A DNA stretch of 64,000 bases from Chloroflexi bacterium 54-19. GTDB lineage: Bacteria; Chloroflexota; Chloroflexia; Chloroheliales; Chloroheliaceae. The number at the start of each line of letters is the position of its first letter. Positions within the stretch are counted from its first letter, which is position 1. The stretch spans positions 124,001 through 188,000 of the forward strand of contig MKTJ01000017.1 in the NCBI GenBank assembly GCA_001898225.1. Direction: 5' to 3'. The translations under genes and the position numbers were made by a program. This document shows positions 1 to 64,000 of this stretch, in pieces. The notes under the pieces were generated by a model that searched no databases, was not told the origin of the DNA, and worked only from the letters and a program-made list of their open reading frames with translations.

Positions 1-49
1 ACCTGTGGGACTTGTTACCGAAAGGCTGGTAGTTCCCGGCTAAAGTAGG

Positions 50-72
50 TTCACCCGGCCCCACCGGGTGAA
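50..72. other. Perfect hairpin, tail of an unidentified upstream unit
   Basis: TTCACCCGG at 50-58 pairs perfectly with CCGGGTGAA at 64-72 across a 5-nt loop. The surrounding 1-84 segment has no open frame that I can support. It could be the 3' end of a structured RNA or an untranslated region starting left of the window. I compared it from memory with RNase P, tmRNA, SRP and 6S RNA ends and recognised none of them. Confidence 0.4.
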
Positions 73-84
73 ACGAGTTAGAAT

Positions 85-134
85 AAAAAACCTCCTGAGA
101 GCGCCCATCAAACGGCGAAACCGGGAGGTTTTTT
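85..134. terminator. Intrinsic terminator, probably bidirectional
   Basis: AAAAAACCTCC at 85-95 pairs with GGAGGTTTTTT at 124-134. The loop holds a smaller CGCC/GGCG hairpin (102-105 with 114-117). T runs lie on both strands. It closes whatever unit enters from the left. The remaining 135-319 is an AT-rich leader for the first gene with nothing else I can name. Confidence 0.75.
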
Positions 135-319
135 GTTACCCAAATTTCCTCTTTAGTGACCAACCAAATAGTAATTTTAATAATATGCGGGTATAGTGGG
201 GTATTGCTAGAAAATCGCCAGCTAACTGCAAGGTAAACCCGGCTGGAATATGGTTAAGTGGACGGGTTGGTAAAGACGAAACAAAAAATAAAAAGTAAAA
301 GAAAGAAAGACGAAAACGA

Positions 320-976
320 ATGGTTCAAGAAAAACCGGCCCGGCGGCCCCTGGGAGTGCGTCAGGCCAGGTGGGCCGTAGCGGTCGCGGGTTGGCTGATC
401 CGGCGCGGGGCCCAACCGAATCACATTTCGATAATGAGCGTGGTCGTGGCGGCCCTGGGCGGACTCTGCATCATCGCCAGTACCTGGGTGGATACCACCA
501 TCGGTATTATCCTGCTAGTCCTGGCCGCCGGTTTTATCATCCTGCGGGGTATCTGCAACATGCTGGACGGTATGGTGGCTATCGAGGGCAACCGCGCCTC
601 CAAGGTCGGGCCGCTCTATAACGATGTGCCGGACCGTTTTTCGGACATCATCATCTTTTTCTGCGCCGGCTACGCTGTCCAGTGGTTCGACTGGGGCCGC
701 GACCTGGGCTGGGCGGTGGCAGTTTTAGCGGTCCTCACCGCCTATATCCGACTGCTGGGAGGCGCAAGCGGCACAACCCAGGATTTCTCCGGCCCGATGG
801 CGAAAACCCTGCGTATCTATTTAATGTCGATAACCTGTCTGTTGGCGGCGGTTGAACTGGCTTTCGGGTCGCAGGGCAAGGTATTTTTCGGGGCCCTGGT
901 TATAATCGGGTTGGGTTGTATCCTCACCATCATCAACCGGCTGCGCCATATCGTGGCCGAGTTAAACGCCAAATAA
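320..976 (+). CDS. CDP-alcohol phosphatidyltransferase family membrane protein
   Basis: Integral membrane enzyme of 218 residues that should transfer a phosphatidyl group from a CDP-linked donor to an alcohol. Residues 83-110 hold a variant of the family signature: DG at the start, then the YNDVPDRFSD segment that supplies the metal-binding acidic residues. The usual Arg of the DGxxAR part is replaced by Ile, as in the divergent YnbA-like branch. About six hydrophobic segments are visible. The next two genes make an acyl-activating/acyltransferase fusion and CdsA, so the three together look like a self-contained phospholipid unit. The E. coli ynbA-ynbB pair is the nearest arrangement I recall. 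The acceptor alcohol cannot be told from sequence. Confidence 0.85.
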   Translation: MVQEKPARRPLGVRQARWAVAVAGWLIRRGAQPNHISIMSVVVAALGGLCIIASTWVDTTIGIILLVLAAGFIILRGICNMLDGMVAIEGNRASKVGPLYNDVPDRFSDIIIFFCAGYAVQWFDWGRDLGWAVAVLAVLTAYIRLLGGASGTTQDFSGPMAKTLRIYLMSITCLLAAVELAFGSQGKVFFGALVIIGLGCILTIINRLRHIVAELNAK

Positions 977-1043
977 ATAATGAATGACGCGGTGGTAGCG
1001 TTCTAAAAAAGAAAATTGTAGTAAGGGAAAATCTATAAAGAAT

Positions 1044-3590
1044 ATGGAAACGTTAGGTCTTTTTCTAAAAAATTCGGCCCGCCAGTTCGGGTCACGCCCG
1101 GCCCTCCTTTTCAAAGAGGGCTACCGGACCAAAAACTGGTCTTATGACCAACTCCTGGCCCGGAGCCTGGCGACCGCCTGCTGGCTGGAAAAACAGGGCG
1201 TCAAAAAAGGCGACCGCGTAGTCATCTGGGCCCCCAACAGCCCCTACTGGGTCATGGCTTACTTTGGTGCGTTGCACCTGGGGGCCAGCCTGGTGCCGCT
1301 CGATGTGCGGGTGAATAAAGATTTTGTCCATAATATCGTAAGACAGACCGAGCCGGTCCTGGCCTTCCTGAGCGAAACAAACCTGGCCGAATGGTCCGAA
1401 ACGATCCCGGCCCACAACCTGAAATTTTTAGAAACCGTCGAAGGAGAGGCCGATTTTCCCACCAACCCGACCATCAGCCCCGGCGATATTGCCGAGATTA
1501 TGTTTACCTCCGGCACGACCGGCGACCCTAAAGGGGTGCTGCTGACCCACCGCAACATTTTATCGAACGTGGACGCGGTCAATAACATGGTGCCCTATAT
1601 CAAAAATTACCGGATGCTCTCGATTTTGCCACTTTCGCACATGTTCGAGCAAACCCTGGGCCTGTTGCAGCCGCTCAAACAGGGCGCGAGTATCTTCTAC
1701 CCGGCCAATATCCAATCCAATACCCTTTTCGAGGCCATGCAGGACCAGAACATCACGACTATCCTGATGGTACCGCAAGTCCTCGACCTTTTTATGAACA
1801 GCATCGAGCGAGAGGTTAAAAGACAGGGGCGCGAGAAGACCTGGCAAATCCTGCAAAACATCGCCGGGAAACTGCCGATGGGCTTGCGACCGCTGCTTTT
1901 CCGCCCGATTCACAAACGGCTGGGCGGGCATTTGAAGTTCCTGGTAGTGGGCGGGGCCTATCTCAATCCCGACCTGATAGGCAAGTGGGAACGGCTGGGT
2001 ATCCCGATTTTGCAGGGCTACGGTCTGACCGAGTGTTCGCCCATCCTGACCGGGAGCCCACTCAACAGCCGCAACCCGGAATCGGTCGGTAAACCTATCT
2101 CCGGCGTCCAGCTTAAACTCTCGCCGGAAGGGGAAATATTGGTCAAGGGACCAAACATCACCCAGGGCTACTGGCATAACCCCAAAGCGAGCGCTGCCGT
2201 CTTTACCGAGGATGGCTGGTTCAGGACCGGCGACCTGGGCAGCGTTGATGATAGGGGATATGTCTTCCTGAAGGGCCGCAAAAAGGACATGATTGTCCTA
2301 GCCAACGGCCAGAACGTCTTTCCCGAAGACATCGAAAGAGTCCTCAAAGAGTTACCCGGCCTCAAAAGCGCCGTGGTGCTGGCCGACCCCCGCTCCAAAG
2401 AACCCCAGGTCCACGCCGTGTTGCTTGGCGAAAACGAACTGGACCAGGCCGAGGGCGAAAAAATTGTCCAGCAAGCCAATACCCGGTTGGCCGCTCACCA
2501 GCGGATTCGCGGTTTTTCTATCTGGCCGGAAGAAGATTTCCCGCTTACCCACACCCTGAAAGTGAAGAAACACGAAGTCGCCAGGGCCATCAAGGAACAG
2601 GCTGGCCCCCAGGACAAAACCGAAACACTCCCGGTGGAACAACCGCAAGAAACCACCGAAGACCAGACCGGACCGGACGCTCCGGCCCGCCTGCTGGCCC
2701 TGGTAGCCGAATTGGGCGAGGTTGACCCGGCCAAACTTAATTTACAATCAAAACTGGGCGACGACGCCGGGCTGGATTCGCTCGGCCTGGTCGAACTTCT
2801 GGCCTCAATTGAGGAACATTTCGGGCAAACCCTGGACGAAACGCGGCTCGGCCCCGACACCACCCTGGCCGAACTGCAAGCCATGATCGAAGGCAAGGCC
2901 GAAACAGCCCCCGGCGAAAGCAAAAAGCCGGAGTTCAAACGCTGGCCGCTCTCCCTACCGGTGAGTTTTATCCGGCAAGCGTTGCAGTTGGCGATGCGCG
3001 GCCTGGTCGGGCTGGTTGTGAAGACCAGGGTCGAGGGCCGGGAGAACCTGGGCGGCCTCAAGGGTCCAGCCATATTCGTCGCCACCCACACCAGCCACCT
3101 GGATAGCCCGACCATTCTTGAAGCGCTACCGGGCAAAGTGCGCCGGAGAATCGCCATCGCTGCCGCCGCCGACTACTTCTTTAGCAAAAAATGGCTGGGT
3201 TTTATAACTTCGCTGGTCTTTAACGCCTTCCCCTTCTCGCGGGGTGGAAGCGTGCGGCCCTCGCTCTTGCACAGCGCCTGGCTCATCGAGCACGGCTGGT
3301 CCATCCTCATCTATCCCGAAGGCACCCGCACTACCTCCGGCAAGGTCGGCTCGTTCAAACCGGGTATTGGTCTGCTGGCGGTCGAGATGGGCGTGCCGGT
3401 CGTCCCGGTCAATGTCGAAGGGCTTTTTGAGATTTTGCCCAAGGGGAAAACCCTGCCCCGGCCCGGCGCGGCCAGTGCCAGGATTGGGCCGCCTGTCCGT
3501 TTCGGGCGCAACGTGACTTATGAAGAAGCGACCAGGGAAATCGAGCAAGCCGTCCGCCAGCTAACCGGGGAAAACGGGAGGAGCAAGTAG
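1044..3590 (+). CDS. Acyl-activating ligase / acyl carrier / PlsC acyltransferase fusion
   Basis: An 848-residue three-part enzyme. Residues 1-530 are an AMP-forming acyl ligase, with the P-loop-like FTSGTTGDPKG near 154-164, YGLTECSP, GWFRTGDLG and GRKKDMIVLANG. Residues 550-630 form an acyl carrier domain with the phosphopantetheine Ser579 in GLDSLG. Residues 640-845 are a PlsC-type acyltransferase with H682-x4-D687, FSRGG and YPEGTR at 757-762. It probably activates a fatty acid, holds it on its own carrier domain and esterifies it to a lysophospholipid or glycerol phosphate. E. coli Aas joins the same two activities in the opposite order and, as I recall, uses free ACP. It stops 2 nt before cdsA, so it is almost certainly co-transcribed. 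Confidence 0.88.
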   Translation: METLGLFLKNSARQFGSRPALLFKEGYRTKNWSYDQLLARSLATACWLEKQGVKKGDRVVIWAPNSPYWVMAYFGALHLGASLVPLDVRVNKDFVHNIVRQTEPVLAFLSETNLAEWSETIPAHNLKFLETVEGEADFPTNPTISPGDIAEIMFTSGTTGDPKGVLLTHRNILSNVDAVNNMVPYIKNYRMLSILPLSHMFEQTLGLLQPLKQGASIFYPANIQSNTLFEAMQDQNITTILMVPQVLDLFMNSIEREVKRQGREKTWQILQNIAGKLPMGLRPLLFRPIHKRLGGHLKFLVVGGAYLNPDLIGKWERLGIPILQGYGLTECSPILTGSPLNSRNPESVGKPISGVQLKLSPEGEILVKGPNITQGYWHNPKASAAVFTEDGWFRTGDLGSVDDRGYVFLKGRKKDMIVLANGQNVFPEDIERVLKELPGLKSAVVLADPRSKEPQVHAVLLGENELDQAEGEKIVQQANTRLAAHQRIRGFSIWPEEDFPLTHTLKVKKHEVARAIKEQAGPQDKTETLPVEQPQETTEDQTGPDAPARLLALVAELGEVDPAKLNLQSKLGDDAGLDSLGLVELLASIEEHFGQTLDETRLGPDTTLAELQAMIEGKAETAPGESKKPEFKRWPLSLPVSFIRQALQLAMRGLVGLVVKTRVEGRENLGGLKGPAIFVATHTSHLDSPTILEALPGKVRRRIAIAAAADYFFSKKWLGFITSLVFNAFPFSRGGSVRPSLLHSAWLIEHGWSILIYPEGTRTTSGKVGSFKPGIGLLAVEMGVPVVPVNVEGLFEILPKGKTLPRPGAASARIGPPVRFGRNVTYEEATREIEQAVRQLTGENGRSK

Positions 3591-3592
3591 CC

Positions 3593-4513
3593 ATGTTTGA
3601 AAATCCGCTGGTAAGCCCCTACTTCCTGCCCCTGCTGGCTCTTTTCGCCGGGCTGCTTTTCGTAACCCTGATAGCCATCCTGGTCAGCGTCCGGTTTAGT
3701 TTTGCCAGACTCAATGAAAGTGTCCTTTTCGAGCGGTGGAAGGTCTGGGCCGTTATCGCCCTTGTCTGCACCTTTCCCCTGCTCAGCGGCGACATTCCAA
3801 CCCTGCTGCTGCTGACGGCCATGATTTTCCAGGGGTTGCGCGAGTATACCGCCCTGGTCAAGCTTCCCGCCGGGTACAGCCGCCTGTTAATCGGGCTGGG
3901 ATTCCTGGTGGTCCCGGCGGCTTTTATCTCGCCGGAGACCTTCTTTTTCCTGCCGCCCATCCTGCTGATTTTCGGCACCCTGCAACCGATGTTCCTTTAC
4001 AACGAATCGAAGGGCGAAGGAGTGCGGCACCTGGCTTTCGCCGCGCTCGGCTGGGGCTATATCGGCTGGCTCATCGGCTACCTGGCCCTGATTTACAAGT
4101 ACGAATCGCAGGGCCGGGCTATCCTGGCGGCAGTCATAATGGCGGTGGCTCTCAGCGACGTGGGGGCGTTTACGGTCGGTAAACTGTTCGGGCGGCACAA
4201 ACTGGCCCCACGTATCAGCCCGAACAAGACCGTCGAAGGTTTAATCGGCAATATCCTGGGGGCGTACATCGGGTTTGGCCTGATTTATTTCACCCTGCCG
4301 TTCCACCAACCGCTGGTCTTGCTGCTGGCCCTGCCGCCGGTTATCGGCCTGGGGGCGGTCTGGGGCGACCTTGTGGAGTCGGCCATCAAACGGGAGTTTC
4401 AGACGAAGGACGCGGGCAACTGGCTGCCCGGCTTTGGCGGTCTGCTCGACCGGATTGACAGCCTGATTATCGTGGGGCCGCTGGTTTATTACTTTTTGCG
4501 GATAATCCAGTAG
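3593..4513 (+). CDS. cdsA: Phosphatidate cytidylyltransferase (CDP-diglyceride synthase)
   Basis: Makes CDP-diacylglycerol from phosphatidate and CTP at the membrane. The 306-residue protein has many hydrophobic segments and the CdsA signature near residues 260-286: SAIKRE, then TKDAGNWLPGFGGLLDRID. The usual His before Gly-Gly is Phe here, a conservative departure seen in divergent members. SPNKTVEG near residue 210 is the second conserved block. A strong GGGAGGAG ribosome site precedes the ATG. Its product is the donor substrate of the phosphatidyltransferase at the start of the operon, and its substrate is what the preceding PlsC fusion could supply. Confidence 0.9.
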   Translation: MFENPLVSPYFLPLLALFAGLLFVTLIAILVSVRFSFARLNESVLFERWKVWAVIALVCTFPLLSGDIPTLLLLTAMIFQGLREYTALVKLPAGYSRLLIGLGFLVVPAAFISPETFFFLPPILLIFGTLQPMFLYNESKGEGVRHLAFAALGWGYIGWLIGYLALIYKYESQGRAILAAVIMAVALSDVGAFTVGKLFGRHKLAPRISPNKTVEGLIGNILGAYIGFGLIYFTLPFHQPLVLLLALPPVIGLGAVWGDLVESAIKREFQTKDAGNWLPGFGGLLDRIDSLIIVGPLVYYFLRIIQ

Positions 4514-4517
4514 GGCG

Positions 4518-4964
4518 TTAATATTTCTCGCCGGTTCCTATCAAAAGGTACGACATTGTTTGCAAGTCGTAGATGGCATTCCCTGTTGGGTAAATGGCAA
4601 CGGTGGTAGTGAAGGGACTGCCAACCTCAATATTACCCCTGACAAGGACATAACACAGACGGGCATCATCCGGGACCTGTAACTGGGCATCATAGCGGCT
4701 TTTGGCTTGCTGACCGTTTACAAACAGGGCTTTTTCAATCGTGAAACCGTCTTCGGCCATCAACCGGTGTGCAACAAAGCCCTCGGTTTTAATCTTGTGG
4801 TAAACCGGCGCACATTCGGCGTCAATTGTCGAGCCGGGCGGAGCGCCTGCCATTTGTAAATAATTGAACAAATTCGGCCCAAATAAAAACCAGCCTGCTA
4901 ATCGTGCTGATTCTAGCAGGCTGGTTACTCCAAGAATTATTCTTTTTCCCGTTAGAAACCGCAT
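4518..4964 (-). CDS. Hypothetical membrane-anchored or exported protein
   Basis: A 148-residue protein with a hydrophobic N-terminal stretch (about residues 8-35) that could be a signal or anchor. A soluble part follows with two conserved-looking Cys and an alternating pattern typical of a small beta-rich extracytoplasmic domain. I do not recognise a family. It converges on cdsA with only 4 nt between the stops, and no terminator is visible between them. A copy of the dispersed two-hairpin repeat lies just upstream of its start. Confidence 0.55.
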   Translation of the reverse strand: MRFLTGKRIILGVTSLLESARLAGWFLFGPNLFNYLQMAGAPPGSTIDAECAPVYHKIKTEGFVAHRLMAEDGFTIEKALFVNGQQAKSRYDAQLQVPDDARLCYVLVRGNIEVGSPFTTTVAIYPTGNAIYDLQTMSYLLIGTGEKY

Positions 4965-5020
4965 GCTTTTTACCGGATACGGCGAGAAACCACGATTTCA
5001 CACAATCTCGTTATTGCTTA

Positions 5021-5062
5021 CGCCACCGGCGCGAGATTCAGACGCCTGGCGTCAGAATGACA
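5021..5062 (-). repeat. Dispersed two-hairpin repeat, copy A
   Basis: Read on the minus strand it begins TGTCATTCTGACGCC. Hairpin 1 spans 5036-5058 with one mismatch (ATTC/GAAT plus GACGC/GCGTC). Hairpin 2 is CGCC/GGCG at 5021-5031. It matches copies at 18.46, 45.05 and 45.12 kb. It sits in the intergenic space between two minus-strand genes. Confidence 0.8.
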
Positions 5063-5114
5063 AGGTGAGATGCCTGGAATGATAAGAGGTTGTAAGGTTC
5101 TGCCTTATCATAGT

Positions 5115-6380
5115 TTAGACGGTAATGGCTTCTCGCGTCGCCGCCACGGGCATTTCGAGACTCAACACGGTCCCCTGGCCAAGCGTGGACTTGATATTGA
5201 GGAAGCCGCCCACGCTGCACGCTCGTTGTCGCATGCTCAGAACCCCCATTCCGCCTCGTCGGGCCAGGCTTGTCAGGTCGTCCGGGACAACAAAGCCTTT
5301 GCCGTCATCCCGAATGTTCAACATGATTTTGTCTTCCTGGACATCCACGTTAATGATGACCTTGTTCGCGTTGGCGTGCTTGACGATATTCGCCACCGCT
5401 TCCTGGGCAATCCGGTAGACCTCAAGCTGCTGGTCGGCGCGCAACGCATTAACCGTCTCGGAAAGCTCCACCTCAACTTTAAGGCCGCAGGTCCGGGAAA
5501 GGTCGCTGGTGAGGGCATCAAGAGCAGCGGTCAGGCCCAAATCCTTCAAAAGCTGCGGTTGCATCTCCCGGCTTAACAGGCGCAACCCCTGGATGGTGCG
5601 GTCGAGCGAATCCTGCAAGCGGGTCAGGCGGCGCTCGATGGCGGGCGGCAGAGGCACTTCCTCGCCGGAACCCTCGGCATTGGTATCAATAAATTCGTCG
5701 CTCAAATCGCAACGCAAAAGGTCAAGCTGGCGCGTCACCCCGATAAGGGCCTGGATAGTATCGTCGTGGAGGTCGCGGGCGAGCCGGTTACGTTCCTCGG
5801 CGATAGCAGCCTCGCGGGCGCGGGCGGTCAGGCGGGCGTTTTCAATCGCAATTGCAATCTGGTCGGCCAGGATTTCGAGAAACGGCACATCTTCCGGGTC
5901 GAAAGCGTTCACGGCAGTGCTTTCAATATCCAGCACACCAATCACCTGACCATTCATCTTGAGCGGCAGGTCCAGTTCGGCCCGTGTTTCTTCGGTCGAG
6001 AAATAATAGTAAGGGTCACGGCTTACATCGTTCGCCAGTCGGTGCTGCTCGTGCCGGAAAACCCACCCGACCATACCCTTGCTGATGTGGCTGCGGCCAC
6101 AGGACTGGGCAATCAGGCTGCCGGGCCGGACGCTCCGGTGGCTGTTGAAAAAGAATTCCGGGTCGTGCTGGTCGCGCAGGAAGATACTCACCAGTTCAAA
6201 ATCGAAGGTCTGCTGGATTAACCGGACCGACTCGGCCAGCAAACGGTCGAGGTCTAAAATCTGGGTAACCTTGCGGCCAACTTCCAGCACCGTACGCAAA
6301 CGGGCGGCTTCGCGGCTGCTCGACTCAAAGGCTGTTCCAGGTTCGCTGCTAATTCTTACCACTTTATTACTCTCCAGCAT
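5115..6380 (-). CDS. GAF-domain sensor histidine kinase, NarX/DesK type
   Basis: Soluble kinase of about 421 residues. Residues 30-185 form a GAF domain. The HisKA_3 dimerisation helix follows, with the phospho-acceptor His in RLARDLHDDTIQALIG (His205 counting from the chosen ATG). A C-terminal ATPase domain has DDGKGF and GMGVLSMRQRA. No membrane segment is present, so it senses a cytoplasmic or diffusible signal; the GAF ligand cannot be predicted. I chose the ATG at 6380 over the TTG one codon upstream. The start lies inside the end of the response-regulator gene, which implies translational coupling and a cognate pair. Confidence 0.9.
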   Translation of the reverse strand: MLESNKVVRISSEPGTAFESSSREAARLRTVLEVGRKVTQILDLDRLLAESVRLIQQTFDFELVSIFLRDQHDPEFFFNSHRSVRPGSLIAQSCGRSHISKGMVGWVFRHEQHRLANDVSRDPYYYFSTEETRAELDLPLKMNGQVIGVLDIESTAVNAFDPEDVPFLEILADQIAIAIENARLTARAREAAIAEERNRLARDLHDDTIQALIGVTRQLDLLRCDLSDEFIDTNAEGSGEEVPLPPAIERRLTRLQDSLDRTIQGLRLLSREMQPQLLKDLGLTAALDALTSDLSRTCGLKVEVELSETVNALRADQQLEVYRIAQEAVANIVKHANANKVIINVDVQEDKIMLNIRDDGKGFVVPDDLTSLARRGGMGVLSMRQRACSVGGFLNIKSTLGQGTVLSLEMPVAATREAITV

Positions 6381-7068
6381 CAATATCTTCGATTGTAATC
6401 CAATGTCTTCTCAAACCCTGCAAGACCGCCTCGGTCCGCGAACCCACCTGCAATTTGCTAAAGATATTAGCAAAATGGGCCTGGACCGTCCGGGGACTCA
6501 ATACCAACCTGTCGGCGATTTCTTTGTTGGAAAGACCCTTCCCCGCCAGCCGCAACACTTCCAGTTCGCGCTCGCTCAGGTTTTCTTCGACCCGGCCCGG
6601 CATCTCGGTTTTCTGGGGTGTATGGGCGAAATGGCCCAGCACTTTCTTGGCGACCGCCGGGTGTAAAGCCGCCTCCCCCCGGAAGACTGCCCGCACCCCC
6701 TCGACCAGTTCGTGCCCCCGGACGGTTTTGAGAAGATAACCGGCGGCCCCTGCTTCGAGCAGGGCAAAAACGTACTGGTCTTCATCGTGGGCGCTCAACG
6801 CCAGGACGGCGATGGTCGGGGAATTCTGCTTGATTTTGCGGGTGGCGCTGATTCCATCCAGGCCGGGCAACGCCACGTCCATCAGGATAACATCAGGGTC
6901 GAGCTTGCTTGCCAGGTCCACCGCCTCCTGGCCGTCCCCGGCCTCCCCGATAACCGTCATATCAGCCTGGCGGTTAATCAGTTCGGCGGTCCCTTCGCGG
7001 ACAACCGCGTGGTCTTCGACCAGTAAGACCTTTATCTGGCGGGGTTCTTCACCCGGCAAAGCTACCAT
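6367..7068 (-). CDS. NarL/FixJ-family response regulator
   Basis: A 233-residue regulator. The N-terminal receiver has the acidic VEDH pair near residues 17-19, the phospho-acceptor Asp in VILMDVALPG and the conserved Lys in YLLKTVRG. The C-terminal LuxR-type helix-turn-helix reads LSERELEVLRLAGKGLSNKE followed by SPRTVQAH. An AAAGGG site lies upstream of the ATG. The gene overlaps the kinase gene by 14 nt. Targets are unknown, and no obviously co-regulated effector gene lies beside the pair. Confidence 0.92.
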   Translation of the reverse strand: MVALPGEEPRQIKVLLVEDHAVVREGTAELINRQADMTVIGEAGDGQEAVDLASKLDPDVILMDVALPGLDGISATRKIKQNSPTIAVLALSAHDEDQYVFALLEAGAAGYLLKTVRGHELVEGVRAVFRGEAALHPAVAKKVLGHFAHTPQKTEMPGRVEENLSERELEVLRLAGKGLSNKEIADRLVLSPRTVQAHFANIFSKLQVGSRTEAVLQGLRRHWITIEDIDAGE

Positions 7069-7381
7069 GCAACCCTTTCTTTCTTATCCAGACTAATCTA
7101 AAAGCTAATTCAAGTTATAAATTCTCAACATATATTATACCGCACCGGTAAAGAGCGGCCTACTGTACCCCTGCCTAGTTTTGAGGCTGAACCAATCGGT
7201 ATTTATACCTAGTCCAGACCTCATTTTGCATGCACTAAATGCCAATCGTGAATATGTCGGATGACTGTAGGGTATTTCTAACCCCGGTGTTACTATAAAG
7301 CCATAGAAAATAAATTATAAAAAACCGGAGCATCAGGCAAAGGGTAATAAAACGATACAGCAATAAGGGATAGGTGAAAAA
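7069..7381. other. Intergenic region between divergent genes
   Basis: An AT-rich stretch separating the response-regulator gene (minus) from the small coiled-coil gene (plus). On the minus strand a TATAAT at about 7133-7138 could be the -10 element of the two-component operon, but I see no good -35 partner. No open frame or stable hairpin is convincing here. Confidence 0.4.
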
Positions 7382-7573
7382 ATGAGTCAATTTATCAATG
7401 AAATGGAATGGTCTTATCGGCAGGCCGAACTGGCGCAAAGGCTGGAGCGAAAACGCCAGCTTGCGGAAGCAAAAAATTTAGCCCGGTTAGAACTCGAATT
7501 TGACCGGGAAAAAGCCGGAACAACAAATAAAAATAACAACAAAATTGGAAAGGAGACCCTGGGATGGAACTAA
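7382..7573 (+). CDS. Small charged coiled-coil protein
   Basis: A 63-residue protein rich in Glu, Arg, Lys and Ala. Residues 10-48 form one continuous predicted amphipathic helix with heptad-like spacing, followed by an Asn/Lys-rich tail. An AGGTG site precedes the ATG at suitable distance. The last codons overlap the start of the next small membrane-protein gene, so the two are probably made together. I do not recognise a family; it may be a partner or regulator of the membrane peptide. Confidence 0.55.
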   Translation: MSQFINEMEWSYRQAELAQRLERKRQLAEAKNLARLELEFDREKAGTTNKNNNKIGKETLGWN

Positions 7574-7719
7574 TAATTGGTTTAGTCGCTCTGGTAGCGT
7601 TATTAGTTATCTTTGACCTCGCCGCTTTGCGCTGGGGCGTCAATAGCCGGGGTGCCGGTGGCGATTTCAACCAGCGCGAGGAATGGGAATACTACGAATC
7701 CCAGAACCTCCTGGCCTAA
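7564..7719 (+). CDS. Small single-pass membrane protein, 51 residues
   Basis: This short frame starts at the ATG at 7564 after a strong AAAGGAG site and ends at the TAA at 7717-7719. The protein is MELIIGLVALVALLVIFDLA followed by a short soluble tail. That gives one membrane helix (residues 2-17 or so), then the RWGVNSR motif and an acidic, Tyr-rich end (EEWEYYE). The start lies inside the last 10 nt of the preceding gene in another frame, a typical translational coupling. I believe similar LRWGVDSR-type membrane peptides occur in other Chloroflexota, but this is from memory. A clean terminator follows. Confidence 0.72.
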   Translation: MELIIGLVALVALLVIFDLAALRWGVNSRGAGGDFNQREEWEYYESQNLLA

Positions 7720-7757
7720 AGCCTTTCTATTAAAAAATTTCTCCAAATACAGGTCAT

Positions 7758-7784
7758 GAGCCAGCCGTCGCTGGCTCTTTTTTA
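7758..7784 (+). terminator. Intrinsic terminator after the small membrane protein
   Basis: GAGCCAGC at 7758-7765 pairs perfectly with GCTGGCTC at 7770-7777, followed by seven T. Confidence 0.93.
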
Positions 7785-7928
7785 TTTTCCTCTCACCAAG
7801 CCCCGTTGTAAAATCCGGCCTGATAGGGTAAAGTGAATGCATCAACTCATACGCCTTCGGTTTATACGTCAAAACAAGAATTCTTCCTGACTTAACTTTT
7901 CTTTAGAATCAGAAAAGGAGGATACTCC

Positions 7929-9290
7929 ATGGCTAACTCCGAAACCAAATTCCTACTCCAGGAAAAAGACATGCCGACCGCCTGGTACAATATCCAGGCC
8001 GATTTACCCCAACCCCTCCCACCGGTTTTACACCCTGGGACCAAACAGCCAATCGGCCCTGCCGACCTGGCCCCGCTTTTCCCGATGGAGCTAATCAAAC
8101 AAGAGGTCAGCACCGAACGCTATATCGACATCCCCGAAGAAGTCCAGGCCATTTACAAACTCTGGCGGCCTTCGCCGCTCTACCGGGCGACCCGCCTGGA
8201 AAAATTGCTCGATACCCCGGCCAAAATTTTTTACAAATACGAGGGGGTCAGCCCCGCCGGTAGCCACAAACCTAACACCAGCGTCCCCCAGGCCTATTAC
8301 AATAAACAGGAAGGGGTCAAACGCCTGACCACCGAAACGGGCGCCGGTCAATGGGGCACCGCCCTGGCGATGGCCTGCAACTTCTTTGGGCTGGAATGCC
8401 TGGTCTATATGGTAAAAATCAGTTACGAGCAGAAACCCTACCGCCGCTCGCTCATGCAGGTGTACGGCGCGCAAGTCCTGGCAAGCCCAACCGATACGAC
8501 CCATTTTGGCCGCCAGGTGCTGGCCGAACATCCCGATTCGCCGGGCAGTCTCGGTATCGCCATCAGCGAGGCCGTGGAAGACGCCGCCCAGCGCGGAGAT
8601 ACCAAGTACGCTCTCGGTAGCGTCCTCAACCACGTGCTGATGCACCAGACCATTATCGGCCAGGAAGCCAAAAAACAAATGGAGATGGCCGGGGAATATC
8701 CCGATATAGTGATTGCCTGTACGGGTGGCGGGAGCAACTTTGCCGGGTTGACTTTCCCCTTTATCAAAGACAAAATCGAGGGTAAAGACGTCCGCGTTAT
8801 TGCCGTAGAGCCTGCCGCCTGTCCCTCCCTGACCAAAGGCGTCTACGCCTACGACTTTGGCGATACCGGCCAGCTAACACCCCTGGTTAAGATGCACACC
8901 CTCGGCCACGACTTCGTGCCGGAAGGCATCCACGCGGGCGGTTTGCGCTATCACGGTATGGCCCCGCTGGTCAGCCATCTCTACGAACTGGGAATGATGG
9001 AAGCCCGCGCCTATCCCCAAAACCCGGTCTTCGAGGCCGCCGTTACCTTCACCCGCACCCAGGGGTTATTGCCCGCCCCCGAACCGAGCCACGCCATCAA
9101 AGCCGCCATGGACGAAGCTATCCGCTGCCGCGAGTCAGGTGAAGCCAAAACCATCCTGTTCAACCTGTGCGGACACGGTCATTTCGACCTGTCGGCCTAC
9201 GACCGGTACCTGAGCGGCAACCTGCAAGATTTCGAGTTACCCCAGGCGGAAGTCGATTCAGCCCTGAGTCGCCTACCGGCCATGGCCTGA
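7929..9290 (+). CDS. trpB: TrpB2-type tryptophan synthase beta chain
   Basis: PLP enzyme that joins indole and serine to give tryptophan, or a close relative with another substrate. The 453-residue length and the long N-terminal part are typical of the TrpB2 branch. Lys114 in AGSHKPNTS is the Schiff-base lysine, [10 protein letters not shown] near residue 265 is the phosphate-binding loop, and EPSHAIKAA carries the conserved C-terminal motif. An AAAAGGAGG site precedes the ATG. It stands alone with its own terminator. No trpA or other tryptophan gene is nearby, which suits the view that TrpB2 enzymes can act as stand-alone indole-salvage enzymes. Confidence 0.93.
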
Positions 9291-9307
9291 TAACCAATTT
9301 TTACCGG

Positions 9308-9364
9308 GGCTCCCCGCCTACTTTAAACCGGAAACGGTCTGAGTAAGCAGGGAGTCTTTATTTT
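9308..9364 (+). terminator. Intrinsic terminator after trpB
   Basis: GGCTCCCCGCCTACT (9308-9322) pairs with AGTAAGCAGGGAGTC (9342-9356), with G-T wobbles and one bulge. A T-rich tail TTTATTTT follows. Confidence 0.75.
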
Positions 9365-9472
9365 GCGTGAAATGTGATTATCTTAATAGGAATCGGCCTT
9401 AAAGATTACTATAATAAAATTACCTACCAAACGTAAAATCAAAATTTGGATTTCTGAAAGGAAAAATCTATC

Positions 9473-9685
9473 ATGGAAAAGAATGAACTAAACAATGAGA
9501 AGGAACCCACCACCTCTCAGCCCGAAATGCTTCAGAGCGAGTCCCAGGACGGCGAACTGACCGACGAAGAACTTGATACCGTAGACGGGGGCTTGCTGCC
9601 TGCCGTGAAAAATGCCACCGTTGGCCCCGTAGTTGCCTCCAAACCCGCCCAGGCTGGCATCATCGCAGTCCTGATTGGCTTATAA
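9473..9685 (+). CDS. Double-glycine leader peptide (candidate bacteriocin or RiPP precursor)
   Basis: A 70-residue peptide. Residues 1-40 are a hydrophilic, acidic leader ending in ELTDEELDTVDGG, which matches the double-glycine consensus cut by C39-type peptidase/ABC exporters. The predicted core (41-70) is 30 residues, hydrophobic, Ala/Val/Gly/Pro-rich and free of Cys. It has only one Ser and one Thr, so lanthionine rings are unlikely. A GAAAGGA ribosome site lies 9-10 nt upstream, a possible -10 TATAAT is at 9410-9415, and a strong terminator follows. No C39 peptidase, modification enzyme or immunity gene is adjacent, so the processing machinery would have to be elsewhere. Confidence 0.7.
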   Translation: MEKNELNNEKEPTTSQPEMLQSESQDGELTDEELDTVDGGLLPAVKNATVGPVVASKPAQAGIIAVLIGL

Positions 9686-9704
9686 AGTTTACTGGCCTCG
9701 TAAC

Positions 9705-9743
9705 AAAAGCCCTCAACCTTTGATAAAGAATTGAGGGCTTTTT
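9705..9743. terminator. Bidirectional terminator between leader peptide and APCDD1-like gene
   Basis: AAAAGCCCTCAA (9705-9716) pairs perfectly with TTGAGGGCTTTT (9731-9742). T runs are present on both strands, serving two convergent genes. Confidence 0.93.
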
Positions 9744-9762
9744 GCATGTTAGTGAAAACCTG

Positions 9763-10332
9763 TTAGCGCCGGACCAGCGGGACTTGCAGGTTAGTCGGCC
9801 TGTTTTCGGGTTTATCAAAGGCCCGGCCATCCACGTTTTTGCTGCCGTTAAAAAAGAGGTTGTCGTAAACATAAATAAGGTCGTAATCAATGTAGGTCTC
9901 GCCCTCGACCAGGCTGAACAGGGGAAAACCTTTGCCCAGCAAGTCCTGGGTTACGCCCACTTCCCAGGTATTGACCCCGGCAGCGGGAAACCGGTTCGCC
10001 ACCGCTACAAAACCGGGGTGGAGCGGGGTTACCCGGTAAGCCTCGTCCGCCACATAATCGACACTGTAAGCGCCTTCGGCGATAGGGTGCGGACCCTGCC
10101 AGGCGTTATGACCTTCGATTTCAATCTTTACCAGGGGTACTTTGCCATAAGGGTCGGCGTAGTTTGTGACGATACAGGCAAATCTATCATCGGGGGAATA
10201 CTCAAATACGCGGGAGCAGTAGAAGGGAAGGATGTCCCCGGCAGGGGATTTATTGGAACTGGGGCGCAATTCGGTAGTAAGGCTGACCCATTGGCCGCCG
10301 TACATAAATTGTTTGATTTCTTCGGGTGTCAT
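9763..10332 (-). CDS. APCDD1-like domain protein
   Basis: A 189-residue protein with no clear signal peptide. Its layout strongly recalls the APCDD1 domain of animal Wnt-inhibitor proteins. It opens with GGQWVSLTTELRP (human form, from memory, GEWVSQRCEVRP). The middle has NYADPYGKVPLVKIEIEG and TPLHPGF, and near the end W-x-VG-x2-QD is followed by LFFNG, a DRP/DKPENR-like step and the PLV ending. The Cys residues of the animal domain are missing, which suits a cytoplasmic protein without disulphides. A GGGAG site precedes the start. Its function in bacteria is unknown, and a ligand- or lipid-binding role would be a guess. Confidence 0.72.
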   Translation of the reverse strand: MTPEEIKQFMYGGQWVSLTTELRPSSNKSPAGDILPFYCSRVFEYSPDDRFACIVTNYADPYGKVPLVKIEIEGHNAWQGPHPIAEGAYSVDYVADEAYRVTPLHPGFVAVANRFPAAGVNTWEVGVTQDLLGKGFPLFSLVEGETYIDYDLIYVYDNLFFNGSKNVDGRAFDKPENRPTNLQVPLVRR

Positions 10333-10487
10333 ATTTTCTCCCTGGTCTTAAACCTTTTATCGCTTCTCATAAATTGGTGGTTTTTTTATGCAGGCCGGTT
10401 AACAACTCGGCTTGAAAAAAAGCACAACAAGTTAGACTCGGTCAAAAAGCATTTGTGACCGCGAAACACCCTTACTTTAAAACTAAT

Positions 10488-11893
10488 TTAACCTTTGACT
10501 CCCTGGATAGCAAAACTCCGGTAGGCGAGGGGCACATCGGGTGGATTTGAGCCGGAAAGGGATGGGTAGTAGGCTATTTTTATCGTATAGGTAGCATCGG
10601 GAGATTGGGGTTCGCTGGCGATTAGCGAACCGTTAACCAGAAAAGAAATTCTGTCGCCCGTACCGAAGACTTCCACCAGGTTCAGGTCGGAAGCCTGGGT
10701 GTTAACCAGCTTCAAAGTACCGTTATCTAGCCGGGTAGGGGAAGAAATCCCGCCGCCCCGGACCTGGTAGATGCTGTAACTGTCGCTTACATTGATGGAA
10801 AATAAAAAGCCTTCCCCCGCCGAGGAAGTTACCAGGAAGCCATATTCCCAGGAACCCCTGGAACCGTCAAAAGGGTTAACGGTTAAGGCGCGGGCATAGA
10901 AAGTTTTCAGGTTCGCGGTAGACTGCTGGCTGTAGGTCCAGGTTTTATTGGTGAAAGGGATTTGCCCGTCAGAAGACCGTTGTACTTCCGGCAAGCCTTC
11001 AGCAAAATTTTTGAGTTTGGTTTCGGGCGCTGCGGCACGGGTAGCGGAAATCTGGGTGCGGTAAGCTATCCCGGTCTGCGTGACCTGGCCCTGGACCACG
11101 GTTTCCCGGCTGCTCTGCACCAGGTACCCGAAAAAGACCAGCAGGACGCTTACCACCACCAGGCTGGCCACCAGGAGATTAACCCCCGGGTTGGAGGGTC
11201 TTTTAAGGTCTGCCAGGCCAGGCGGTTTCCGGCCCGAAGACTCGGTTTCGGCGGCCCCTGGAACAATACCTCGGATGGCCCTACCGCTGCCGTCATGCTC
11301 AAAGAGACCGGGGCAATATTGCCGGATTAAGCTGCCGAGCCTGTCGTTTTCCCAATCCTTCGAAAAAATGCTCAAAGGAATCTGGCCGCCAACGGACAGG
11401 TATAGAGGGGAGTCGGGATTATTAACCAAAAAGTGAGAGGGTTTTCTCTGGCCCGTTTTTGCGGCTTTGCCTTTGTAAACGGCTTCCCTTCGCACGTAAA
11501 AACCTTCTATTTTTAACAGGCCATCAGGGGCAGGACCACAGGCAACAATATCGTCCCAGCCAGCATTATTACATAACGATTGTCTCTTTTGTAAGAGATA
11601 CCGCCCGGTCCAACGGCCAGGAGTTGCCCGCACATGGTCCGGTAAAGATTGAAACTGACCAACCAGATTAAGGCCGTAAATATAAGAATCAGGACCAGGG
11701 CGGTAAACGCTTCACCCTCATAGCCGTCATAGAAAAGTGAGGCGTTAATTGGGGTGGTCCGAGCGTAATTGAGATAGGCAACCGGGAAGGCAAAGGCTAT
11801 CAGCACGGATAAGATAATACCTGCCCATTTCTGGACACCCTTTACCGGGAACAAGGTCACTTCTCTGGCAGCAAAGTCTTTTTCAGAGAGCAT
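10488..11893 (-). pseudogene. Membrane protein gene interrupted by a 1-nt frameshift
   Basis: Two overlapping minus-strand frames read as one gene. The first (11893 down to 11513, 126 residues) has two membrane helices and then GPGGISYKRDNRYVIMLAG. The second continues in the -1 frame with GWDDIVACGPAPDGLLKIEG and runs to 10488. Text such as a GISY-type strand leading to W-D-D-I is what one continuous domain would look like, and the ATG at 11633 of the second frame has no convincing ribosome site. The break lies near 11553-11570. The rest has a low-complexity linker, one further membrane helix and a beta-rich, LamG/DUF1080-like C-terminal domain. It may be a real mutation, a sequencing error or programmed shifting; there is no obvious slippery heptamer. 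Confidence 0.68.
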
Positions 11894-12120
11894 TCTAATT
11901 TAACACCTCACGTTCAGGTTTGAATTTACACGAGTTCATATATCAAAAAGTAAACCGTGAATAGAAGGTGGTTTTGAGGTGTTTCAACCGACCGAGGTTT
12001 TAACAAATAATTTGGGGGTAGAATTGTTATTCCAGGCAAAACTCAGACGGTTCGAAAGTGAACATCTGAGTTATGTCAAGTATCAGAGAGGGTTTTTAAT
12101 TGAAGGTGAGTCCAAAACGC

Positions 12121-12618
12121 CTAACCAATCCGGGTATTGGGTTCTTCTTCCGTGGCGCGGTCGAAATCGGTCCAGCGGCCCTTACCCGAACTATAGATAA
12201 CTTTCATACCGGGCGGCAGTTGTTTTTGAGTGGTTTCGAGGCGGGTCACTTTTTCCGGCTCTTTCTCCCGGTTCAAACCGTTCCGGTCCCCTATTTCCCG
12301 GAAATATGTTTTTATAGAATTAGGGATATGTAGACTAAAACCCGTGAACAGTACCAGGCAGGAAACCAGCCCGACCACCAGGCTTTCAAGGACTAACAAG
12401 ACCAGCACCCCCAGGTAATCGGTTAAAGGCGTCCTGATACTGACGGTAAAGAGCCAGACCACCAGGCCGAACAAACCACAAACACCGAGATGCACCAGGA
12501 CCGCTATCCACCGGGAAGGGCCTGTTAAAGCCCGTAGGTTCCGCCGTCCCGGAAAGCGGGCCAGGGTCAGGGCGGCCACCAGGGCGCATACGAGCAACAA
12601 TGATAAGATTGGAGTCAT
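12121..12618 (-). CDS. Hypothetical membrane protein
   Basis: A 165-residue protein with three or four hydrophobic segments (about residues 2-20, 36-58, 68-95) and a charged cytoplasmic-looking tail from residue 105. A GAGAG site precedes the ATG. It is not recognised as a known family. It lies upstream of and in the same direction as the frameshifted membrane gene, with a 227-nt gap (11894-12120) in which I see nothing else, so a shared unit is possible but not shown. Confidence 0.55.
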   Translation of the reverse strand: MTPILSLLLVCALVAALTLARFPGRRNLRALTGPSRWIAVLVHLGVCGLFGLVVWLFTVSIRTPLTDYLGVLVLLVLESLVVGLVSCLVLFTGFSLHIPNSIKTYFREIGDRNGLNREKEPEKVTRLETTQKQLPPGMKVIYSSGKGRWTDFDRATEEEPNTRIG

Positions 12619-12792
12619 ACTTCTCTCTCACATAAATAATGCTAAATGATAGTTCAAAACAGGTTTACCCGGGCAAACCAACCAAACAGGTGGTGGATAT
12701 AACTGGATAAAACCGAATTTGAAACATAAAAACAAAGGTGAGTCTATAGCTCACCTGTCCGCGCATAAGTATCTAAAAAGGTATCTGGAAAA

Positions 12793-13659
12793 TTAGAAAA
12801 AAGAGCCCTGGGTAGGATTATCGTCCGATTTGGGGCGGTTGGCGTAGGTGGGACCAAGCCCCATATTTTCGTCGTGGCGAAGTTTCATACCGTTCAGGCG
12901 GTACCGCAGGGCGGTCTGGGTAACCCCCAACTCCTGGGCCATCGCCTCGACATCCCCGGCGTGCTTTTTATTAAGTGAACGTACCAGGTCGGAGGGCATC
13001 AGCAAGCCACGCGCGAAAATATTGGCCTCCCATTCGGTCCGGTCGGCTGCTTCTTTAGAGCGCAACGCTTTGGCAAGCTGGGATTGTGTTTCCGGCTTTT
13101 GCAAAGCCTGGCGGCTCACCCGGCCCATCACTTTAGGCGGGGTTGCCGGTTGTTCCAGAGAATTCTCGCTGGTATCATCTTCAGAAGCGCTGGCCGTCAC
13201 GTTGGCTTCCGAACAACGGAAAAAACGAGCCGCAGGAGTAACGGCCCGTTCGAGGGTAACGCCCGGCTCAGGGCCGGGAAATTCAAGGGCATCAAAAAGA
13301 GTAGGCTGCTGGGATAAATTTACTGCCGGGATATAATGCAAAAAGTAGTGACCCAGTTCGTGGGCAATACTGAAATTCTGCCGTCCTTCGGGGTCGTTTT
13401 CTTCGTAAAGAAGTTCGCCGCGTTCCATATCGAGCAACCCGGCCATCTCTTTACCATTGTGGGACAGACCATCAACAGCGCGCAAGCTCAGTTCGGTAAT
13501 GGTCAGGGCAATGTATTCAGCCGGGATGGGCGGCATTTCGGGCACACTCAAGCCAGCCGCTTGCAGACAACGCTGAAATTCAGCTACCTTTTTCAGCGCC
13601 AAATCTTCAATTTGTCCCAGGCTGGGTCGCCCGCTCCACTTACCGCCGCGTCGCACCAT
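12793..13659 (-). CDS. ImmA/IrrE-family metallo-endopeptidase
   Basis: Zinc peptidase of the family that cuts XRE-type repressors (ImmA cuts ImmR; IrrE/PprI cuts DdrO). The active-site motif is AHELGHYFLH with His100, Glu101 and His104, and the third-ligand region EWEANIFARGLLMP is typical. A short C-terminal helix-turn-helix-like segment (AQELGVTQTALRYRLNGM) follows. I chose the ATG at 13659, not the one at 13695, because AAGGAG lies just upstream; this gives 288 residues. It is the last gene of a three-gene set with a sigma factor and a possible XRE-fold protein, which would be the natural substrate. Confidence 0.9.
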   Translation of the reverse strand: MVRRGGKWSGRPSLGQIEDLALKKVAEFQRCLQAAGLSVPEMPPIPAEYIALTITELSLRAVDGLSHNGKEMAGLLDMERGELLYEENDPEGRQNFSIAHELGHYFLHYIPAVNLSQQPTLFDALEFPGPEPGVTLERAVTPAARFFRCSEANVTASASEDDTSENSLEQPATPPKVMGRVSRQALQKPETQSQLAKALRSKEAADRTEWEANIFARGLLMPSDLVRSLNKKHAGDVEAMAQELGVTQTALRYRLNGMKLRHDENMGLGPTYANRPKSDDNPTQGSFF

Positions 13660-13759
13660 GCAACTTGTCTCCTTGCTAAACCTTACCGCCACCACCGGAT
13701 AAATCGGGGCCTGCTTTTCCGTCCGACATATCTATTATACGTCAAACCGGGGCGGCAGG

Positions 13760-14434
13760 TTACTCTTTTTCGGTATTTTCCGGCTGCTCAGTTGGCTGTT
13801 CAGGTTTTTCGGACTGTTCCAGGTGTTCGGCCAATTCCGCTTCGCTCAGACCCTGGCGGCGCGCTTCTTCCTCGCGGGCGAAGACCATGCTGCCCGAACT
13901 ACCGAACGAAGGCAGCGTCAGCGATTTGCCCAGACCCTTGAGCCAGCGCAACATGCGCGGGAAGGCGCTATCCTTAACCCCGTACTGCCGGGCCAGGTTG
14001 GCGTAATCGTTCAACTGGTAGCCGCGCAACTCGTCCATCGAGGTCCGGTCAGCTTTAATCGCTTCCAGGGTCGATTTCGAAAGACCCGACTCGGTAATAG
14101 CTGAAGCCTCGTTCTGGTCCAACGCCTGGGAGACATAGTGGCCGAGACTGGCTGTATTTTCCTGGGCTACCACCGCCGGGCTGAACGAACGCTGTTTGAA
14201 GCGCATCCAGGCGCTATCCACATCCGAAGAGCGGGGTTTTAAGCGGCCCGGCAAACCCAGTAAAGACTCTACCTGCGGGTCAAGGCTGGCAGAATTGGCG
14301 ATCACCTTGCCGGAACCTTCCGGGCCGTTCAGACGCTCAAAATAGACGGCCAGGGCTTCTTGAAATTCGGGGGTTACTCCCAGGTTATCGTCGGACGAGG
14401 TTGATGCCACCTCTTTGTTAAATTTATCCTGCAT
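13760..14434 (-). CDS. Putative regulatory protein with an XRE-like helix-turn-helix core
   Basis: A 224-residue soluble protein. Residues 95-160 can be read as an XRE-type five-helix domain: LGHYVSQAL, EASAITESG, a turn, LSKSTLEAIKAD as the recognition helix, then NDYANLARQYGV. The N-terminal 90 residues are acidic and linker-like, and the tail after 195 is rich in Glu, Pro and Gln. An AAAGGAG site precedes the ATG. It sits between the sigma-factor gene (110 nt upstream) and the ImmA/IrrE peptidase gene (100 nt downstream). That suggests it is either the cleavable repressor or an anti-sigma partner. The domain call is my reading and is uncertain. Confidence 0.6.
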   Translation of the reverse strand: MQDKFNKEVASTSSDDNLGVTPEFQEALAVYFERLNGPEGSGKVIANSASLDPQVESLLGLPGRLKPRSSDVDSAWMRFKQRSFSPAVVAQENTASLGHYVSQALDQNEASAITESGLSKSTLEAIKADRTSMDELRGYQLNDYANLARQYGVKDSAFPRMLRWLKGLGKSLTLPSFGSSGSMVFAREEEARRQGLSEAELAEHLEQSEKPEQPTEQPENTEKE

Positions 14435-14543
14435 TTTGCTGCTACTCCTTTCAGACTCTACGGCCCGCCACCGGGCGGACCCGACTACCGGATTTGGAAC
14501 CCTTGTTACTGCTTTGCCACCAAAACCGGTTAGCCCGCCAGAC

Positions 14544-15329
14544 CTACAGTAACCAATCGCTGGAATTGCCTGGCATCCGTTTTTGCAGCCACTTTATACC
14601 TCTTGCCGTGTTGTGCTTGACCTGGTCAATCGTCAGGTCAAGTTCTTCACTAACTTCTTTGATTCGCATTCCCATCAGCCACTGGCAGACCAGCGGAGCG
14701 CGATACTGGGAAGGCATTTCCTCGATTAATTTGTGCAGAACTCTTATCAGTTCGCGCCGGGCGGCGGCTTCCACCACGTCGGCGTCCGGGTCGTCCAGCA
14801 AATGAATCAGTTCGAGGTCATCGCTATCGCTGTTTGCTGCCGGGGCATTCAGGGAGAGAACCGTCGCCCCCTTGACCTTGGGACCACCAACACTTTCGGT
14901 ATCGGTGCTGGTCAACCCGGCCCGCATCAGCTTTTTACCCTGAAATAACTTTTCCAGCAAGGTTGCGTATTCCCGTTCGAACGAGTGGCGGACCAGACCG
15001 CGCAGGTTCGTGATAACTTCCTTGCCGTTCAACCGTTCCAGGACGGTTGACATGGCTTCCGCCGCCAGGTCTTCGGCGTAAACCGCCCCCAGCCTGCTGG
15101 TCGCCAGGTTCGAAACATAAGGCCAATAACGCCTAAAAATCGGTTCAAAGGCCAGCGAGGCTTCTTCACTGTGCGGGCCATGTTGGCCGGAAGCCAGGCG
15201 GTACGCTTCTACCAGTTGGACATCCGGCACCTGATTGTCTATCCGCATCCTTAGTCTCCACAAAGGCACTTCTTCCGCATCGGTAGTCATTCCAACAGGC
15301 TCAATCGTTCTCGGTTTCGTATCAAACAC
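14544..15329 (-). CDS. RNA polymerase sigma-70 family (ECF-like) factor
   Basis: A 261-residue alternative sigma factor. Residues 45-110 resemble region 2 (FEPIFRRYWPYVSNLATSRL, then AEDLAAEAMSTVLERL). Residues 195-252 resemble region 4 (EEMPSQYRAPLVCQWLMGM, then IKEVSEELDLTIDQVKHNTA). The linker of about 85 residues between them is longer than in most ECF factors. The start is a GTG at 15329 preceded by GGGAGGAAG at good spacing. It is the first gene of the sigma / XRE-like / ImmA-IrrE unit, so its activity is probably released by proteolysis or partner binding. The target promoters are unknown. Confidence 0.85.
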   Translation of the reverse strand: MFDTKPRTIEPVGMTTDAEEVPLWRLRMRIDNQVPDVQLVEAYRLASGQHGPHSEEASLAFEPIFRRYWPYVSNLATSRLGAVYAEDLAAEAMSTVLERLNGKEVITNLRGLVRHSFEREYATLLEKLFQGKKLMRAGLTSTDTESVGGPKVKGATVLSLNAPAANSDSDDLELIHLLDDPDADVVEAAARRELIRVLHKLIEEMPSQYRAPLVCQWLMGMRIKEVSEELDLTIDQVKHNTARGIKWLQKRMPGNSSDWLL

Positions 15330-15626
15330 AATACTTCCTCCCTGCGTTCCGGCTAAAATTCAAGTTACGGCTCACTTTATTTCGTTTGACTTACCGCGCC
15401 TGTCTTATGTATCAAACAACCTAAAAAAAAGTGCCACTCCTTTTCACAAATTTTAAAAATTCGTTTTCCTACCCGGCTAATTCTAGCATACCCGCGCCAG
15501 TTGATATTAAAATTAACAAAAATAGCCCATTCCCGGCAAAGAAACAGAATTGATTGTGAGGCCCAGGAGGTCTATAATTAATAGCCTTAGAGAAATATTC
15601 GGGTAACTGCTTAAAAGGGATTTTCG

Positions 15627-15854
15627 ATGAACGCGGGAGAGTTGGAGACCGAAAAGAAGGTCGAGCCGGTCAAACCAAAAAAGACTATCTGCATGGATTG
15701 CGGCACACCGCTTGAGGACGAGTTTGTACCGATTTACGACTGGTACAGCCGGGGAGAGCCTCAAATTATCGGGCGGTTATGCCTGGATTGCTATAACAGC
15801 GCCTGTAGCCACTGTCACGGCATGGGTTGCCTGGGCGAATGTGCCTACGATTAG
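15627..15854 (+). CDS. Small zinc-ribbon-like protein
   Basis: A 75-residue protein with a Lys/Glu-rich N-terminus followed by three Cys clusters: CMDCG near residue 22, CLDC near 52, and CSHCHGMGCLGEC at 60-72. Their spacing suggests one or two bound zinc ions. An AAAGGGA site lies upstream of the ATG. It lies divergent from the sigma-factor gene and convergent with parB. The family is not recognised; a DNA- or protein-binding accessory role is possible. Confidence 0.65.
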   Translation: MNAGELETEKKVEPVKPKKTICMDCGTPLEDEFVPIYDWYSRGEPQIIGRLCLDCYNSACSHCHGMGCLGECAYD

Positions 15855-15918
15855 CCTTCTTACCCTGGAACAACCCATCGCAACACCGGCAAAATAAACC
15901 AGGGCCCTCGTATAGCCG

Positions 15919-15942
15919 GAATTGTTTTCGCGAAAACAATTC
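15919..15942. promoter_or_regulatory. parS-like palindrome downstream of parB
   Basis: A perfect 24-bp palindrome centred on TTTTCGCGAAAA, flanked by AATTG/CAATT arms. The core resembles the general parS site TGTTTCACGTGAAACA in its TGTTT/AAACA ends. The same 22-bp core recurs at 18326-18347, so two identical sites bracket the parAB operon. It is the likely ParB loading site. Confidence 0.8.
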
Positions 15943-15970
15943 TTCCAGGCAATGAGGAGTTCCCCTGCGG

Positions 15971-17008
15971 CTAGAACCTGGAAACCCTGCCCCTGGTGGC
16001 GGGGTGTTTCTTTAGAAGCTCTTTGACCAGGGCTTCTATTTTTTTGAGTTGTTCGCTCTCCGCCACGCTCATTGATTGGCGTTGCTCGACGTTATCCTGG
16101 AACTGTTGCAGACCCCGCCAGACCGTCGCCAGTTTGCTTAACGCCACCCGCTCCAGGGTCTTCGCGTCAACTTCTTCTCCCCCACCTCCTTCCCCTTTTT
16201 CCAGGCTCGCTTTCTTTTCGGAAGCAGCCTTTTTAGCAGACGTGGGAATGGTGTCCTGCTCTAAAGCAGGCGAAGCCGGGGCCCTTTCCGGTCCGGCCAG
16301 GTAGGAGGGCAGGTCGTCGGCGGTTAACTTCCCGCTTTTGAGAAGCTCGATAGCCTCCTGGCGCCGGGCCGGGTCGGTAACTTTTATCAGGGTCGAGACA
16401 GCCCGCAGGCTATCCGGTTTCTCGGCCACCAGTTGTTGAATATCCTGGGGGGCGCGGGCCACCCGCAACCGGTTTTCGACATAGCCCCGGTTTTTACCGA
16501 TTTCACGGGCGATTTGCTCGTGAGTATATTCCATTTCTTCGGCCATCAGTAAAAAAATCCGGCCTTCTTCCAGGGGCGTTAAATCCTCACGCTGGATATT
16601 TTCGGTGATGGCAAGCCCGGCCATTTCTTCCTCGGAAAGTTCCTTTACCACCACCGGCAACAGCGTTAAACCAGCCTGGCGGGAGGCTTCCCGGCGGCGG
16701 TGTCCGGCGGTAAGCTGGTAATGGCCCGGCACCTGGGGATGGGGACGGGCTACCAGTACCCCCTGGAACCCCTGCGCCTTTATAACCTGAGCCAACTCTT
16801 TTAGATTCGACTCGTCCGCTTTCAAGCGGGGCTGGTAAGGGTTATCCTGCAAAAAATCTATCTCTACCAGGACAGCCTGTTCGATATCATTTTTATGTAA
16901 AGCCAGTAAGTTCGAAAGGACCGACCGTTTCGGGGTGGAAACAACGCTAATGGGTTCTTTTTCCCCGCTCATAAAGTCGAGGTTAAGAGGTTTTTGTTTT
17001 CTCGCCAC
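15971..17008 (-). CDS. parB: ParB chromosome/plasmid partition protein
   Basis: CTP-dependent DNA clamp that loads at parS and spreads along DNA. The 345-residue protein has the N-terminal ParB/Srx fold with TAGHRRREA near residue 101 and ENIQREDLTPLEEG near 140. The central helix-turn-helix follows (YTHEQIAREIGKNRGYVENR), then a charged low-complexity linker and a C-terminal dimerisation region. The start is a GTG at 17008 with GGGAG upstream, 4 nt after the parA stop, so the two genes are translated together. The specific site should be the palindrome at 15919 and 18326. Confidence 0.95.
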   Translation of the reverse strand: MARKQKPLNLDFMSGEKEPISVVSTPKRSVLSNLLALHKNDIEQAVLVEIDFLQDNPYQPRLKADESNLKELAQVIKAQGFQGVLVARPHPQVPGHYQLTAGHRRREASRQAGLTLLPVVVKELSEEEMAGLAITENIQREDLTPLEEGRIFLLMAEEMEYTHEQIAREIGKNRGYVENRLRVARAPQDIQQLVAEKPDSLRAVSTLIKVTDPARRQEAIELLKSGKLTADDLPSYLAGPERAPASPALEQDTIPTSAKKAASEKKASLEKGEGGGGEEVDAKTLERVALSKLATVWRGLQQFQDNVEQRQSMSVAESEQLKKIEALVKELLKKHPATRGRVSRF

Positions 17009-17012
17009 AGCC

Positions 17013-18155
17013 TTACTCCCCTGCCTTACCGGCGGAAGCCGCCGCTACGGTGGCGCGTTTCCGGCTCGAATTCTTGCTCCCGGACCCATTCTGTGTGGGA
17101 ACCGCCAGCCCATCTTTAGGACTTTCAACCGGGTCTTCGAAAGACTGGCCGTTAAAGGGAGTTTCCAGCATTTCAAGCCGGTCGAGGCCAGGGCCACCGA
17201 CCACTCTTAAAATTTCGGCCAGGAGTTGGCGGTAGGCTTCAGTCTGGTCACTGCGGGGGTTGTGGACCGCCATGACGGTGCGCTGGTTGGCCGCCTCGGC
17301 GAATTGCACGCTGCGTTTGATGACGGTGGTAAAGGCCCGGATGCCGCGCTGACCCAGGGCCTGGCGCAAGGCTTCTGCCATCGCCCGCGAGGCGTTGGTC
17401 ATCTGGACCATCAGGGCCGCCGCCCCGGCGATTTGCAACCGGGGATTACCCTCGGCCCGCGCTTCGTCAATCCGCTCCAAAAGCAGTTGCATCCCTTTGA
17501 CCGATAGCATTTCCAACTGGGTTGGTATGACCACGTAATCCGCGGCGTAAAGAGCATTGACCGTCAGGCCATTAAGGCTCGGCCCGGCATCGAGCAAAAT
17601 ATAATCATAATTGTGCCGGATTCTTTTCAGGACGGTCGCCAGGCGCGTGCCCCAGGTCGGCTTGCTGCTAAGCTCGCGGTCGGCGTTGCTGGCAATAATG
17701 TTGTTTGGCGCGAGGTCCGGTCCAAAAGAGGTCTTTAGTATCACCTGGTTTATATTGAAGTCACGTTCGCCAATCATGGCGTCGTAGATAGTAGTCGAAA
17801 GGTCTTCGGGGTTATAACCAAGCGTAAAGGTAAGATGCCCCTGCGGGTCGAGGTCAACCAGCAAAACCCTGAGTCCCATCTGCTTTAACAGGACGCCCAG
17901 GTTAGCCGTCGCGGTGGTCTTGCCAACGCCGCCTTTCTGGTTGGCAAAGGCGACTACTATGGCCCCTTCTTCTTTGGAGCGCTGAATACTGGCGATAAAA
18001 GCTTCGAGGTCGGCCTCACTGACCCGGTAGTGCCCCCCGGCGGTAGCCGATGCAGGGAGCAACCCTTCCCGGATATAACGCGCTACGGTGCCGGTATCCA
18101 CACCCAGGCGCTGGGCGGCCTCGGCTGTCTTTAGCAGTTTGCCAGTATTTGCCAT
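17013..18155 (-). CDS. parA: ParA partition ATPase with N-terminal MerR-like DNA-binding domain
   Basis: Walker-type ATPase that moves ParB-parS complexes. Residues 1-55 are a MerR/excisionase-like winged helix (LLKTAEAAQRLGVDTGTVAR, GGHYRVSEADLEAFI), which in plasmid-type ParA proteins commonly binds the operon's own operator. The deviant Walker A ANQKGGVGKTT starts near residue 70, and the Walker B-like VLLVDLDPQG and LLDAGPSLNG are present. I chose the ATG at 18155. The upstream ATG at 18206 lies inside the -10 element of the promoter, while 18155 has GGAG upstream. An N-terminal DNA-binding domain suggests a type Ia, self-regulating partition system. Confidence 0.95.
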   Translation of the reverse strand: MANTGKLLKTAEAAQRLGVDTGTVARYIREGLLPASATAGGHYRVSEADLEAFIASIQRSKEEGAIVVAFANQKGGVGKTTATANLGVLLKQMGLRVLLVDLDPQGHLTFTLGYNPEDLSTTIYDAMIGERDFNINQVILKTSFGPDLAPNNIIASNADRELSSKPTWGTRLATVLKRIRHNYDYILLDAGPSLNGLTVNALYAADYVVIPTQLEMLSVKGMQLLLERIDEARAEGNPRLQIAGAAALMVQMTNASRAMAEALRQALGQRGIRAFTTVIKRSVQFAEAANQRTVMAVHNPRSDQTEAYRQLLAEILRVVGGPGLDRLEMLETPFNGQSFEDPVESPKDGLAVPTQNGSGSKNSSRKRATVAAASAGKAGE

Positions 18156-18205
18156 CTTTACATTTGCTCCTGAAGCGATTACACTAATTAAACGATATGG
18201 AGCCA

Positions 18206-18234
18206 TTATTACATAAAATCGCTCAAACTGTCAA
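18206..18234 (-). promoter_or_regulatory. Sigma-70 promoter of parAB
   Basis: On the minus strand TTGACA (18229-18234), a 17-bp spacer and TAATAA (18206-18211). It fixes transcription start near 18199 and so excludes the parA start codon at 18206. The parS-like palindrome lies about 90 bp further upstream. Confidence 0.75.
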
Positions 18235-18325
18235 TACCCTGTATCTCTGACAATGTAGTTTACAGGCTAAGTAATCAATAAATGAATAGATATTAATTGA
18301 ATAAAGAAATATTATGAACAACTAT

Positions 18326-18347
18326 AATTGTTTTCGCGAAAACAATT
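18326..18347. promoter_or_regulatory. parS-like palindrome upstream of parA
   Basis: A perfect 22-bp palindrome identical in its core to the site at 15919-15942 (AATTG, TTTTCGCGAAAA, CAATT). Its place upstream of the parA promoter would allow both ParB loading and operon control. Confidence 0.8.
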
Positions 18348-18457
18348 TATAACCCAGGCACCGAAAACAGTCCTGGGAACGAAACCAACCCGTTCTTGAA
18401 AAGAGGTAACTTACCTTATAATTATAATAATGGTTTCGAGTAAAACCGCCAAACAGT

Positions 18458-18510
18458 ACATCCTGAGCGTAGCGAAGGATCTCCGCGCCATTGGCGAATA
18501 TCACAGTCGT
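18458..18510 (+). repeat. Dispersed two-hairpin repeat, copy B
   Basis: Hairpin 1: ATCCT (18460-18464) with AGGAT (18476-18480), then a tandem G-A/A-G mismatch, GC pairs and a GTA loop. Hairpin 2: CGCC (18486-18489) with GGCG (18493-18496). The tail TATCACAGTC matches copy C. Confidence 0.85.
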
Positions 18511-18580
18511 TCGCTATTGAAACTCAAAGCCTCGACAAACCCGGGATGAAAAACAATAAACCCGTATTTGCTATAAAAGA

Positions 18581-18638
18581 AAAAACCCCGATTAGATAAT
18601 TGTTTCACACGAAACATTCTCTTTTTCTGGGGCTTTTT
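18581..18638. terminator. Terminator-like stem containing a near-consensus parS
   Basis: AAAAACCCC (about 18581-18589) can pair with GGGGCTTTTT (about 18629-18638). This would close the minus-strand aldo/keto reductase gene. The loop contains TGTTTCACACGAAACA at 18601-18616, which matches 14 of 16 bases of the universal parS consensus and is itself an inverted repeat. Confidence 0.6.
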
Positions 18639-18676
18639 AATTCAAGCTACCAATATACTATCGCGTCAGGGCGCCC

Positions 18677-19624
18677 TTAGCTGGCCTTGCCTTCGAGGAC
18701 CGCTCTCACCTCGGCCAGTTCATCGGCGCTCAGTTGCCATTCGGCAGCTTTGACATTGGCCTCAACCTGTTCGAGCTTGCTGGCCCCCGATATAACCGAG
18801 GCCATCTGCGGCTGGCCGAGCAACCAGGCAATCGCCAGTTCGCCCATAGTGTGGCCGCGTTCCTCGGCCCAGGCAGTCAGTTTTCGTACTTTAGAATAAT
18901 TCTCAGGCGTGAAATACTGGCTGACATAACCGCCCGCTACCGCACCCCGCGTACCTTCCGGGGCCGGTTGGCCCTCCTGGTATTTGCCGGTCAGGAAACC
19001 TCCAGCCAGCGGGAAAAACGGCAAAATACCGATGTTGGCAAACCTGGCATAGGGCACCAGTTCGCGCTCGATGGACCGTTCCAGCATGTGATAGTGTGGC
19101 TGGATTGAGATGAAAGAAGTCCAACCCCTGAACTGGGCAATATCGTTCGCGTGCGACAATTGCCAGGCCAGGTAGTTCGAGGCCCCCAGGTAACGGACTT
19201 TCCCCTGGCTCACCAGGTCATCCAGCGCTCGCATGGTCTCCTCAAAAGGCGTCTGCGGGTCAAAAGAATGGACCTGCAAAAGATCAATATGGTCGGTGTC
19301 GAGCCGCTTCAGGCTTGCCTCTACCGCCGCCATGATGTGGTAACGAGAGGCTCCTTTGTCGTTCGGTCCTTCACCCATCGGGCTCTTAAACTTGGTCGCC
19401 AGCACCACCTTATCCCACTTGCCTTTGAGCGCGACCCCTAAAAATTCCTCCGAACGGCCCCGGCTGTAAACGTCGGCGGTATCGAGAAAGTTAATACCCA
19501 GGTCAATGGCCCGGTGAACGATAGTGGTGGTGTCTTCCTGGTTAACCTTGCCCCCAAATTGATTACATCCCAACCCCACGGCGGAAACATTCACCCCGGA
19601 ATTGCCAAGCAATCTATACTGCAT
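18677..19624 (-). CDS. Aldo/keto reductase
   Basis: NADPH-dependent oxidoreductase of the (beta/alpha)8 barrel family, about 315 residues. The catalytic tetrad is visible: Asp and Tyr in NFLDTADVYSRG, Lys in VVLATKFKS and His in LLQVHSFDP. GASKLEQVEAN near the end is the cofactor-binding segment. I used the ATG at 19624, which has AAAGG nearby, and not the TTG two codons upstream. The natural substrate cannot be read from sequence. A second, related reductase lies at 55.1 kb. Confidence 0.9.
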   Translation of the reverse strand: MQYRLLGNSGVNVSAVGLGCNQFGGKVNQEDTTTIVHRAIDLGINFLDTADVYSRGRSEEFLGVALKGKWDKVVLATKFKSPMGEGPNDKGASRYHIMAAVEASLKRLDTDHIDLLQVHSFDPQTPFEETMRALDDLVSQGKVRYLGASNYLAWQLSHANDIAQFRGWTSFISIQPHYHMLERSIERELVPYARFANIGILPFFPLAGGFLTGKYQEGQPAPEGTRGAVAGGYVSQYFTPENYSKVRKLTAWAEERGHTMGELAIAWLLGQPQMASVISGASKLEQVEANVKAAEWQLSADELAEVRAVLEGKAS

Positions 19625-20023
19625 TCTCAAAAACCTTTCTGATAATAAATATCTTTTTAGTTGGTGGATTACTAAATACTGGTCAAATGGCTATGTAAAA
19701 ATCAGGCTCTATAACAGTGGGTTTTACACCACTTCAACAACCATAAACGTTTCCAGCAGCATTGAGCAGAAAGCTGCCGCCAACCAGCTTAACCAATGGG
19801 TTCATCATAGCCTTTTAATAGTAATTTCGACAACACCGAAACTTTGTGGATTGCACACTTTACATAAATAATAAAGTATTAATGAATGGAAGCAAAAGAA
19901 GGGAATAGGGCCAAAATGGTTGGCCCACTTTTAATTTTAGACAGTATGGTAAAATAAACCCCAGGGTGGTACACTCTCCCAATACCGGGTTTTTCAACAC
20001 GTCAAAAGTTAAAGGCTAATCAC
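19625..20023. other. Upstream region of rep1 with a perfect hairpin
   Basis: About 400 bp between divergent genes. GGGCCAA (19908-19914) pairs perfectly with TTGGCCC (19920-19926), about 100 bp before the rep1 start. It could act as an operator or an attenuator. TAAAAT near 19946 is a weak -10 candidate. The open frames here have no ribosome site and look like chance. Confidence 0.4.
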
Positions 20024-21739
20024 ATGGCTAAAGCTGCAACAAAAAACGACAATCCTTTGCCAGCCGAGGATAAAAATCCGAAGCCCTCCAAAACCAAAAC
20101 TACTTCCAATAATAATGAAGATACTGGCAAAAAGCGTTTGGCAGCAACGCCTTCTTTTTTTGATTTGACCAAGCCAGGTGAGGTAAAGGTTAACCAGTCC
20201 GTTATCGACCGGGGAGATACGGATAACGCGGAAACCTTCGAGGACGACGCCCATATCGTCCGGGCCTCCGACCTATTTGATATTCAAAGCAACACCGAAA
20301 ATTACGAAGAGGAAGTCTGGACCAGGGAAGACCTGGCAAAACTGGCGATGAACTGGGCTCAGACCCTCCAGGGCAAAGACTCCCAGGATATAAGCAAAGA
20401 ACTCGAAGAGCTTGGCGCTAAAATCTCCGGCCTGGTGGTCTTACCTGAAGCCTATAACGATGATACCAACCTGACCGTCCTCAGTCACGCCATCTACCAG
20501 GCGCTGCGCGAAGCCATGGCGCAGAATACTTTCAAACAGACCGAGGGTTCGCCCTGGCCGACCGCCGAACTTAAAAAAGGCGGCGCCAGCGGCCACGCCC
20601 AGTTGCGCCCGCCCCTGGTCGAGAATGGACCCCTGATGCCACCTGACAAAGCCGAGGCTCTCGCCAAAATTATGTGGGAACAGCAAAAAGACCTTTCCGA
20701 CCTAGACGCCGACGCGCTCGACCTCCTAAGTCACATCTGGCTCCAACAGGCCCGGACCCCGGAAAGTTTCGCCGTAGCCCACGTCGACCAATTCCTGGCA
20801 ATGCGCGGGCTTGAACAAAGATGGGGCCGCCGCAAAGGCTATGAAACCCAGCAGCGCGATAAAATGCTCCAGGTGCTTTCCCATATCCAGAACATCTGGC
20901 TAAACCTTGGTGAGGTGGAAATCTACGAGACTGAAGGGAGCGGCCTGAACAAAGGCCGTCGCAAAGCGGTCAAACGAGCCCTGCAAAGCCGGGCTTTTAT
21001 CATTACCGACCGGATGGGGCAACTCCGTTTGGACGGCTATCTCGACGTGGAACGGTTTATCTTCCAGCCGGGACGCCTGTTTGCCCAGTTCCTTTTTGGG
21101 CCGGGCCGCCAGACCGCTCTCCTTTCGACCAGGGCCGTCCAATATGATCCCTACCGCCAGAAATGGGAAAAACGCCTGGCACGTTATCTTAGCTGGCAGT
21201 GGCGCATCCAGGCCCGGCACGGTGACTATGCCCGGCCCTACCGGGTGGCGACCCTCCTGGAAGCGGTCGGGGAAGAATTGAACCCCCGGCGGGCTTCCGC
21301 GACCAGGGAGCGCCTGGAAAAGGCTCTCGATACCCTGGAAAAAGATGAGGTGATTTCGGAGTGGCGCTACGACCGCTGGGACGAAGACGTGGCCGAACTG
21401 AGGGGCTGGTGGCTGCCCTGGCAACAGGCCACCATTCTGCTGGAACCGCCGGAAATCATCCGGGAAACCTACAAAACTCTCGACCGCCACAAACCCAAGG
21501 AAATCGCCGCCAACCGGTTGCGCCCCCAACTCGTCGCGCCTTCCGAGAACGAAAAACCTGGCGTGGATAATGTGCTGGCCGAAAAAGTAAAAAATATGCG
21601 TAAGAAATTGGGCTTATCTCAGGCCGAAGCCGCCGAGCAACTTGGAGTGGTCCAGAGTTCGCTCAGCCGCCTGGAACGAGGCATCGTAACGCCCACACCG
21701 GACCTCTTGAAACGGGTCGAGGAATGGTTAAACCAGTAA
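20024..21739 (+). CDS. Putative replication initiator with C-terminal XRE helix-turn-helix (rep1)
   Basis: A 571-residue protein. The first 90 residues are low-complexity and charged. The middle (about 240-500) is a large alpha/beta region containing RYLSWQWRIQARHGDYARPY followed by a winged-helix-like segment (ATLLEAVGEEL, ATRERLEKALDTLEKDEV). The end (515-571) is a clear XRE domain: MRKKLGLSQAEAAEQLGVVQ, then SSLSRLERG. An AAAGG site precedes the ATG. It lies directly upstream of an iteron cluster and 2.2 kb from parAB, so I infer a replication initiator or copy-control protein. No catalytic motif (HUH, Walker) is seen. It may instead be a transcriptional regulator. Confidence 0.6.
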   Translation: MAKAATKNDNPLPAEDKNPKPSKTKTTSNNNEDTGKKRLAATPSFFDLTKPGEVKVNQSVIDRGDTDNAETFEDDAHIVRASDLFDIQSNTENYEEEVWTREDLAKLAMNWAQTLQGKDSQDISKELEELGAKISGLVVLPEAYNDDTNLTVLSHAIYQALREAMAQNTFKQTEGSPWPTAELKKGGASGHAQLRPPLVENGPLMPPDKAEALAKIMWEQQKDLSDLDADALDLLSHIWLQQARTPESFAVAHVDQFLAMRGLEQRWGRRKGYETQQRDKMLQVLSHIQNIWLNLGEVEIYETEGSGLNKGRRKAVKRALQSRAFIITDRMGQLRLDGYLDVERFIFQPGRLFAQFLFGPGRQTALLSTRAVQYDPYRQKWEKRLARYLSWQWRIQARHGDYARPYRVATLLEAVGEELNPRRASATRERLEKALDTLEKDEVISEWRYDRWDEDVAELRGWWLPWQQATILLEPPEIIRETYKTLDRHKPKEIAANRLRPQLVAPSENEKPGVDNVLAEKVKNMRKKLGLSQAEAAEQLGVVQSSLSRLERGIVTPTPDLLKRVEEWLNQ

Positions 21740-21824
21740 AAGGCGACCATTTTTAGCACCCGCATAGCTACAAAGATAGTTTTTCCGGTTGGATAACAAC
21801 TAAAAACGGGCAGTCAATTTCGAG

Positions 21825-22468
21825 TTATGCATGCATAATTTTGAGTCAGCCTTGAATCCTTCACCCACAATTTGAGCTTATTTTACCCTCAATTACCTCT
21901 TGCGCTACCTTCTATATGCTTGCATAATCGGGAAGTTATGCACAAAATGGATGATTATCGCCGCCCAACGATTTAAGGTTATTTCGGTAAATTTTTAGCC
22001 GGATTCGCATGCATAAATCTCAACTTATGCATGCATTGGATGGTTATCGCTGCCCAACAATTTCTTCCAGTTCACAGCCGCTTTCCAACGCGACCTTTTG
22101 AGGGTCTGCGCCCCTGAACTTTGCTGCGCCAGCCAGGCCTTAAACCTATCCTACAAACTGTAAGTAAGGATACTGTAACCCCGGATAATTGCCCGTAAAC
22201 CTGTTTCTTCAACCTCAAACGAAGTTAAGAAATTGAGTCATGCATAATTTGGGTTTATGCATGCATTGGATGATTATCGCTGCCCGGAGGCTGCATAATA
22301 AACGGCTGAACGGGTGGATTGGGTGACCATGTCTGCCCATGAGGGGGGTTATGCACGCCCATGAGGAGGGTTATCGCTGCCACGAATCAATTTTTCAGGT
22401 TCAAAAAGAGCCTTATGCACGCCTAATAATATTAATCATGTTAACCATCCAAACATTCCAATGCATAA
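21825..22468. repeat. Iteron-like cluster, candidate replication origin
   Basis: Four copies of a roughly 31-bp unit, TTATGCATGCATTGGATG followed by rTTATCGCTGCCC, lie at 21936-21966, 22025-22055, 22255-22285 and (diverged, 33 bp) 22349-22381. In the first two copies I measured, the two TTAT motifs start 19 bp apart. Extra half-sites of type TTATGCATGCATAA or GCATAA occur at 21825-21838, 21917-21927, 22007-22016, 22239-22247, 22291-22296, 22412-22419 and 22461-22468. TTATGCACA at 21936 is one base from a DnaA box. The region is flanked by two replication-type genes and turns AT-rich near 22420-22500, where melting could occur. Confidence 0.75.
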
Positions 22469-22476
22469 AAAAGCCC

Positions 22477-22497
22477 TTGTTTATAATGATAAAACAA
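22477..22497 (+). promoter_or_regulatory. Promoter/operator of rep2
   Basis: TATAAT at 22482-22487 lies inside the inverted repeat TTGTTT / AAACAA (22477-22482 with 22492-22497). The -35 region has no TTGACA but carries the iteron half-site ATGCATAA (22461-22468). Rep binding there could repress or activate rep2. Confidence 0.5.
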
Positions 22498-22602
22498 ACC
22501 TGAATCAGGTTAGAAGGCCGGTTTGTAGCTCGGTCAGGGTCACCTTACTAAAATACGAAATTGTTCAAAGATAAAGTTAAAGAAACAAAGGCGTGCATAA
22601 TT

Positions 22603-24429
22603 ATGCCGGTTAAAGGTAACGTTCGATTTTCAAAAGGGTCGACCAAACAGGAAAGACCGAACACCCCTGCGCTTAAAAACGGCCAACCAACCTCACATGT
22701 TGAAGACCATCAAAGCGAGACCACCCTCGCGGAAGAAACTTTGCCGCCTTTTCCGGTCCTGATGCGCTGGCTGGAATTTTATCATACCAGGACCGGCCAG
22801 TGGCCCCAACCGGAGACCCTGGAAGAAACTGAGCCGGGTAGCCCTGCCGAAAAACCGTTGTTGACCCTTTTGCCAACCCCTGCTTTCTTCAATGCCAGCA
22901 ATACCGGTCTTGCCGGTAACCGCGACCAAAAAGAAGTAAACCCCCGAAAACCTCGCCTAAAAACCGAAAAGGCGGTAACCAGTGTAAAGGGTAGTGAAAA
23001 GGAAGAAGCCCCTTTTTCCAGCCTGGCGGCTTACAATCTGAAAGAGTCCGTCTATTACCGCACCGCCCTTGATTTAATCCAAAAACAGGCTGCGTTTACC
23101 GCGTCCAGCCTTTTTTCGCAAAACCCGCAAGCCGGTGAAGAAACAACTTTGACCCTGGCCTCGTTCCTGGCGTGGTGCTGTCTTCCGTTATCTGGGAATT
23201 TGGCTAAACCTAAAAGCGAACCTGTCAAAATGGAGATGTACCTATCGCTAGACCGTTGGAGCCGTCTCCTGAAAATGCGTAAGGCGACCCTGGGGAACTG
23301 CCTGAAAGAACTGGCCGGGTTAGGGTTACTGGATATTGCCGACGCGGACGGTGCGGTTGGCAAAGGGAACCGCGTCTACCGGTTGGCCGTGGCACTGCCA
23401 CAACCCCTACCCCTGTTTGACCTTTTGCAAGATTCGACTGTAAATACCTCGCTGAATGGGCAGAAACCGTCAGAAAAAATTGGGGAACTAGCCTTAAGCC
23501 AGTTCCGAGTTCACGAAACCGTTGGTGAGAGAGAATTACAGCCGGAACCGTTCGCCATGAATCATGCTAGTAATTTAGAATCTAAAAAAATAAAATCTAA
23601 AAAGCATGAGCATGAAAACCAGGTTGAAGTGGGAACCGGCGACTTTAACGATGAGAAACTACTCTTTTTACTCGAAACCGCTTCTTTTCCCGGCTACGCG
23701 AGCCCGGAGGGTTTAATCACCCTGGCAGAAAAGGAAGCCCAGAAGTTTGCGGCTGACCCCCGGCTCGACCTTGCCAGCCTCAAAAGAATTTACAGCCAGG
23801 TGCTGGCGACCTGGTCGGCGGGCAAATGCACCAAAAACCCGCTTGGCCTGTTCCATTACTCTTTGACCCGGCATCTAAAACAACCTGCGACCGGCGCTCC
23901 CAGCCGGCCCGGTAACCTTTTACCCCTTTCGGCCACACCAGATCAGGCAGGAACCGTTCCCTTCAAGAAGAATAGTAATAGTTCCCGCCACCAACCAACT
24001 TTACATAAATATACAAGGGGTAAATCTTACGCTAGCTTCGAGAATGAAACAACGCTGGTTTCGACTTCCGTTGTGGAAGACGCGCCGTTTGAGGAACCGT
24101 TAGAACCGGTGGTTCAAGGTGGCAAAACTGAAGCTATTGCCGAATTAAACCTCGAAGAAATAAGGGCCGGACTTCAAAAACATGCTATCGAAGCTCTAAA
24201 TAACCGTTTCCGGCAGCCCGGTCTTGCCGGTACCCTTGACCAGCTTGCGTGGGTCTTTTCTATAACCGATAACAAGGTGCGGTTGGAACTACAAAAGACC
24301 GGTTCCCACTTTTTAGCCGTTTCGAGATTAGGCCAGGCCGAATTATCCTTAATAAAGATTGCTCTCTCGCAGGGGCTGCGTACTATAACCGGCAAATCCC
24401 TCGAAATTGAGGTTTTCCTCGCCTCTTAA
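22603..24429 (+). CDS. Putative replication protein with winged-helix segment (rep2)
   Basis: About 608 residues from the ATG at 22603, which has AAAGG upstream; the in-frame TTG at 22561 lacks a ribosome site. Residues 60-90 contain a conserved-looking FPVLMRWLEFYHTRTGQWPQ. Residues 200-270 form a winged-helix-like segment (YLSLDRWSRLLKMRKATLGN, CLKELAGLGLLDI). Low-complexity linkers follow. The last 90 residues recall the DnaA N-terminal domain in pattern (LAWVFSITDNKVRLELQKTG, then LEIEVFL). An iteron half-site, GCATAATTATG, overlaps the start codon. Role inferred from position: initiator, helicase loader or primosome-like protein. Family not recognised. Confidence 0.6.
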   Translation: MPVKGNVRFSKGSTKQERPNTPALKNGQPTSHVEDHQSETTLAEETLPPFPVLMRWLEFYHTRTGQWPQPETLEETEPGSPAEKPLLTLLPTPAFFNASNTGLAGNRDQKEVNPRKPRLKTEKAVTSVKGSEKEEAPFSSLAAYNLKESVYYRTALDLIQKQAAFTASSLFSQNPQAGEETTLTLASFLAWCCLPLSGNLAKPKSEPVKMEMYLSLDRWSRLLKMRKATLGNCLKELAGLGLLDIADADGAVGKGNRVYRLAVALPQPLPLFDLLQDSTVNTSLNGQKPSEKIGELALSQFRVHETVGERELQPEPFAMNHASNLESKKIKSKKHEHENQVEVGTGDFNDEKLLFLLETASFPGYASPEGLITLAEKEAQKFAADPRLDLASLKRIYSQVLATWSAGKCTKNPLGLFHYSLTRHLKQPATGAPSRPGNLLPLSATPDQAGTVPFKKNSNSSRHQPTLHKYTRGKSYASFENETTLVSTSVVEDAPFEEPLEPVVQGGKTEAIAELNLEEIRAGLQKHAIEALNNRFRQPGLAGTLDQLAWVFSITDNKVRLELQKTGSHFLAVSRLGQAELSLIKIALSQGLRTITGKSLEIEVFLAS

Positions 24430-24515
24430 GAAATGTAAGAAATAAAATGGGAAAGGGTTATGTTCACCCTTTCCCACCCAACCTCTTTTCAAACGGTCTA
24501 GTGCCTGCCAGGATA

Positions 24516-26363
24516 TCAGAACTGGCTGGCGTGTAACCCGGCATAAAAGCCCTGTTTCGCCAGCAATTCCTCGTGAGTGCCCCGTTCGACAATCTCGCCC
24601 CCGTTGATTACCAGGATCTGGTCGGCGCTGCGGATTGTACTCAGCCGGTGCGCGATGACAAAACTGGTCCGGCCTTTCATAAGCCGCAGCATCGCCTCCT
24701 GGATGTGCTGCTCCGTCCGGGTATCCACGCTGCTGGTCGCCTCGTCCAGTATCAAAATACCGGGGTCCGCTAAAATAGCCCTGGCTATCGCCAGCAACTG
24801 GCGCTGCCCCTGGCTCAGGTTGCTGCCGCGCTCCGAAAGAGGTGTGTTGTAGCCCTGGGGCAGCCGGTGGATGAACTGGTCGGCGTTTGCCAGCCGTGCC
24901 GCCGCCCTGGCCTCCTCCTCGGTGGTGTCGAGCCGCCCATAGCGGATATTGTCCATCACCGAGCCGCTAAACAGGTAGGTATCTTGCAGGACAATCCCCA
25001 GTTGTCGCCGCAGGTCTTCCTTCCTGATGTCGTGTAAATCTTGCCCGTCGATAGTCACCCGGCCCCCGGCCAGTTCGTAGAAACGGGTTAAGAGATTCAC
25101 AATGGTCGTTTTACCCGCCCCGGTCGGTCCGACCAAAGCCACTGTCTGGCCCGGCCTGGCATGCAAGCTGATATGTTTGAGGACCGGCACACCCGGCTCG
25201 TAACCGAAACTGACATCCTCGAAGACCACGTCCCCTTTTATCCGTTCGAGCGGTGGGGCGTCCAGCGCGTCCGGCTCGGCAGGTTCATCAATGATTTCGA
25301 AGACCCGCTCGGCCCCGGCGATAGCCGCCTGGATGGTATTGTAGAGGTTGGCAATATCGTTCAGGGGACGGCCAAACTGGCGGGTGTAGTTAATGAAGAC
25401 GGCGATAGTGCCTACCGAGGCCATTCCCTGTAAGGCGAACCAGCCGCCGATACCGGCCACGATAGCCAGCCCCAGGTTGTTGACCAGGTTCATGGTAGGC
25501 CCGATAAACCCGGCAAAAATCTGGGCCCTGGTCGCTACCTGGCGTAGTTTGCGGTTGGCCTCGTCGAACTGCTCGCCTATCACTTCCTCGCGGTGATAAG
25601 CCTTGACCACCCGCTGCCCGGAGATTGTTTCCTCTATCAGGCTGTTAAGGGTCCCCAAAGCTGCCTGTTGCTGGCGAAACCCGGTCCGCGTGCGCGGGGC
25701 AATCACCCGGTTGACCAGCAGCGTCATTGAGGTAATCAGGGCCAGGCATATAACCGTCAGCGCCGGGTTGATTGCCAGCATTGCGATGATAACGCCCACG
25801 CTGGTCAGCAGGGCGGAAACAAGCTGGGTCACGACATCGGAGAGGACCAGGTTGATATTCTCGACATCGTTGGTCAACCGGCTCATCAGGTCACCATGGG
25901 CGCGAGTGTCAAAGGTGCGGAGCGGTAAGACCTGCAAGCGCCCGAACAGGTCGTTACGAAGGTCGCGCACGGTCCGCTGGGCTGCCCCGGCCATCAGAAA
26001 GCTCTGAAGCCAGGTCAGGGCCGAGTTCAGGGCGTACATGCCGAGCATCACCAGGCAGAGGCCGAACAGACCGGAGAGGTCGCCCGGCAGGATATAGCCG
26101 TCAATAGCCCGGCCCAATAAGTAAGTCCCCAGCAAAGTTAAGCCGGTGGTAACCACCACGCTCAACCCGGTAACGATAAGCGCAAAACGTTGTTTTCGTA
26201 AATAACGCCAGATGCGGAGGATGGTACCGCGAGTATCCTTGGCCCGTTTCTTTTCCTGGGTAAAACGCTGGGCCGGGCCACCACCGCCGCCCGGCAAATT
26301 CCCAAAAATCTGGGGCGGCCCCTGTTCGCCGGACTTGCGTTCCAGGGTATTAGATTGCGCCAT
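24516..26363 (-). CDS. ABC exporter half-transporter (ATPase plus permease), second subunit
   Basis: About 615 residues. A six-helix exporter membrane domain (around residues 50-330) is followed by an ATPase domain with Walker A GPTGAGKTT, signature LSQGQRQLLA, Walker B ILILDEATSSVD and the H-loop IAHRLSTI. The ATG at 26363 has AAGGAG upstream; the longer frame to 26468 lacks support. It overlaps the preceding ABC gene by 14 nt, so the two should form a heterodimer of LmrCD/BmrCD type. The substrate is unknown. There is no N-terminal C39 peptidase domain, so it would not mature double-glycine peptides. Confidence 0.92.
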   Translation of the reverse strand: MAQSNTLERKSGEQGPPQIFGNLPGGGGGPAQRFTQEKKRAKDTRGTILRIWRYLRKQRFALIVTGLSVVVTTGLTLLGTYLLGRAIDGYILPGDLSGLFGLCLVMLGMYALNSALTWLQSFLMAGAAQRTVRDLRNDLFGRLQVLPLRTFDTRAHGDLMSRLTNDVENINLVLSDVVTQLVSALLTSVGVIIAMLAINPALTVICLALITSMTLLVNRVIAPRTRTGFRQQQAALGTLNSLIEETISGQRVVKAYHREEVIGEQFDEANRKLRQVATRAQIFAGFIGPTMNLVNNLGLAIVAGIGGWFALQGMASVGTIAVFINYTRQFGRPLNDIANLYNTIQAAIAGAERVFEIIDEPAEPDALDAPPLERIKGDVVFEDVSFGYEPGVPVLKHISLHARPGQTVALVGPTGAGKTTIVNLLTRFYELAGGRVTIDGQDLHDIRKEDLRRQLGIVLQDTYLFSGSVMDNIRYGRLDTTEEEARAAARLANADQFIHRLPQGYNTPLSERGSNLSQGQRQLLAIARAILADPGILILDEATSSVDTRTEQHIQEAMLRLMKGRTSFVIAHRLSTIRSADQILVINGGEIVERGTHEELLAKQGFYAGLHASQF

Positions 26364-28098
26364 GACCGACCACTCCTTGTTCCACCTGGGAGGCATAAAT
26401 TTCCTGGTAAATCGGGCTGGTCTGTAAAAGCTCGGCGTGAGTTCCCTCTGCCACGATTTTGCCGTCATCCAGCACCAAAATTTTGTCCGCCTTTAACACG
26501 GTGCTGATGCGTTGGGCCACTACCAGGCAGGTCTTTTTCCGGTTTTGTGCGGCCAGGGCCACCTGGATACGCGCTTCCGTCGCCACGTCTACCGCGCTGG
26601 TGCTGTCGTCGAGGATTAGGACCGCCGGTTCGGCCAGCAAGGCCCGCGCGATAGCAATCCGTTGCTTCTGGCCTCCTGAAAGGTTTACCCCGCGCTGCCC
26701 GATATTCGTATCGTAGCCGTCCGGGAACCCACTGATAAAATCGTGGGCCTGGGCCATTTTAGCGGCCTCAATCACTTCGGTCTCGGTCGCAGCAGGCTGC
26801 CCGTAGCGAATATTGTCCCGGATGGTCCCGCTGAATAACACCGACTCCTGTAAAGCCATCCCTACCGTTTTGTGCAAGACGGTCTGGTCAATGTCCCGCA
26901 CATCCACCCCGTCAATGGTCACTCGCCCGCCGCTGACGTCGTAAAAGCGCGGTACCAGGCTGACCACGCTCGATTTTCCCGCTCCGGTCGCGCCCAGCAG
27001 CGCCACCGTTTGTCCCGGCTCGGCTACAAAACTGATTCCTTTCAAAACCGGGTCGCCCTCGGCTCCCTTGTAGCTAAAGGTCACGTCCTCGAAAGCGACC
27101 CGGCCTTTCGGTTCAAAGGTGGTCAGGGCCCCAGGCCGGTCCTGCACATCGGGCTCAACCTGCAACACCTCCTGGATCCGTTCGGCGGAGGCTTCGGCCC
27201 TCGATACGCGCATTATCAGGGTGCTGACCATCAGCAGCGCCATCAGAGCCTGGGTCAGGTAGTTGATAAAAGCCACCAACTGTCCGATTTGAAGGCTTCC
27301 ACTCTTAACCGCATTCCCGCCTATCCAGAGCGCCGCTATCACACCCGCATTGAGGACCAGCATCATAAAGGGCATGGTAATCGCCCCGACGCGGACCGCC
27401 GTCGTATTTTTACGCATCAGCCCTTCGTTGACGCGCCCAAAGCGGCTTATTTCGTGTTTGGCCCGTGCGAACGCTTTCACTACTCTTACCCCGGCCAGGT
27501 TTTCCTGCATCACCGTATTGAGGCCGTCGAGCCGCTTTTGGACCTCGCTGAACAGGGGATAGGTTTTTCGGATTATTATAAAAAGCGCCCCTCCCAGCAG
27601 TGGCAGCAGCCCGATAAAGAGCACCGCAAGCTGCGGACTGGTCAGGATAGCCATTATCAGACTGCCGAAAAGAAGCAGGGGAGAACGAATCATGCGGAGT
27701 ATCATCAAGACCAGTTCTTGCACCTGGCTGACGTCATTGGTGAGACGGGTAATAAGCGACCCGGTTTCCAGGCGGTCCAGGTTGCCAAAGGAGAGCGATT
27801 GGACTTTACGAAAGAGGGTTTTGCGCAAGTCCGCCGCGAAATTCTGACCGACCGTAATGGCGAAAATCGTACAACCCATCCCGCCCAGAAGTCCGACCAG
27901 GGCCACCCCACCCATAATAAGCCCGGTGGTGACTACCACGTTCAGGTCCGAACGCAAGACCCCCTGGTCAATGATGTGCTGGATTAGCAGCGGTTGTAAC
28001 AGGTCCATTGAAACTTCGAGGACCATCATTAAAGGAGCCATTATCGACCAGAACAGGTATGGCTTGAGAAATACAAGTAATTTACGGGTTTCGTGCAT
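26350..28098 (-). CDS. ABC exporter half-transporter, first subunit
   Basis: A 582-residue membrane-ATPase fusion. Six helices lie in residues 15-310. The ATPase has Walker A GATGAGKSS, signature LSGGQKQRIA and Walker B VLILDDSTSAVD. The residue after the Walker B Asp is Asp, not the catalytic Glu, whereas the partner subunit keeps Glu. This is the hallmark of a heterodimeric exporter with one degenerate and one functional catalytic site. A GGAG site precedes the ATG. The upstream AraC-type gene, in the same direction, is its probable regulator. Confidence 0.92.
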   Translation of the reverse strand: MHETRKLLVFLKPYLFWSIMAPLMMVLEVSMDLLQPLLIQHIIDQGVLRSDLNVVVTTGLIMGGVALVGLLGGMGCTIFAITVGQNFAADLRKTLFRKVQSLSFGNLDRLETGSLITRLTNDVSQVQELVLMILRMIRSPLLLFGSLIMAILTSPQLAVLFIGLLPLLGGALFIIIRKTYPLFSEVQKRLDGLNTVMQENLAGVRVVKAFARAKHEISRFGRVNEGLMRKNTTAVRVGAITMPFMMLVLNAGVIAALWIGGNAVKSGSLQIGQLVAFINYLTQALMALLMVSTLIMRVSRAEASAERIQEVLQVEPDVQDRPGALTTFEPKGRVAFEDVTFSYKGAEGDPVLKGISFVAEPGQTVALLGATGAGKSSVVSLVPRFYDVSGGRVTIDGVDVRDIDQTVLHKTVGMALQESVLFSGTIRDNIRYGQPAATETEVIEAAKMAQAHDFISGFPDGYDTNIGQRGVNLSGGQKQRIAIARALLAEPAVLILDDSTSAVDVATEARIQVALAAQNRKKTCLVVAQRISTVLKADKILVLDDGKIVAEGTHAELLQTSPIYQEIYASQVEQGVVGHGAI

Positions 28099-28148
28099 GC
28101 AAACTCCGACCCATCCCCAACCGGGTTTGAATAATCTTATTTCTTCCT

Positions 28149-28185
28149 ATTATATAGGTTGCAACTCTCTATATTCGGTGCAACC
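28149..28185 (-). promoter_or_regulatory. Putative AraC-type operator and -10 element of the ABC operon
   Basis: On the minus strand TATAAT (28149-28154) lacks a good -35 box. Immediately upstream lies the inverted repeat GGTTGCA (28157-28163) / TGCAACC (28179-28185) with a 15-bp spacer. This is the layout expected of an activator-dependent promoter. Confidence 0.6.
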
Positions 28186-28290
28186 CTTAAAGCCGACCTA
28201 AAAGGTCAGACCTGTAGCATGTTAATACCTTAGCAGATTGTCCGAAATTGGAAAATGGATATTTTGGAGTTTGTGATGTGGTTTTTGGTT

Positions 28291-29160
28291 TTACTGTTCC
28301 CGGAAAGTTTTTGGAGATAACCCTGTTTCCTGTTTGAACAATTTACTGAAATGATAGGGGTCATTATAGCCGAGCGAACTGGCGATTTGTTTGACCGGAA
28401 GCTCGGTAAAGCTTAACAACCGCTTGGCTTCCAGGAGAAGCCGTTCCACTATCAGGCGCTTGGCGGACTTGCCGGTCCTTTGTTGGAGCAAATTGGATAG
28501 CTGTTTGGAGGATAGCTGCAACTTTTCGGCATAAAAATCGACGTTATGCTCGCGCCGGTAGTGTTCCTCTAAAAGCGTTAAATAACTATCGAAAAATTGG
28601 TACTCCCCGGCGTCATAACGGGGCGAAATCATAGAACCCTGAAGCAGGATTAACCGCTCAATTTTTATCAGGAGCGCCAGTAAGAAATGTCTTACCAGTT
28701 CTTTTTTGCCTAAAGAATTTTCCCTGTAAAACTCGCCCGCGATTAAATCGACGAGTTGCTCTATTTCGGCCCGGTGTGCGCCCGGAATAAGCACCGGGTT
28801 GAAAATGCCGGAACTGGCAAAGCTGAACAGACCGCCATAGATTTCGGCCTCCTGGCCCTGGAGGTCGGGCAGGAAATCGTCGGTGAAGCGCAGGTAATAA
28901 CCGCTGGCATTCCGTAGCTCGTTAAAACGGTGGACCTGGCCTTTGCGAATGAGCGATAGACTGTTGGCTGCCAGGTCATGGCAATTTCCATCTATGCTAT
29001 GGCTGCCGGACCCCGTTTTGAGCCAGATAATTTCGTGGAAATTGTGGCGGTGAAAGACTGGGTTGGGCACCACGAAGTTGTCCGCCTCCATTTTGCCGAT
29101 ATAAAAAGAATCCAGCTTTTCGGGCGAGATAAAGAAATAATCAATTTCGCGGTTCTTCAT
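28291..29160 (-). CDS. AraC-family transcriptional regulator
   Basis: A 289-residue regulator. The N-terminal cupin-type sensing domain has HNFHEIIWLKTG and later KGQVHRF. The C-terminal double helix-turn-helix reads FYAEKLQLSSKQLSNLLQQ, and the signature is KQIASSLGYNDPYHFSKLF followed by GLSPKTFRE. Such proteins usually bind a small ligand and activate a nearby operon. Here the next genes in the same direction are the ABC exporter pair, 192 nt away, with an inverted repeat in the gap. A ligand cannot be named. Confidence 0.92.
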   Translation of the reverse strand: MKNREIDYFFISPEKLDSFYIGKMEADNFVVPNPVFHRHNFHEIIWLKTGSGSHSIDGNCHDLAANSLSLIRKGQVHRFNELRNASGYYLRFTDDFLPDLQGQEAEIYGGLFSFASSGIFNPVLIPGAHRAEIEQLVDLIAGEFYRENSLGKKELVRHFLLALLIKIERLILLQGSMISPRYDAGEYQFFDSYLTLLEEHYRREHNVDFYAEKLQLSSKQLSNLLQQRTGKSAKRLIVERLLLEAKRLLSFTELPVKQIASSLGYNDPYHFSKLFKQETGLSPKTFREQ

Positions 29161-29212
29161 AAATTCTTGGGTTACTATAATCAGCCGGTTTAGATATATC
29201 TTATTCCTGGCT

Positions 29213-29240
29213 ATTATACCAGCTTGGTTTTAGTTACCAA
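29213..29240 (-). promoter_or_regulatory. Promoter of the AraC-type gene
   Basis: Minus-strand TTGGTA (29235-29240), 16-bp spacer, TATAAT (29213-29218), about 50 bp before the start codon. Confidence 0.55.
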
Positions 29241-29398
29241 CACCTCTACGAACCCCTATCCAAAAGGCCGGTGTCGTTTTGGGTTTGACCGGGATTCCCC
29301 TGGGTAAACAGGTGCTGTCCGCCAGGTTAAATTTTATTTGTGAATTTAAACCTGAATTGAAATTTAGGAAAACTAAGCTATAAAGGGGATTAATATAA

Positions 29399-29461
29399 AT
29401 GGCAAAAGAACCCGCACCGGCTATTGGTGCTGCTGGCCCCGGCATTACCGAGGAGAGTTAA
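29399..29461 (+). CDS. Possible 20-residue leader peptide ahead of hypA
   Basis: ATG at 29399 after AAAGGGG at about 10 nt. It encodes MAKEPAPAIGAAGPGITEES and ends 4 nt before the hypA start. Ribosomes finishing it would sit over the hypA ribosome site, so it may couple translation. No regulatory codon run is visible. It could also be chance. Confidence 0.4.
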   Translation: MAKEPAPAIGAAGPGITEES

Positions 29462-29465
29462 GCCT

Positions 29466-29846
29466 ATGCACGAACTCGCGATGGCCCAGAGTATCACTGA
29501 GGTCGTAGTGAAAAAAGCCCGCGAAAACCAGGCCCGTCAGGTTAACACGGTCCGCCTCTTAATTGGGGATGGCAGCGGGGTGGTGACAGGGCCGCTCACC
29601 TTTTGCTTCGAGATGATAGCTGGCACGGAGCCGCTATTGACCGGGGCCAGGCTGGAAATCGAACGGGTACCTCACCGGGCGCGTTGCCGGGTTTGCGCAA
29701 CAGAGTATACCATCCCCGATTTTGTAATCTGCTGCCCGAATTGTGGGCGGTGGGAGAGTGAGGTTATCTCCGGCACCGAACTTCAAATCTTGGACATGGA
29801 GTTCGAGGCTGAAAACGAACAGGGGGTACAACTGTGCCAAAACTAA
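29466..29846 (+). CDS. hypA: Hydrogenase nickel-insertion protein HypA
   Basis: Nickel chaperone that, with HypB, delivers Ni to the [NiFe]-hydrogenase large subunit. About 126 residues. The ATG at 29466 gives the required N-terminal Met-His-Glu (MHELAMAQSI), whose His2 is a nickel ligand. An in-frame start 14 codons upstream would bury this end and is rejected. The zinc site is CRVC and, 13 residues later, CPNC. A GAGGAG site precedes it. It overlaps hypB by 13 nt. Confidence 0.96.
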   Translation: MHELAMAQSITEVVVKKARENQARQVNTVRLLIGDGSGVVTGPLTFCFEMIAGTEPLLTGARLEIERVPHRARCRVCATEYTIPDFVICCPNCGRWESEVISGTELQILDMEFEAENEQGVQLCQN

Positions 29847-30520
29847 CGATTGCCCAGAATATCCTGGCCGCCAATGATACTTACGCCGCTGGTATCCGCC
29901 AGGCTTTAGCGCCGCGCCATATTTTCTCGATAAACTTTATGAGCTCGCCGGGAGCAGGGAAAACCGCCCTGCTTGAGCGGACCATCGAGCGGTTGGGCGG
30001 CCAGCTTCAAATCGGCGTTATTGAGGGGGATGTCGAAACCAGCGCTGATGCCGAGCGGATTGAGGCCGCCGGGGCCAGCGAAACGGTCCAGATTAACACG
30101 CGCGGAAATTGTCACCTGGAAGCCCACATGGTCCAGGCCGCCCTCGACCAGCTCGACCTGGACCGGGTCGAACTGCTCATTATCGAAAATATCGGCAACC
30201 TGATTTGCCCGAACGCCTGGGACCTGGGTGAAGATTTGCGGGTGGTTATCACCAGCACGACCGAGGGTGACGACAAACCCTCCAAATATCCCCAGATGTT
30301 CGCGGACGCCCAGGTGGTCGTCATCAACAAGATTGACCTGCTTCCTTACGTTGACTACGACCTCGAAAAAGCCCGGCGGCAAGTCCTGGCTCTCAACCCC
30401 CAGGTCCGCTTTTTCGAGGTGAGTTGCCGGACCGGCGCAGGGCTGGTGGAGTGGTGCGACTGGCTGGCGGACTTTGCCCGGCGAGAAGTTACGAGCGGTA
30501 GCAAAGAACTTCAAAGGTAA
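29834..30520 (+). CDS. hypB: Hydrogenase nickel-incorporation GTPase HypB
   Basis: SIMIBI-class GTPase, 228 residues. G1 motif SSPGAGKTALL near 37-47, then NTRGNCHLEAHM with the metal-binding Cys-His pair, the switch-region ENIGNLICP and the base-specificity motif NKIDLL. The His-rich N-terminal nickel-storage tail found in some HypB proteins is absent. The start is a GTG at 29834 with AGGGGG upstream and lies inside the hypA gene. Confidence 0.96.
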   Translation: MPKLTIAQNILAANDTYAAGIRQALAPRHIFSINFMSSPGAGKTALLERTIERLGGQLQIGVIEGDVETSADAERIEAAGASETVQINTRGNCHLEAHMVQAALDQLDLDRVELLIIENIGNLICPNAWDLGEDLRVVITSTTEGDDKPSKYPQMFADAQVVVINKIDLLPYVDYDLEKARRQVLALNPQVRFFEVSCRTGAGLVEWCDWLADFARREVTSGSKELQR

Positions 30521-30529
30521 GGCATTCTT

Positions 30530-32845
30530 ATGGCAAACCTGACGGAAACGACAATGCAACGCCAGCGGCTACTGGTCCAGGGTCTGGTCCAGGGGGTCGG
30601 TTTCAGGCCGTTTATTTACGGGCTGGCTTTGCGCTTGGACCTGGGTGGGTTTGTCCTCAACGACAGCGAAGGCGTGACTATCGAAATTGAGGGTTCGCCG
30701 GAGCAACTGGTCGCTTTCCACTCAGCCCTGCACGACGAGTTGCCGCCCCTGGCGCGGGTGGACTCCCTGGTTACCGCACTCATCCCGACCCATCACGAAA
30801 GCGCCTTTCGCATTGTCCACAGCCAGGCGGGCGGCGAGAAACACGCCCTGATTTCGCCCGATTCCGCGACCTGTCCCGATTGCCTGCACGAACTCTTTGA
30901 CCCGCACGACCGGCGTTACCGCTATCCTTTTATAAACTGTACCAACTGCGGCCCCCGGTTCACCATCGTTAAAGATGTGCCCTATGACCGCGACCAGACC
31001 ACCATGGCGGTCTTTCCGATGTGTCCGGCTTGCCGGGTCGAGTACGAAGACCCCCTCAACCGGCGCTTTCATGCCCAGCCCAACGCCTGCCCCGTCTGCG
31101 GCCCCCAGGTCCGGTTGCTGGCGCAAGACGGGCAACCGCTAGAAGTAGCCGACCCTATCGAGGCGGCGGCCCGGCAGTTAGCGGGGGGTGCTATCCTGGC
31201 GATTAAAGGGCTGGGAGGCTATCACCTGGCCTGTGACGCCCTGGACGAGGCGGCGGTAGCCCGCTTGCGCTCTCGTAAACACCGGGAAGCCAAACCTTTC
31301 GCCTTGATGGTGCCCGACCTGGCGGTGGCCCGGCAGTTGTGCGAGCTAAACGAGGCCGAAGAAAAACTGTTGCAAGCCCGGCAGCGCCCGGTAGTTTTGC
31401 TCCTCCAGCGTCCCGGCGCAGGGTTGGCCCCGGCGGTCGCTCCCAATTACCACACCCTCGGCCTGATGCTCCCCTATACTCCACTTCACTACCTGCTGCT
31501 CGACGCTTTCAAACGGGTTGTGGGGCTAGACCGCCCGGCGGCCCTGGTGATGACCAGCGGGAACATGAGCGACGAGCCGATTGCTTACCGGGACGGCGAC
31601 GCTACTACCCGGTTGGCCCCGGTCGCGGATGGCTGGCTCACCCACAACCGCGAGATTCACATGCGCTGCGACGACTCGGTGGTGCGGGTCCTGGACGGTA
31701 GTCCCCAGTTCTTCCGGCGGTCGCGCGGTTATGCCCCCGAACCGCTCCGCCTGAACCGGACCTTCGCCAGGCCGGTCCTGGCCTGTGGCGGCCACCTGAA
31801 AAACACCTTTTGCCTGGCTAAAGAGCGGCAGGCCTTTGTCAGCCACCATATTGGCGATCTCGAAAACCTGGAAACTTTAACCTCATTCCGGGAAGGTATC
31901 GCCCATTACGAGCGTCTTTTCGATATTACGCCCCAGGTCGTCGCTTACGATTTGCACCCTGACTACCTGGCAACCCGCTACGCTCTCGACCTCGATTTAC
32001 CGCACAAAATCGGGGTTCAGCATCACCACGCCCACATTGCCAGTGTCCTGGCCGAGCATGGCCTGACCGGACCGGTTATCGGGGTGGCGGCGGACGGCAC
32101 CGGTTACGGCGGGGATGGGACCATCTGGGGCTGCGAGATTATGCTTGCCAGCCTGCTCAAATTCGAAAGGCTGGCCCATCTCGCTTATATCCCCTTGCCC
32201 GGCGGCGACCGGGCGGTGCGCCAGCCCTGGCGGGTGGCCGCCAGCCTGCTGACCCAGGTCTACGGCGAAAACTTTTTGGACCTGGAAATCCCGTTTGCCC
32301 GGCAGCTCGACCCGGCCCGCTGGAAACCGCTGGCCCAGATGATAACCAGGGGCGTCAATAGCCCGCTTGCTTCCAGCCTGGGCCGGTTGTTCGATGGTGT
32401 TTCCGCCCTGGTCGGTCTCCGCCAGGAAGTGGTTTACGAAGGACAGGCCGCTATTGAACTGGAAGCCCTGGCCCTCCCCGCCGACCGGCCTTATCCTTTC
32501 TCTATAAAAGAAGGACAACCGGCCATTCTGGATGTCGGGCCGCTATTGCGGGCTATCGTGGACGATTTAAAAGAAGGTGTGCCTGCCGGACTAATCGCGG
32601 GACGGTTCCACCGTTCGATAGCGGAATTACTGGCGGCGGTCTGCCGCCTGGCCCGCGCCCAGACCGGCCTGAACGAGGTTGCTTTGAGCGGCGGAGTCTT
32701 CCAGAATCGTTTGCTTTTGGAGCAATTGTTGGGTTTGTTGGAAGAAGCGCACTTTACTGTTTATCGCAACTGCCAGGTGCCGCCCAATGATGGTGGCTTG
32801 AGCCTGGGTCAGGCGGTGGTGGCGGCGGCCCGGCTCGAAACTTAG
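30530..32845 (+). CDS. hypF: Carbamoyltransferase HypF
   Basis: Makes the thiocarbamate precursor of the active-site cyanide ligands from carbamoyl phosphate and ATP. 771 residues with the full domain series. Acylphosphatase at 1-98 (GLVQGVGFRPFIYG). A double zinc-finger region at about 110-200 (CPDCLHELF, CTNCGPRF, CPACRVEY, CPVCGPQ). A YrdC-like domain at about 205-390 (KGLGGYHLACDA). A Kae1/TsaD-like carbamoyltransferase domain to the end (HHAHIASVLAEHG, DGTGYGGDG, ALSGGVFQNRLLLE). Nine nt separate it from hypB. No residue loss is apparent. Confidence 0.96.
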   Translation: MANLTETTMQRQRLLVQGLVQGVGFRPFIYGLALRLDLGGFVLNDSEGVTIEIEGSPEQLVAFHSALHDELPPLARVDSLVTALIPTHHESAFRIVHSQAGGEKHALISPDSATCPDCLHELFDPHDRRYRYPFINCTNCGPRFTIVKDVPYDRDQTTMAVFPMCPACRVEYEDPLNRRFHAQPNACPVCGPQVRLLAQDGQPLEVADPIEAAARQLAGGAILAIKGLGGYHLACDALDEAAVARLRSRKHREAKPFALMVPDLAVARQLCELNEAEEKLLQARQRPVVLLLQRPGAGLAPAVAPNYHTLGLMLPYTPLHYLLLDAFKRVVGLDRPAALVMTSGNMSDEPIAYRDGDATTRLAPVADGWLTHNREIHMRCDDSVVRVLDGSPQFFRRSRGYAPEPLRLNRTFARPVLACGGHLKNTFCLAKERQAFVSHHIGDLENLETLTSFREGIAHYERLFDITPQVVAYDLHPDYLATRYALDLDLPHKIGVQHHHAHIASVLAEHGLTGPVIGVAADGTGYGGDGTIWGCEIMLASLLKFERLAHLAYIPLPGGDRAVRQPWRVAASLLTQVYGENFLDLEIPFARQLDPARWKPLAQMITRGVNSPLASSLGRLFDGVSALVGLRQEVVYEGQAAIELEALALPADRPYPFSIKEGQPAILDVGPLLRAIVDDLKEGVPAGLIAGRFHRSIAELLAAVCRLARAQTGLNEVALSGGVFQNRLLLEQLLGLLEEAHFTVYRNCQVPPNDGGLSLGQAVVAAARLET

Positions 32846-32925
32846 CCCGTTCAACGTTAAACAGGAAATCAATTCAGGGCATGCTAAAAAACTTGCCCGG
32901 TTTGACAGAGGAAGGAGTGCTTGCG

Positions 32926-33195
32926 ATGTGCCTGGGTATTCCCGGTCAAATAATCGAATTCGTAGACGACCAGAATAATCTTGCGCGGGTCGAGGTTTCC
33001 GGCGTCAAACGCAACGTCAACGTCAGCCTGCTGCGCGGCGAGATTGGCCCTGGCGATTGGGTCTTAATCCATGTTGGGTTCGCCATGAGCAAACTGGACG
33101 AACGTGAGGCCCAGGAAACCTTAAAACTGCTTTACGAAATGGGGCGCGCTTACCAGGACGAACTCCTGATGCTGGAAAAAAGCCAGCTAGAATGA
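32926..33195 (+). CDS. hypC: Hydrogenase assembly chaperone HypC
   Basis: About 89 residues. It escorts the Fe(CN)2CO unit between HypD and the hydrogenase large subunit. The ATG at 32926 gives the obligatory MCLGIPG start, whose Cys2 binds the iron; GAAGGAG lies upstream. An in-frame ATG 15 codons earlier is rejected because it would remove the free N-terminal Cys. The conserved C-terminal GDWVLIHVGFAMSKLDE is present. Confidence 0.95.
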   Translation: MCLGIPGQIIEFVDDQNNLARVEVSGVKRNVNVSLLRGEIGPGDWVLIHVGFAMSKLDEREAQETLKLLYEMGRAYQDELLMLEKSQLE

Positions 33196-33211
33196 CGGGG
33201 AGGTATCCGCT

Positions 33212-33514
33212 ATGACCACCCAACTGGACCCGGCCTGTCCGTCCGATTCGGCGGGCCACTGTGTAACCTGCGCAGATGAAGCCCGTTCCGTCCTCGTGGT
33301 AAGCCTGGACCCGGCTATGGGGATGGCCCTGGTGACGGCACAGGAACCGGAAACCGGGGAAGAAATTGAAGACGGCAGTGAAGTAGATATCAGCCTGCTG
33401 GAAGAAGTCGGACCGGGCGATATTTTGCTGGTCCACGGTGGTGTGGCCTTATCCAACCAGACCCGGCCCACCGGGGTGGAACTTTATGAGCGGGGCCGGG
33501 ACAAACAAATCTAA
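33212..33514 (+). CDS. Second HypC/HupF-like protein with a CxxC motif
   Basis: A 100-residue protein between hypC and hypD. Its second half follows the HypC fold pattern (DISLLEEVGPGDILLVHGGVALSN). It lacks the MCxGIP start and instead carries HCVTCADEA near residues 17-25. A GGGGAGG site precedes the ATG. I recall similar short HypC-like proteins in hyp operons of actinobacterial and chloroflexotal oxygen-tolerant hydrogenases, but cannot check. It may be a specialised chaperone for the iron unit or for a small subunit. Confidence 0.72.
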   Translation: MTTQLDPACPSDSAGHCVTCADEARSVLVVSLDPAMGMALVTAQEPETGEEIEDGSEVDISLLEEVGPGDILLVHGGVALSNQTRPTGVELYERGRDKQI

Positions 33515-33595
33515 TCGCCTTTTAAGCTGTAATTTTGATCTGCTGGCAGTAATCTTTACCGGGTTATAAGGAAACGGGGAGGTACAACATATCCC

Positions 33596-34762
33596 ATGAA
33601 ATTTGTAGATGAATTCCGCGATGGCGACCTCGCCCGCCGGTTGTGCAGCGAAATTGACCGTTTGAGCCGGGGCCAATCCCTCAAAATTATGGAGATTTGT
33701 GGTGGCCATACCCACACCATTTACAAACACGGTATCGAAGATGTGTTACCGCCCAATATTGACATGGTCCACGGGCCGGGTTGTCCGGTCTGTGTCCTGC
33801 CGATGGGCCGCATTGATGATGCCATCGCGATTGCCCGCCAGCCGGGAGTTATCTTTGTTACTTTTGGCGACATGATGCGCGTGCCCGGCTCTAAAAGCAG
33901 TTTGCTCGATGCCAGGGCCGAGGGAGCCGATGTCCGCTTTGTCTATTCCCCGCTCGACGCCCTCAAAATTGCCCACCAGAACCCCGACAAGCAGGTGGTT
34001 TTCTTCGCGATTGGCTTCGAGACTACCGCGCCCTCCACGGCGGTTACCTTGCTGCGGGCTCAGGCCGAGAAGATAAAGAATTTCTCGGTCTTTTGCAACC
34101 ATGTCCTGGTTATCCCGGCCATCCAGGCTATCCTCGACTCGCCGGATATGCGCCTGGATGGTTTCCTGGGACCAGGGCACGTCTGCATGGTTATCGGGAT
34201 GCGCCCTTTTGCTTTCGTGGCCCGTGACTACCGCAAGCCGGTCGTCCTGTCCGGGTTCGAGCCGCTCGATATTATCCAGTCGGTCTACATGACAGTGAAA
34301 CAGCTTGACGAAGGGCGGCGCGAGGTCGAAAACCAGTACGCCAGGGTCGTCAGGCCGGAAGGCAACCTGAAAGCCCTGGAGGCTATGGAAAAAACGATGG
34401 AGGGGCGGCCTTTCTTTGAATGGCGCGGTCTCGGTTTTATCAGTCACAGCGCCCTCAAGCTGCGGCCAGAATTCGCCGAATGGGATGCAGAAAAGCGCTT
34501 CGAGGTGCCGGGAATCCGGGTGGCCGACCCCCCGGCCTGCCAGTGTGGTGAAGTCCTCAAAGGGGCCATCAAGCCCTGGGAATGTAAAGTCTTCGGGACG
34601 GCCTGTACTCCCGAAACACCCATCGGTACCTGTATGGTTTCCTCCGAGGGCGCCTGCGCGGCCTATTTCAACTATGGCCGTTTCTCGCTGGCCGCCCAGC
34701 GCAACCGTTTGCCGGTAATCGACCTGACCGCACCCACCGGGGCAAACTTAAAAGATAGCTAA
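33596..34762 (+). CDS. hypD: Hydrogenase formation protein HypD
   Basis: Iron-sulphur scaffold on which the Fe(CN)2CO unit is built, 388 residues. The hallmark motifs are CGGHTHTIYKHG near 35-46, GPGCPVCVLP near 62-71, GFETTAPSTA near 142-151 and the C-terminal cluster-binding cysteines from CQCGEV through CEGAC-like SSEGACAAYFNYG. An 81-nt gap separates it from the HypC-like gene. GGGGAGG lies upstream. Confidence 0.96.
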   Translation: MKFVDEFRDGDLARRLCSEIDRLSRGQSLKIMEICGGHTHTIYKHGIEDVLPPNIDMVHGPGCPVCVLPMGRIDDAIAIARQPGVIFVTFGDMMRVPGSKSSLLDARAEGADVRFVYSPLDALKIAHQNPDKQVVFFAIGFETTAPSTAVTLLRAQAEKIKNFSVFCNHVLVIPAIQAILDSPDMRLDGFLGPGHVCMVIGMRPFAFVARDYRKPVVLSGFEPLDIIQSVYMTVKQLDEGRREVENQYARVVRPEGNLKALEAMEKTMEGRPFFEWRGLGFISHSALKLRPEFAEWDAEKRFEVPGIRVADPPACQCGEVLKGAIKPWECKVFGTACTPETPIGTCMVSSEGACAAYFNYGRFSLAAQRNRLPVIDLTAPTGANLKDS

Positions 34763-34804
34763 AAATTGGCTAAGAAGAAAGGTTTAAAAGAAAGCTGAGA
34801 AGCC

Positions 34805-35908
34805 ATGCCAGACCGGGATAAAGCCTACATTTCGCTGGGGGATACCCTCGCTAAAATCGAGCGGGTCCGCCAGCACCGCCGCCAGAAATTCTATCTACAC
34901 GATACCCACGTCACCCTCAGTCATGGTAGCGGCGGCAAAGCGACCCATAACCTGATTGAAGCGATTTTCGCCCCGGCTTTCTCCAATCCTTTGCTTGACC
35001 GGATGGACGACTCGGCGGTCTTTGATATAACGGCCTCCCGGCTGGCTTTTACGACCGATAGCTACGTGGTCAGCCCTCTTTTCTTTCCGGGTGGCAGTAT
35101 CGGTGAATTAGCCATTAATGGCACCGTCAACGACCTGGCTATGGCCGGGGCCAGGCCGCTTTACCTCTCGGCGGGGTTTGTTCTGGAAGAAGGGCTGGCA
35201 ATCGAAGAACTGCAACGTATTGTCGATGCGATGGCGAAAGCCGCCGCGCGGGCCGGGGTTACGATTGTGACCGGCGATACCAAGGTGGTCCAGCGGGGCA
35301 AAGCCGACAGGGTCTTTATTAACACGGCGGGCGTTGGAATAAGCCCGGTAACCTGGCCGATGGGACAGGCCCAGGCCCGGCCCGGCGATAAAGTTTTGCT
35401 TAGCGGTCCGGTCGGCGACCACGGCATCGCTATTTTGCTGGCCCGAGAAGCCCTCGATATTGAAACTACCATCGAAAGTGATACAGCCCCGCTGCACGAG
35501 TTGGTTGCTAATCTGCTCGAAGCCGCCGGGCCGGGTCTGCATTGCCTGAAAGACCCCACCAGGGGCGGGGTCGCCACCACCTTGAACGAAATCGCTTTAA
35601 CCTCGGAAATCTCCATAGCCCTAGACGAAACGGCTATCCCGGTCCGGCCTGAAGTGCGTGGAGCCTGTGAAATCCTGGGCCTGGACCCCCTCACTATCGC
35701 CAACGAGGGCAAACTCCTGGCGATTGTCGCCCCGGAAAAGGCTGAGGCCGCCCTATCCGCTATGCGCTCTCATCCCCTGGGCAGGGAAGCCGCCTTAATC
35801 GGAGAAGTCCGGGCCGAGCCTGCCGGAATGGTCTTTTTAAAAACAGATATTGGTGGCACCCGCGTCCTCGACATGCTGGTCGGTGACCCCCTGCCCCGCA
35901 TCTGCTGA
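34805..35908 (+). CDS. hypE: Carbamoyl dehydratase HypE
   Basis: PurM-like ATPase that converts the thiocarbamate on its own C-terminal Cys into thiocyanate. 367 residues. The N-terminal HGSGGKATHNLI and DDSAVF form the ATP site. KDPTRGGVATTLNEIA is the second PurM motif. The sequence ends in PRIC, as required for the carbamoylated Cys. It closes the hyp set. No structural hydrogenase gene or maturation protease is in the window. Confidence 0.96.
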   Translation: MPDRDKAYISLGDTLAKIERVRQHRRQKFYLHDTHVTLSHGSGGKATHNLIEAIFAPAFSNPLLDRMDDSAVFDITASRLAFTTDSYVVSPLFFPGGSIGELAINGTVNDLAMAGARPLYLSAGFVLEEGLAIEELQRIVDAMAKAAARAGVTIVTGDTKVVQRGKADRVFINTAGVGISPVTWPMGQAQARPGDKVLLSGPVGDHGIAILLAREALDIETTIESDTAPLHELVANLLEAAGPGLHCLKDPTRGGVATTLNEIALTSEISIALDETAIPVRPEVRGACEILGLDPLTIANEGKLLAIVAPEKAEAALSAMRSHPLGREAALIGEVRAEPAGMVFLKTDIGGTRVLDMLVGDPLPRIC

Positions 35909-36490
35909 TTTCTTTTAACGTGTTGCCTGAACCGGTGCGGATTTTCGATGGATTTGTAAACACCATAAAATCGCCGGATGGTGACACCGTCTGGTTGGGC
36001 TGGTGCCGAACTGGTCAGGGCTGCTTAACAGGTTTTTGGCTTAATGAAGTTGTATAAATGCTCCAAAATTTCAATTTTTACCGTCTATAAAGGTAGATTT
36101 CTTAAATCTTATGCAATACCAACTTTATAACTTCTTAACAATACGAAGGTATCCTATAATCAAAAGGTTATAAATACCGGTGGTTACTAGATATACTTTA
36201 GAGTGTTAACCCCGACTACTTGGACATCTTAAATAACCACACAAATTACCAGGTTTTTTACGGAACTTTTAAACTTAAAATCTTGTTACTGGTGGTCCTA
36301 TTGACAGCAAAATATTTTAATGTTTAACTACAAGCAGTACTGTGATAAGGAGAACGCACCGCTTACCGGATAAAAGCCCCCGTATTAAGGTAGGCTGAAT
36401 AAAAGTGTACCTGGCTATTTATAGTTGGGTGCCCCCTCGGTTGCTGTGTGAGGGCATGCATAAATTTCGTTTCGTTCAAAAAGGTATTAT
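35909..36490. other. AT-rich intergenic region upstream of the REC-EAL gene
   Basis: 582 bp without a supported gene. TTGACA at 36301-36306 is followed after 17 bp by a poor -10 (TTAACT). TGCCC/GGGCA arms near 36430-36456 can form a small hairpin shortly before the start of the REC-EAL gene. I looked for a c-di-GMP (GEMM) riboswitch because the next gene is an EAL enzyme and found none of its conserved parts. Confidence 0.4.
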
Positions 36491-37804
36491 ATGACCTCAA
36501 GTATTTCTCCAAAAGGGCATCTGGTCCTTATCGTTGATGATAACCTCGACAACCTTGGATTACTTAGATTTAACCTGGAACACCTGGGGTTCCGGGTAGT
36601 CCAGGCCACTAACGGTGAAGAAGCTCTTTTAGTCTTTAAACAATCCAACCCTGAAATTGTCCTCCTGGACGCGATTATGCCGACCATGGATGGCTTTGAA
36701 ACCTGCCAGAACATGCGTAATATGCCTGGTGGGCAAAACCTTCCCATTTTGATGGTTACCAGCCTGTCGGATAACGAGTCTGTCGAAAAAGCTTATGCCT
36801 GTGGTGTTACCGAATTTATATCCAAACCTTTCCAATGGGCGATATTAAAGCACCGTTTGTTGCACCTGCTTGCCGAAAGTGAACGCCGGATCGAAGCCGC
36901 CTCGCCAAAAGTGCTGGCAGGGAAGGCGGTTAGCTCTCCGCGTGACCTGGTCGGGCTGACCGCCAAACTGGACGATAACTATATTAAATTGTCGACCCTC
37001 GACCCCTACCTGATTGAGCAGTTAAGGCTAAAACGGGATTTGTTCTGGGTAATCCAGAATAACGAGTTGGTCTTACATTACCAACCCCAGATTGATTTCG
37101 TCACCGGGAAAATGGTAGGCGTCGAAGCCCTGGTACGCTGGAACCACCCCGACCTGGGGTTGATTGGCCCGGACCGCTTTATCGGCCTGGCCGAAGAAAC
37201 CGGGCTAATCACCAAAATCGGTTACTGGGTGTTGGAGAAAGCCTGCCGGGACAGCAAAACCTGGCAGAAAAAAGGCTACCCTCCTATCAAGATGGCGGTA
37301 AATGTTTCACCAAAACAACTGGCCGAGGTAGATTTCGTGGATAGGATAATCCAGATCCTGGTAACAACCGGGTTGGAACCCCGGCACCTCGAACTGGAAA
37401 TAACCGAAAGTATCCACTTAAAAAATTTAGGTAACACTCACTTTACCCTCAACCAGTTGCGCAAAATCGGCATCGAGATCGCGGTGGACGATTTTGGCAC
37501 CGGCTACTCATCTCTGAGTTATTTACAGCAATTGCCCATTGATGTGCTAAAAATTGACAGCTCTTTTGTGCGTTCGCTCGGACAAAACCACAAAGAGAAT
37601 TTGAACAGCGAGGCCATCCTCAAAGCGATTGTCAGCCTGGCCCAGACCCTGGACCTGGTGGTGATTGCCGAAGGGGTGGAAAGTGGGGCGCAACTGGAAA
37701 TTCTGCGCAAAATCGGGTGTCAGCGGGTCCAGGGCTTTCTTTTTAGCAGACCACTGCCGGAGGAAAATATCCTGAATTTTTTCTCAAAGACCCTGTTAAT
37801 TTGA
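36491..37804 (+). CDS. Response regulator with EAL c-di-GMP phosphodiesterase output
   Basis: 437 residues. The receiver domain (about 10-128) has VLIVDDN, the phospho-acceptor Asp in IVLLDAIMP and Lys in FISKPFQW. The EAL domain (about 188-430) keeps the catalytic set: GVEALVRW, NVSPKQLAEVDF, LELEITES, VDDFGTGYSSLSYL, VLKIDSSFV and VIAEGVES. No degenerate GGDEF is present, so it should hydrolyse c-di-GMP when phosphorylated. The partner kinase is not adjacent. It has its own strong terminator. Confidence 0.93.
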   Translation: MTSSISPKGHLVLIVDDNLDNLGLLRFNLEHLGFRVVQATNGEEALLVFKQSNPEIVLLDAIMPTMDGFETCQNMRNMPGGQNLPILMVTSLSDNESVEKAYACGVTEFISKPFQWAILKHRLLHLLAESERRIEAASPKVLAGKAVSSPRDLVGLTAKLDDNYIKLSTLDPYLIEQLRLKRDLFWVIQNNELVLHYQPQIDFVTGKMVGVEALVRWNHPDLGLIGPDRFIGLAEETGLITKIGYWVLEKACRDSKTWQKKGYPPIKMAVNVSPKQLAEVDFVDRIIQILVTTGLEPRHLELEITESIHLKNLGNTHFTLNQLRKIGIEIAVDDFGTGYSSLSYLQQLPIDVLKIDSSFVRSLGQNHKENLNSEAILKAIVSLAQTLDLVVIAEGVESGAQLEILRKIGCQRVQGFLFSRPLPEENILNFFSKTLLI

Positions 37805-37829
37805 AAAATAGCTTTTACTCAACAACCGA

Positions 37830-37876
37830 AAAGCCGTCACTGGCAGGATGTATCTCCTGCCAGTGACGGCTTTTTA
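37830..37876. terminator. Strong bidirectional terminator
   Basis: AAAGCCGTCACTGGCAGGA (37830-37848) pairs with TCCTGCCAGTGACGGCTTTT (37855-37874). It serves the REC-EAL gene and the convergent multicopper oxidase gene. Confidence 0.95.
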
Positions 37877-37908
37877 TTTCAAAGCTTACCTGCTTAACAA
37901 ACAGCCGT

Positions 37909-39960
37909 TTATTCGGGGTCGTTGCCGGAAGTCGGACCCACCTGGAAAGGTGTCATGACGTTGTTATACATCAGGTGCATCACCATCCCGGAAGCGGCGT
38001 GTTCGAGATTGTGGCAATGGTCCATCCATAAACCCGGGTTGTCGGCTTTGAGGGCTACCGTGATAATCTCGCCCGGCGCGACATTAAGGGTGTCGGTCCA
38101 CCAGGGGCTACCGCTGATCGGTTGACCGTTGCGGCTCAACACCAGCATTTTGTGACCGTGAGGGTGCATAGGGTGGTCCATCGGGCTGCGGTTTACAAAA
38201 GTGATTTTTACCAGGTCGCCCTCGTTCACGTTGATGGCCGGGGTGTTGGGAAAGACCTGGTCGTTAATCAGCCAGAGGGTCGCCAGCGAGCCGTTGTAGA
38301 ACCCCAGGCCGTTATCCAGGGTGAGAGTGTATTCCCGGTCGAAATGGCTTTGCAAAGTAACGGGTTGCTCGCTTTCGGGCTGGCCGTAGGTGGCCGGGTT
38401 GAAGACAGCCTTTGGGGTTATAGGCGTCATATCCCCTTTACCATCGGGACTGAGTAAGATGCTGGCGCTCCCGCTATTGAGCAAAACAGGGTGGTCGGGC
38501 ATGGTAAATTCGAGGTCGTAACGCCCACCCGCCGCCAGGGGTAGTTTTATATCGGTCAGTTCGCCCGGTTTGTTAAGGTCGGTGCCATCAATGGCCGTGA
38601 CCCGGAAAGGTGTCCCGGTCAGGGTGAAGTTTAATAGGCTGTTGTTGGCATTTATCAGGCGTAAACGTACCGGGGTGCCCGGCGCAACCGTTTTCCGGTC
38701 GGTCGTGGTCGCGAGACCAAAGGCAAACTTTGACCCGCCACCGGTTGACCAGGTATGCGCCAGGACCGCCAGGTCGGTTGTACTGGCGGGGGCGGGGGTT
38801 TTAGGTTCGACGATAAAAGCCCCGAACAGACCCATCTTTACCTGTTCATTTGAAAACTGGTGCGAATGGTACCAGTAAGTCCCGGCGTCATTTACCCGGA
38901 AGCGATAGATAAAGGTTTGACCGGGCATCACGGCGTCCTGGGTCAGCCCGGCGACCCCATCCTCGGCGTTAGGCACGTCCACGCCATGCCAGTGTAAAGT
39001 CACCCCTTCGGTCACGTCCTTGTTTTGCAACGTCACCTGGACCAAATCGCCCTGGTTGACCCGCAACTCCGGTCCCGGTAGCTGTCCGTTATAGGTCCAG
39101 GCGTCAACAGTCTGCCCGTTATCGAGTTTGACCTGGGCTCGCTCGGCAGTCAGGGTAAAAGTTTTGTCGGGAGTGCCTTCTTGCGGCCCGGTCAGGTCGG
39201 TCACGCTCAACATTTTCTGGCCCGGCGCCATCACCATCCCGGTCGAATGAATTTCGTCCATTGTCATGTTGAAGCGGTCGGGTAACCGGGTTGTGGTAAT
39301 TCCGACCAGAAAGATAACCAGGAACCCCGCCGCAAAGGCCGCCACCGTTGCCAGCCGTAGGCCAAGCCGCGTTACAAAGCGGGGAATTGCTGCCGGGCCG
39401 TTTTGGGCCAGTTTTTGCTGAAAACGGGTCTGCCGGAACCAGGCCCAGCCACCAAATACCAGCCAGGCGGCAGCAGCTACGAGCGTTAACACCGGTGAAT
39501 TGGAAGCGATAGTGAGTATCCCGCTTAGCAACGCGCCCACTAGCAAACCCTGGACCGGGACGACCAGCCATGTTTCGGCGGCAGCCACCCTGACGGGGTC
39601 GGAGAGCGGCACCGGGCCGGAGGCTTCGCGGGGTTGGCGCAACCTCCACAGGCGCGGGATGGTCAGGCCCAGGGTCGCCAGGAGCGGCACCAGCGTAAAA
39701 AGAAAACTGATCGCGAAATTGACCGGGATTAGTTCTAACCCGTTGCTTCCCATGATGATTAACATAACCAGCCTGGCCACCGCCAGGGCCGTGATTAACC
39801 CTGACAAAATGGTATTAAGCCAGATACGCGAATTTAAACTTTTGGTGGTTTTTCGCAAGACCAGTCCGCTGACCGAGAATGCCAGGGCTATTGCCACCAG
39901 AAAAATTATAAATCCTAACGCCAAGCTAAGGCTGTAACCGAGAAGATAATTATCATTCAT
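37909..39960 (-). CDS. Multicopper oxidase fused to an N-terminal membrane domain
   Basis: About 683 residues. Roughly six membrane helices occupy the first 225 residues, and a two- or three-cupredoxin oxidase faces outward. All copper motifs are present: LHWHGVD, YWYHSHQF, HPMHPHGHKM and HCHNLEHAASGM. The last supplies the T1 Cys, His and axial Met. It likely oxidises copper(I), another metal or a phenolic at the membrane. I chose the ATG at 39960 because AAGGGA lies just upstream. It is divergent from an OmpR-type two-component pair that may control it. The membrane part resembles no cytochrome that I recognise; no heme-binding motif stands out. Confidence 0.9.
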   Translation of the reverse strand: MNDNYLLGYSLSLALGFIIFLVAIALAFSVSGLVLRKTTKSLNSRIWLNTILSGLITALAVARLVMLIIMGSNGLELIPVNFAISFLFTLVPLLATLGLTIPRLWRLRQPREASGPVPLSDPVRVAAAETWLVVPVQGLLVGALLSGILTIASNSPVLTLVAAAAWLVFGGWAWFRQTRFQQKLAQNGPAAIPRFVTRLGLRLATVAAFAAGFLVIFLVGITTTRLPDRFNMTMDEIHSTGMVMAPGQKMLSVTDLTGPQEGTPDKTFTLTAERAQVKLDNGQTVDAWTYNGQLPGPELRVNQGDLVQVTLQNKDVTEGVTLHWHGVDVPNAEDGVAGLTQDAVMPGQTFIYRFRVNDAGTYWYHSHQFSNEQVKMGLFGAFIVEPKTPAPASTTDLAVLAHTWSTGGGSKFAFGLATTTDRKTVAPGTPVRLRLINANNSLLNFTLTGTPFRVTAIDGTDLNKPGELTDIKLPLAAGGRYDLEFTMPDHPVLLNSGSASILLSPDGKGDMTPITPKAVFNPATYGQPESEQPVTLQSHFDREYTLTLDNGLGFYNGSLATLWLINDQVFPNTPAINVNEGDLVKITFVNRSPMDHPMHPHGHKMLVLSRNGQPISGSPWWTDTLNVAPGEIITVALKADNPGLWMDHCHNLEHAASGMVMHLMYNNVMTPFQVGPTSGNDPE

Positions 39961-40171
39961 TTCTTTTCCCTTAAACCCACTAAATTTGCAGGTAATTTTG
40001 TATTCCTGCAAATAGTTTATTGGGAGAAGCTCAAGAAATTGTGCGTTAAATATAAACAGATAATAAACGGACTCAAATCTGCGTTACGGACCCTTGAAAT
40101 CGGCGCTGAAGACTCTTAGAATCGTCCTGATTGTTTGTTTAGCGGTTTGACGAGGTGGGAAAACCAAAGAA

Positions 40172-40888
40172 GTGGAACCTAAAAAAGAGAAATTCCTGGA
40201 AAATAGACCGACCGTCCTTGTGGTGGACGACGACCCGCAAATTGTTGAACTGATGCGAGACTTTTTGCTGGCCGAAGATTACGCGGTGGAGTCTGCCACG
40301 GATGGACTGGAAGCCTTGCGAGTGATGGAAACCCACCCGGTAAACTGCGTCTTGCTCGATATAATGATGCCAAACCTGAACGGCTTTGAGGTCTGCCGCC
40401 AGCTCCGCGAGACTTACGACATCCCGGTCCTCTTTCTGAGCGCCCGCGACGAAGATTACGATAAAATTCGCGGCCTGGGTCTTGGGGCCGATGACTTCAT
40501 CGTAAAATCCGCCTCACCCCTGGAAGTAGTCGCCCGAATAAAAGCGGTCATGCGCCGCTACCGGGTGCCGGGGCCAACCCCGGTCGCCCGGCTCGACTTC
40601 AAACGGTTTAGCATAGATATAAAAGCCCACCAGGTGCTGGTGGCGGGTAGTCCGGTGAATTTTACTGCCCGCGAGTTTGAGTTATTGCACTTTATGGCCG
40701 AGCATCCCTACCAGATTTTTACCAGGGAACAACTTTTCCAGCGTTTCTGGGGTGACATCGGGGACCGCCATACCGTTACCGTCCATATCGGGCGGATTCG
40801 TGAGAAAATCGAGGTTGACCCCAACTCGCCGGAGTATATCGTAACGGTCTGGGGCGTGGGGTATCGTTTTGAAGGAGCAAAACAATGA
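40172..40888 (+). CDS. OmpR/PhoB-family response regulator
   Basis: 238 residues from a GTG at 40172 with GAGGTGGG upstream. The receiver has VLVVDDDPQ, phospho-acceptor Asp in VLLDIMMPNL and Lys in DFIVKSAS. The winged-helix domain has FTAREFELLHFMAEHP and VHIGRIREKIE, ending in VWGVGYRFE. It overlaps the following kinase gene by 4 nt (ATGA). It is divergent from the multicopper oxidase gene, so a metal-stress response is a reasonable guess. Confidence 0.93.
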   Translation: MEPKKEKFLENRPTVLVVDDDPQIVELMRDFLLAEDYAVESATDGLEALRVMETHPVNCVLLDIMMPNLNGFEVCRQLRETYDIPVLFLSARDEDYDKIRGLGLGADDFIVKSASPLEVVARIKAVMRRYRVPGPTPVARLDFKRFSIDIKAHQVLVAGSPVNFTAREFELLHFMAEHPYQIFTREQLFQRFWGDIGDRHTVTVHIGRIREKIEVDPNSPEYIVTVWGVGYRFEGAKQ

Positions 40889-41961
40889 AAGTCCTTTCGG
40901 TCCGGCGCTGGCTGCTCTTAACCTGGCTCCTCGGTTATTTTCTCACGACTACCCTCACTTTTGGCGTCATTACCTGGTGGACTTTCCACGAACCCTCGAA
41001 CCTGGCACCCCTGCGCTTTGTCGTTCCTATCCAGTTTTTCCTACAAATTATCCTGGCGGTTATTACCAGCGCCTTTGTGGACCGGGCCATCCTGAAACCG
41101 CTGGCTGCCATGAGCCGTTCGGCTCGCCAGATTGCCGGGGGCGACCTGAATTTCAGCCTGCCACCCTCCCAGGTCCGCGAGGTAGCCGAGGTAGCAACCG
41201 CCTTCCAGGAAATGGGCAATGCCTTACAAATCGCCCTCTCCCGCCAGGCCGAACTCGAACAGCACCGCCGCATGTTTATTAGCGGCATCGCCCACGACTT
41301 GCGAACGCCTTTGTTTTCCCTGCGCGGCTATTTGCAGGGCCTGGAGACCGGTATTGCCAGCACTCCTGAAAAAATCTTGCATTATGTAAGAGTCTGCCAG
41401 GAGAAAGCCGACGACCTTGAGAAAAGAATCAGCGACCTGTTCGCCTACGCCCGGCTCGAATACATGGAGCAGTCGCCCCGTTACGAAAGCTTCGAGATTG
41501 TCCAGATGCTTTTTAAGGTGGTCGAAAGTTTTCGCCCTCAACTGGAGGCCAAGCGGGTCGAGCTTAAGATACCCACTTCCCCGGAGCCGTGTATGGTGCG
41601 CGGCGACGTTTCGCTCCTGACCCGTGTCTTTGAGAACCTGCTCGACAATGCGATTTGCTACACGACCGAGGATAGCACCGTCCGGCTGGACTGGATTGTC
41701 CAGGAGGATAAATTCCGGTTTAAGGTGGTCGATAGCGGTCCCGGTTTCACCCCCGAAGACCTGCCCCATCTTTTCGAACCGTCCTACCGGGGCAAATCGG
41801 CCCATTTACGCCAGAGTGGCGGAGCCGGGTTGGGCCTGACCATCGCCCGGCGGATTGTATTGGCGCACGGCGGCAACCTGCTGGCCCTCAACAGCCCGGA
41901 AGGTGGCGCGGAGTTCCAGGGTTATTTCAGGCTCAATTCTGAAAACAAAAATAGCCTGTAG
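40885..41961 (+). CDS. Membrane sensor histidine kinase
   Basis: 358 residues. Two membrane helices (about 9-32 and 46-68) are separated by only about a dozen residues, so the periplasmic loop is very short and the signal is probably sensed within the membrane. A HAMP domain lies around 65-120. The phospho-acceptor His is in GIAHDLRTPLFSL. The ATPase has NLLDNAICY, DSGPGF and GAGLGLTIARRIV. Start and stop codons overlap with the regulator gene, so the two are a cognate pair. Confidence 0.93.
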   Translation: MKVLSVRRWLLLTWLLGYFLTTTLTFGVITWWTFHEPSNLAPLRFVVPIQFFLQIILAVITSAFVDRAILKPLAAMSRSARQIAGGDLNFSLPPSQVREVAEVATAFQEMGNALQIALSRQAELEQHRRMFISGIAHDLRTPLFSLRGYLQGLETGIASTPEKILHYVRVCQEKADDLEKRISDLFAYARLEYMEQSPRYESFEIVQMLFKVVESFRPQLEAKRVELKIPTSPEPCMVRGDVSLLTRVFENLLDNAICYTTEDSTVRLDWIVQEDKFRFKVVDSGPGFTPEDLPHLFEPSYRGKSAHLRQSGGAGLGLTIARRIVLAHGGNLLALNSPEGGAEFQGYFRLNSENKNSL

Positions 41962-41990
41962 TTGACAGCCCTATCTCCCAAACATATAAT
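41962..41990 (+). promoter_or_regulatory. Consensus sigma-70 promoter for the c-di-AMP receptor gene
   Basis: TTGACA at 41962-41967, a 17-bp spacer and TATAAT at 41985-41990: a perfect match. It begins one base after the kinase stop codon and gives a leader of about 90 nt. Confidence 0.9.
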
Positions 41991-42089
41991 GTGGGATACA
42001 ACTTTGGAATTTGACCTTTTCAATACTGGCTTGTCCGGCGCAATGTACCTGTTAAACCGGCTTGATACTTCAAGAGAGGAAACTCTATC

Positions 42090-42464
42090 ATGGCGATGAA
42101 ACTTGTAGTTGCCATTGTCCAAAACGAGGACGCCGACGATTTGATTGATGGCTTGACGGCGGCTCACTACGGCGCGACCCGCCTCGCCAGCACCGGCGGC
42201 TTTTTGCGCCAGGGTAATACCACCATCATAGTCGGTGTGCCTGACGAAGCCGTGCAAAACGTGCTGACTATCGTCGCCCAGCACAGCCAGAGCCGCCGGC
42301 AGACGGTGACCAATCCGTTCCCGGATAGCACCTCGATTCCCCGTAAGTCCGGCAATCCCCTGGAGCAGTTTATCGACCAGAGTGTTGCCGGGAAAACGCC
42401 CGAAATTCAGACCGGGCGCGCCACCGTCTTTGTGCTGAATCTCGACCGTTACGAACGCGTCTAA
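42090..42464 (+). CDS. darA: Cyclic di-AMP receptor, DarA/PstA-like (DUF970)
   Basis: A 124-residue PII-like trimer-forming protein. MKLVVAIVQNEDADDLIDGL and STGGFLRQGNTTIIVGV match the DarA pattern, including the TGGFLR loop that contacts c-di-AMP. A GAGAGGA site precedes the ATG. The gene is monocistronic, with a perfect promoter and a terminator. It would link the second messenger to targets that are still unclear in this family. Confidence 0.92.
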   Translation: MAMKLVVAIVQNEDADDLIDGLTAAHYGATRLASTGGFLRQGNTTIIVGVPDEAVQNVLTIVAQHSQSRRQTVTNPFPDSTSIPRKSGNPLEQFIDQSVAGKTPEIQTGRATVFVLNLDRYERV

Positions 42465-42491
42465 AAAATACAACCTGTAAAATAAGGATTC

Positions 42492-42523
42492 CGGCCAGGC
42501 CCTTTCGTCTGGCCGACTTTTTT
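42492..42523 (+). terminator. Intrinsic terminator after darA
   Basis: CGGCCAG (42492-42498) pairs with CTGGCCG (42509-42515), followed by ACTTTTTT. Confidence 0.85.
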
Positions 42524-42568
42524 ATCCGGCCCTTTGTACCAATAATTTAATCTTTGGGGAGAATTGCA

Positions 42569-45022
<2,454 letters not shown>

Positions 45023-45049
45023 CGTCATGATGGCCCCGGTTAGGCACTT

Positions 45050-45104
45050 GTCATTCTGACGCTTTGCGTCAGAATCTCGCGCCGTTGGCGTATATCACAG
45101 TCCT
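45050..45104 (+). repeat. Dispersed two-hairpin repeat, copy C
   Basis: Hairpin 1: ATTCTGACGC (45053-45062) pairs perfectly with GCGTCAGAAT (45066-45075). Hairpin 2: CGCC/GGCG (45080-45090). Followed by TATATCACAGTCC. It is in tandem with copy D. Confidence 0.88.
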
Positions 45105-45118
45105 TGGTACTTAGAACA

Positions 45119-45173
45119 TGTCATTTCGAGCGTAGCGAGAAATCTCCGGTCCATTGGACAATAGCACAGCCGT
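45119..45173 (+). repeat. Dispersed two-hairpin repeat, copy D
   Basis: Hairpin 1: ATTTC (45123-45127) with GAAAT (45139-45143), a tandem G-A/A-G mismatch, GC/GC and a GTA loop. Hairpin 2: GTCC (45149-45152) with GGAC (45156-45159). The tail ATAGCACAGCC matches copy C. The rest of 45023-45402 holds no gene; ACTAAACACT/ACACTAAAAACT repeats lie near 45252-45285. Confidence 0.88.
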
Positions 45174-45402
45174 CTGTGCATGGAATCGCGATTCCTCGCC
45201 TTCGCTCGTACCCATAGGTAGCACCTATAGTCGCACCTGTGTGTGTTTCAAAAACTAAACACTGAACACTAAAAACTAAACACTTGCATTCCCCGAATCG
45301 AAATGGAAAACCTATTGCATTAAAGCCAAAAAGACTTTAAACTGTAGAAAATGATTCGCTCGTAGCTTTTGGCATTCTGGTGTACCTTTTGGGGAGGTTG
45401 TC

Positions 45403-45903
45403 ATGCGCAGACTTAAACTTTTATTCAAAACATTCTTTAGTGAGCCAGTCGAACCCATTCCACCTTCTTATAACCTGGCGGCGGTCAAAAAAGAACTGTG
45501 GGAAGTTTTGAGTATTGCCCCCGAAGAGGCCAAATCGGTCCGCCAGGCCGTTGTTGCCGGGGATATTGACGGCGGCTATTACATCGGTGAGTGCTGCTGC
45601 ATCAAAGGCATTATCGCCGCGAAACTGGGTATCCCGGTTAAAAACCTCGAAGCGGCCTATGGCATCGGCCTGAACCAACGCTCCTCCCTTGAGAATTTCC
45701 TCTTTAACATCGTGGAAGGCGATACTCCCGAATCGAGCGCCTTCTCTCGCGCCTTGCTCGAATGGTGCGACGAGTTTATCGCCGAGCAGAAAGCCCTCAA
45801 ACTTCGCCGGGCTGTCGAGGCTGACCTCGAAGAAGTGCTGGCCTCCGTTATGCCCGAATCACCGGAACAAGCGGTGCCGGACCGGACCCTGACTTCACTT
45901 TAA
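45403..45903 (+). CDS. Hypothetical protein with a Cys-triplet motif
   Basis: 166 residues, soluble. The centre has DIDGGYYIGECCCIKGIIAA, a pattern I recall from uncharacterised phage- or plasmid-linked proteins (form YxGxCxCLxG). The rest is mostly helical, with an acidic C-terminal region. A GGGGAGG site precedes the ATG. It has its own terminator, shared with the convergent uvrB. No function can be given. Confidence 0.65.
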   Translation: MRRLKLLFKTFFSEPVEPIPPSYNLAAVKKELWEVLSIAPEEAKSVRQAVVAGDIDGGYYIGECCCIKGIIAAKLGIPVKNLEAAYGIGLNQRSSLENFLFNIVEGDTPESSAFSRALLEWCDEFIAEQKALKLRRAVEADLEEVLASVMPESPEQAVPDRTLTSL

Positions 45904-45930
45904 ATGCCTTTATAAATCGGTTTACATAAC

Positions 45931-45957
45931 AAAAGCCGGGGTCTATCCCGGCTTTTT
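45931..45957. terminator. Bidirectional terminator
   Basis: AAAAGCCGGG (45931-45940) pairs with CCCGGCTTTTT (45947-45957). It lies between the Cys-triplet gene and uvrB. Confidence 0.95.
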
Positions 45958-45976
45958 GATTTAACGATAAAATGTT

Positions 45977-48055
45977 TTACCGTTGTGAATTGCGCCCCAA
46001 AATCGGCTTTCTGGCCGGTTTTTCTTCTTCCAGCTTGTCCTCCTGGACCATTCGCTTTAGCTCAACTACCTGGTCGCGCAACATGGCCGCTTTTTCGAAC
46101 TCAAGCATTTTGGAGGCTGTCCGCATCTGGCTTTCCAGGTCTTTAATCAGCCGTACAATCTCGTCTTTAGGCAGCGCACCTGGTAAGGCCGGTTGGGCGT
46201 CCGCCGCCGAGTCTTCCGCGTTGACGATATACTCGCCCCGCGACTCGGCTACCGCCCGTACCCGGTCCGTGATGTCCTTGATTTCCTTGACGATACTGGC
46301 CGGTTCAATCCCGTGACTCTCGTTGTATTCCATCTGGATTTTACGCCGCCGGTAGGTTTCATCAATCGTACGCTGCATCGAGTCTGTGATGTTGTCAGCA
46401 TACATCAAAACCTTACCTTCCAGGTGCCGGGCCGCCCGCCCTGTAATCTGGATGAGCGAACTGGTCGAGCGCAGGAAGCCTTCTTTGTCGGCGTCCAGGA
46501 TGGCTACCAGCGACACTTCCGGCAAGTCCAGACCTTCTCGCAACAGGTTGATACCGACTATCACGTCGTAAACCCCCAACCGCAAGTCACGCAGGATTTC
46601 CACCCGCTCCAGGGTTACAACCTCGCTGTGCAGGTAGTGCGTCTTGATACCCATCTCAATCAGGTAGTCAGCTAACTCCTCGGCCATCCGTTTGGTCAGG
46701 GTCGTCACCAGCACGCGCTGGCGTTTGCGGACCCGCTCCTGGATTTCCCCGACCAGGTCGTCAATCTGGCCTTTGGTCGGGCGCACGCTGATTTCGGGGT
46801 CAATCAGACCGGTGGGCCGGATAACCTGTTGGGCGATGGCTTCCGGTTCGGTATGTTCGTATTCGTAGGGACCGGGCGTCGCCGAGACATAGACGGCCTG
46901 GTGGACGTGGTTTTCGAATTCCTCAAAGGTGAGGGGGCGGTTATCCGCCGCCGAGGGCAACCGGAACCCGTAATCAATCAGGGTCATTTTGCGGGAGCGA
47001 TCACCGCCATACATGCCCCGCACCTGGGGTAGCGAGATGTGCGACTCGTCTACAAACGCCACGTAATCGTCCGGGAAATAGTCGAGCAGAGTCCAGGGCT
47101 GTTCCCCGGCCCCCCGCCGGGCCAGGTGCCGCGAATAGTTCTCGACCCCGTTACAGTACCCTGCTTCTTCCAGCATTTCCAGGTCGTAAAGGGTCCGTTG
47201 TTTCAGGCGGGCTGCCTCTAACAACTTGCCGTCTTCTTCCAACTCTTTCAACCGCTCGTCCAACTCGGTCCGAATATCCCGGATAGCCGACTGTAACTTC
47301 TCCGCCGAGGTAACGAAGTGTTTGGCCGGGTAAATATCAATCTTGGTCCGTTCGATTAAGATTTCACCGGTTAACGGGTCAATTTCGGTAATCCGGTCGA
47401 TTTCATCTCCGAAAAGCTCGATTCGGAGGGCAATTTCTTCATAAGCCGGGTAAACTTCGAGCGTATCGCCCCGCACCCGGAAAGTCCCGCGCGAAAGGGT
47501 CAGGTCGTTACGGGCATACTGAATATCAACTAAATGCCGTAACACCCGGTCACGCCGGATGGTATCACCCTTTTTCAGGCTGACCACCACCTTGCCGTAT
47601 TCTTCGGGCGAACCCAGGCCGTAAATACACGAAACCGAGGCTACAATTATCACGTCTCGCCGTTCTAATAAAGCGCGAGTGGCGGCGTGACGCAACTTGT
47701 CAATCTCTTCGTTCACATCGGCGGTTTTTTCGACGTAAACATCGTTTCGGGGAATATAGGCTTCCGGCTGGTAATAGTCGTAATAGCTGACAAAATATTC
47801 TACCGCGTTATTCGGGAAAAACTCTTTAAACTCCTGGTACAACTGGGCGGCCAGGGTCTTATTATGCGCCAGAATCAGAGCCGGGCGCTGGGTTTGTTCG
47901 ATAATCTTTGCCATACTGAAAGTCTTACCGCTACCGGTAACACCCAGCAAAATCTGGTGACGTTTGCCTTCCTGGACCCCTTTTGCCAGTTTATCAATGG
48001 CCTGGGGTTGGTCGCCGGTAGGTTTGAAGTCCGAAACAATTTTAAATTCAGGCAT
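45977..48055 (-). CDS. uvrB: Excinuclease ABC subunit B
   Basis: DNA-damage recognition helicase of nucleotide excision repair, 692 residues, full length. Walker [11 protein letters not shown] near residue 39. The beta-hairpin region is [20 protein letters not shown]. The DEAD-like box is [20 protein letters not shown]. Helicase motif VI region is [11 protein letters not shown]-terminal UVR domain binds UvrC ([17 protein letters not shown]). A minus-strand TATAAT at 48213-48218 may be its -10 element. I saw no recognisable LexA site. Confidence 0.97.
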
Positions 48056-48220
48056 AACTTTGGGCTTTCCTGCTTTTCTTCCTGCTCTGCTGGTTAGCAG
48101 CCTTCCACAATATAAGTCTTAAATAATCCGGTCTTTTAGTATTTTGGCTACAATGTTTTAAAAAAATGTTTCTATACAATATCCGTATTCCGCGAAAAAA
48201 GTGCATGCCCATATTATACC

Positions 48221-48292
48221 AGACCCCCAATATTTTAACGGGTCCGCTCTCTTTGAAGATAGTTAGATTTAATGTAAGGTGTTTGGGGGTCT
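48221..48292. repeat. Inverted repeat between uvrB and the glycosyltransferase gene
   Basis: AGACCCCCAA (48221-48230) and TTGGGGGTCT (48283-48292) are perfect inverted arms, 52 nt apart. The right arm overlaps the stop codon of the upstream gene and the left arm lies next to a putative uvrB -10 element. It could end transcription or block read-through. Confidence 0.6.
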
Positions 48293-49982
48293 AACTATCC
48301 GGTTTGCGCAGCAGGTAAACTACCTGTTCCTGGAAAAACCCATCGCTAAACGGAAAAGTTTTTACAACTTGCCAGCCCTCGCCGGCCAGGGGTTCCAGGT
48401 AAAAATTAATCTGGTATTCGGACTCTTTCTGGCGAAGGGGCCGCCAATTGTCGAACATGTACTGGACATTGGTCAGGTCTGGATTAGTCTTTAAGTAATC
48501 ATCAAAATTATAACTGCTATACCAGCCCCAGGGTCCCATAATTTTGAGGGGTTCGCTTCCCAGGGTCAAGGCATAGTCGCTGGCTTTCCACTCGGCGGCC
48601 TGTTCGGCCTGGTCGAAGCGGGTTATTATGGCCGTCAACGCCACCAGTAGCAAGCTGAAAACAATTATATAACGGGTTAAACCTTTCAGGCGGGGTTGGA
48701 GGTGACGCCCCAGTACAATAAGGGCAAACGGTGCCAGGGTGAGCAAATAGCGGTCACCAAGATTAAAAAACAAAATAAAATACACTGACAGGAAAACCGT
48801 GGTTGTATCTAAAAACCGTTGGTCCAGGGGTAAGCTTTGCCAGCGTTTCCAACTCCCCACTCTTTCCCAGGTCAGGGCTCCGATGATGATGCCGCCCGGC
48901 ACCGCCAAAATTGTTGCTAACTGGCCTAGTTGAGGAAGTACCCTGAGAAAATCTAAATTAAATCCCATGTAGGGGAAATACCAGTCGGCTTTTAACCCTA
49001 CCGCCTGGTAAACAAGGGCCCCAATTATCAGGGCAGTGAAAAACAGGAAAGCTTTTAAATTAAATGGCCGGGACTTGCCGGTTATTAACCCGACCAGGCT
49101 GGCGATTGCGAGCGGCATACAAAAAAGGCCGAGATAATTCAAATAGATGCCGGGCCGCCACAATAAAATAGCGGGCAGAAAGGTATCAAGCTGGGTCATA
49201 AATTTTATCTGACCCGCCCCGTTTGGCGAACCGGAATTTAAGCTCCCGTTAAAATTGCTCCCGGTATTGCCAAAAATGAGAAAAACCAGGCCCGCCAGGG
49301 GAATAATTACTCCGGCGGTATATAATTTCCAGTTTTTGATTCGTTCTTTATCCAGCCAGATGATAGCGGCCAATCCCAGGAGTAAAGCAAGGCCAGTAGG
49401 CCGGATAAAAAATCCCGCGACCGTAGCGGCCCCACCGGCTGCCATATAGATTTTGTTGTGCTTTTTGATACCGCGAGTGTACAGAAGCAGGGCCAGTAAT
49501 TGCAGGGCCAACGCCGGTACATCTGTCATAAAGGTGGGCACCAGAAACAAGAAGATGGGGTTGGCAACCAGGCATAAACATAAAAGCCCTGCCATTGGGC
49601 GGTTTAAATTATGTTCCAGGGCTAATAGGTAGAGTGAGATTAACCCGATTACGGCCAGGGCTATAGTTGAAAGGTGTAAGGTGCCGATAGAAAGGCCGCC
49701 CACCAGCGCAAACAGCGCTCCCCAGTAAGCCTGGAACATTATGTTTGCCGAGGCCCAGGGGTGCAGGATATATTGGCCGGTGCGGACCAGGTGGTTACTG
49801 GTCCAGATATAGGCCCAATCGTCCGAAATGGCGGTCTCATTAAAGGGGTTTATATATATTACCGCCAGGGCCAGCGTCACCAGGCTAAATATCAAAAGGG
49901 CATGGTTACCTGAGAATTGCTTTACCTTCTCGAAATAACTGATTTTATTTATGGCAACGGGCGGGTCAGTTATGGCATCCAT
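48291..49982 (-). CDS. GT39/ArnT-like membrane glycosyltransferase or mannosyltransferase
   Basis: 563 residues with about 11-13 membrane helices. The first external loop has AISDDWAYIWTSNHLVRTGQ, where the Asp-Asp pair is typical of GT-C enzymes that take sugars from polyprenyl phosphates. A C-terminal periplasmic-like domain begins near residue 480. The acceptor is unknown; in bacteria without LPS, such enzymes often modify surface proteins or glycolipids. No clear ribosome site precedes the ATG, so the true start could differ. Confidence 0.75.
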   Translation of the reverse strand: MDAITDPPVAINKISYFEKVKQFSGNHALLIFSLVTLALAVIYINPFNETAISDDWAYIWTSNHLVRTGQYILHPWASANIMFQAYWGALFALVGGLSIGTLHLSTIALAVIGLISLYLLALEHNLNRPMAGLLCLCLVANPIFLFLVPTFMTDVPALALQLLALLLYTRGIKKHNKIYMAAGGAATVAGFFIRPTGLALLLGLAAIIWLDKERIKNWKLYTAGVIIPLAGLVFLIFGNTGSNFNGSLNSGSPNGAGQIKFMTQLDTFLPAILLWRPGIYLNYLGLFCMPLAIASLVGLITGKSRPFNLKAFLFFTALIIGALVYQAVGLKADWYFPYMGFNLDFLRVLPQLGQLATILAVPGGIIIGALTWERVGSWKRWQSLPLDQRFLDTTTVFLSVYFILFFNLGDRYLLTLAPFALIVLGRHLQPRLKGLTRYIIVFSLLLVALTAIITRFDQAEQAAEWKASDYALTLGSEPLKIMGPWGWYSSYNFDDYLKTNPDLTNVQYMFDNWRPLRQKESEYQINFYLEPLAGEGWQVVKTFPFSDGFFQEQVVYLLRKPDS

Positions 49983-50188
49983 ACTTTTTTATTTTACCGG
50001 TTTTATATTCAGGACTCAGGGGATAGGGAGCAACGGTAGGATTTAGTCCGGTTGACAGTTTCGGCCAGTTCAACTTACAAACTCAGGCTGACTATATCAT
50101 ACCCTGATTTTTAAAGGAATAAGAAGCTGGTACTATTGTTGTTAAATATATGAAACCCTGTCTACTTAATGTTAATATTATTTACCCC

Positions 50189-50216
50189 TTGACAACCAGC
50201 CTGACAATGTTATAAT
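50189..50216 (+). promoter_or_regulatory. Consensus sigma-70 promoter
   Basis: TTGACA at 50189-50194, a 16-bp spacer and TATAAT at 50211-50216, 41 bp before the ADP-ribosylglycohydrolase start. Confidence 0.9.
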
Positions 50217-50257
50217 TCAGTGTAAATAATACACTATATGAAAAGAGGTAACGAAGA

Positions 50258-51205
50258 ATGACGCCAGACGGGCAAAACGCTAATTTAATAACACCACTGG
50301 ACCGGGCTAAGGGTAGTATCCTGGGATTGGTTGTAGCCGACGCGCTTGGCAGCACCGTCGAATTTACCTCGCCCGTTGAAATCAAGCAGAAGTACGGGCC
50401 TGCCGGGCAGACCGAAATGCGCGGGGGCGGGTTTTTAAACTGGGCCGTTGGCGACTATACAGATGACAGCCAGATGATGCTTTGTCTGCTGGAAAGCCTG
50501 GTAGCTACCAACCGGGAAGCCGTAACGGGTCTGGATGTAGAAGACCTGGGCCGTCGCTTTGTCGGTTGGTACGACTCTCGCCCGCCCGATATTGGGATTA
50601 CGGTCAGCCAGGCCCTGTCTCGCTTAAAAAGCGGTGTCCCGGCGGCGGATTCCGGTGACGCCAATCCGCAGAGCCAGGCCAACGGGGCTGTAATGCGCTG
50701 CGCCCCGGTGGCGGTTCTGTGGCACCAACCCTCTCGCCGGGCCGAACTCGTCCGCGACTCCTTGCTCAGTGCCGCCCCGACCCATCGTTCCCCCATCGCA
50801 GCGGGTTCCTGCGTGGTAGCTAACGTAATGATTGCCGGGTTAATCAACGGGCAGCCTTTCGAAACCGCCCTGGCCCAGGCTAAACAGGCCGCCGGGCCGG
50901 AATGGCAGCGGGTGCTGGACGAATGGGAAAAGGCGGGCCGCCCCCACCGGGGCAATTCCGGTTGGGCCCTTTCGACCGTCCTCACCGCCCTGCATTGCAT
51001 CTTAACTACCTCAACCTTTGAGGAAGCCGTCGTCAAGGCTGTCAACGGCGGCGATGACGCCGACACGGTCGGAGCGGTTACGGGCGAGATTGCCGGGGCT
51101 TTCTACGGCTACGCGGCTATCCCGGACCGCTGGTTAAAGGTTTTGAAGGACCGCGAGAAATTCCTTGATTTGACTACAACCCTTTTTGCGGTGGGCGAGA
51201 AATAA
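50258..51205 (+). CDS. ADP-ribosylglycohydrolase (DraG/ARH-like)
   Basis: 315 residues. It removes ADP-ribose from proteins or small molecules using two magnesium ions. The metal-binding motifs are GDYTDDSQM near residue 68 and GGDDADTVGAV near 265. The N-terminal GSILGLVVADALGSTVEF is typical. AGGTAACG precedes the ATG. No ADP-ribosyltransferase partner is in the window, so the substrate is open. It converges on clpX. Confidence 0.9.
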   Translation: MTPDGQNANLITPLDRAKGSILGLVVADALGSTVEFTSPVEIKQKYGPAGQTEMRGGGFLNWAVGDYTDDSQMMLCLLESLVATNREAVTGLDVEDLGRRFVGWYDSRPPDIGITVSQALSRLKSGVPAADSGDANPQSQANGAVMRCAPVAVLWHQPSRRAELVRDSLLSAAPTHRSPIAAGSCVVANVMIAGLINGQPFETALAQAKQAAGPEWQRVLDEWEKAGRPHRGNSGWALSTVLTALHCILTTSTFEEAVVKAVNGGDDADTVGAVTGEIAGAFYGYAAIPDRWLKVLKDREKFLDLTTTLFAVGEK

Positions 51206-51214
51206 ACCAAAAAG

Positions 51215-51247
51215 AATAGCTCTCCTCGGAAATGAGTGAGAGCTATT
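51215..51247 (-). terminator. Terminator of clpX
   Basis: AATAGCTCTC (51215-51224) pairs with GAGAGCTATT (51238-51247), extended by CTC/GAG. On the minus strand it is followed by a C and TTTTT. Confidence 0.8.
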
Positions 51248-51290
51248 TGTCAGGTTAACAATTGATGGAATTTTATCCAGGTAGCAGGCG

Positions 51291-52592
51291 CTAGGCGCTT
51301 TCTTCCAGAGTTTGTTCCTTCTGGTCGCTAAAAGCGATTTCGCCCCGGTTCGGCCCCTGCAAAATGGGCCGTCCGCGCCCTTCAATCACGTCCGCGTTCA
51401 CGATACACTTGCGGACATTTTCCATCGAAGGAATTTCGTACATCACATCCAGCAAAGACTCCTCGATAGTGGTTCGCAGACCGCGCGCGCCGGTTTTGTG
51501 GGTGAGGGCTCTGTCGGCGGTCGCTTCCAGGGCGTCCTCGGTGAAGACCAGTTCCACTTTGTCGGCGGCCAGGAATTTCTGGTACTGTTTGATGATGGCG
51601 TTTTTCGGCTCGGTCAGAATCCGCATCAGGGCCGGTTTGTCCAGCATATCCAGGCTGACCGTAATCGGCAGACGCCCGATAAATTCGGGGATAAGGCCGT
51701 ATTTCAAGAGGTCATCCGGGCTGACCTTCGCCAGCAGGTTGTCTTTTTCTTTCTGGGCCTTCTGGGCATCCTTCTCCTGGTCGTGCCGGAAGCCTATCGA
51801 GCGAGTACCTACGCGCTGCCCGATAACCTGCTCCAACCCTTCGAAAGCGCCACCGCAGATAAACAGGATGTTGGTGGTGTCAATCTGGACGAAATCCTGG
51901 TGGGGATGTTTGCGGCCACCCTGGGGGGGTACGTTCGCCATCGTCCCTTCAATAATTTTCAAGAGCGCTTGCTGCACGCCTTCGCCCGAAACGTCGCGGG
52001 TAATCGAAGGGTTGTCGCTTTTGCGGGCAATTTTATCTATTTCGTCGATATAGATAATGCCTTTTTCGGCGCGGGCAATATCGTGGTCGGCGGCTTGAAT
52101 CAACCGCAGCAGAATGTTCTCGACATCCTCACCGACATAACCGGCCTCGGTGAGGGCGGTCGCGTCGGCAATGGAGAAGGGGACGTCCAGAATTTTCGCG
52201 AGGGTCTGGGCTAACAGGGTTTTGCCGCTACCGGTGGGGCCGATTAGAAGGATATTGCTTTTCTGAAGTTCGACATCCTCGTTTTGCGCGTTCATGCTGA
52301 TGCGCTTGTAGTGGTTGTACACGGCAACCGAAAGCACCTTCTTGGCGCGGTCCTGGCCGATAACATACTGGTTGAGCAATTCCACGATGCGTTTGGGGGT
52401 TGGCACCCGGCCCAGGTTCAGGTCCGCCTTGGGGCCGCTCATTTCCTCGTCAATGATTTCCCGGCATAAATCTACACATTCATCACAGATATATACCGCC
52501 CCAGGTCCGGCAATCAACCGCCGTACATCTTCTTGCCCTTTTCCACAGAACGAGCAGCGATACTGTACCCGACTGCCCCGTGTATTAGCCAT
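51291..52592 (-). CDS. clpX: ATP-dependent Clp protease unfoldase ClpX
   Basis: About 433 residues. It unfolds tagged proteins and feeds them to ClpP. The N-terminal zinc-binding domain has CSFCGKGQ and CDECVDLC. The AAA+ domain has Walker [12 protein letters not shown], Walker [13 protein letters not shown] and the [20 protein letters not shown] segment. An IGF-like ClpP-contact loop is expected near SIGFRHDQ (residues SIGF). The ATG at 52592 has AAGGAG upstream; the longer frame to 52631 is less likely. clpP is not adjacent. Confidence 0.97.
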
Positions 52593-52812
52593 GTTACCCA
52601 TTCTCCTTAAAACAACAGTTTTGGCCTTCAAAGCTACACTCCTTCGCTGTAGCTTTTATGCCAATACCGGAAAAGCCAATTAGCGTACTTTCGTACTCTA
52701 TACTATTACCAAACCCCGAAAAATTTGGAAATTCCTTACCGCATTCTGCCTCCGGCCCAACGGACCGGGTTTTAACTACACATTAATCCAGATGTGTCAG
52801 GCGTCTTCAAAT

Positions 52813-52839
52813 ATTATAGCACACCCGACAAGGTTTCAA
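52813..52839 (-). promoter_or_regulatory. Possible clpX promoter
   Basis: Minus-strand TTGAAA (52834-52839), a short 15-bp spacer and TATAAT (52813-52818), with a leader of about 215 nt. The 52593-52891 gap has nothing else I can name. Confidence 0.45.
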
Positions 52840-52891
52840 TGGCCCTTTCGGATTAGAAAACCCGGTTTAGAGGTACTAAGTTACCTTGCAA

Positions 52892-53251
52892 TTAATTAAT
52901 ACTTAGCGATTTTAGCCAGGAAGAAATCCTATTGTGGAAAAAGTTATAACCGTCTTTAATGTATAGAAAAATGAGGGTGGCGGCTACCGGAAAGACCAGT
53001 TTATTATAGCGGGCGGCGGTCCTGACCTGGCCGCGTAAAAGCGCCGAACTGGCCCTGGTCATTCCGCAGGCCGGGCAGGGGTGCCCGGTGATATTTCGAA
53101 TCAGGCATAGACTTTGTTTGCCTTCGAGACGGTTTGGTCCCACTAACGCTAAAAACCCCGCGAGAACACCGAACGCAATCAAGCGTCCTCGCGGGGTAGC
53201 TAACGAGGCTGTCTCAACCGCCAACCGGGCGGCAGAATGTGGCCTCGCCAT
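52892..53251 (-). CDS. DUF2752 family membrane protein
   Basis: 119 residues. It has two hydrophobic segments (about 26-44 and 82-104) and the family motif GHPCPACGMTRASSALL between them. The function is unknown. It follows the TM2-domain gene by 2 nt, a pairing I recall from many genomes, and is co-transcribed with it. Confidence 0.9.
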   Translation of the reverse strand: MARPHSAARLAVETASLATPRGRLIAFGVLAGFLALVGPNRLEGKQSLCLIRNITGHPCPACGMTRASSALLRGQVRTAARYNKLVFPVAATLIFLYIKDGYNFFHNRISSWLKSLSIN

Positions 53252-53253
53252 TT

Positions 53254-53676
53254 TTAATTGCGGCGTAAAGGCCGGCCCTGCGCGTCTTTAAGACCGCCGG
53301 TAATAATCATAATCAGGTCTACCAGCGCCCAGATACCGCACCCGCCCAGGGTAATCAACTTTACGATGCCGAGGCCAGTATAGCCCAGGTAGAAGCGGTC
53401 TACGCCCAGGCCACCCAGGAAGATGGAAAGCAGAAGGGCTGTTGTCCAGTCCTTGTCCGAGACTTCGCCATAACCCATCGGTGGTAGCGGATTGCCATAA
53501 GCGTCTACCGGCGGCGGCCCATAGCCTGGCGGCGGGGGGTACTGCGGCTGTCCATAACCGCCCGGTTGTCCGCCTGGCTGCTGTCCGTATCCGCCCGGTT
53601 GTCCGTAAGGTGGCTGGTTTGGCGGAGGCTGCTGGCCCCAGCCCTGGTTGGGATTGGGATTTTGAGGATTGCTCAT
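53254..53676 (-). CDS. TM2-domain membrane protein with Pro/Gly/Gln-rich N-terminus
   Basis: 140 residues. Residues 1-75 are low-complexity repeats of PGGYGQP-type text, probably disordered and cytoplasmic. The TM2 domain follows: two helices around the [15 protein letters not shown] motif. An AAAGGAG site precedes the ATG. The role of TM2 proteins in bacteria is not settled. A sigma-70 promoter lies about 225 bp upstream. Confidence 0.88.
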
Positions 53677-53899
53677 CAGGAAATTGCTCCTTTAATTTGT
53701 TATAAAGATTGAAATTGTTAACCTGCGCCTACGGGCTTATTGTCCCTTCTAGATTAACTCTAAAAGGTAAAACGGTTGGTAAAAGTGTGATTGATAAAGT
53801 TAGAAAGCCGTCCAATACCCCCCGGTTTAAGAACGGGTTAGCTGGTGGTTTTTACCCTGTTTTTGGTGCTGGTTGTGCTCAAGACTTAGATATATCCAA

Positions 53900-53927
53900 A
53901 GTATAGCATAGCCCAATATGTTGTCAA
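53900..53927 (-). promoter_or_regulatory. Promoter of the TM2-DUF2752 operon
   Basis: Minus-strand TTGACA (53922-53927), 16-bp spacer, extended -10 TGCTATACT (TATACT at 53900-53905). It gives a long leader of about 220 nt. Confidence 0.8.
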
Positions 53928-53948
53928 TTAGTACTTTCTCCGCAGTAA

Positions 53949-53985
53949 AGCCCGGTTGGGCGACCGTTTTTCAGCCAACCGGGCT
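53949..53985. terminator. Terminator of the DUF4064-like gene
   Basis: AGCCCGGTTGG (53949-53959) pairs perfectly with CCAACCGGGCT (53975-53985), with a short T-containing tail on the minus strand. Confidence 0.8.
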
Positions 53986-54028
53986 ATTTCTTTGGGGTTC
54001 TACTAAAGGCAAAATCGGCTCCATCCGG

Positions 54029-54808
54029 TTAGTTCAACTTGGTATTATCCTGGGGCGGAACAATCTGCTGCCCATCTGAGGCCGTGGTAGGCCGGGGATA
54101 ATACTGCTGTTGCTGCCCCTGGGTGTTAAAGCCCTGTCCCGGTGTGGTATACCCCGGTTGCTGCTGGTAATACTGCTGCGGCTGCGGGTTAGGCTGGCCG
54201 TACTGCGGCGCAGGGGGGAAACCCTGTGGCTGTTGCTGGTAATACTGCTGCTGCGGATAGCCCGGTTGCTGCGGCGCATAATAGTTTGGCTGCGGCGGCT
54301 GGTAAGGCTGTTGCGGCGGATAATAGCCCGGCGCCCCGGCAGGTTGCATCTGGGTCTGGTTCTGAGCGGCCTGTTTCTGGAAAGTGCCCAGGAAAGCCAG
54401 GAGCGCCCCGATGACTAGGAAGAAACCGGAAAAAGCCCAGAATACATTCGCGATTACAAATCCGCCTACCCCGGCTACGGCCATCAGAATTGCCCCAACC
54501 GGCGGTTTGAAGAAGGCCATAATCGCGCCAATCAGACCCACCACACATAAAATTCCCAGGATACCGGCCCCACCCGCCGCCCAGGCGAAGTAACCACTGG
54601 CGTCGGAAATATCTTTTGCGGTCTGGGCCAGTTGCTGCTGACCGCCGGAAGCGGCGGCTATCGTTGGGTCAGCCTGGGCCTGGCTGATAGCGTCGTTGGC
54701 CGCTTTGCTGGCGGCTACCCCGACGACCCCAATAAAAAACGCGATAGCGGCCAGAATCCCCCCAAAAATGCTACCTATGATACCCATTACCCCGCCTGCC
54801 GTTCGCAT
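54029..54808 (-). CDS. Membrane protein with Pro/Gln/Tyr-rich cytoplasmic tail (DUF4064-like)
   Basis: 259 residues. Four hydrophobic segments (about 5-32, 70-95, 98-115, 118-143) are followed from residue 150 by a 100-residue tail of QQPGYPQQQYYQQQP-type repeats. Such tails often mediate phase separation or scaffold assembly. The membrane part resembles DUF4064 in pattern. A GGAGG site precedes the ATG. The neighbouring TM2 protein has a similar low-complexity composition at its other end, so the two may work together. Confidence 0.75.
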   Translation of the reverse strand: MRTAGGVMGIIGSIFGGILAAIAFFIGVVGVAASKAANDAISQAQADPTIAAASGGQQQLAQTAKDISDASGYFAWAAGGAGILGILCVVGLIGAIMAFFKPPVGAILMAVAGVGGFVIANVFWAFSGFFLVIGALLAFLGTFQKQAAQNQTQMQPAGAPGYYPPQQPYQPPQPNYYAPQQPGYPQQQYYQQQPQGFPPAPQYGQPNPQPQQYYQQQPGYTTPGQGFNTQGQQQQYYPRPTTASDGQQIVPPQDNTKLN

Positions 54809-54948
54809 CTCGAACCTCCTTCAAGCCTCTTGCGCTTGTTCGCTTACATAAACTTAATTATGGAATCTACCTGGTGACTATTTATAGGCTTAAACACTAA
54901 CTTTTATAGGGTGAAATAAATTTGGCTAAAAATCGTCGTGATAATTTT

Positions 54949-54976
54949 AGTATAGCATCGAGTTAGCTTGAGTCAA
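54949..54976 (-). promoter_or_regulatory. Promoter of the DUF4064-like gene
   Basis: Minus-strand TTGACT (54971-54976), 16-bp spacer, extended -10 TGCTATACT (TATACT at 54949-54954). It is nearly the same element set as the TM2 operon promoter. Confidence 0.8.
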
Positions 54977-55104
54977 TGATTTAAGTCACATACCATTTCG
55001 TCCCTTCCTGAGCGGTGTTCCGGCATTTCTCTTTTCTCGCACCCCCTAAAATGCTAAAATACTATGCCTGGCTAAAGATAGAAGGCGGAAGGAGCTAGAA
55101 TCTT

Positions 55105-56067
55105 ATGGAATATCGCAAATTAGGACGGTCCGGTCTCAAAGTCAGCGAAATCAGCCTTGGTAGCTGGCTGACCTACGGCGGCAGCGTCGGCACCAACGCC
55201 GCCCGCGAATGTGTCCTCAAAGCGTACGAACTCGGTATCAACTTTTTCGATACCTCCGACGCCTATTACCGGGGTGAGGCCGAGAGAGTCCTGGGTGAGG
55301 TCTTGCATGATATACCCCGGACCTCGTATGTGCTTGCCACCAAGGTCTTTTTCCCGGTAGGGAGCGGCCCCAACGACCGGGGTCTTTCACGCAAGCATAT
55401 AATGGAAGAATGTCACGCCAGCCTCAAGCGCCTGGGGACCGATTATATCGACCTCTACCAGTGTCACCGCTACGACCCCGAAACGCCCCTGGACGAAACT
55501 TTGCGCGCCCTCGACGACCTGGTCAGCCAGGGCAAAGTCCTGTACGCCGGGGTCAGCGAGTGGTCCGCCGAACAACTCACGGCGGCCAGCCAGGTGGCGC
55601 ACCAGTACAACCTGCACCCGCTTATTTCCAACCAGCCGCAGTACAATATGCTCTGGCGGCGGATTGAGCGCGAGGTTATCCCGGTCAGCGAACGCGAGGG
55701 TTTGGGTCAGGTAGTCTTTTCGCCGCTGGCCCAGGGGGTCTTGACCGGCAAGTACCAGCCCGGCCAGCCTTTGCCTGCCGGAAGTCGCGCCACCGACCCC
55801 CGCGCGAACCATTTCATGCCGCAACTGCTCCAGGAGCAAACCCTGCAAGCCGTCGAGAACCTGCGCCCTATCGCCCACCGGTTAAACCTGACCCTTTCGC
55901 AGTTGGCCCTGGCCTGGGTGCTGCAACAGTCCAACGTCGCCAGCGCTATCACGGGGGCAACCCGGCCCGAACAGGTTGTCGAAAACGTGGGAGCCGCGGG
56001 GGTCGTGCTTTCCGCCGAAGACCTTGACGAAATCGAGACCGCCCTGCAAGGCGTGGTCCAATATTAG
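55105..56067 (+). CDS. Aldo/keto reductase, potassium-channel-beta-like group
   Basis: 320 residues. Catalytic Asp/Tyr in NFFDTSDAYYRGEAE, Lys in VLATKVFFP and His in YQCHRYDP. ITGATRPEQVVENV binds the cofactor. Overall it follows the KvBeta/YghZ-like branch (AEQLTAASQVAHQYN, NQPQYNMLWR). An AAGGAG site precedes the ATG. It is only loosely similar to the reductase at 18.7 kb, so not a recent duplicate. It likely reduces reactive aldehydes. Confidence 0.9.
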   Translation: MEYRKLGRSGLKVSEISLGSWLTYGGSVGTNAARECVLKAYELGINFFDTSDAYYRGEAERVLGEVLHDIPRTSYVLATKVFFPVGSGPNDRGLSRKHIMEECHASLKRLGTDYIDLYQCHRYDPETPLDETLRALDDLVSQGKVLYAGVSEWSAEQLTAASQVAHQYNLHPLISNQPQYNMLWRRIEREVIPVSEREGLGQVVFSPLAQGVLTGKYQPGQPLPAGSRATDPRANHFMPQLLQEQTLQAVENLRPIAHRLNLTLSQLALAWVLQQSNVASAITGATRPEQVVENVGAAGVVLSAEDLDEIETALQGVVQY

Positions 56068-56068
56068 C

Positions 56069-56259
56069 AGCCAGAAGCCAGAGGTCAGCAGTCAGTAAGA
56101 ATAGACAAAGTTTGGTGTAAACTTAATCTTGGAAAAAAGCAATTTCTATAAGAAGTTTGCCTGAACCATTACAGGTTAAACCGGCTCAGATATTTGGTAT
56201 CAACGCCTGGCAGCTATCCAAATTACTGATTACTGGCTTCTGACTACCGACTACTGAGA
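56069..56259. repeat. Imperfect inverted repeat of CAGTCAG-type sequence
   Basis: The left arm (56069-56096) reads CAGCCAGAAGCCAGAGGTCA and on; the right arm (56224-56259) reads TTACTGATTACTGGCTTCTG and on. They are rough inverted copies about 120 bp apart. Low-complexity CAGCAGTCAG-like inverted repeats of this kind are common in cyanobacterial and chloroflexotal genomes. It may be a small MITE-like relic; no target-site duplication was seen. Confidence 0.45.
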
Positions 56260-56264
56260 AAAAA

Positions 56265-57005
56265 ATGCCTACTCAAACCTATTTTGAAATGTTGGAGATG
56301 TTGCAGGCCGAGAGCCATTCCCACAGGCCGGGCCGCCACCGCCATGTCTGCCCGGTCTGCCGCCTGACTCTTCAGGGGGTAGACCGTTTTATGCACCTTA
56401 TCAGCCTCGAAAACGTGACCGACGTGGACATGCGCCTCCAACTCCGGGCGTCGGGCGGCTTTTGCAACCGCCATTCCTACGAGTGGCTCAAATTAAACGA
56501 TGCCCTCGGTACGGCTATCATCTACGAGGATTTGTTGCGCGAGGCTACTAAAAGGATTGAGAAAGGCGAGTTCCAGGCCCGGCGGGCCGGGCTTTTTGGG
56601 CGACCTGCCGCGCCCGGCAACCCCTTTAGCCCCTGCCCGGTCTGCCTCCACCAGGAAGAAATCGAAAACCGGGTGGCTAACGATTTCGCGGAGGGTTTCG
56701 CCGAGCAGCCCCGCTTCCGCGAAGCCTACGCCGCGCCGGGGGTGGCCGGGTTATGCCTCTCGCACTTCAGGCGCGTGGTCAGCCGCCTGGATGGGACAAT
56801 CGCGGCGGAATTAAGCAGCCGCCAGCAGGAAAAATTCGGGGCTACCCAGGCCCTGTTGCGCCAGATTATTGATAAAATGGACGCAGGACGCAAGTTAGAG
56901 CATGCCGACGAAGAAGCGAAACAGGCTGCCAGGAGCATCGGGGAAGAGCGCGAAGCCCTGACGCGGGCAATCTGGCAAATGGCCGGTCTGGAGGACATTA
57001 ATTAA
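56265..57005 (+). CDS. DUF6062 family protein with zinc-binding Cys/His motifs
   Basis: 246 residues, soluble. Two repeats of a Cys-rich pattern are visible: HVCPVCRLTL with GGFCNRHSYEWL, and SPCPVCLHQEE with GLCLSHFRRV. This suggests an internal duplication with two metal sites. The C-terminal third is helical and charged. The function is unknown. It ends directly against aroKB, so the two are co-transcribed and coupled. Confidence 0.82.
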   Translation: MPTQTYFEMLEMLQAESHSHRPGRHRHVCPVCRLTLQGVDRFMHLISLENVTDVDMRLQLRASGGFCNRHSYEWLKLNDALGTAIIYEDLLREATKRIEKGEFQARRAGLFGRPAAPGNPFSPCPVCLHQEEIENRVANDFAEGFAEQPRFREAYAAPGVAGLCLSHFRRVVSRLDGTIAAELSSRQQEKFGATQALLRQIIDKMDAGRKLEHADEEAKQAARSIGEEREALTRAIWQMAGLEDIN

Positions 57006-58844
57006 TTGAAAGAGAATATTTTTCTGGTCGGGTTTAGCGGAACCGGCAAAACCAACGTGGGCCGGACCCTGTCGGCTTTGCTGGATTACGAATACATTGA
57101 CACTGACCTGCAAATCGAGGCTGATACCGGACGGAGCGTGACGGCTATCTTTGCCGAGGATGGCGAACCGGCCTTCCGGGCCCTGGAAAGCGCCATCCTC
57201 GAAAAGATTTGTGAGTCCAATTACCAGGTAGTTGCGACCGGCGGCGGTATCGTCCTCTCTAAAGAAAACCGGACCGCCATGACCGCCAACGGTTACGTGG
57301 TTTGCCTGGAAGCCCGGCCCGAAACTATCTATGTACGCTTGATGCTCGATACCGCCAACCGCCAGGACGCCGCCAACCGGCCCCTCTTAAAGAGTGACGA
57401 CCCCTACCAGCGCATCTCTACCATGAAAGCGGAGCGGGCCCGCTATTACGCCGAGGCCGACTGGACCATCCATACCGATTTCCTGGCGACAGAAGAAGTG
57501 GCTTCCGAAATCGCCCAGGTCTTGCCGCTTTTACGGCGGCGCAGCGATAAACAACGCGGTGGGGCGGGCAGTCCGGCCACGCCCGGTTCGCCCCACGCCG
57601 CCCGGCAGGGTTCACTGCCTTTCCACCGGGGCCACGAAGGTCTGTCCCTGACTGCCGCATCTTCCTGGGCCAAAGAGCCGGACCCGGTTGCCGGGCCTGT
57701 CGCACCCGCTTCCGCTCCTTCCGATGATTCTGCCCTCGTAGTCCAGACCAGCCAGGGCAGCTACCCGGTCCTCTTTGGCGAAAACCTGCTGGCTAACCTG
57801 GGGGATGTCCTGCTAAAGTATTTGCCGCAAGCCGCCAACCGCAAGGCTTTTATTATCAGCGACGACCAGGTCGGGCCGCTCTTTGCCCCGACCGTCCAGG
57901 GCGCCCTCGAAAAAAGCGGCTTCCGGGTGTTCGTCTACCAGGTGCCCGCCGGGGAGTCTTCCAAGTCGCTGACCCAGGTCTCGGCCCTCTACGATTGGCT
58001 GGCTGCCGGGCGGGCCGAACGCAAGGACCTGGTCCTGGCCCTTGGCGGCGGGGTCGTGGGCGACCTGACCGGTTTCGTGGCTTCTAGCTGGCTGCGCGGT
58101 CTCCCTTTCGTCCAGCTTCCCACCACTCTCCTGGCGATGGTCGATAGCAGCGTCGGCGGCAAGACCGGCGTCAACCACCCGACCGGCAAGAACTTGATCG
58201 GAGCTTTCTACCCACCTCAGGCAGTGATAGCCGATGTCCTGACCCTGACCCATTTGCCCGAAAGGGCTCGCCGCTCCGGCTGGTCCGAGGTGGTAAAACA
58301 CGGGGTCATTCCCGGCACCGGCACCGAACAGGCGGCTTTGGCCCGCTTCGAGCGGCTCGAAAGGAATGTCTTTGCTCTCAACACCGGGGACATGGCCCTC
58401 ACCGCCTCGATTTTACGCGAGTCGGTCGCGGTCAAAGCCGGGGTGGTCCAGGAGGACGAGCGCGAGATGGGCCTGCGGATTACCCTTAACTACGGCCATA
58501 CCTACGGCCACGCGCTCGAAGCGGCAGGGGGTTATACTCAGTTATTACATGGTGAGGCGGTCGCTATCGGCTTGCAGGGCGCTGCCCGGTTAGCCGAATT
58601 ATTGGGCTATTGTTCACCGGAGTTCGTGGCTCGCCAGAAGACTTTGCTCGAAGCTTTTGGTCTGCCAACCTCGGCCCGTGTCTATAATTTCGACCGCGAG
58701 AAAATCCTTGCCAGCATGAAGCTCGATAAAAAAGTCGAGGCCGGGGCGGTCCGCTGGATTTTGCCCAGGGGTATCGGCTCGGTCGAGGTCACTCGCGCCG
58801 TCCCTGCCGAGGCTGTCGCCCAGGTGTTGGAAGAACTCCTTTAG
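57006..58844 (+). CDS. aroKB: Bifunctional shikimate kinase / 3-dehydroquinate synthase
   Basis: 612 residues covering two non-adjacent steps of the shikimate pathway. Residues 1-175 are shikimate kinase (P-loop GFSGTGKTNVG, DTDLQIE, ATGGGIVLS, RPLL). A 60-residue Pro/Ala-rich linker follows. Residues 245-610 are dehydroquinate synthase (LALGGGVVGDLTGFVASSWL, PTTLLAMVDSSVGGKTGVNH, NYGHTYGHALE). The start is the TTG at 57006, with GGAGG upstream inside the preceding gene. No other aro genes are near. A strong terminator follows. Confidence 0.95.
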   Translation: MKENIFLVGFSGTGKTNVGRTLSALLDYEYIDTDLQIEADTGRSVTAIFAEDGEPAFRALESAILEKICESNYQVVATGGGIVLSKENRTAMTANGYVVCLEARPETIYVRLMLDTANRQDAANRPLLKSDDPYQRISTMKAERARYYAEADWTIHTDFLATEEVASEIAQVLPLLRRRSDKQRGGAGSPATPGSPHAARQGSLPFHRGHEGLSLTAASSWAKEPDPVAGPVAPASAPSDDSALVVQTSQGSYPVLFGENLLANLGDVLLKYLPQAANRKAFIISDDQVGPLFAPTVQGALEKSGFRVFVYQVPAGESSKSLTQVSALYDWLAAGRAERKDLVLALGGGVVGDLTGFVASSWLRGLPFVQLPTTLLAMVDSSVGGKTGVNHPTGKNLIGAFYPPQAVIADVLTLTHLPERARRSGWSEVVKHGVIPGTGTEQAALARFERLERNVFALNTGDMALTASILRESVAVKAGVVQEDEREMGLRITLNYGHTYGHALEAAGGYTQLLHGEAVAIGLQGAARLAELLGYCSPEFVARQKTLLEAFGLPTSARVYNFDREKILASMKLDKKVEAGAVRWILPRGIGSVEVTRAVPAEAVAQVLEELL

Positions 58845-58863
58845 GTTACATTTAAGTCACACA

Positions 58864-58896
58864 AAAATACCCATGTCCGCAAGGTATGGGTATTTT
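58864..58896. terminator. Terminator after aroKB, bidirectional
   Basis: AAAATACCCAT (58864-58874) pairs perfectly with ATGGGTATTTT (58886-58896). Confidence 0.9.
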
Positions 58897-58918
58897 GATT
58901 TCTCAACTTCGCTCCTAA

Positions 58919-59275
58919 TTATTTCTTCAGTATTGTATAAAGGGTGGCGATACGGCCATCTTTTATAAGGGCTATATCTATTCCGCTTACTACGGGAGGC
59001 TGACCTTCTGGACCAAAAATCCAGTCCAGGTAGCCGAGATTATGGTTTGCATAGGCGGGACCGGCGGGACTGAAGACAAAACCGGTGGCTTTTTCAAGTA
59101 AATCCCTGGCTTTCTCATTCAAAGCGTTGTGCCCGGTAACAACTTCCTCCGGGTCATAAAAGACTACGTCTTCGGTGTAAGTCCTGGCTATGGCCGCAAG
59201 TCTTCTGGCCTCATCCCGTTCGTTGAATACTTCCAGCAAGTTTGCGCGCATCAAATTTATTATTGTTTCGGACAT
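58919..59275 (-). CDS. SnoaL/NTF2-like protein
   Basis: About 118 residues of the cone-shaped alpha+beta NTF2 fold: helices ending in FNERDEARRLAAIARTYTED, then VVFYDPEEVVTGHNAL and a strand-rich half with GIDIALIKDGRIATLY. Such proteins are small-molecule isomerases, hydrolases or binding proteins. The ATG at 59275 has GGGAG upstream, so I prefer it to 59311. It lies downstream of the MmyB-type regulator in the same direction (50-nt gap), which suggests one operon. Confidence 0.8.
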   Translation of the reverse strand: MSETIINLMRANLLEVFNERDEARRLAAIARTYTEDVVFYDPEEVVTGHNALNEKARDLLEKATGFVFSPAGPAYANHNLGYLDWIFGPEGQPPVVSGIDIALIKDGRIATLYTILKK

Positions 59276-59325
59276 AAATACTTTCTCCCGGTTATCATTA
59301 TAAAGCCGCATAAAGGGTTGATAAG

Positions 59326-60165
59326 TTAATTCACAGGGGTTAGAAATAGCTGTTGTTTAAGCTTTTCCGCCGTAACGGCGGTGGCCGTATAAATCATTAA
59401 TTTCAATTCAGGATGGTCCGACACCTGCAAATTCACGTGTTCAAATTCCAATAATCCTAGGTGCGGGTCATTGAATAATTTGTGACAATCGGTAACCGTC
59501 TTAACCTCATACCGAGGCCACCATGTGCTGAATAATTCGCTTTCTTGCTTAAATTTCTCAATCATTTCGTTTAGCCTGGCGTCGTGAGGGTAGCGCGCGG
59601 AATCAGCCCTGAAGCGCGCAAGCATAACGGCGAACCGTTCCTCCCAGGCTGAATTAATTTCTCGGTTGAAGGGCCTGGTTAGGAAATGTTGTAATAAGTT
59701 TGGTTTTGGTTCCAGGTTCGCAGCATAGGTGGGAAAGTGAAATAAATATTCGGCGGCCCGGTTCCACAACAGGACATCCCAGTATTTACCTAACACATAG
59801 GCCGGATTTGGCTCAAGGGCGAAAACGGTCCTTTCTAAACCGGTACTTACCTCCTCATAACTTTCCGCTTCATCTACTTCATCTGATTTGGCTAATAAGA
59901 AAAGATAGCGGCGTTCGTCCTCAGATAACCTTAATGCCGTCGCCAGGCTTTCCAGGACTTGATGGGAAGGATGAACGTCTTTGCCTTGCTCGATGGAGGT
60001 GTACCAGGAGACCCCGACACTGGCAAGGTAAGCGACCTCCTCACGCCGCAATCCGGGGGTGCGGCGGCGTCCATACGAAGGCAAACCGGCCTGTTCCGGG
60101 GTAAGGCGCTCCCTGGTGGCCCGCAAAAATTCACCCAGCGACTGCTGTAAGGTAATCTCTTTCAT
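59326..60165 (-). CDS. MmyB-type XRE transcriptional regulator
   Basis: 279 residues. The N-terminal helix-turn-helix has the family-specific RRTPGLRREEVAYLASVGVS and YTSIEQGKDVHPS. The C-terminal PAS-like MmyB ligand domain has PAYVLGKYWDVLLWNRAAEY and LLEFEHVNL. These regulators typically control a divergent oxidoreductase gene, as here (NAD-epimerase at 60.3 kb). The ligand in studied members is a fatty acid; for this one it is unknown. Confidence 0.93.
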   Translation of the reverse strand: MKEITLQQSLGEFLRATRERLTPEQAGLPSYGRRRTPGLRREEVAYLASVGVSWYTSIEQGKDVHPSHQVLESLATALRLSEDERRYLFLLAKSDEVDEAESYEEVSTGLERTVFALEPNPAYVLGKYWDVLLWNRAAEYLFHFPTYAANLEPKPNLLQHFLTRPFNREINSAWEERFAVMLARFRADSARYPHDARLNEMIEKFKQESELFSTWWPRYEVKTVTDCHKLFNDPHLGLLEFEHVNLQVSDHPELKLMIYTATAVTAEKLKQQLFLTPVN

Positions 60166-60300
60166 TTTTTAGCTGCCTGCTTCTAGCCTAACATTTTCAA
60201 TCATACGATAATCACAGGTTTGTTGAACTATTTTAGCCCTGTTAAATTGGTAATGCAAAACCTTATAGACACAACTATTTAGATTGGAGTGGATTATTTT

Positions 60301-61155
60301 ATGAAAATGTTCGTAACTGGGGCCACCGGCAAGGTAGGAAGTCGTTTCGTACCGTATGCCCTTAAACAGGGCCATGCCGTCCGTATCCTGGTAAGAGATG
60401 CCGGGCGCGCCGCCACCTTGCAAGAACAGGGGGCCGAAGTGGTCGTGGGTGACCTGGTAGATAACGAGAATCTCACCGAAGCGGTACGGGGTGCCGAGGC
60501 CGTGGTGCATATTGCCGCCCAGTTCCGGGGTGGTGTCAGTGAAGAAACGGCGCAGGCTGTGAACCTGGATGCCACTATTAAACTGGCTCAGGCTGCCCTT
60601 GATGCCGGGGTTACCCGGTTTGTGTTTACCAGCACCTCTAATGTATATAGAAACTTAAACGTAAACAGGCCGGGCCGGGAAGACGATGAGCTTATCCCAC
60701 CTACCCTCGTATATCCCAGGACGAAACTGGCCTCAGAAGAAGCCCTCCTGGCCTTATATCGGGAGCAGGGTCTTGACGTTCGTATTTTGAGGCTTCCTTT
60801 TGTCTATGGTGCCAGCGACCCCCACATTGAGGAAGCCCTGCCATTTATGAAAGAGTGGAACCCGACCAAGCAACTATCTATCGGGCATCACGAAGATGTA
60901 GACCAGGCCCTGTTGCTGGCGGCTACTACCCCCGGTATTGGCGGTCGCACCTACAATGTCGCCGATGATTACCCGGTAAGGGTAGCTGAATTATTTCAAA
61001 TTACCGGGCAGCCGGAGCAGGTAGCTCCCGAAGGCGGGTGGCCTGCTTTTAATCAATGGGACATGATACAAGATACCACCCGGATTAAGACCGAGTTGAA
61101 TTTCCGCCCGAAATATCCTTCTATTTATGTCGCCAGAGATTTGGATGCTTTGTAG
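60301..61155 (+). CDS. NAD(P)-dependent epimerase/dehydratase family protein (extended SDR)
   Basis: 284 residues. The Rossmann motif is FVTGATGKVGSRFV (TGxxGxxG), and the catalytic Tyr-Lys pair is in VYPRTKLASEEAL. The ATG at 60301 has GGAG 11 nt upstream and is better than the GTG at 60289. Divergent from the MmyB-type regulator, which probably controls it. The substrate is unknown; members of this group often act on NDP-sugars or dihydroflavonol-like ketones. Confidence 0.88.
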   Translation: MKMFVTGATGKVGSRFVPYALKQGHAVRILVRDAGRAATLQEQGAEVVVGDLVDNENLTEAVRGAEAVVHIAAQFRGGVSEETAQAVNLDATIKLAQAALDAGVTRFVFTSTSNVYRNLNVNRPGREDDELIPPTLVYPRTKLASEEALLALYREQGLDVRILRLPFVYGASDPHIEEALPFMKEWNPTKQLSIGHHEDVDQALLLAATTPGIGGRTYNVADDYPVRVAELFQITGQPEQVAPEGGWPAFNQWDMIQDTTRIKTELNFRPKYPSIYVARDLDAL

Positions 61156-61370
61156 TTAAAGTTTGCAAAGACGCCTATTTGATATTACCCGGCCTTCCTT
61201 TGTAAGGTTCTACGCCTGATTTTGCATTAGCGATTACTTCAAGGCTTGCCGGATTAGCTCATCTGTGCTACAATTTCTAAACCAACTTTTCGCCGGGACC
61301 ACTCCGGCCCTGACTGTCCAGGCCGGTGCGAAAATCAGAGAGCTATTCCGACAAACCAAGAGGTTTTTCC

Positions 61371-61943
61371 ATGCCGATGGGTACGACCCACCGCCGCCTT
61401 AACACGGCCCTGTCCGTGCCGTTGGCCGCCGGAACCTTGTGGTTGAAATGGGACGCCGGTTTCGTGGTGAGTCTGCTGGCCGGGTATCATTTCGCCACCT
61501 ATTTCATGAACCCCGACCTCGACCTCAATTCGCTGGGCTATAAAAGCTGGGGCTGGCTGCGTTTCATCTGGTGGCCCTATCAAAAAGTCCTGGCCCACCG
61601 CTGTTTTCTGTCGCACTTTCCGGTCATCAGCACCCTCCTGCGAGTAATCTACCTCCTCTGGTTTCCGGCGTTGCTCCTGCTGGTCTTTGGTGGTAGCGTC
61701 CAGGCTGCCGCCCGTGACGCTATCTTCGACTGGTTCCCGGTGACCTGGCCTTTTCTGCTCGTCTTCGTTATCGGCATGATTATCAGTGATTCGCTCCACG
61801 CCATTTTCGACACGAGCAGCACCGAGCTAAAACGCCTCTTTCGGGGTTCCCGCCGCCGCAAACGCGCCCGTGACGAGAATTTCTTCGAGCATCACAACCA
61901 GGCCCCACCCGCCTGGGCCTACCGCCGCACCCGCAGCCGCTAA
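61371..61943 (+). CDS. DUF2227 family membrane protein (putative metal-binding)
   Basis: 190 residues from the ATG at 61371, with AAGAGG upstream. The N-terminal MPMGTTHRRLN, MNPDLDLNSLGYKSWGWLR and FLSHFP contain the His/Asp residues that recall metal-dependent YdjM-like hydrolases. Two or three membrane helices lie at about 25-50, 95-120 and 130-155. A basic C-terminal tail follows. I recall the family from cyanobacteria and Chloroflexota; its role is unknown. Confidence 0.82.
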   Translation: MPMGTTHRRLNTALSVPLAAGTLWLKWDAGFVVSLLAGYHFATYFMNPDLDLNSLGYKSWGWLRFIWWPYQKVLAHRCFLSHFPVISTLLRVIYLLWFPALLLLVFGGSVQAAARDAIFDWFPVTWPFLLVFVIGMIISDSLHAIFDTSSTELKRLFRGSRRRKRARDENFFEHHNQAPPAWAYRRTRSR

Positions 61944-62104
61944 TTTACAAAGATTGGTCACGCCCTTCAGATTTAAGCAAAACTATTCGGACTAAGACTC
62001 CCATTCTAAAAAGATGATGAGGCGTTAGCAACGAACTTTATAGAGATTTTTAAGAGCAGAAATTCGCCATTGTCGCGTTCCTGCTCTAAAATAAAAGTCC
62101 TACT

Positions 62105-63319
62105 ATGGATAAATCACTCTGGAAACAACGAAATTTCATGCTTCTGTGGAGCGGACAGCTTGTTTCGTGGATGGGCACGGAAGTATCCAATATTGCTGTC
62201 CCCCTGGTGGTCCTGGCGCTGACTGCTTCTCCGTCCCAGGCCGGGGGAGTGGCCGCTATTCGTGGACTGGTCTACGTTTTCTGGTCTATACCGGCGGGCA
62301 TTGTTATTGACCGTTGGGACCGTAAGCTGGTGATGATTGTGGCAAACCTCGGCAGCGGCCTGGCGATGGGCAGTATTGCACTTGGCCTCGCTTTGAATGC
62401 CCTTCCGATAGCTCTGCTTTACCTGGCGAGTGCGATTGAAGGTTCGTTTTTTGTATTCGCCAACCTGGGGCGTTTTGCGATTCTCCCAAGAGTCGTTTCA
62501 AGGGAACAATACCCGGCGGCGGTGGCCCAAACCGGCACTGCCGAACATACTGCCCTGCTGGTTGGGCCACCTTTGGGCGGATTTCTTTTCCAGGCCACCG
62601 GTGGTTTTGTGGCTTTACTGGTAGATGCGCTCTCTTATTTTTTTAACGCTTTTTCCCTCTTGTTTATCAACAAGAGCCTCAATGCTGATACACCCGCCGA
62701 ACACAAAGCTATTCATCAACAAGTCAAAGAAGCATTTCTCTGGTTGTGGCGGCAAAAGCTGCTTCGCTTTTTGAATCTGCTCACGGCGGGCCGGACTATT
62801 CTTTCAGCCGGCCTCTATTTGCTCGTTATTGTCCTGGCAAAAGAAAATCAGGCCTCTCCTTTATTTGTGGGTGGCATTTTCACGGCTGGGGCGGTAGGTG
62901 GGATTCTTGGTTCACTTGTTTCGGCAAAACTGCACCGGCGCTATGGGATGCGGCAACTGCTCGTGGGTATTTCGCTGCTCACCTTCTTTATTATTAGCCT
63001 GTATGCGGTGGCGGTAAATAATTTTCTATTGGCCGCCATAACAGCCCTTTATTACGCGCTTGACCCGCTTTATTACGTTACGGTATCTTCGTATTCGGTG
63101 CGAATTGTCCCTGACGAAAATCGAGGCCGCATTGCCAGCCTTACCCGGTTGGTTACCCTGGCCGCCTATTCATTCGGCTTTTTTATTACCGGCTATCTGC
63201 TTCAATATCTTGGAAGTAAGTGGACGGTTGGCGTTTTCTCCGCCCTGCTTTTCGCCCTCTTCCTGGCAAGTGTGCTAAATAAAAATCTCGCCGGACAAAA
63301 TTCAGACTCTTTAAGCTGA
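62105..63319 (+). CDS. MFS transporter, MFS_3/EntS-like exporter
   Basis: 404 residues with about 12 hydrophobic segments. The opening FMLLWSGQLVSWMGTEVSNI and the loop DRWDRK match the drug- and siderophore-exporting MFS_3 group (macrolide efflux, NreB, EntS). The substrate is unknown. The ribosome site is weak. Codon use looks less GC-biased than in the left part of the window. Confidence 0.88.
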   Translation: MDKSLWKQRNFMLLWSGQLVSWMGTEVSNIAVPLVVLALTASPSQAGGVAAIRGLVYVFWSIPAGIVIDRWDRKLVMIVANLGSGLAMGSIALGLALNALPIALLYLASAIEGSFFVFANLGRFAILPRVVSREQYPAAVAQTGTAEHTALLVGPPLGGFLFQATGGFVALLVDALSYFFNAFSLLFINKSLNADTPAEHKAIHQQVKEAFLWLWRQKLLRFLNLLTAGRTILSAGLYLLVIVLAKENQASPLFVGGIFTAGAVGGILGSLVSAKLHRRYGMRQLLVGISLLTFFIISLYAVAVNNFLLAAITALYYALDPLYYVTVSSYSVRIVPDENRGRIASLTRLVTLAAYSFGFFITGYLLQYLGSKWTVGVFSALLFALFLASVLNKNLAGQNSDSLS

Positions 63320-63328
63320 ATAATTGGG

Positions 63329-63416
63329 TGCAAACAGCTAACCCTATCCTTAACAGGTGCATCCTGTTTTACATCTTGAAATTATCTTCCCAACCCCATA
63401 TAATACAAACAACTAA
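63329..63416. repeat. GCAAACAACTAA-type short repeats (left pair)
   Basis: TGCAAACAGCTAA at 63329-63341 and ACAAACAACTAA at about 63405-63416 match a third copy at 63985-63996. The latter two are each preceded by CATATA. They bracket the SMI1/KNR4 gene. Confidence 0.55.
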
Positions 63417-63452
63417 GATACCACTTTGTTAACCTATTCAGGATTTATAGCT

Positions 63453-63983
63453 ATGGATGCATTGATCAAGCAAATAAAATTACAGCGAGTTTTTAATCCA
63501 CCTCAATTCGTTTCGGAAAAAGGCTCTCGCCCAATTCCCCTTCCACCACCTGTAACAGTTGAGGAACTCGATGAGGCCGAAAAAAGAATGAACTTAAGGT
63601 TGCCAGAATTATTACGCGAGCTCTATCTTTATGTTGGGAACGGTGGCTTTGGTCCAGAATATGGAATTTTAGGAATAACCCCAGCAGGCTGGAAAGATGA
63701 TTTTGGAGATACAGCTTTCAGCTATTACTTAAAAATTATCGAACCCCCTATTTATAATGAAAATTATATTGGATTACTTCCCATTTGTTATTATGGGTGT
63801 GCCGAACATATTTTTCTCGATTGTAAAAGCGAGGATGGACGAATAATTTTACCCAACGAGGATATTGAATCAGCATCATTAAACTTGAGAGAATGGCTTG
63901 AAAAATGGCTAAATGAAGGTGGAACAACCTTTTTATTAATGGAAGAATTTTATGAAGAGAATGGCGGCCCAAAACATATATAG
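63453..63983 (+). CDS. SMI1/KNR4 family protein (candidate immunity protein)
   Basis: About 176 residues from the ATG at 63453 (AGGA upstream; the TTG at 63426 is less likely). The family pattern is TVEELDEAEKRMNLRLPELL, RELYLYVGNGGFGPEYGILG and, later, LPICYYGCAEHIFLDCKS. Many members are immunity proteins for polymorphic toxins. The gene is clearly more AT-rich than the rest of the window, which fits recent transfer. No toxin gene is visible to its left; what follows lies beyond the window. Confidence 0.85.
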   Translation: MDALIKQIKLQRVFNPPQFVSEKGSRPIPLPPPVTVEELDEAEKRMNLRLPELLRELYLYVGNGGFGPEYGILGITPAGWKDDFGDTAFSYYLKIIEPPIYNENYIGLLPICYYGCAEHIFLDCKSEDGRIILPNEDIESASLNLREWLEKWLNEGGTTFLLMEEFYEENGGPKHI

Positions 63984-64000
63984 TGCAAACAACTAAAGTA
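63975..64000. repeat. GCAAACAACTAA-type short repeat (right copy)
   Basis: CATATATAGTGCAAACAACTAAAG repeats, with a few changes, the CATATAATACAAACAACTAA segment before the SMI1/KNR4 gene. It starts at the end of the gene and runs to the window edge. Confidence 0.55.

Follow-up and report, generated by a model that had tools for sequence, protein, structure and literature searches.

A 64,000-nucleotide stretch of the 9.25 Mb genome of Chloroflexi bacterium 54-19 (hereafter, the window) carries adjacent genes for a sigma factor, a protein of unrecognised family and an M78 (ImmA/IrrE) metallopeptidase. This arrangement raises the question of whether the three form a regulatory switch and, if so, which genes it controls and which stress it answers. 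The locus was compared with those of four relatives from the family Chloroheliaceae.

Gene content and conservation of the operon

An ORF check of the window found three ORFs, all on the minus strand. Their coordinates and profile matches agree with the earlier note, which had listed a sigma-70 factor, a middle protein and an HELGH peptidase in this order on one strand. That description did not include the fourth gene (12121–12618), the promoter motif or its copy at uvrB in the window. The features of the operon are the following:

15410..15436, minus strand: predicted sigma-dependent operon promoter, TGGCACTTTT-N13-GATA, from the upstream alignment
14544..15329, minus strand: ECF-like sigma-70 family factor, 261 aa, GTG start
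13760..14434, minus strand: middle protein, 224 aa, predicted anti-sigma factor or M78 substrate
12793..13659, minus strand: M78 (ImmA/IrrE) metallopeptidase, ORF open to 13695
12782..12808, minus strand: second predicted sigma-dependent promoter, internal to the operon; it spans the M78 stop codon and precedes the fourth gene
12736..12756, minus strand: terminator-like hairpin between the M78 gene and the fourth gene, resembling a hairpin sequence in two relatives of the same genus
12121..12618, minus strand: fourth conserved gene, membrane protein, 165 aa, about 2–3 hydrophobic segments by hydropathy

The sigma factor matches the NCBIfam profile TIGR02937 (sigma70-ECF) over residues 60–252 with an E-value of 5.5e-14, above the cut-off of this profile. 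Region 4 is recognised by Pfam Sigma70_r4_2 (PF08281, 2.9e-6), and the Pfam region 2 profile gave no match. The orthologues in the four relatives are 93, 87, 68 and 56% identical, and their alignment shows an invariant FEREYATLLEKL and a C-terminal DWLL.

The peptidase matches PF06114 with an E-value of 2.1e-16, the HELGH motif being located at residues 112–116. The protein also features an insert with RFFRC, an EWEAN motif and an HTH-like C-terminal part; HExxH and EWEAN are invariant in the alignment of all five orthologues. On the basis of this alignment, the likely start is MVRRGG (13659), 12 residues past the start of the longest ORF. The nearest PDB sequences are CapP (8e-6) and IrrE (0.009). 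In PprI, a GAF domain is required for activation by single-stranded DNA; no GAF domain was recognised in the M78 protein by the Pfam scan. The product of the fourth gene, which occupies the same position in all five genomes (70, 45, 34 and 32% identity), possesses a CxxC tail in relatives G085 and G086 and lacks it in the genus of the window.

The conserved synteny suggested for checking in the earlier note was found: the order sigma factor, middle protein, M78 peptidase, small membrane protein is present in five of the five Chloroheliaceae genomes. Since this order is kept while the outer neighbours differ, the operon can be regarded as a unit. Beyond the family, the sigma factor had no match among the 158 class genomes searched, and the middle protein had none in 400 phylum genomes; in the class search, its sole match outside the family was a weak one in G070 (49 residues, E 5e-4). 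The search with the M78 protein also returned weaker M78 domains of other kinds in other families. The genome of G085 harbors a second, divergent triplet in the same order (sigma-70 factor, 208-aa protein, M78; L040:5920-7911, contig C4), in which the M78 protein is 34% identical and the 208-aa protein is unalignable.

Several other arrangements were noted. XRE-M78 pairs without a sigma factor occur in other Chloroflexia (L038:5746-6871, L039:1403-2776). G475 encodes a protein of about 1240 aa (L041:3077-6805) with an M78 domain followed by UvrD/Rep-like helicase sequence, as judged by eye, and similarly long M78 ORFs are present in G460 and G470. Upstream of the operon in the window, at 15971–18206 (minus strand), there are ParB-like and HTH-ParA-like genes, and a ParA/ParB-like pair also adjoins the operon in G083. 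An ORF of 70 aa at 9473–9685 (plus strand) resembles a double-glycine leader peptide (ELTDEELDTVDGG).

Identity of the middle protein

The orthologues of the middle protein are 77, 64, 41 and 38% identical and comprise a core of about 80 residues (95–171) and, at the C-terminus, a conserved AR motif that reads MVFAREE in the window. The protein of the window has no Pfam or NCBIfam match, and profile searches with its relatives gave only sub-threshold phycobilisome-type matches, in one genome. No significant PDB sequence match was obtained either. The structure prediction proposed in the earlier note was successful in part: AF2 modelled the core alone (83 aa) with fair confidence (pLDDT 84, pTM 0.70), the full-length model was poor (pLDDT 60), and neither led to a significant XRE match. 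The Foldseek search with the core gave no significant match, the best being an XRE protein with an E-value of 0.84. TM-scores to XRE proteins were at most about 0.35–0.38, and the highest values (0.49/0.55) belonged to a SAM domain.

An XRE assignment was set aside after searches of Pfam, NCBIfam, PDB sequences and AF2/Foldseek without a significant match; for the HTH_3/XRE family in particular, no profile matched and Foldseek E-values were at least 0.84. The XRE-fold core that the earlier note had seen in this protein is therefore unconfirmed and only suggestive. Profile, PDB and Foldseek searches recognised no known anti-sigma domain in this conserved neighbour of the sigma factor. The middle protein may contain a degenerate HTH that serves as an anti-sigma domain.

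An alternative with a rather low probability is that the middle protein is an XRE/DdrO-like DNA-binding repressor of the sigma operon, the cleavage of which by the M78 peptidase derepresses the sigma gene, with the regulon still driven by the sigma factor. In its favour, DdrO and CapH, both known to be cut by M78 enzymes, regulate transcription (PMC12288472, PMC10904395), the core is rich in helices, and many of its non-significant Foldseek matches are lambda-repressor-like domains (TM about 0.3). In addition, the Chloroflexia XRE-M78 pairs feature a GxVFAR sequence that resembles the C-terminal MVFAR of the middle protein. However, a profile–profile comparison of the middle protein with such a pair gave no match, HTH profiles and XRE folds fit as poorly as described above, and visual inspection of the sigma promoter revealed no palindromic operator. 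The reading of the middle protein as an anti-sigma factor is preferred in what follows.

A promoter-like motif at the operon and at repair genes

Upstream of the sigma gene, TGGCACTTTT is invariant in all five genomes and is followed, at the same spacing, by GATA in four of them and by GATT in G085. The motif core, WGGCWC-N17-GATA, is asymmetric and promoter-like. A simple consensus scan of 12000–15700 found no sigma70-type promoter on the operon strand. The internal element has the form WGGCWC/GGGCWC-N17-GAT[AC] in five of five genomes, with the GAT in the non-coding DNA that follows the M78 stop codon. This internal promoter probably serves the fourth gene, despite the intervening terminator-like hairpin in the genus of the window. 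The hairpin (12736–12756, minus strand) separates the internal promoter from the membrane-protein gene and may act in attenuation or yield a short RNA. The motif is absent upstream of the sigma gene of the second triplet in G085.

Copies of the motif also precede genes of DNA repair, one of them within the window:

48180..48206, minus strand: motif copy upstream of uvrB, ATGCACTTTT-N13-GATA, from the motif scan
46613..48055 (part matched), minus strand: uvrB, predicted regulon member, 82% identity to UvrB of G085

The uvrB gene has the motif in four of the five genomes: the site of the window recurs in G083 and G084, G085 has TGGCACTTTT-N13-GATA, and no copy was found upstream of uvrB in G086. 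The recA gene, chosen before the motif scan, is preceded by TGGCTC/AGGCTC-N17-GAT in four genomes and by TGGCAC-N17-GATG in G085. Where ssb has its own promoter, the motif is present in all four genomes in which the gene was seen; in G086, it stands before xseA and before rpsF-ssb. A gene adjoining lexA, labelled S24-domain for its similarity to the C-terminal part of LexA, carries the motif in all three genomes of the genus of the window, with a LexA-like palindrome nearby. Upstream of uvrA and lexA, no motif was found in any genome. Outside the repair genes, the motif precedes an ArsR-family/SRPBCC gene pair in three genomes of the genus of the window (L110, L111, L073) and the gene for an orthologous protein of 139–141 aa in G083 and G000 (L127, L175).

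The strict form GCACTTTT-N13-GATA has 21 genome-wide matches in the five genomes versus 0 for the backwards control; the three matches in G084 belong to the sigma gene, uvrB and the ArsR-SRPBCC gene pair. Across 38 regions upstream of repair genes, of which ssb, xseA and uvrB were entered after the scan had pointed to them, the core occurs 13 times with a spacer of 17 on the coding strand, and 0 times with spacers of 12–16 or 18–22 or on the opposite strand. Compared with dinucleotide shuffles, nine occurrences were observed versus 0.017 expected (24 regions other than the window itself). The motif counts include three genomes of one genus, which are not independent. Sites with two mismatches in the genome of the window (97 versus 92 for the control) are mostly background, and the weaker sites inspected included no further known repair gene. 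In the outgroup G009, in which class searches found none of the operon proteins, the core occurs at chance density in 1.6 Mb, and no motif was found upstream of uvrB (one outgroup genome, one gene).

A predicted damage-repair regulon that shares its motif with the operon is strongly supported by these placements, and we consider it highly probable. LexA is encoded in all five genomes, and its palindromic sites are distinct from the motif; hence, the LexA box is not the shared element. A LexA-like site is also present at recA.

The ownership of the motif was considered as well. It is unlikely that the motif belongs to another regulator (e.g., a WYL activator or a different sigma factor), the operon being one damage-induced target among others, like SigG. 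Mycobacterium tuberculosis SigG is indeed induced by damage without controlling repair genes (PMC3776920), and the autoregulation of the sigma factor is an assumption. Nevertheless, the bipartite, asymmetric structure with fixed spacing suits −35/−10 elements, the motif occurs twice within the operon in five of five genomes, and G009, where the operon was not found, has neither a uvrB copy nor an excess above chance. A further reading, in which the motif is a housekeeping promoter variant (TTGGCA...TATAAT-like) and the regulon an artefact, is very improbable: TTGGCA-N18-GATAAT fits some sites, but lexA has a separate promoter of the TTGACA/TATAAT type, as do recA and uvrB next to their motif copies, the core adheres strictly to its spacer and strand, and the strand of the sigma operon has no sigma70-type match.

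Proposed circuit and related systems

The stress switch with a dedicated sigma factor suggested in the earlier note is well supported by the synteny, the conserved promoter-like element and its copies at recA, uvrB and ssb. We infer that the sigma factor reads the motif. The trigger is probably DNA damage, since the element of the sigma gene also precedes recA, uvrB and ssb. As its probable promoter motif precedes these three genes, the switch would be built on a sigma factor and not solely on a repressor of the LexA or DdrO style.

In the unstressed cell, the middle protein probably acts as an anti-sigma factor that blocks sigma activity. Once DNA is damaged, the M78 peptidase would cut the middle protein; the enzyme may be activated by single-stranded DNA, as has been reported for PprI and CapP. 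The freed sigma factor would then guide RNA polymerase to the WGGCWC-N17-GATA promoters of recA, uvrB, ssb, some further repair genes and the fourth gene, and also to that of its own operon, which would be amplified by positive feedback. The LexA and sigma controls would act in parallel, because LexA is present and LexA-like sites occur at recA and at the S24-domain gene.

Gene order and the known biology of M78 enzymes point to the cutting of the middle protein and to its binding of the sigma factor; for these cleavage and anti-sigma steps, the arguments are about evenly poised. The same even balance applies to the full proposition that the dedicated sigma factor, in parallel to LexA, directly transcribes recA, uvrB and ssb once an anti-sigma factor of a new class has undergone IrrE-type proteolysis. 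The operon as a DNA-damage response switch parallel to LexA, acting via M78 cleavage of an anti-sigma middle protein, is on the whole the probable reading.

The closest comparison is the PprI/IrrE-DdrO system of the Deinococcus radiation-desiccation response. Single-stranded DNA stimulates both PprI, which cuts the XRE repressor DdrO, and the action of CapP on CapH (PMC10904395). There, an M78 enzyme acts, and here it would act, on a partner regulator separately from LexA; in both systems, DNA-repair genes including recA share a common regulatory motif. The difference is that a sigma factor would act here at asymmetric bipartite promoters, whereas DdrO targets are derepressed at RDRM operators; the partner in the operon is not recognisably XRE, and its peptidase has no recognised GAF domain. 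In ImmA-ImmR and CapP-CapH, the M78 peptidase gene likewise adjoins the gene of its partner, and among PDB sequences CapP matches the operon peptidase best. However, these systems are described without a sigma factor, and here the operon is conserved and the predicted targets are core repair genes. With ECF sigma/anti-sigma pairs activated by proteolysis, the operon shares an ECF-like sigma factor, an adjoining putative inhibitor and a promoter-like element before the operon, but proteolysis would here fall to a soluble M78 enzyme. PafBC, SiwR, DriD and Ada resemble the proposed circuit in forming a second damage regulon beside LexA; unlike it, they are transcription activators and not sigma factors (PMC12288472).

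The LexA-independent damage regulators treated in a 2025 paper (PafBC, SiwR, DriD, DdrO and Ada) are repressors or activators (PMC12288472), and a review of regulated proteolysis mentions M78 only for IrrE-DdrO (PMC7593790). Compared with the open-access PMC literature, a sigma-driven repair regulon controlled by an M78 peptidase would represent a new circuit layout. If the proposed circuit is true, the targets of M78 enzymes extend past XRE-type repressors, and the operon defines the control of DNA repair in Chloroheliaceae, a green Chloroflexota family that includes phototrophs.
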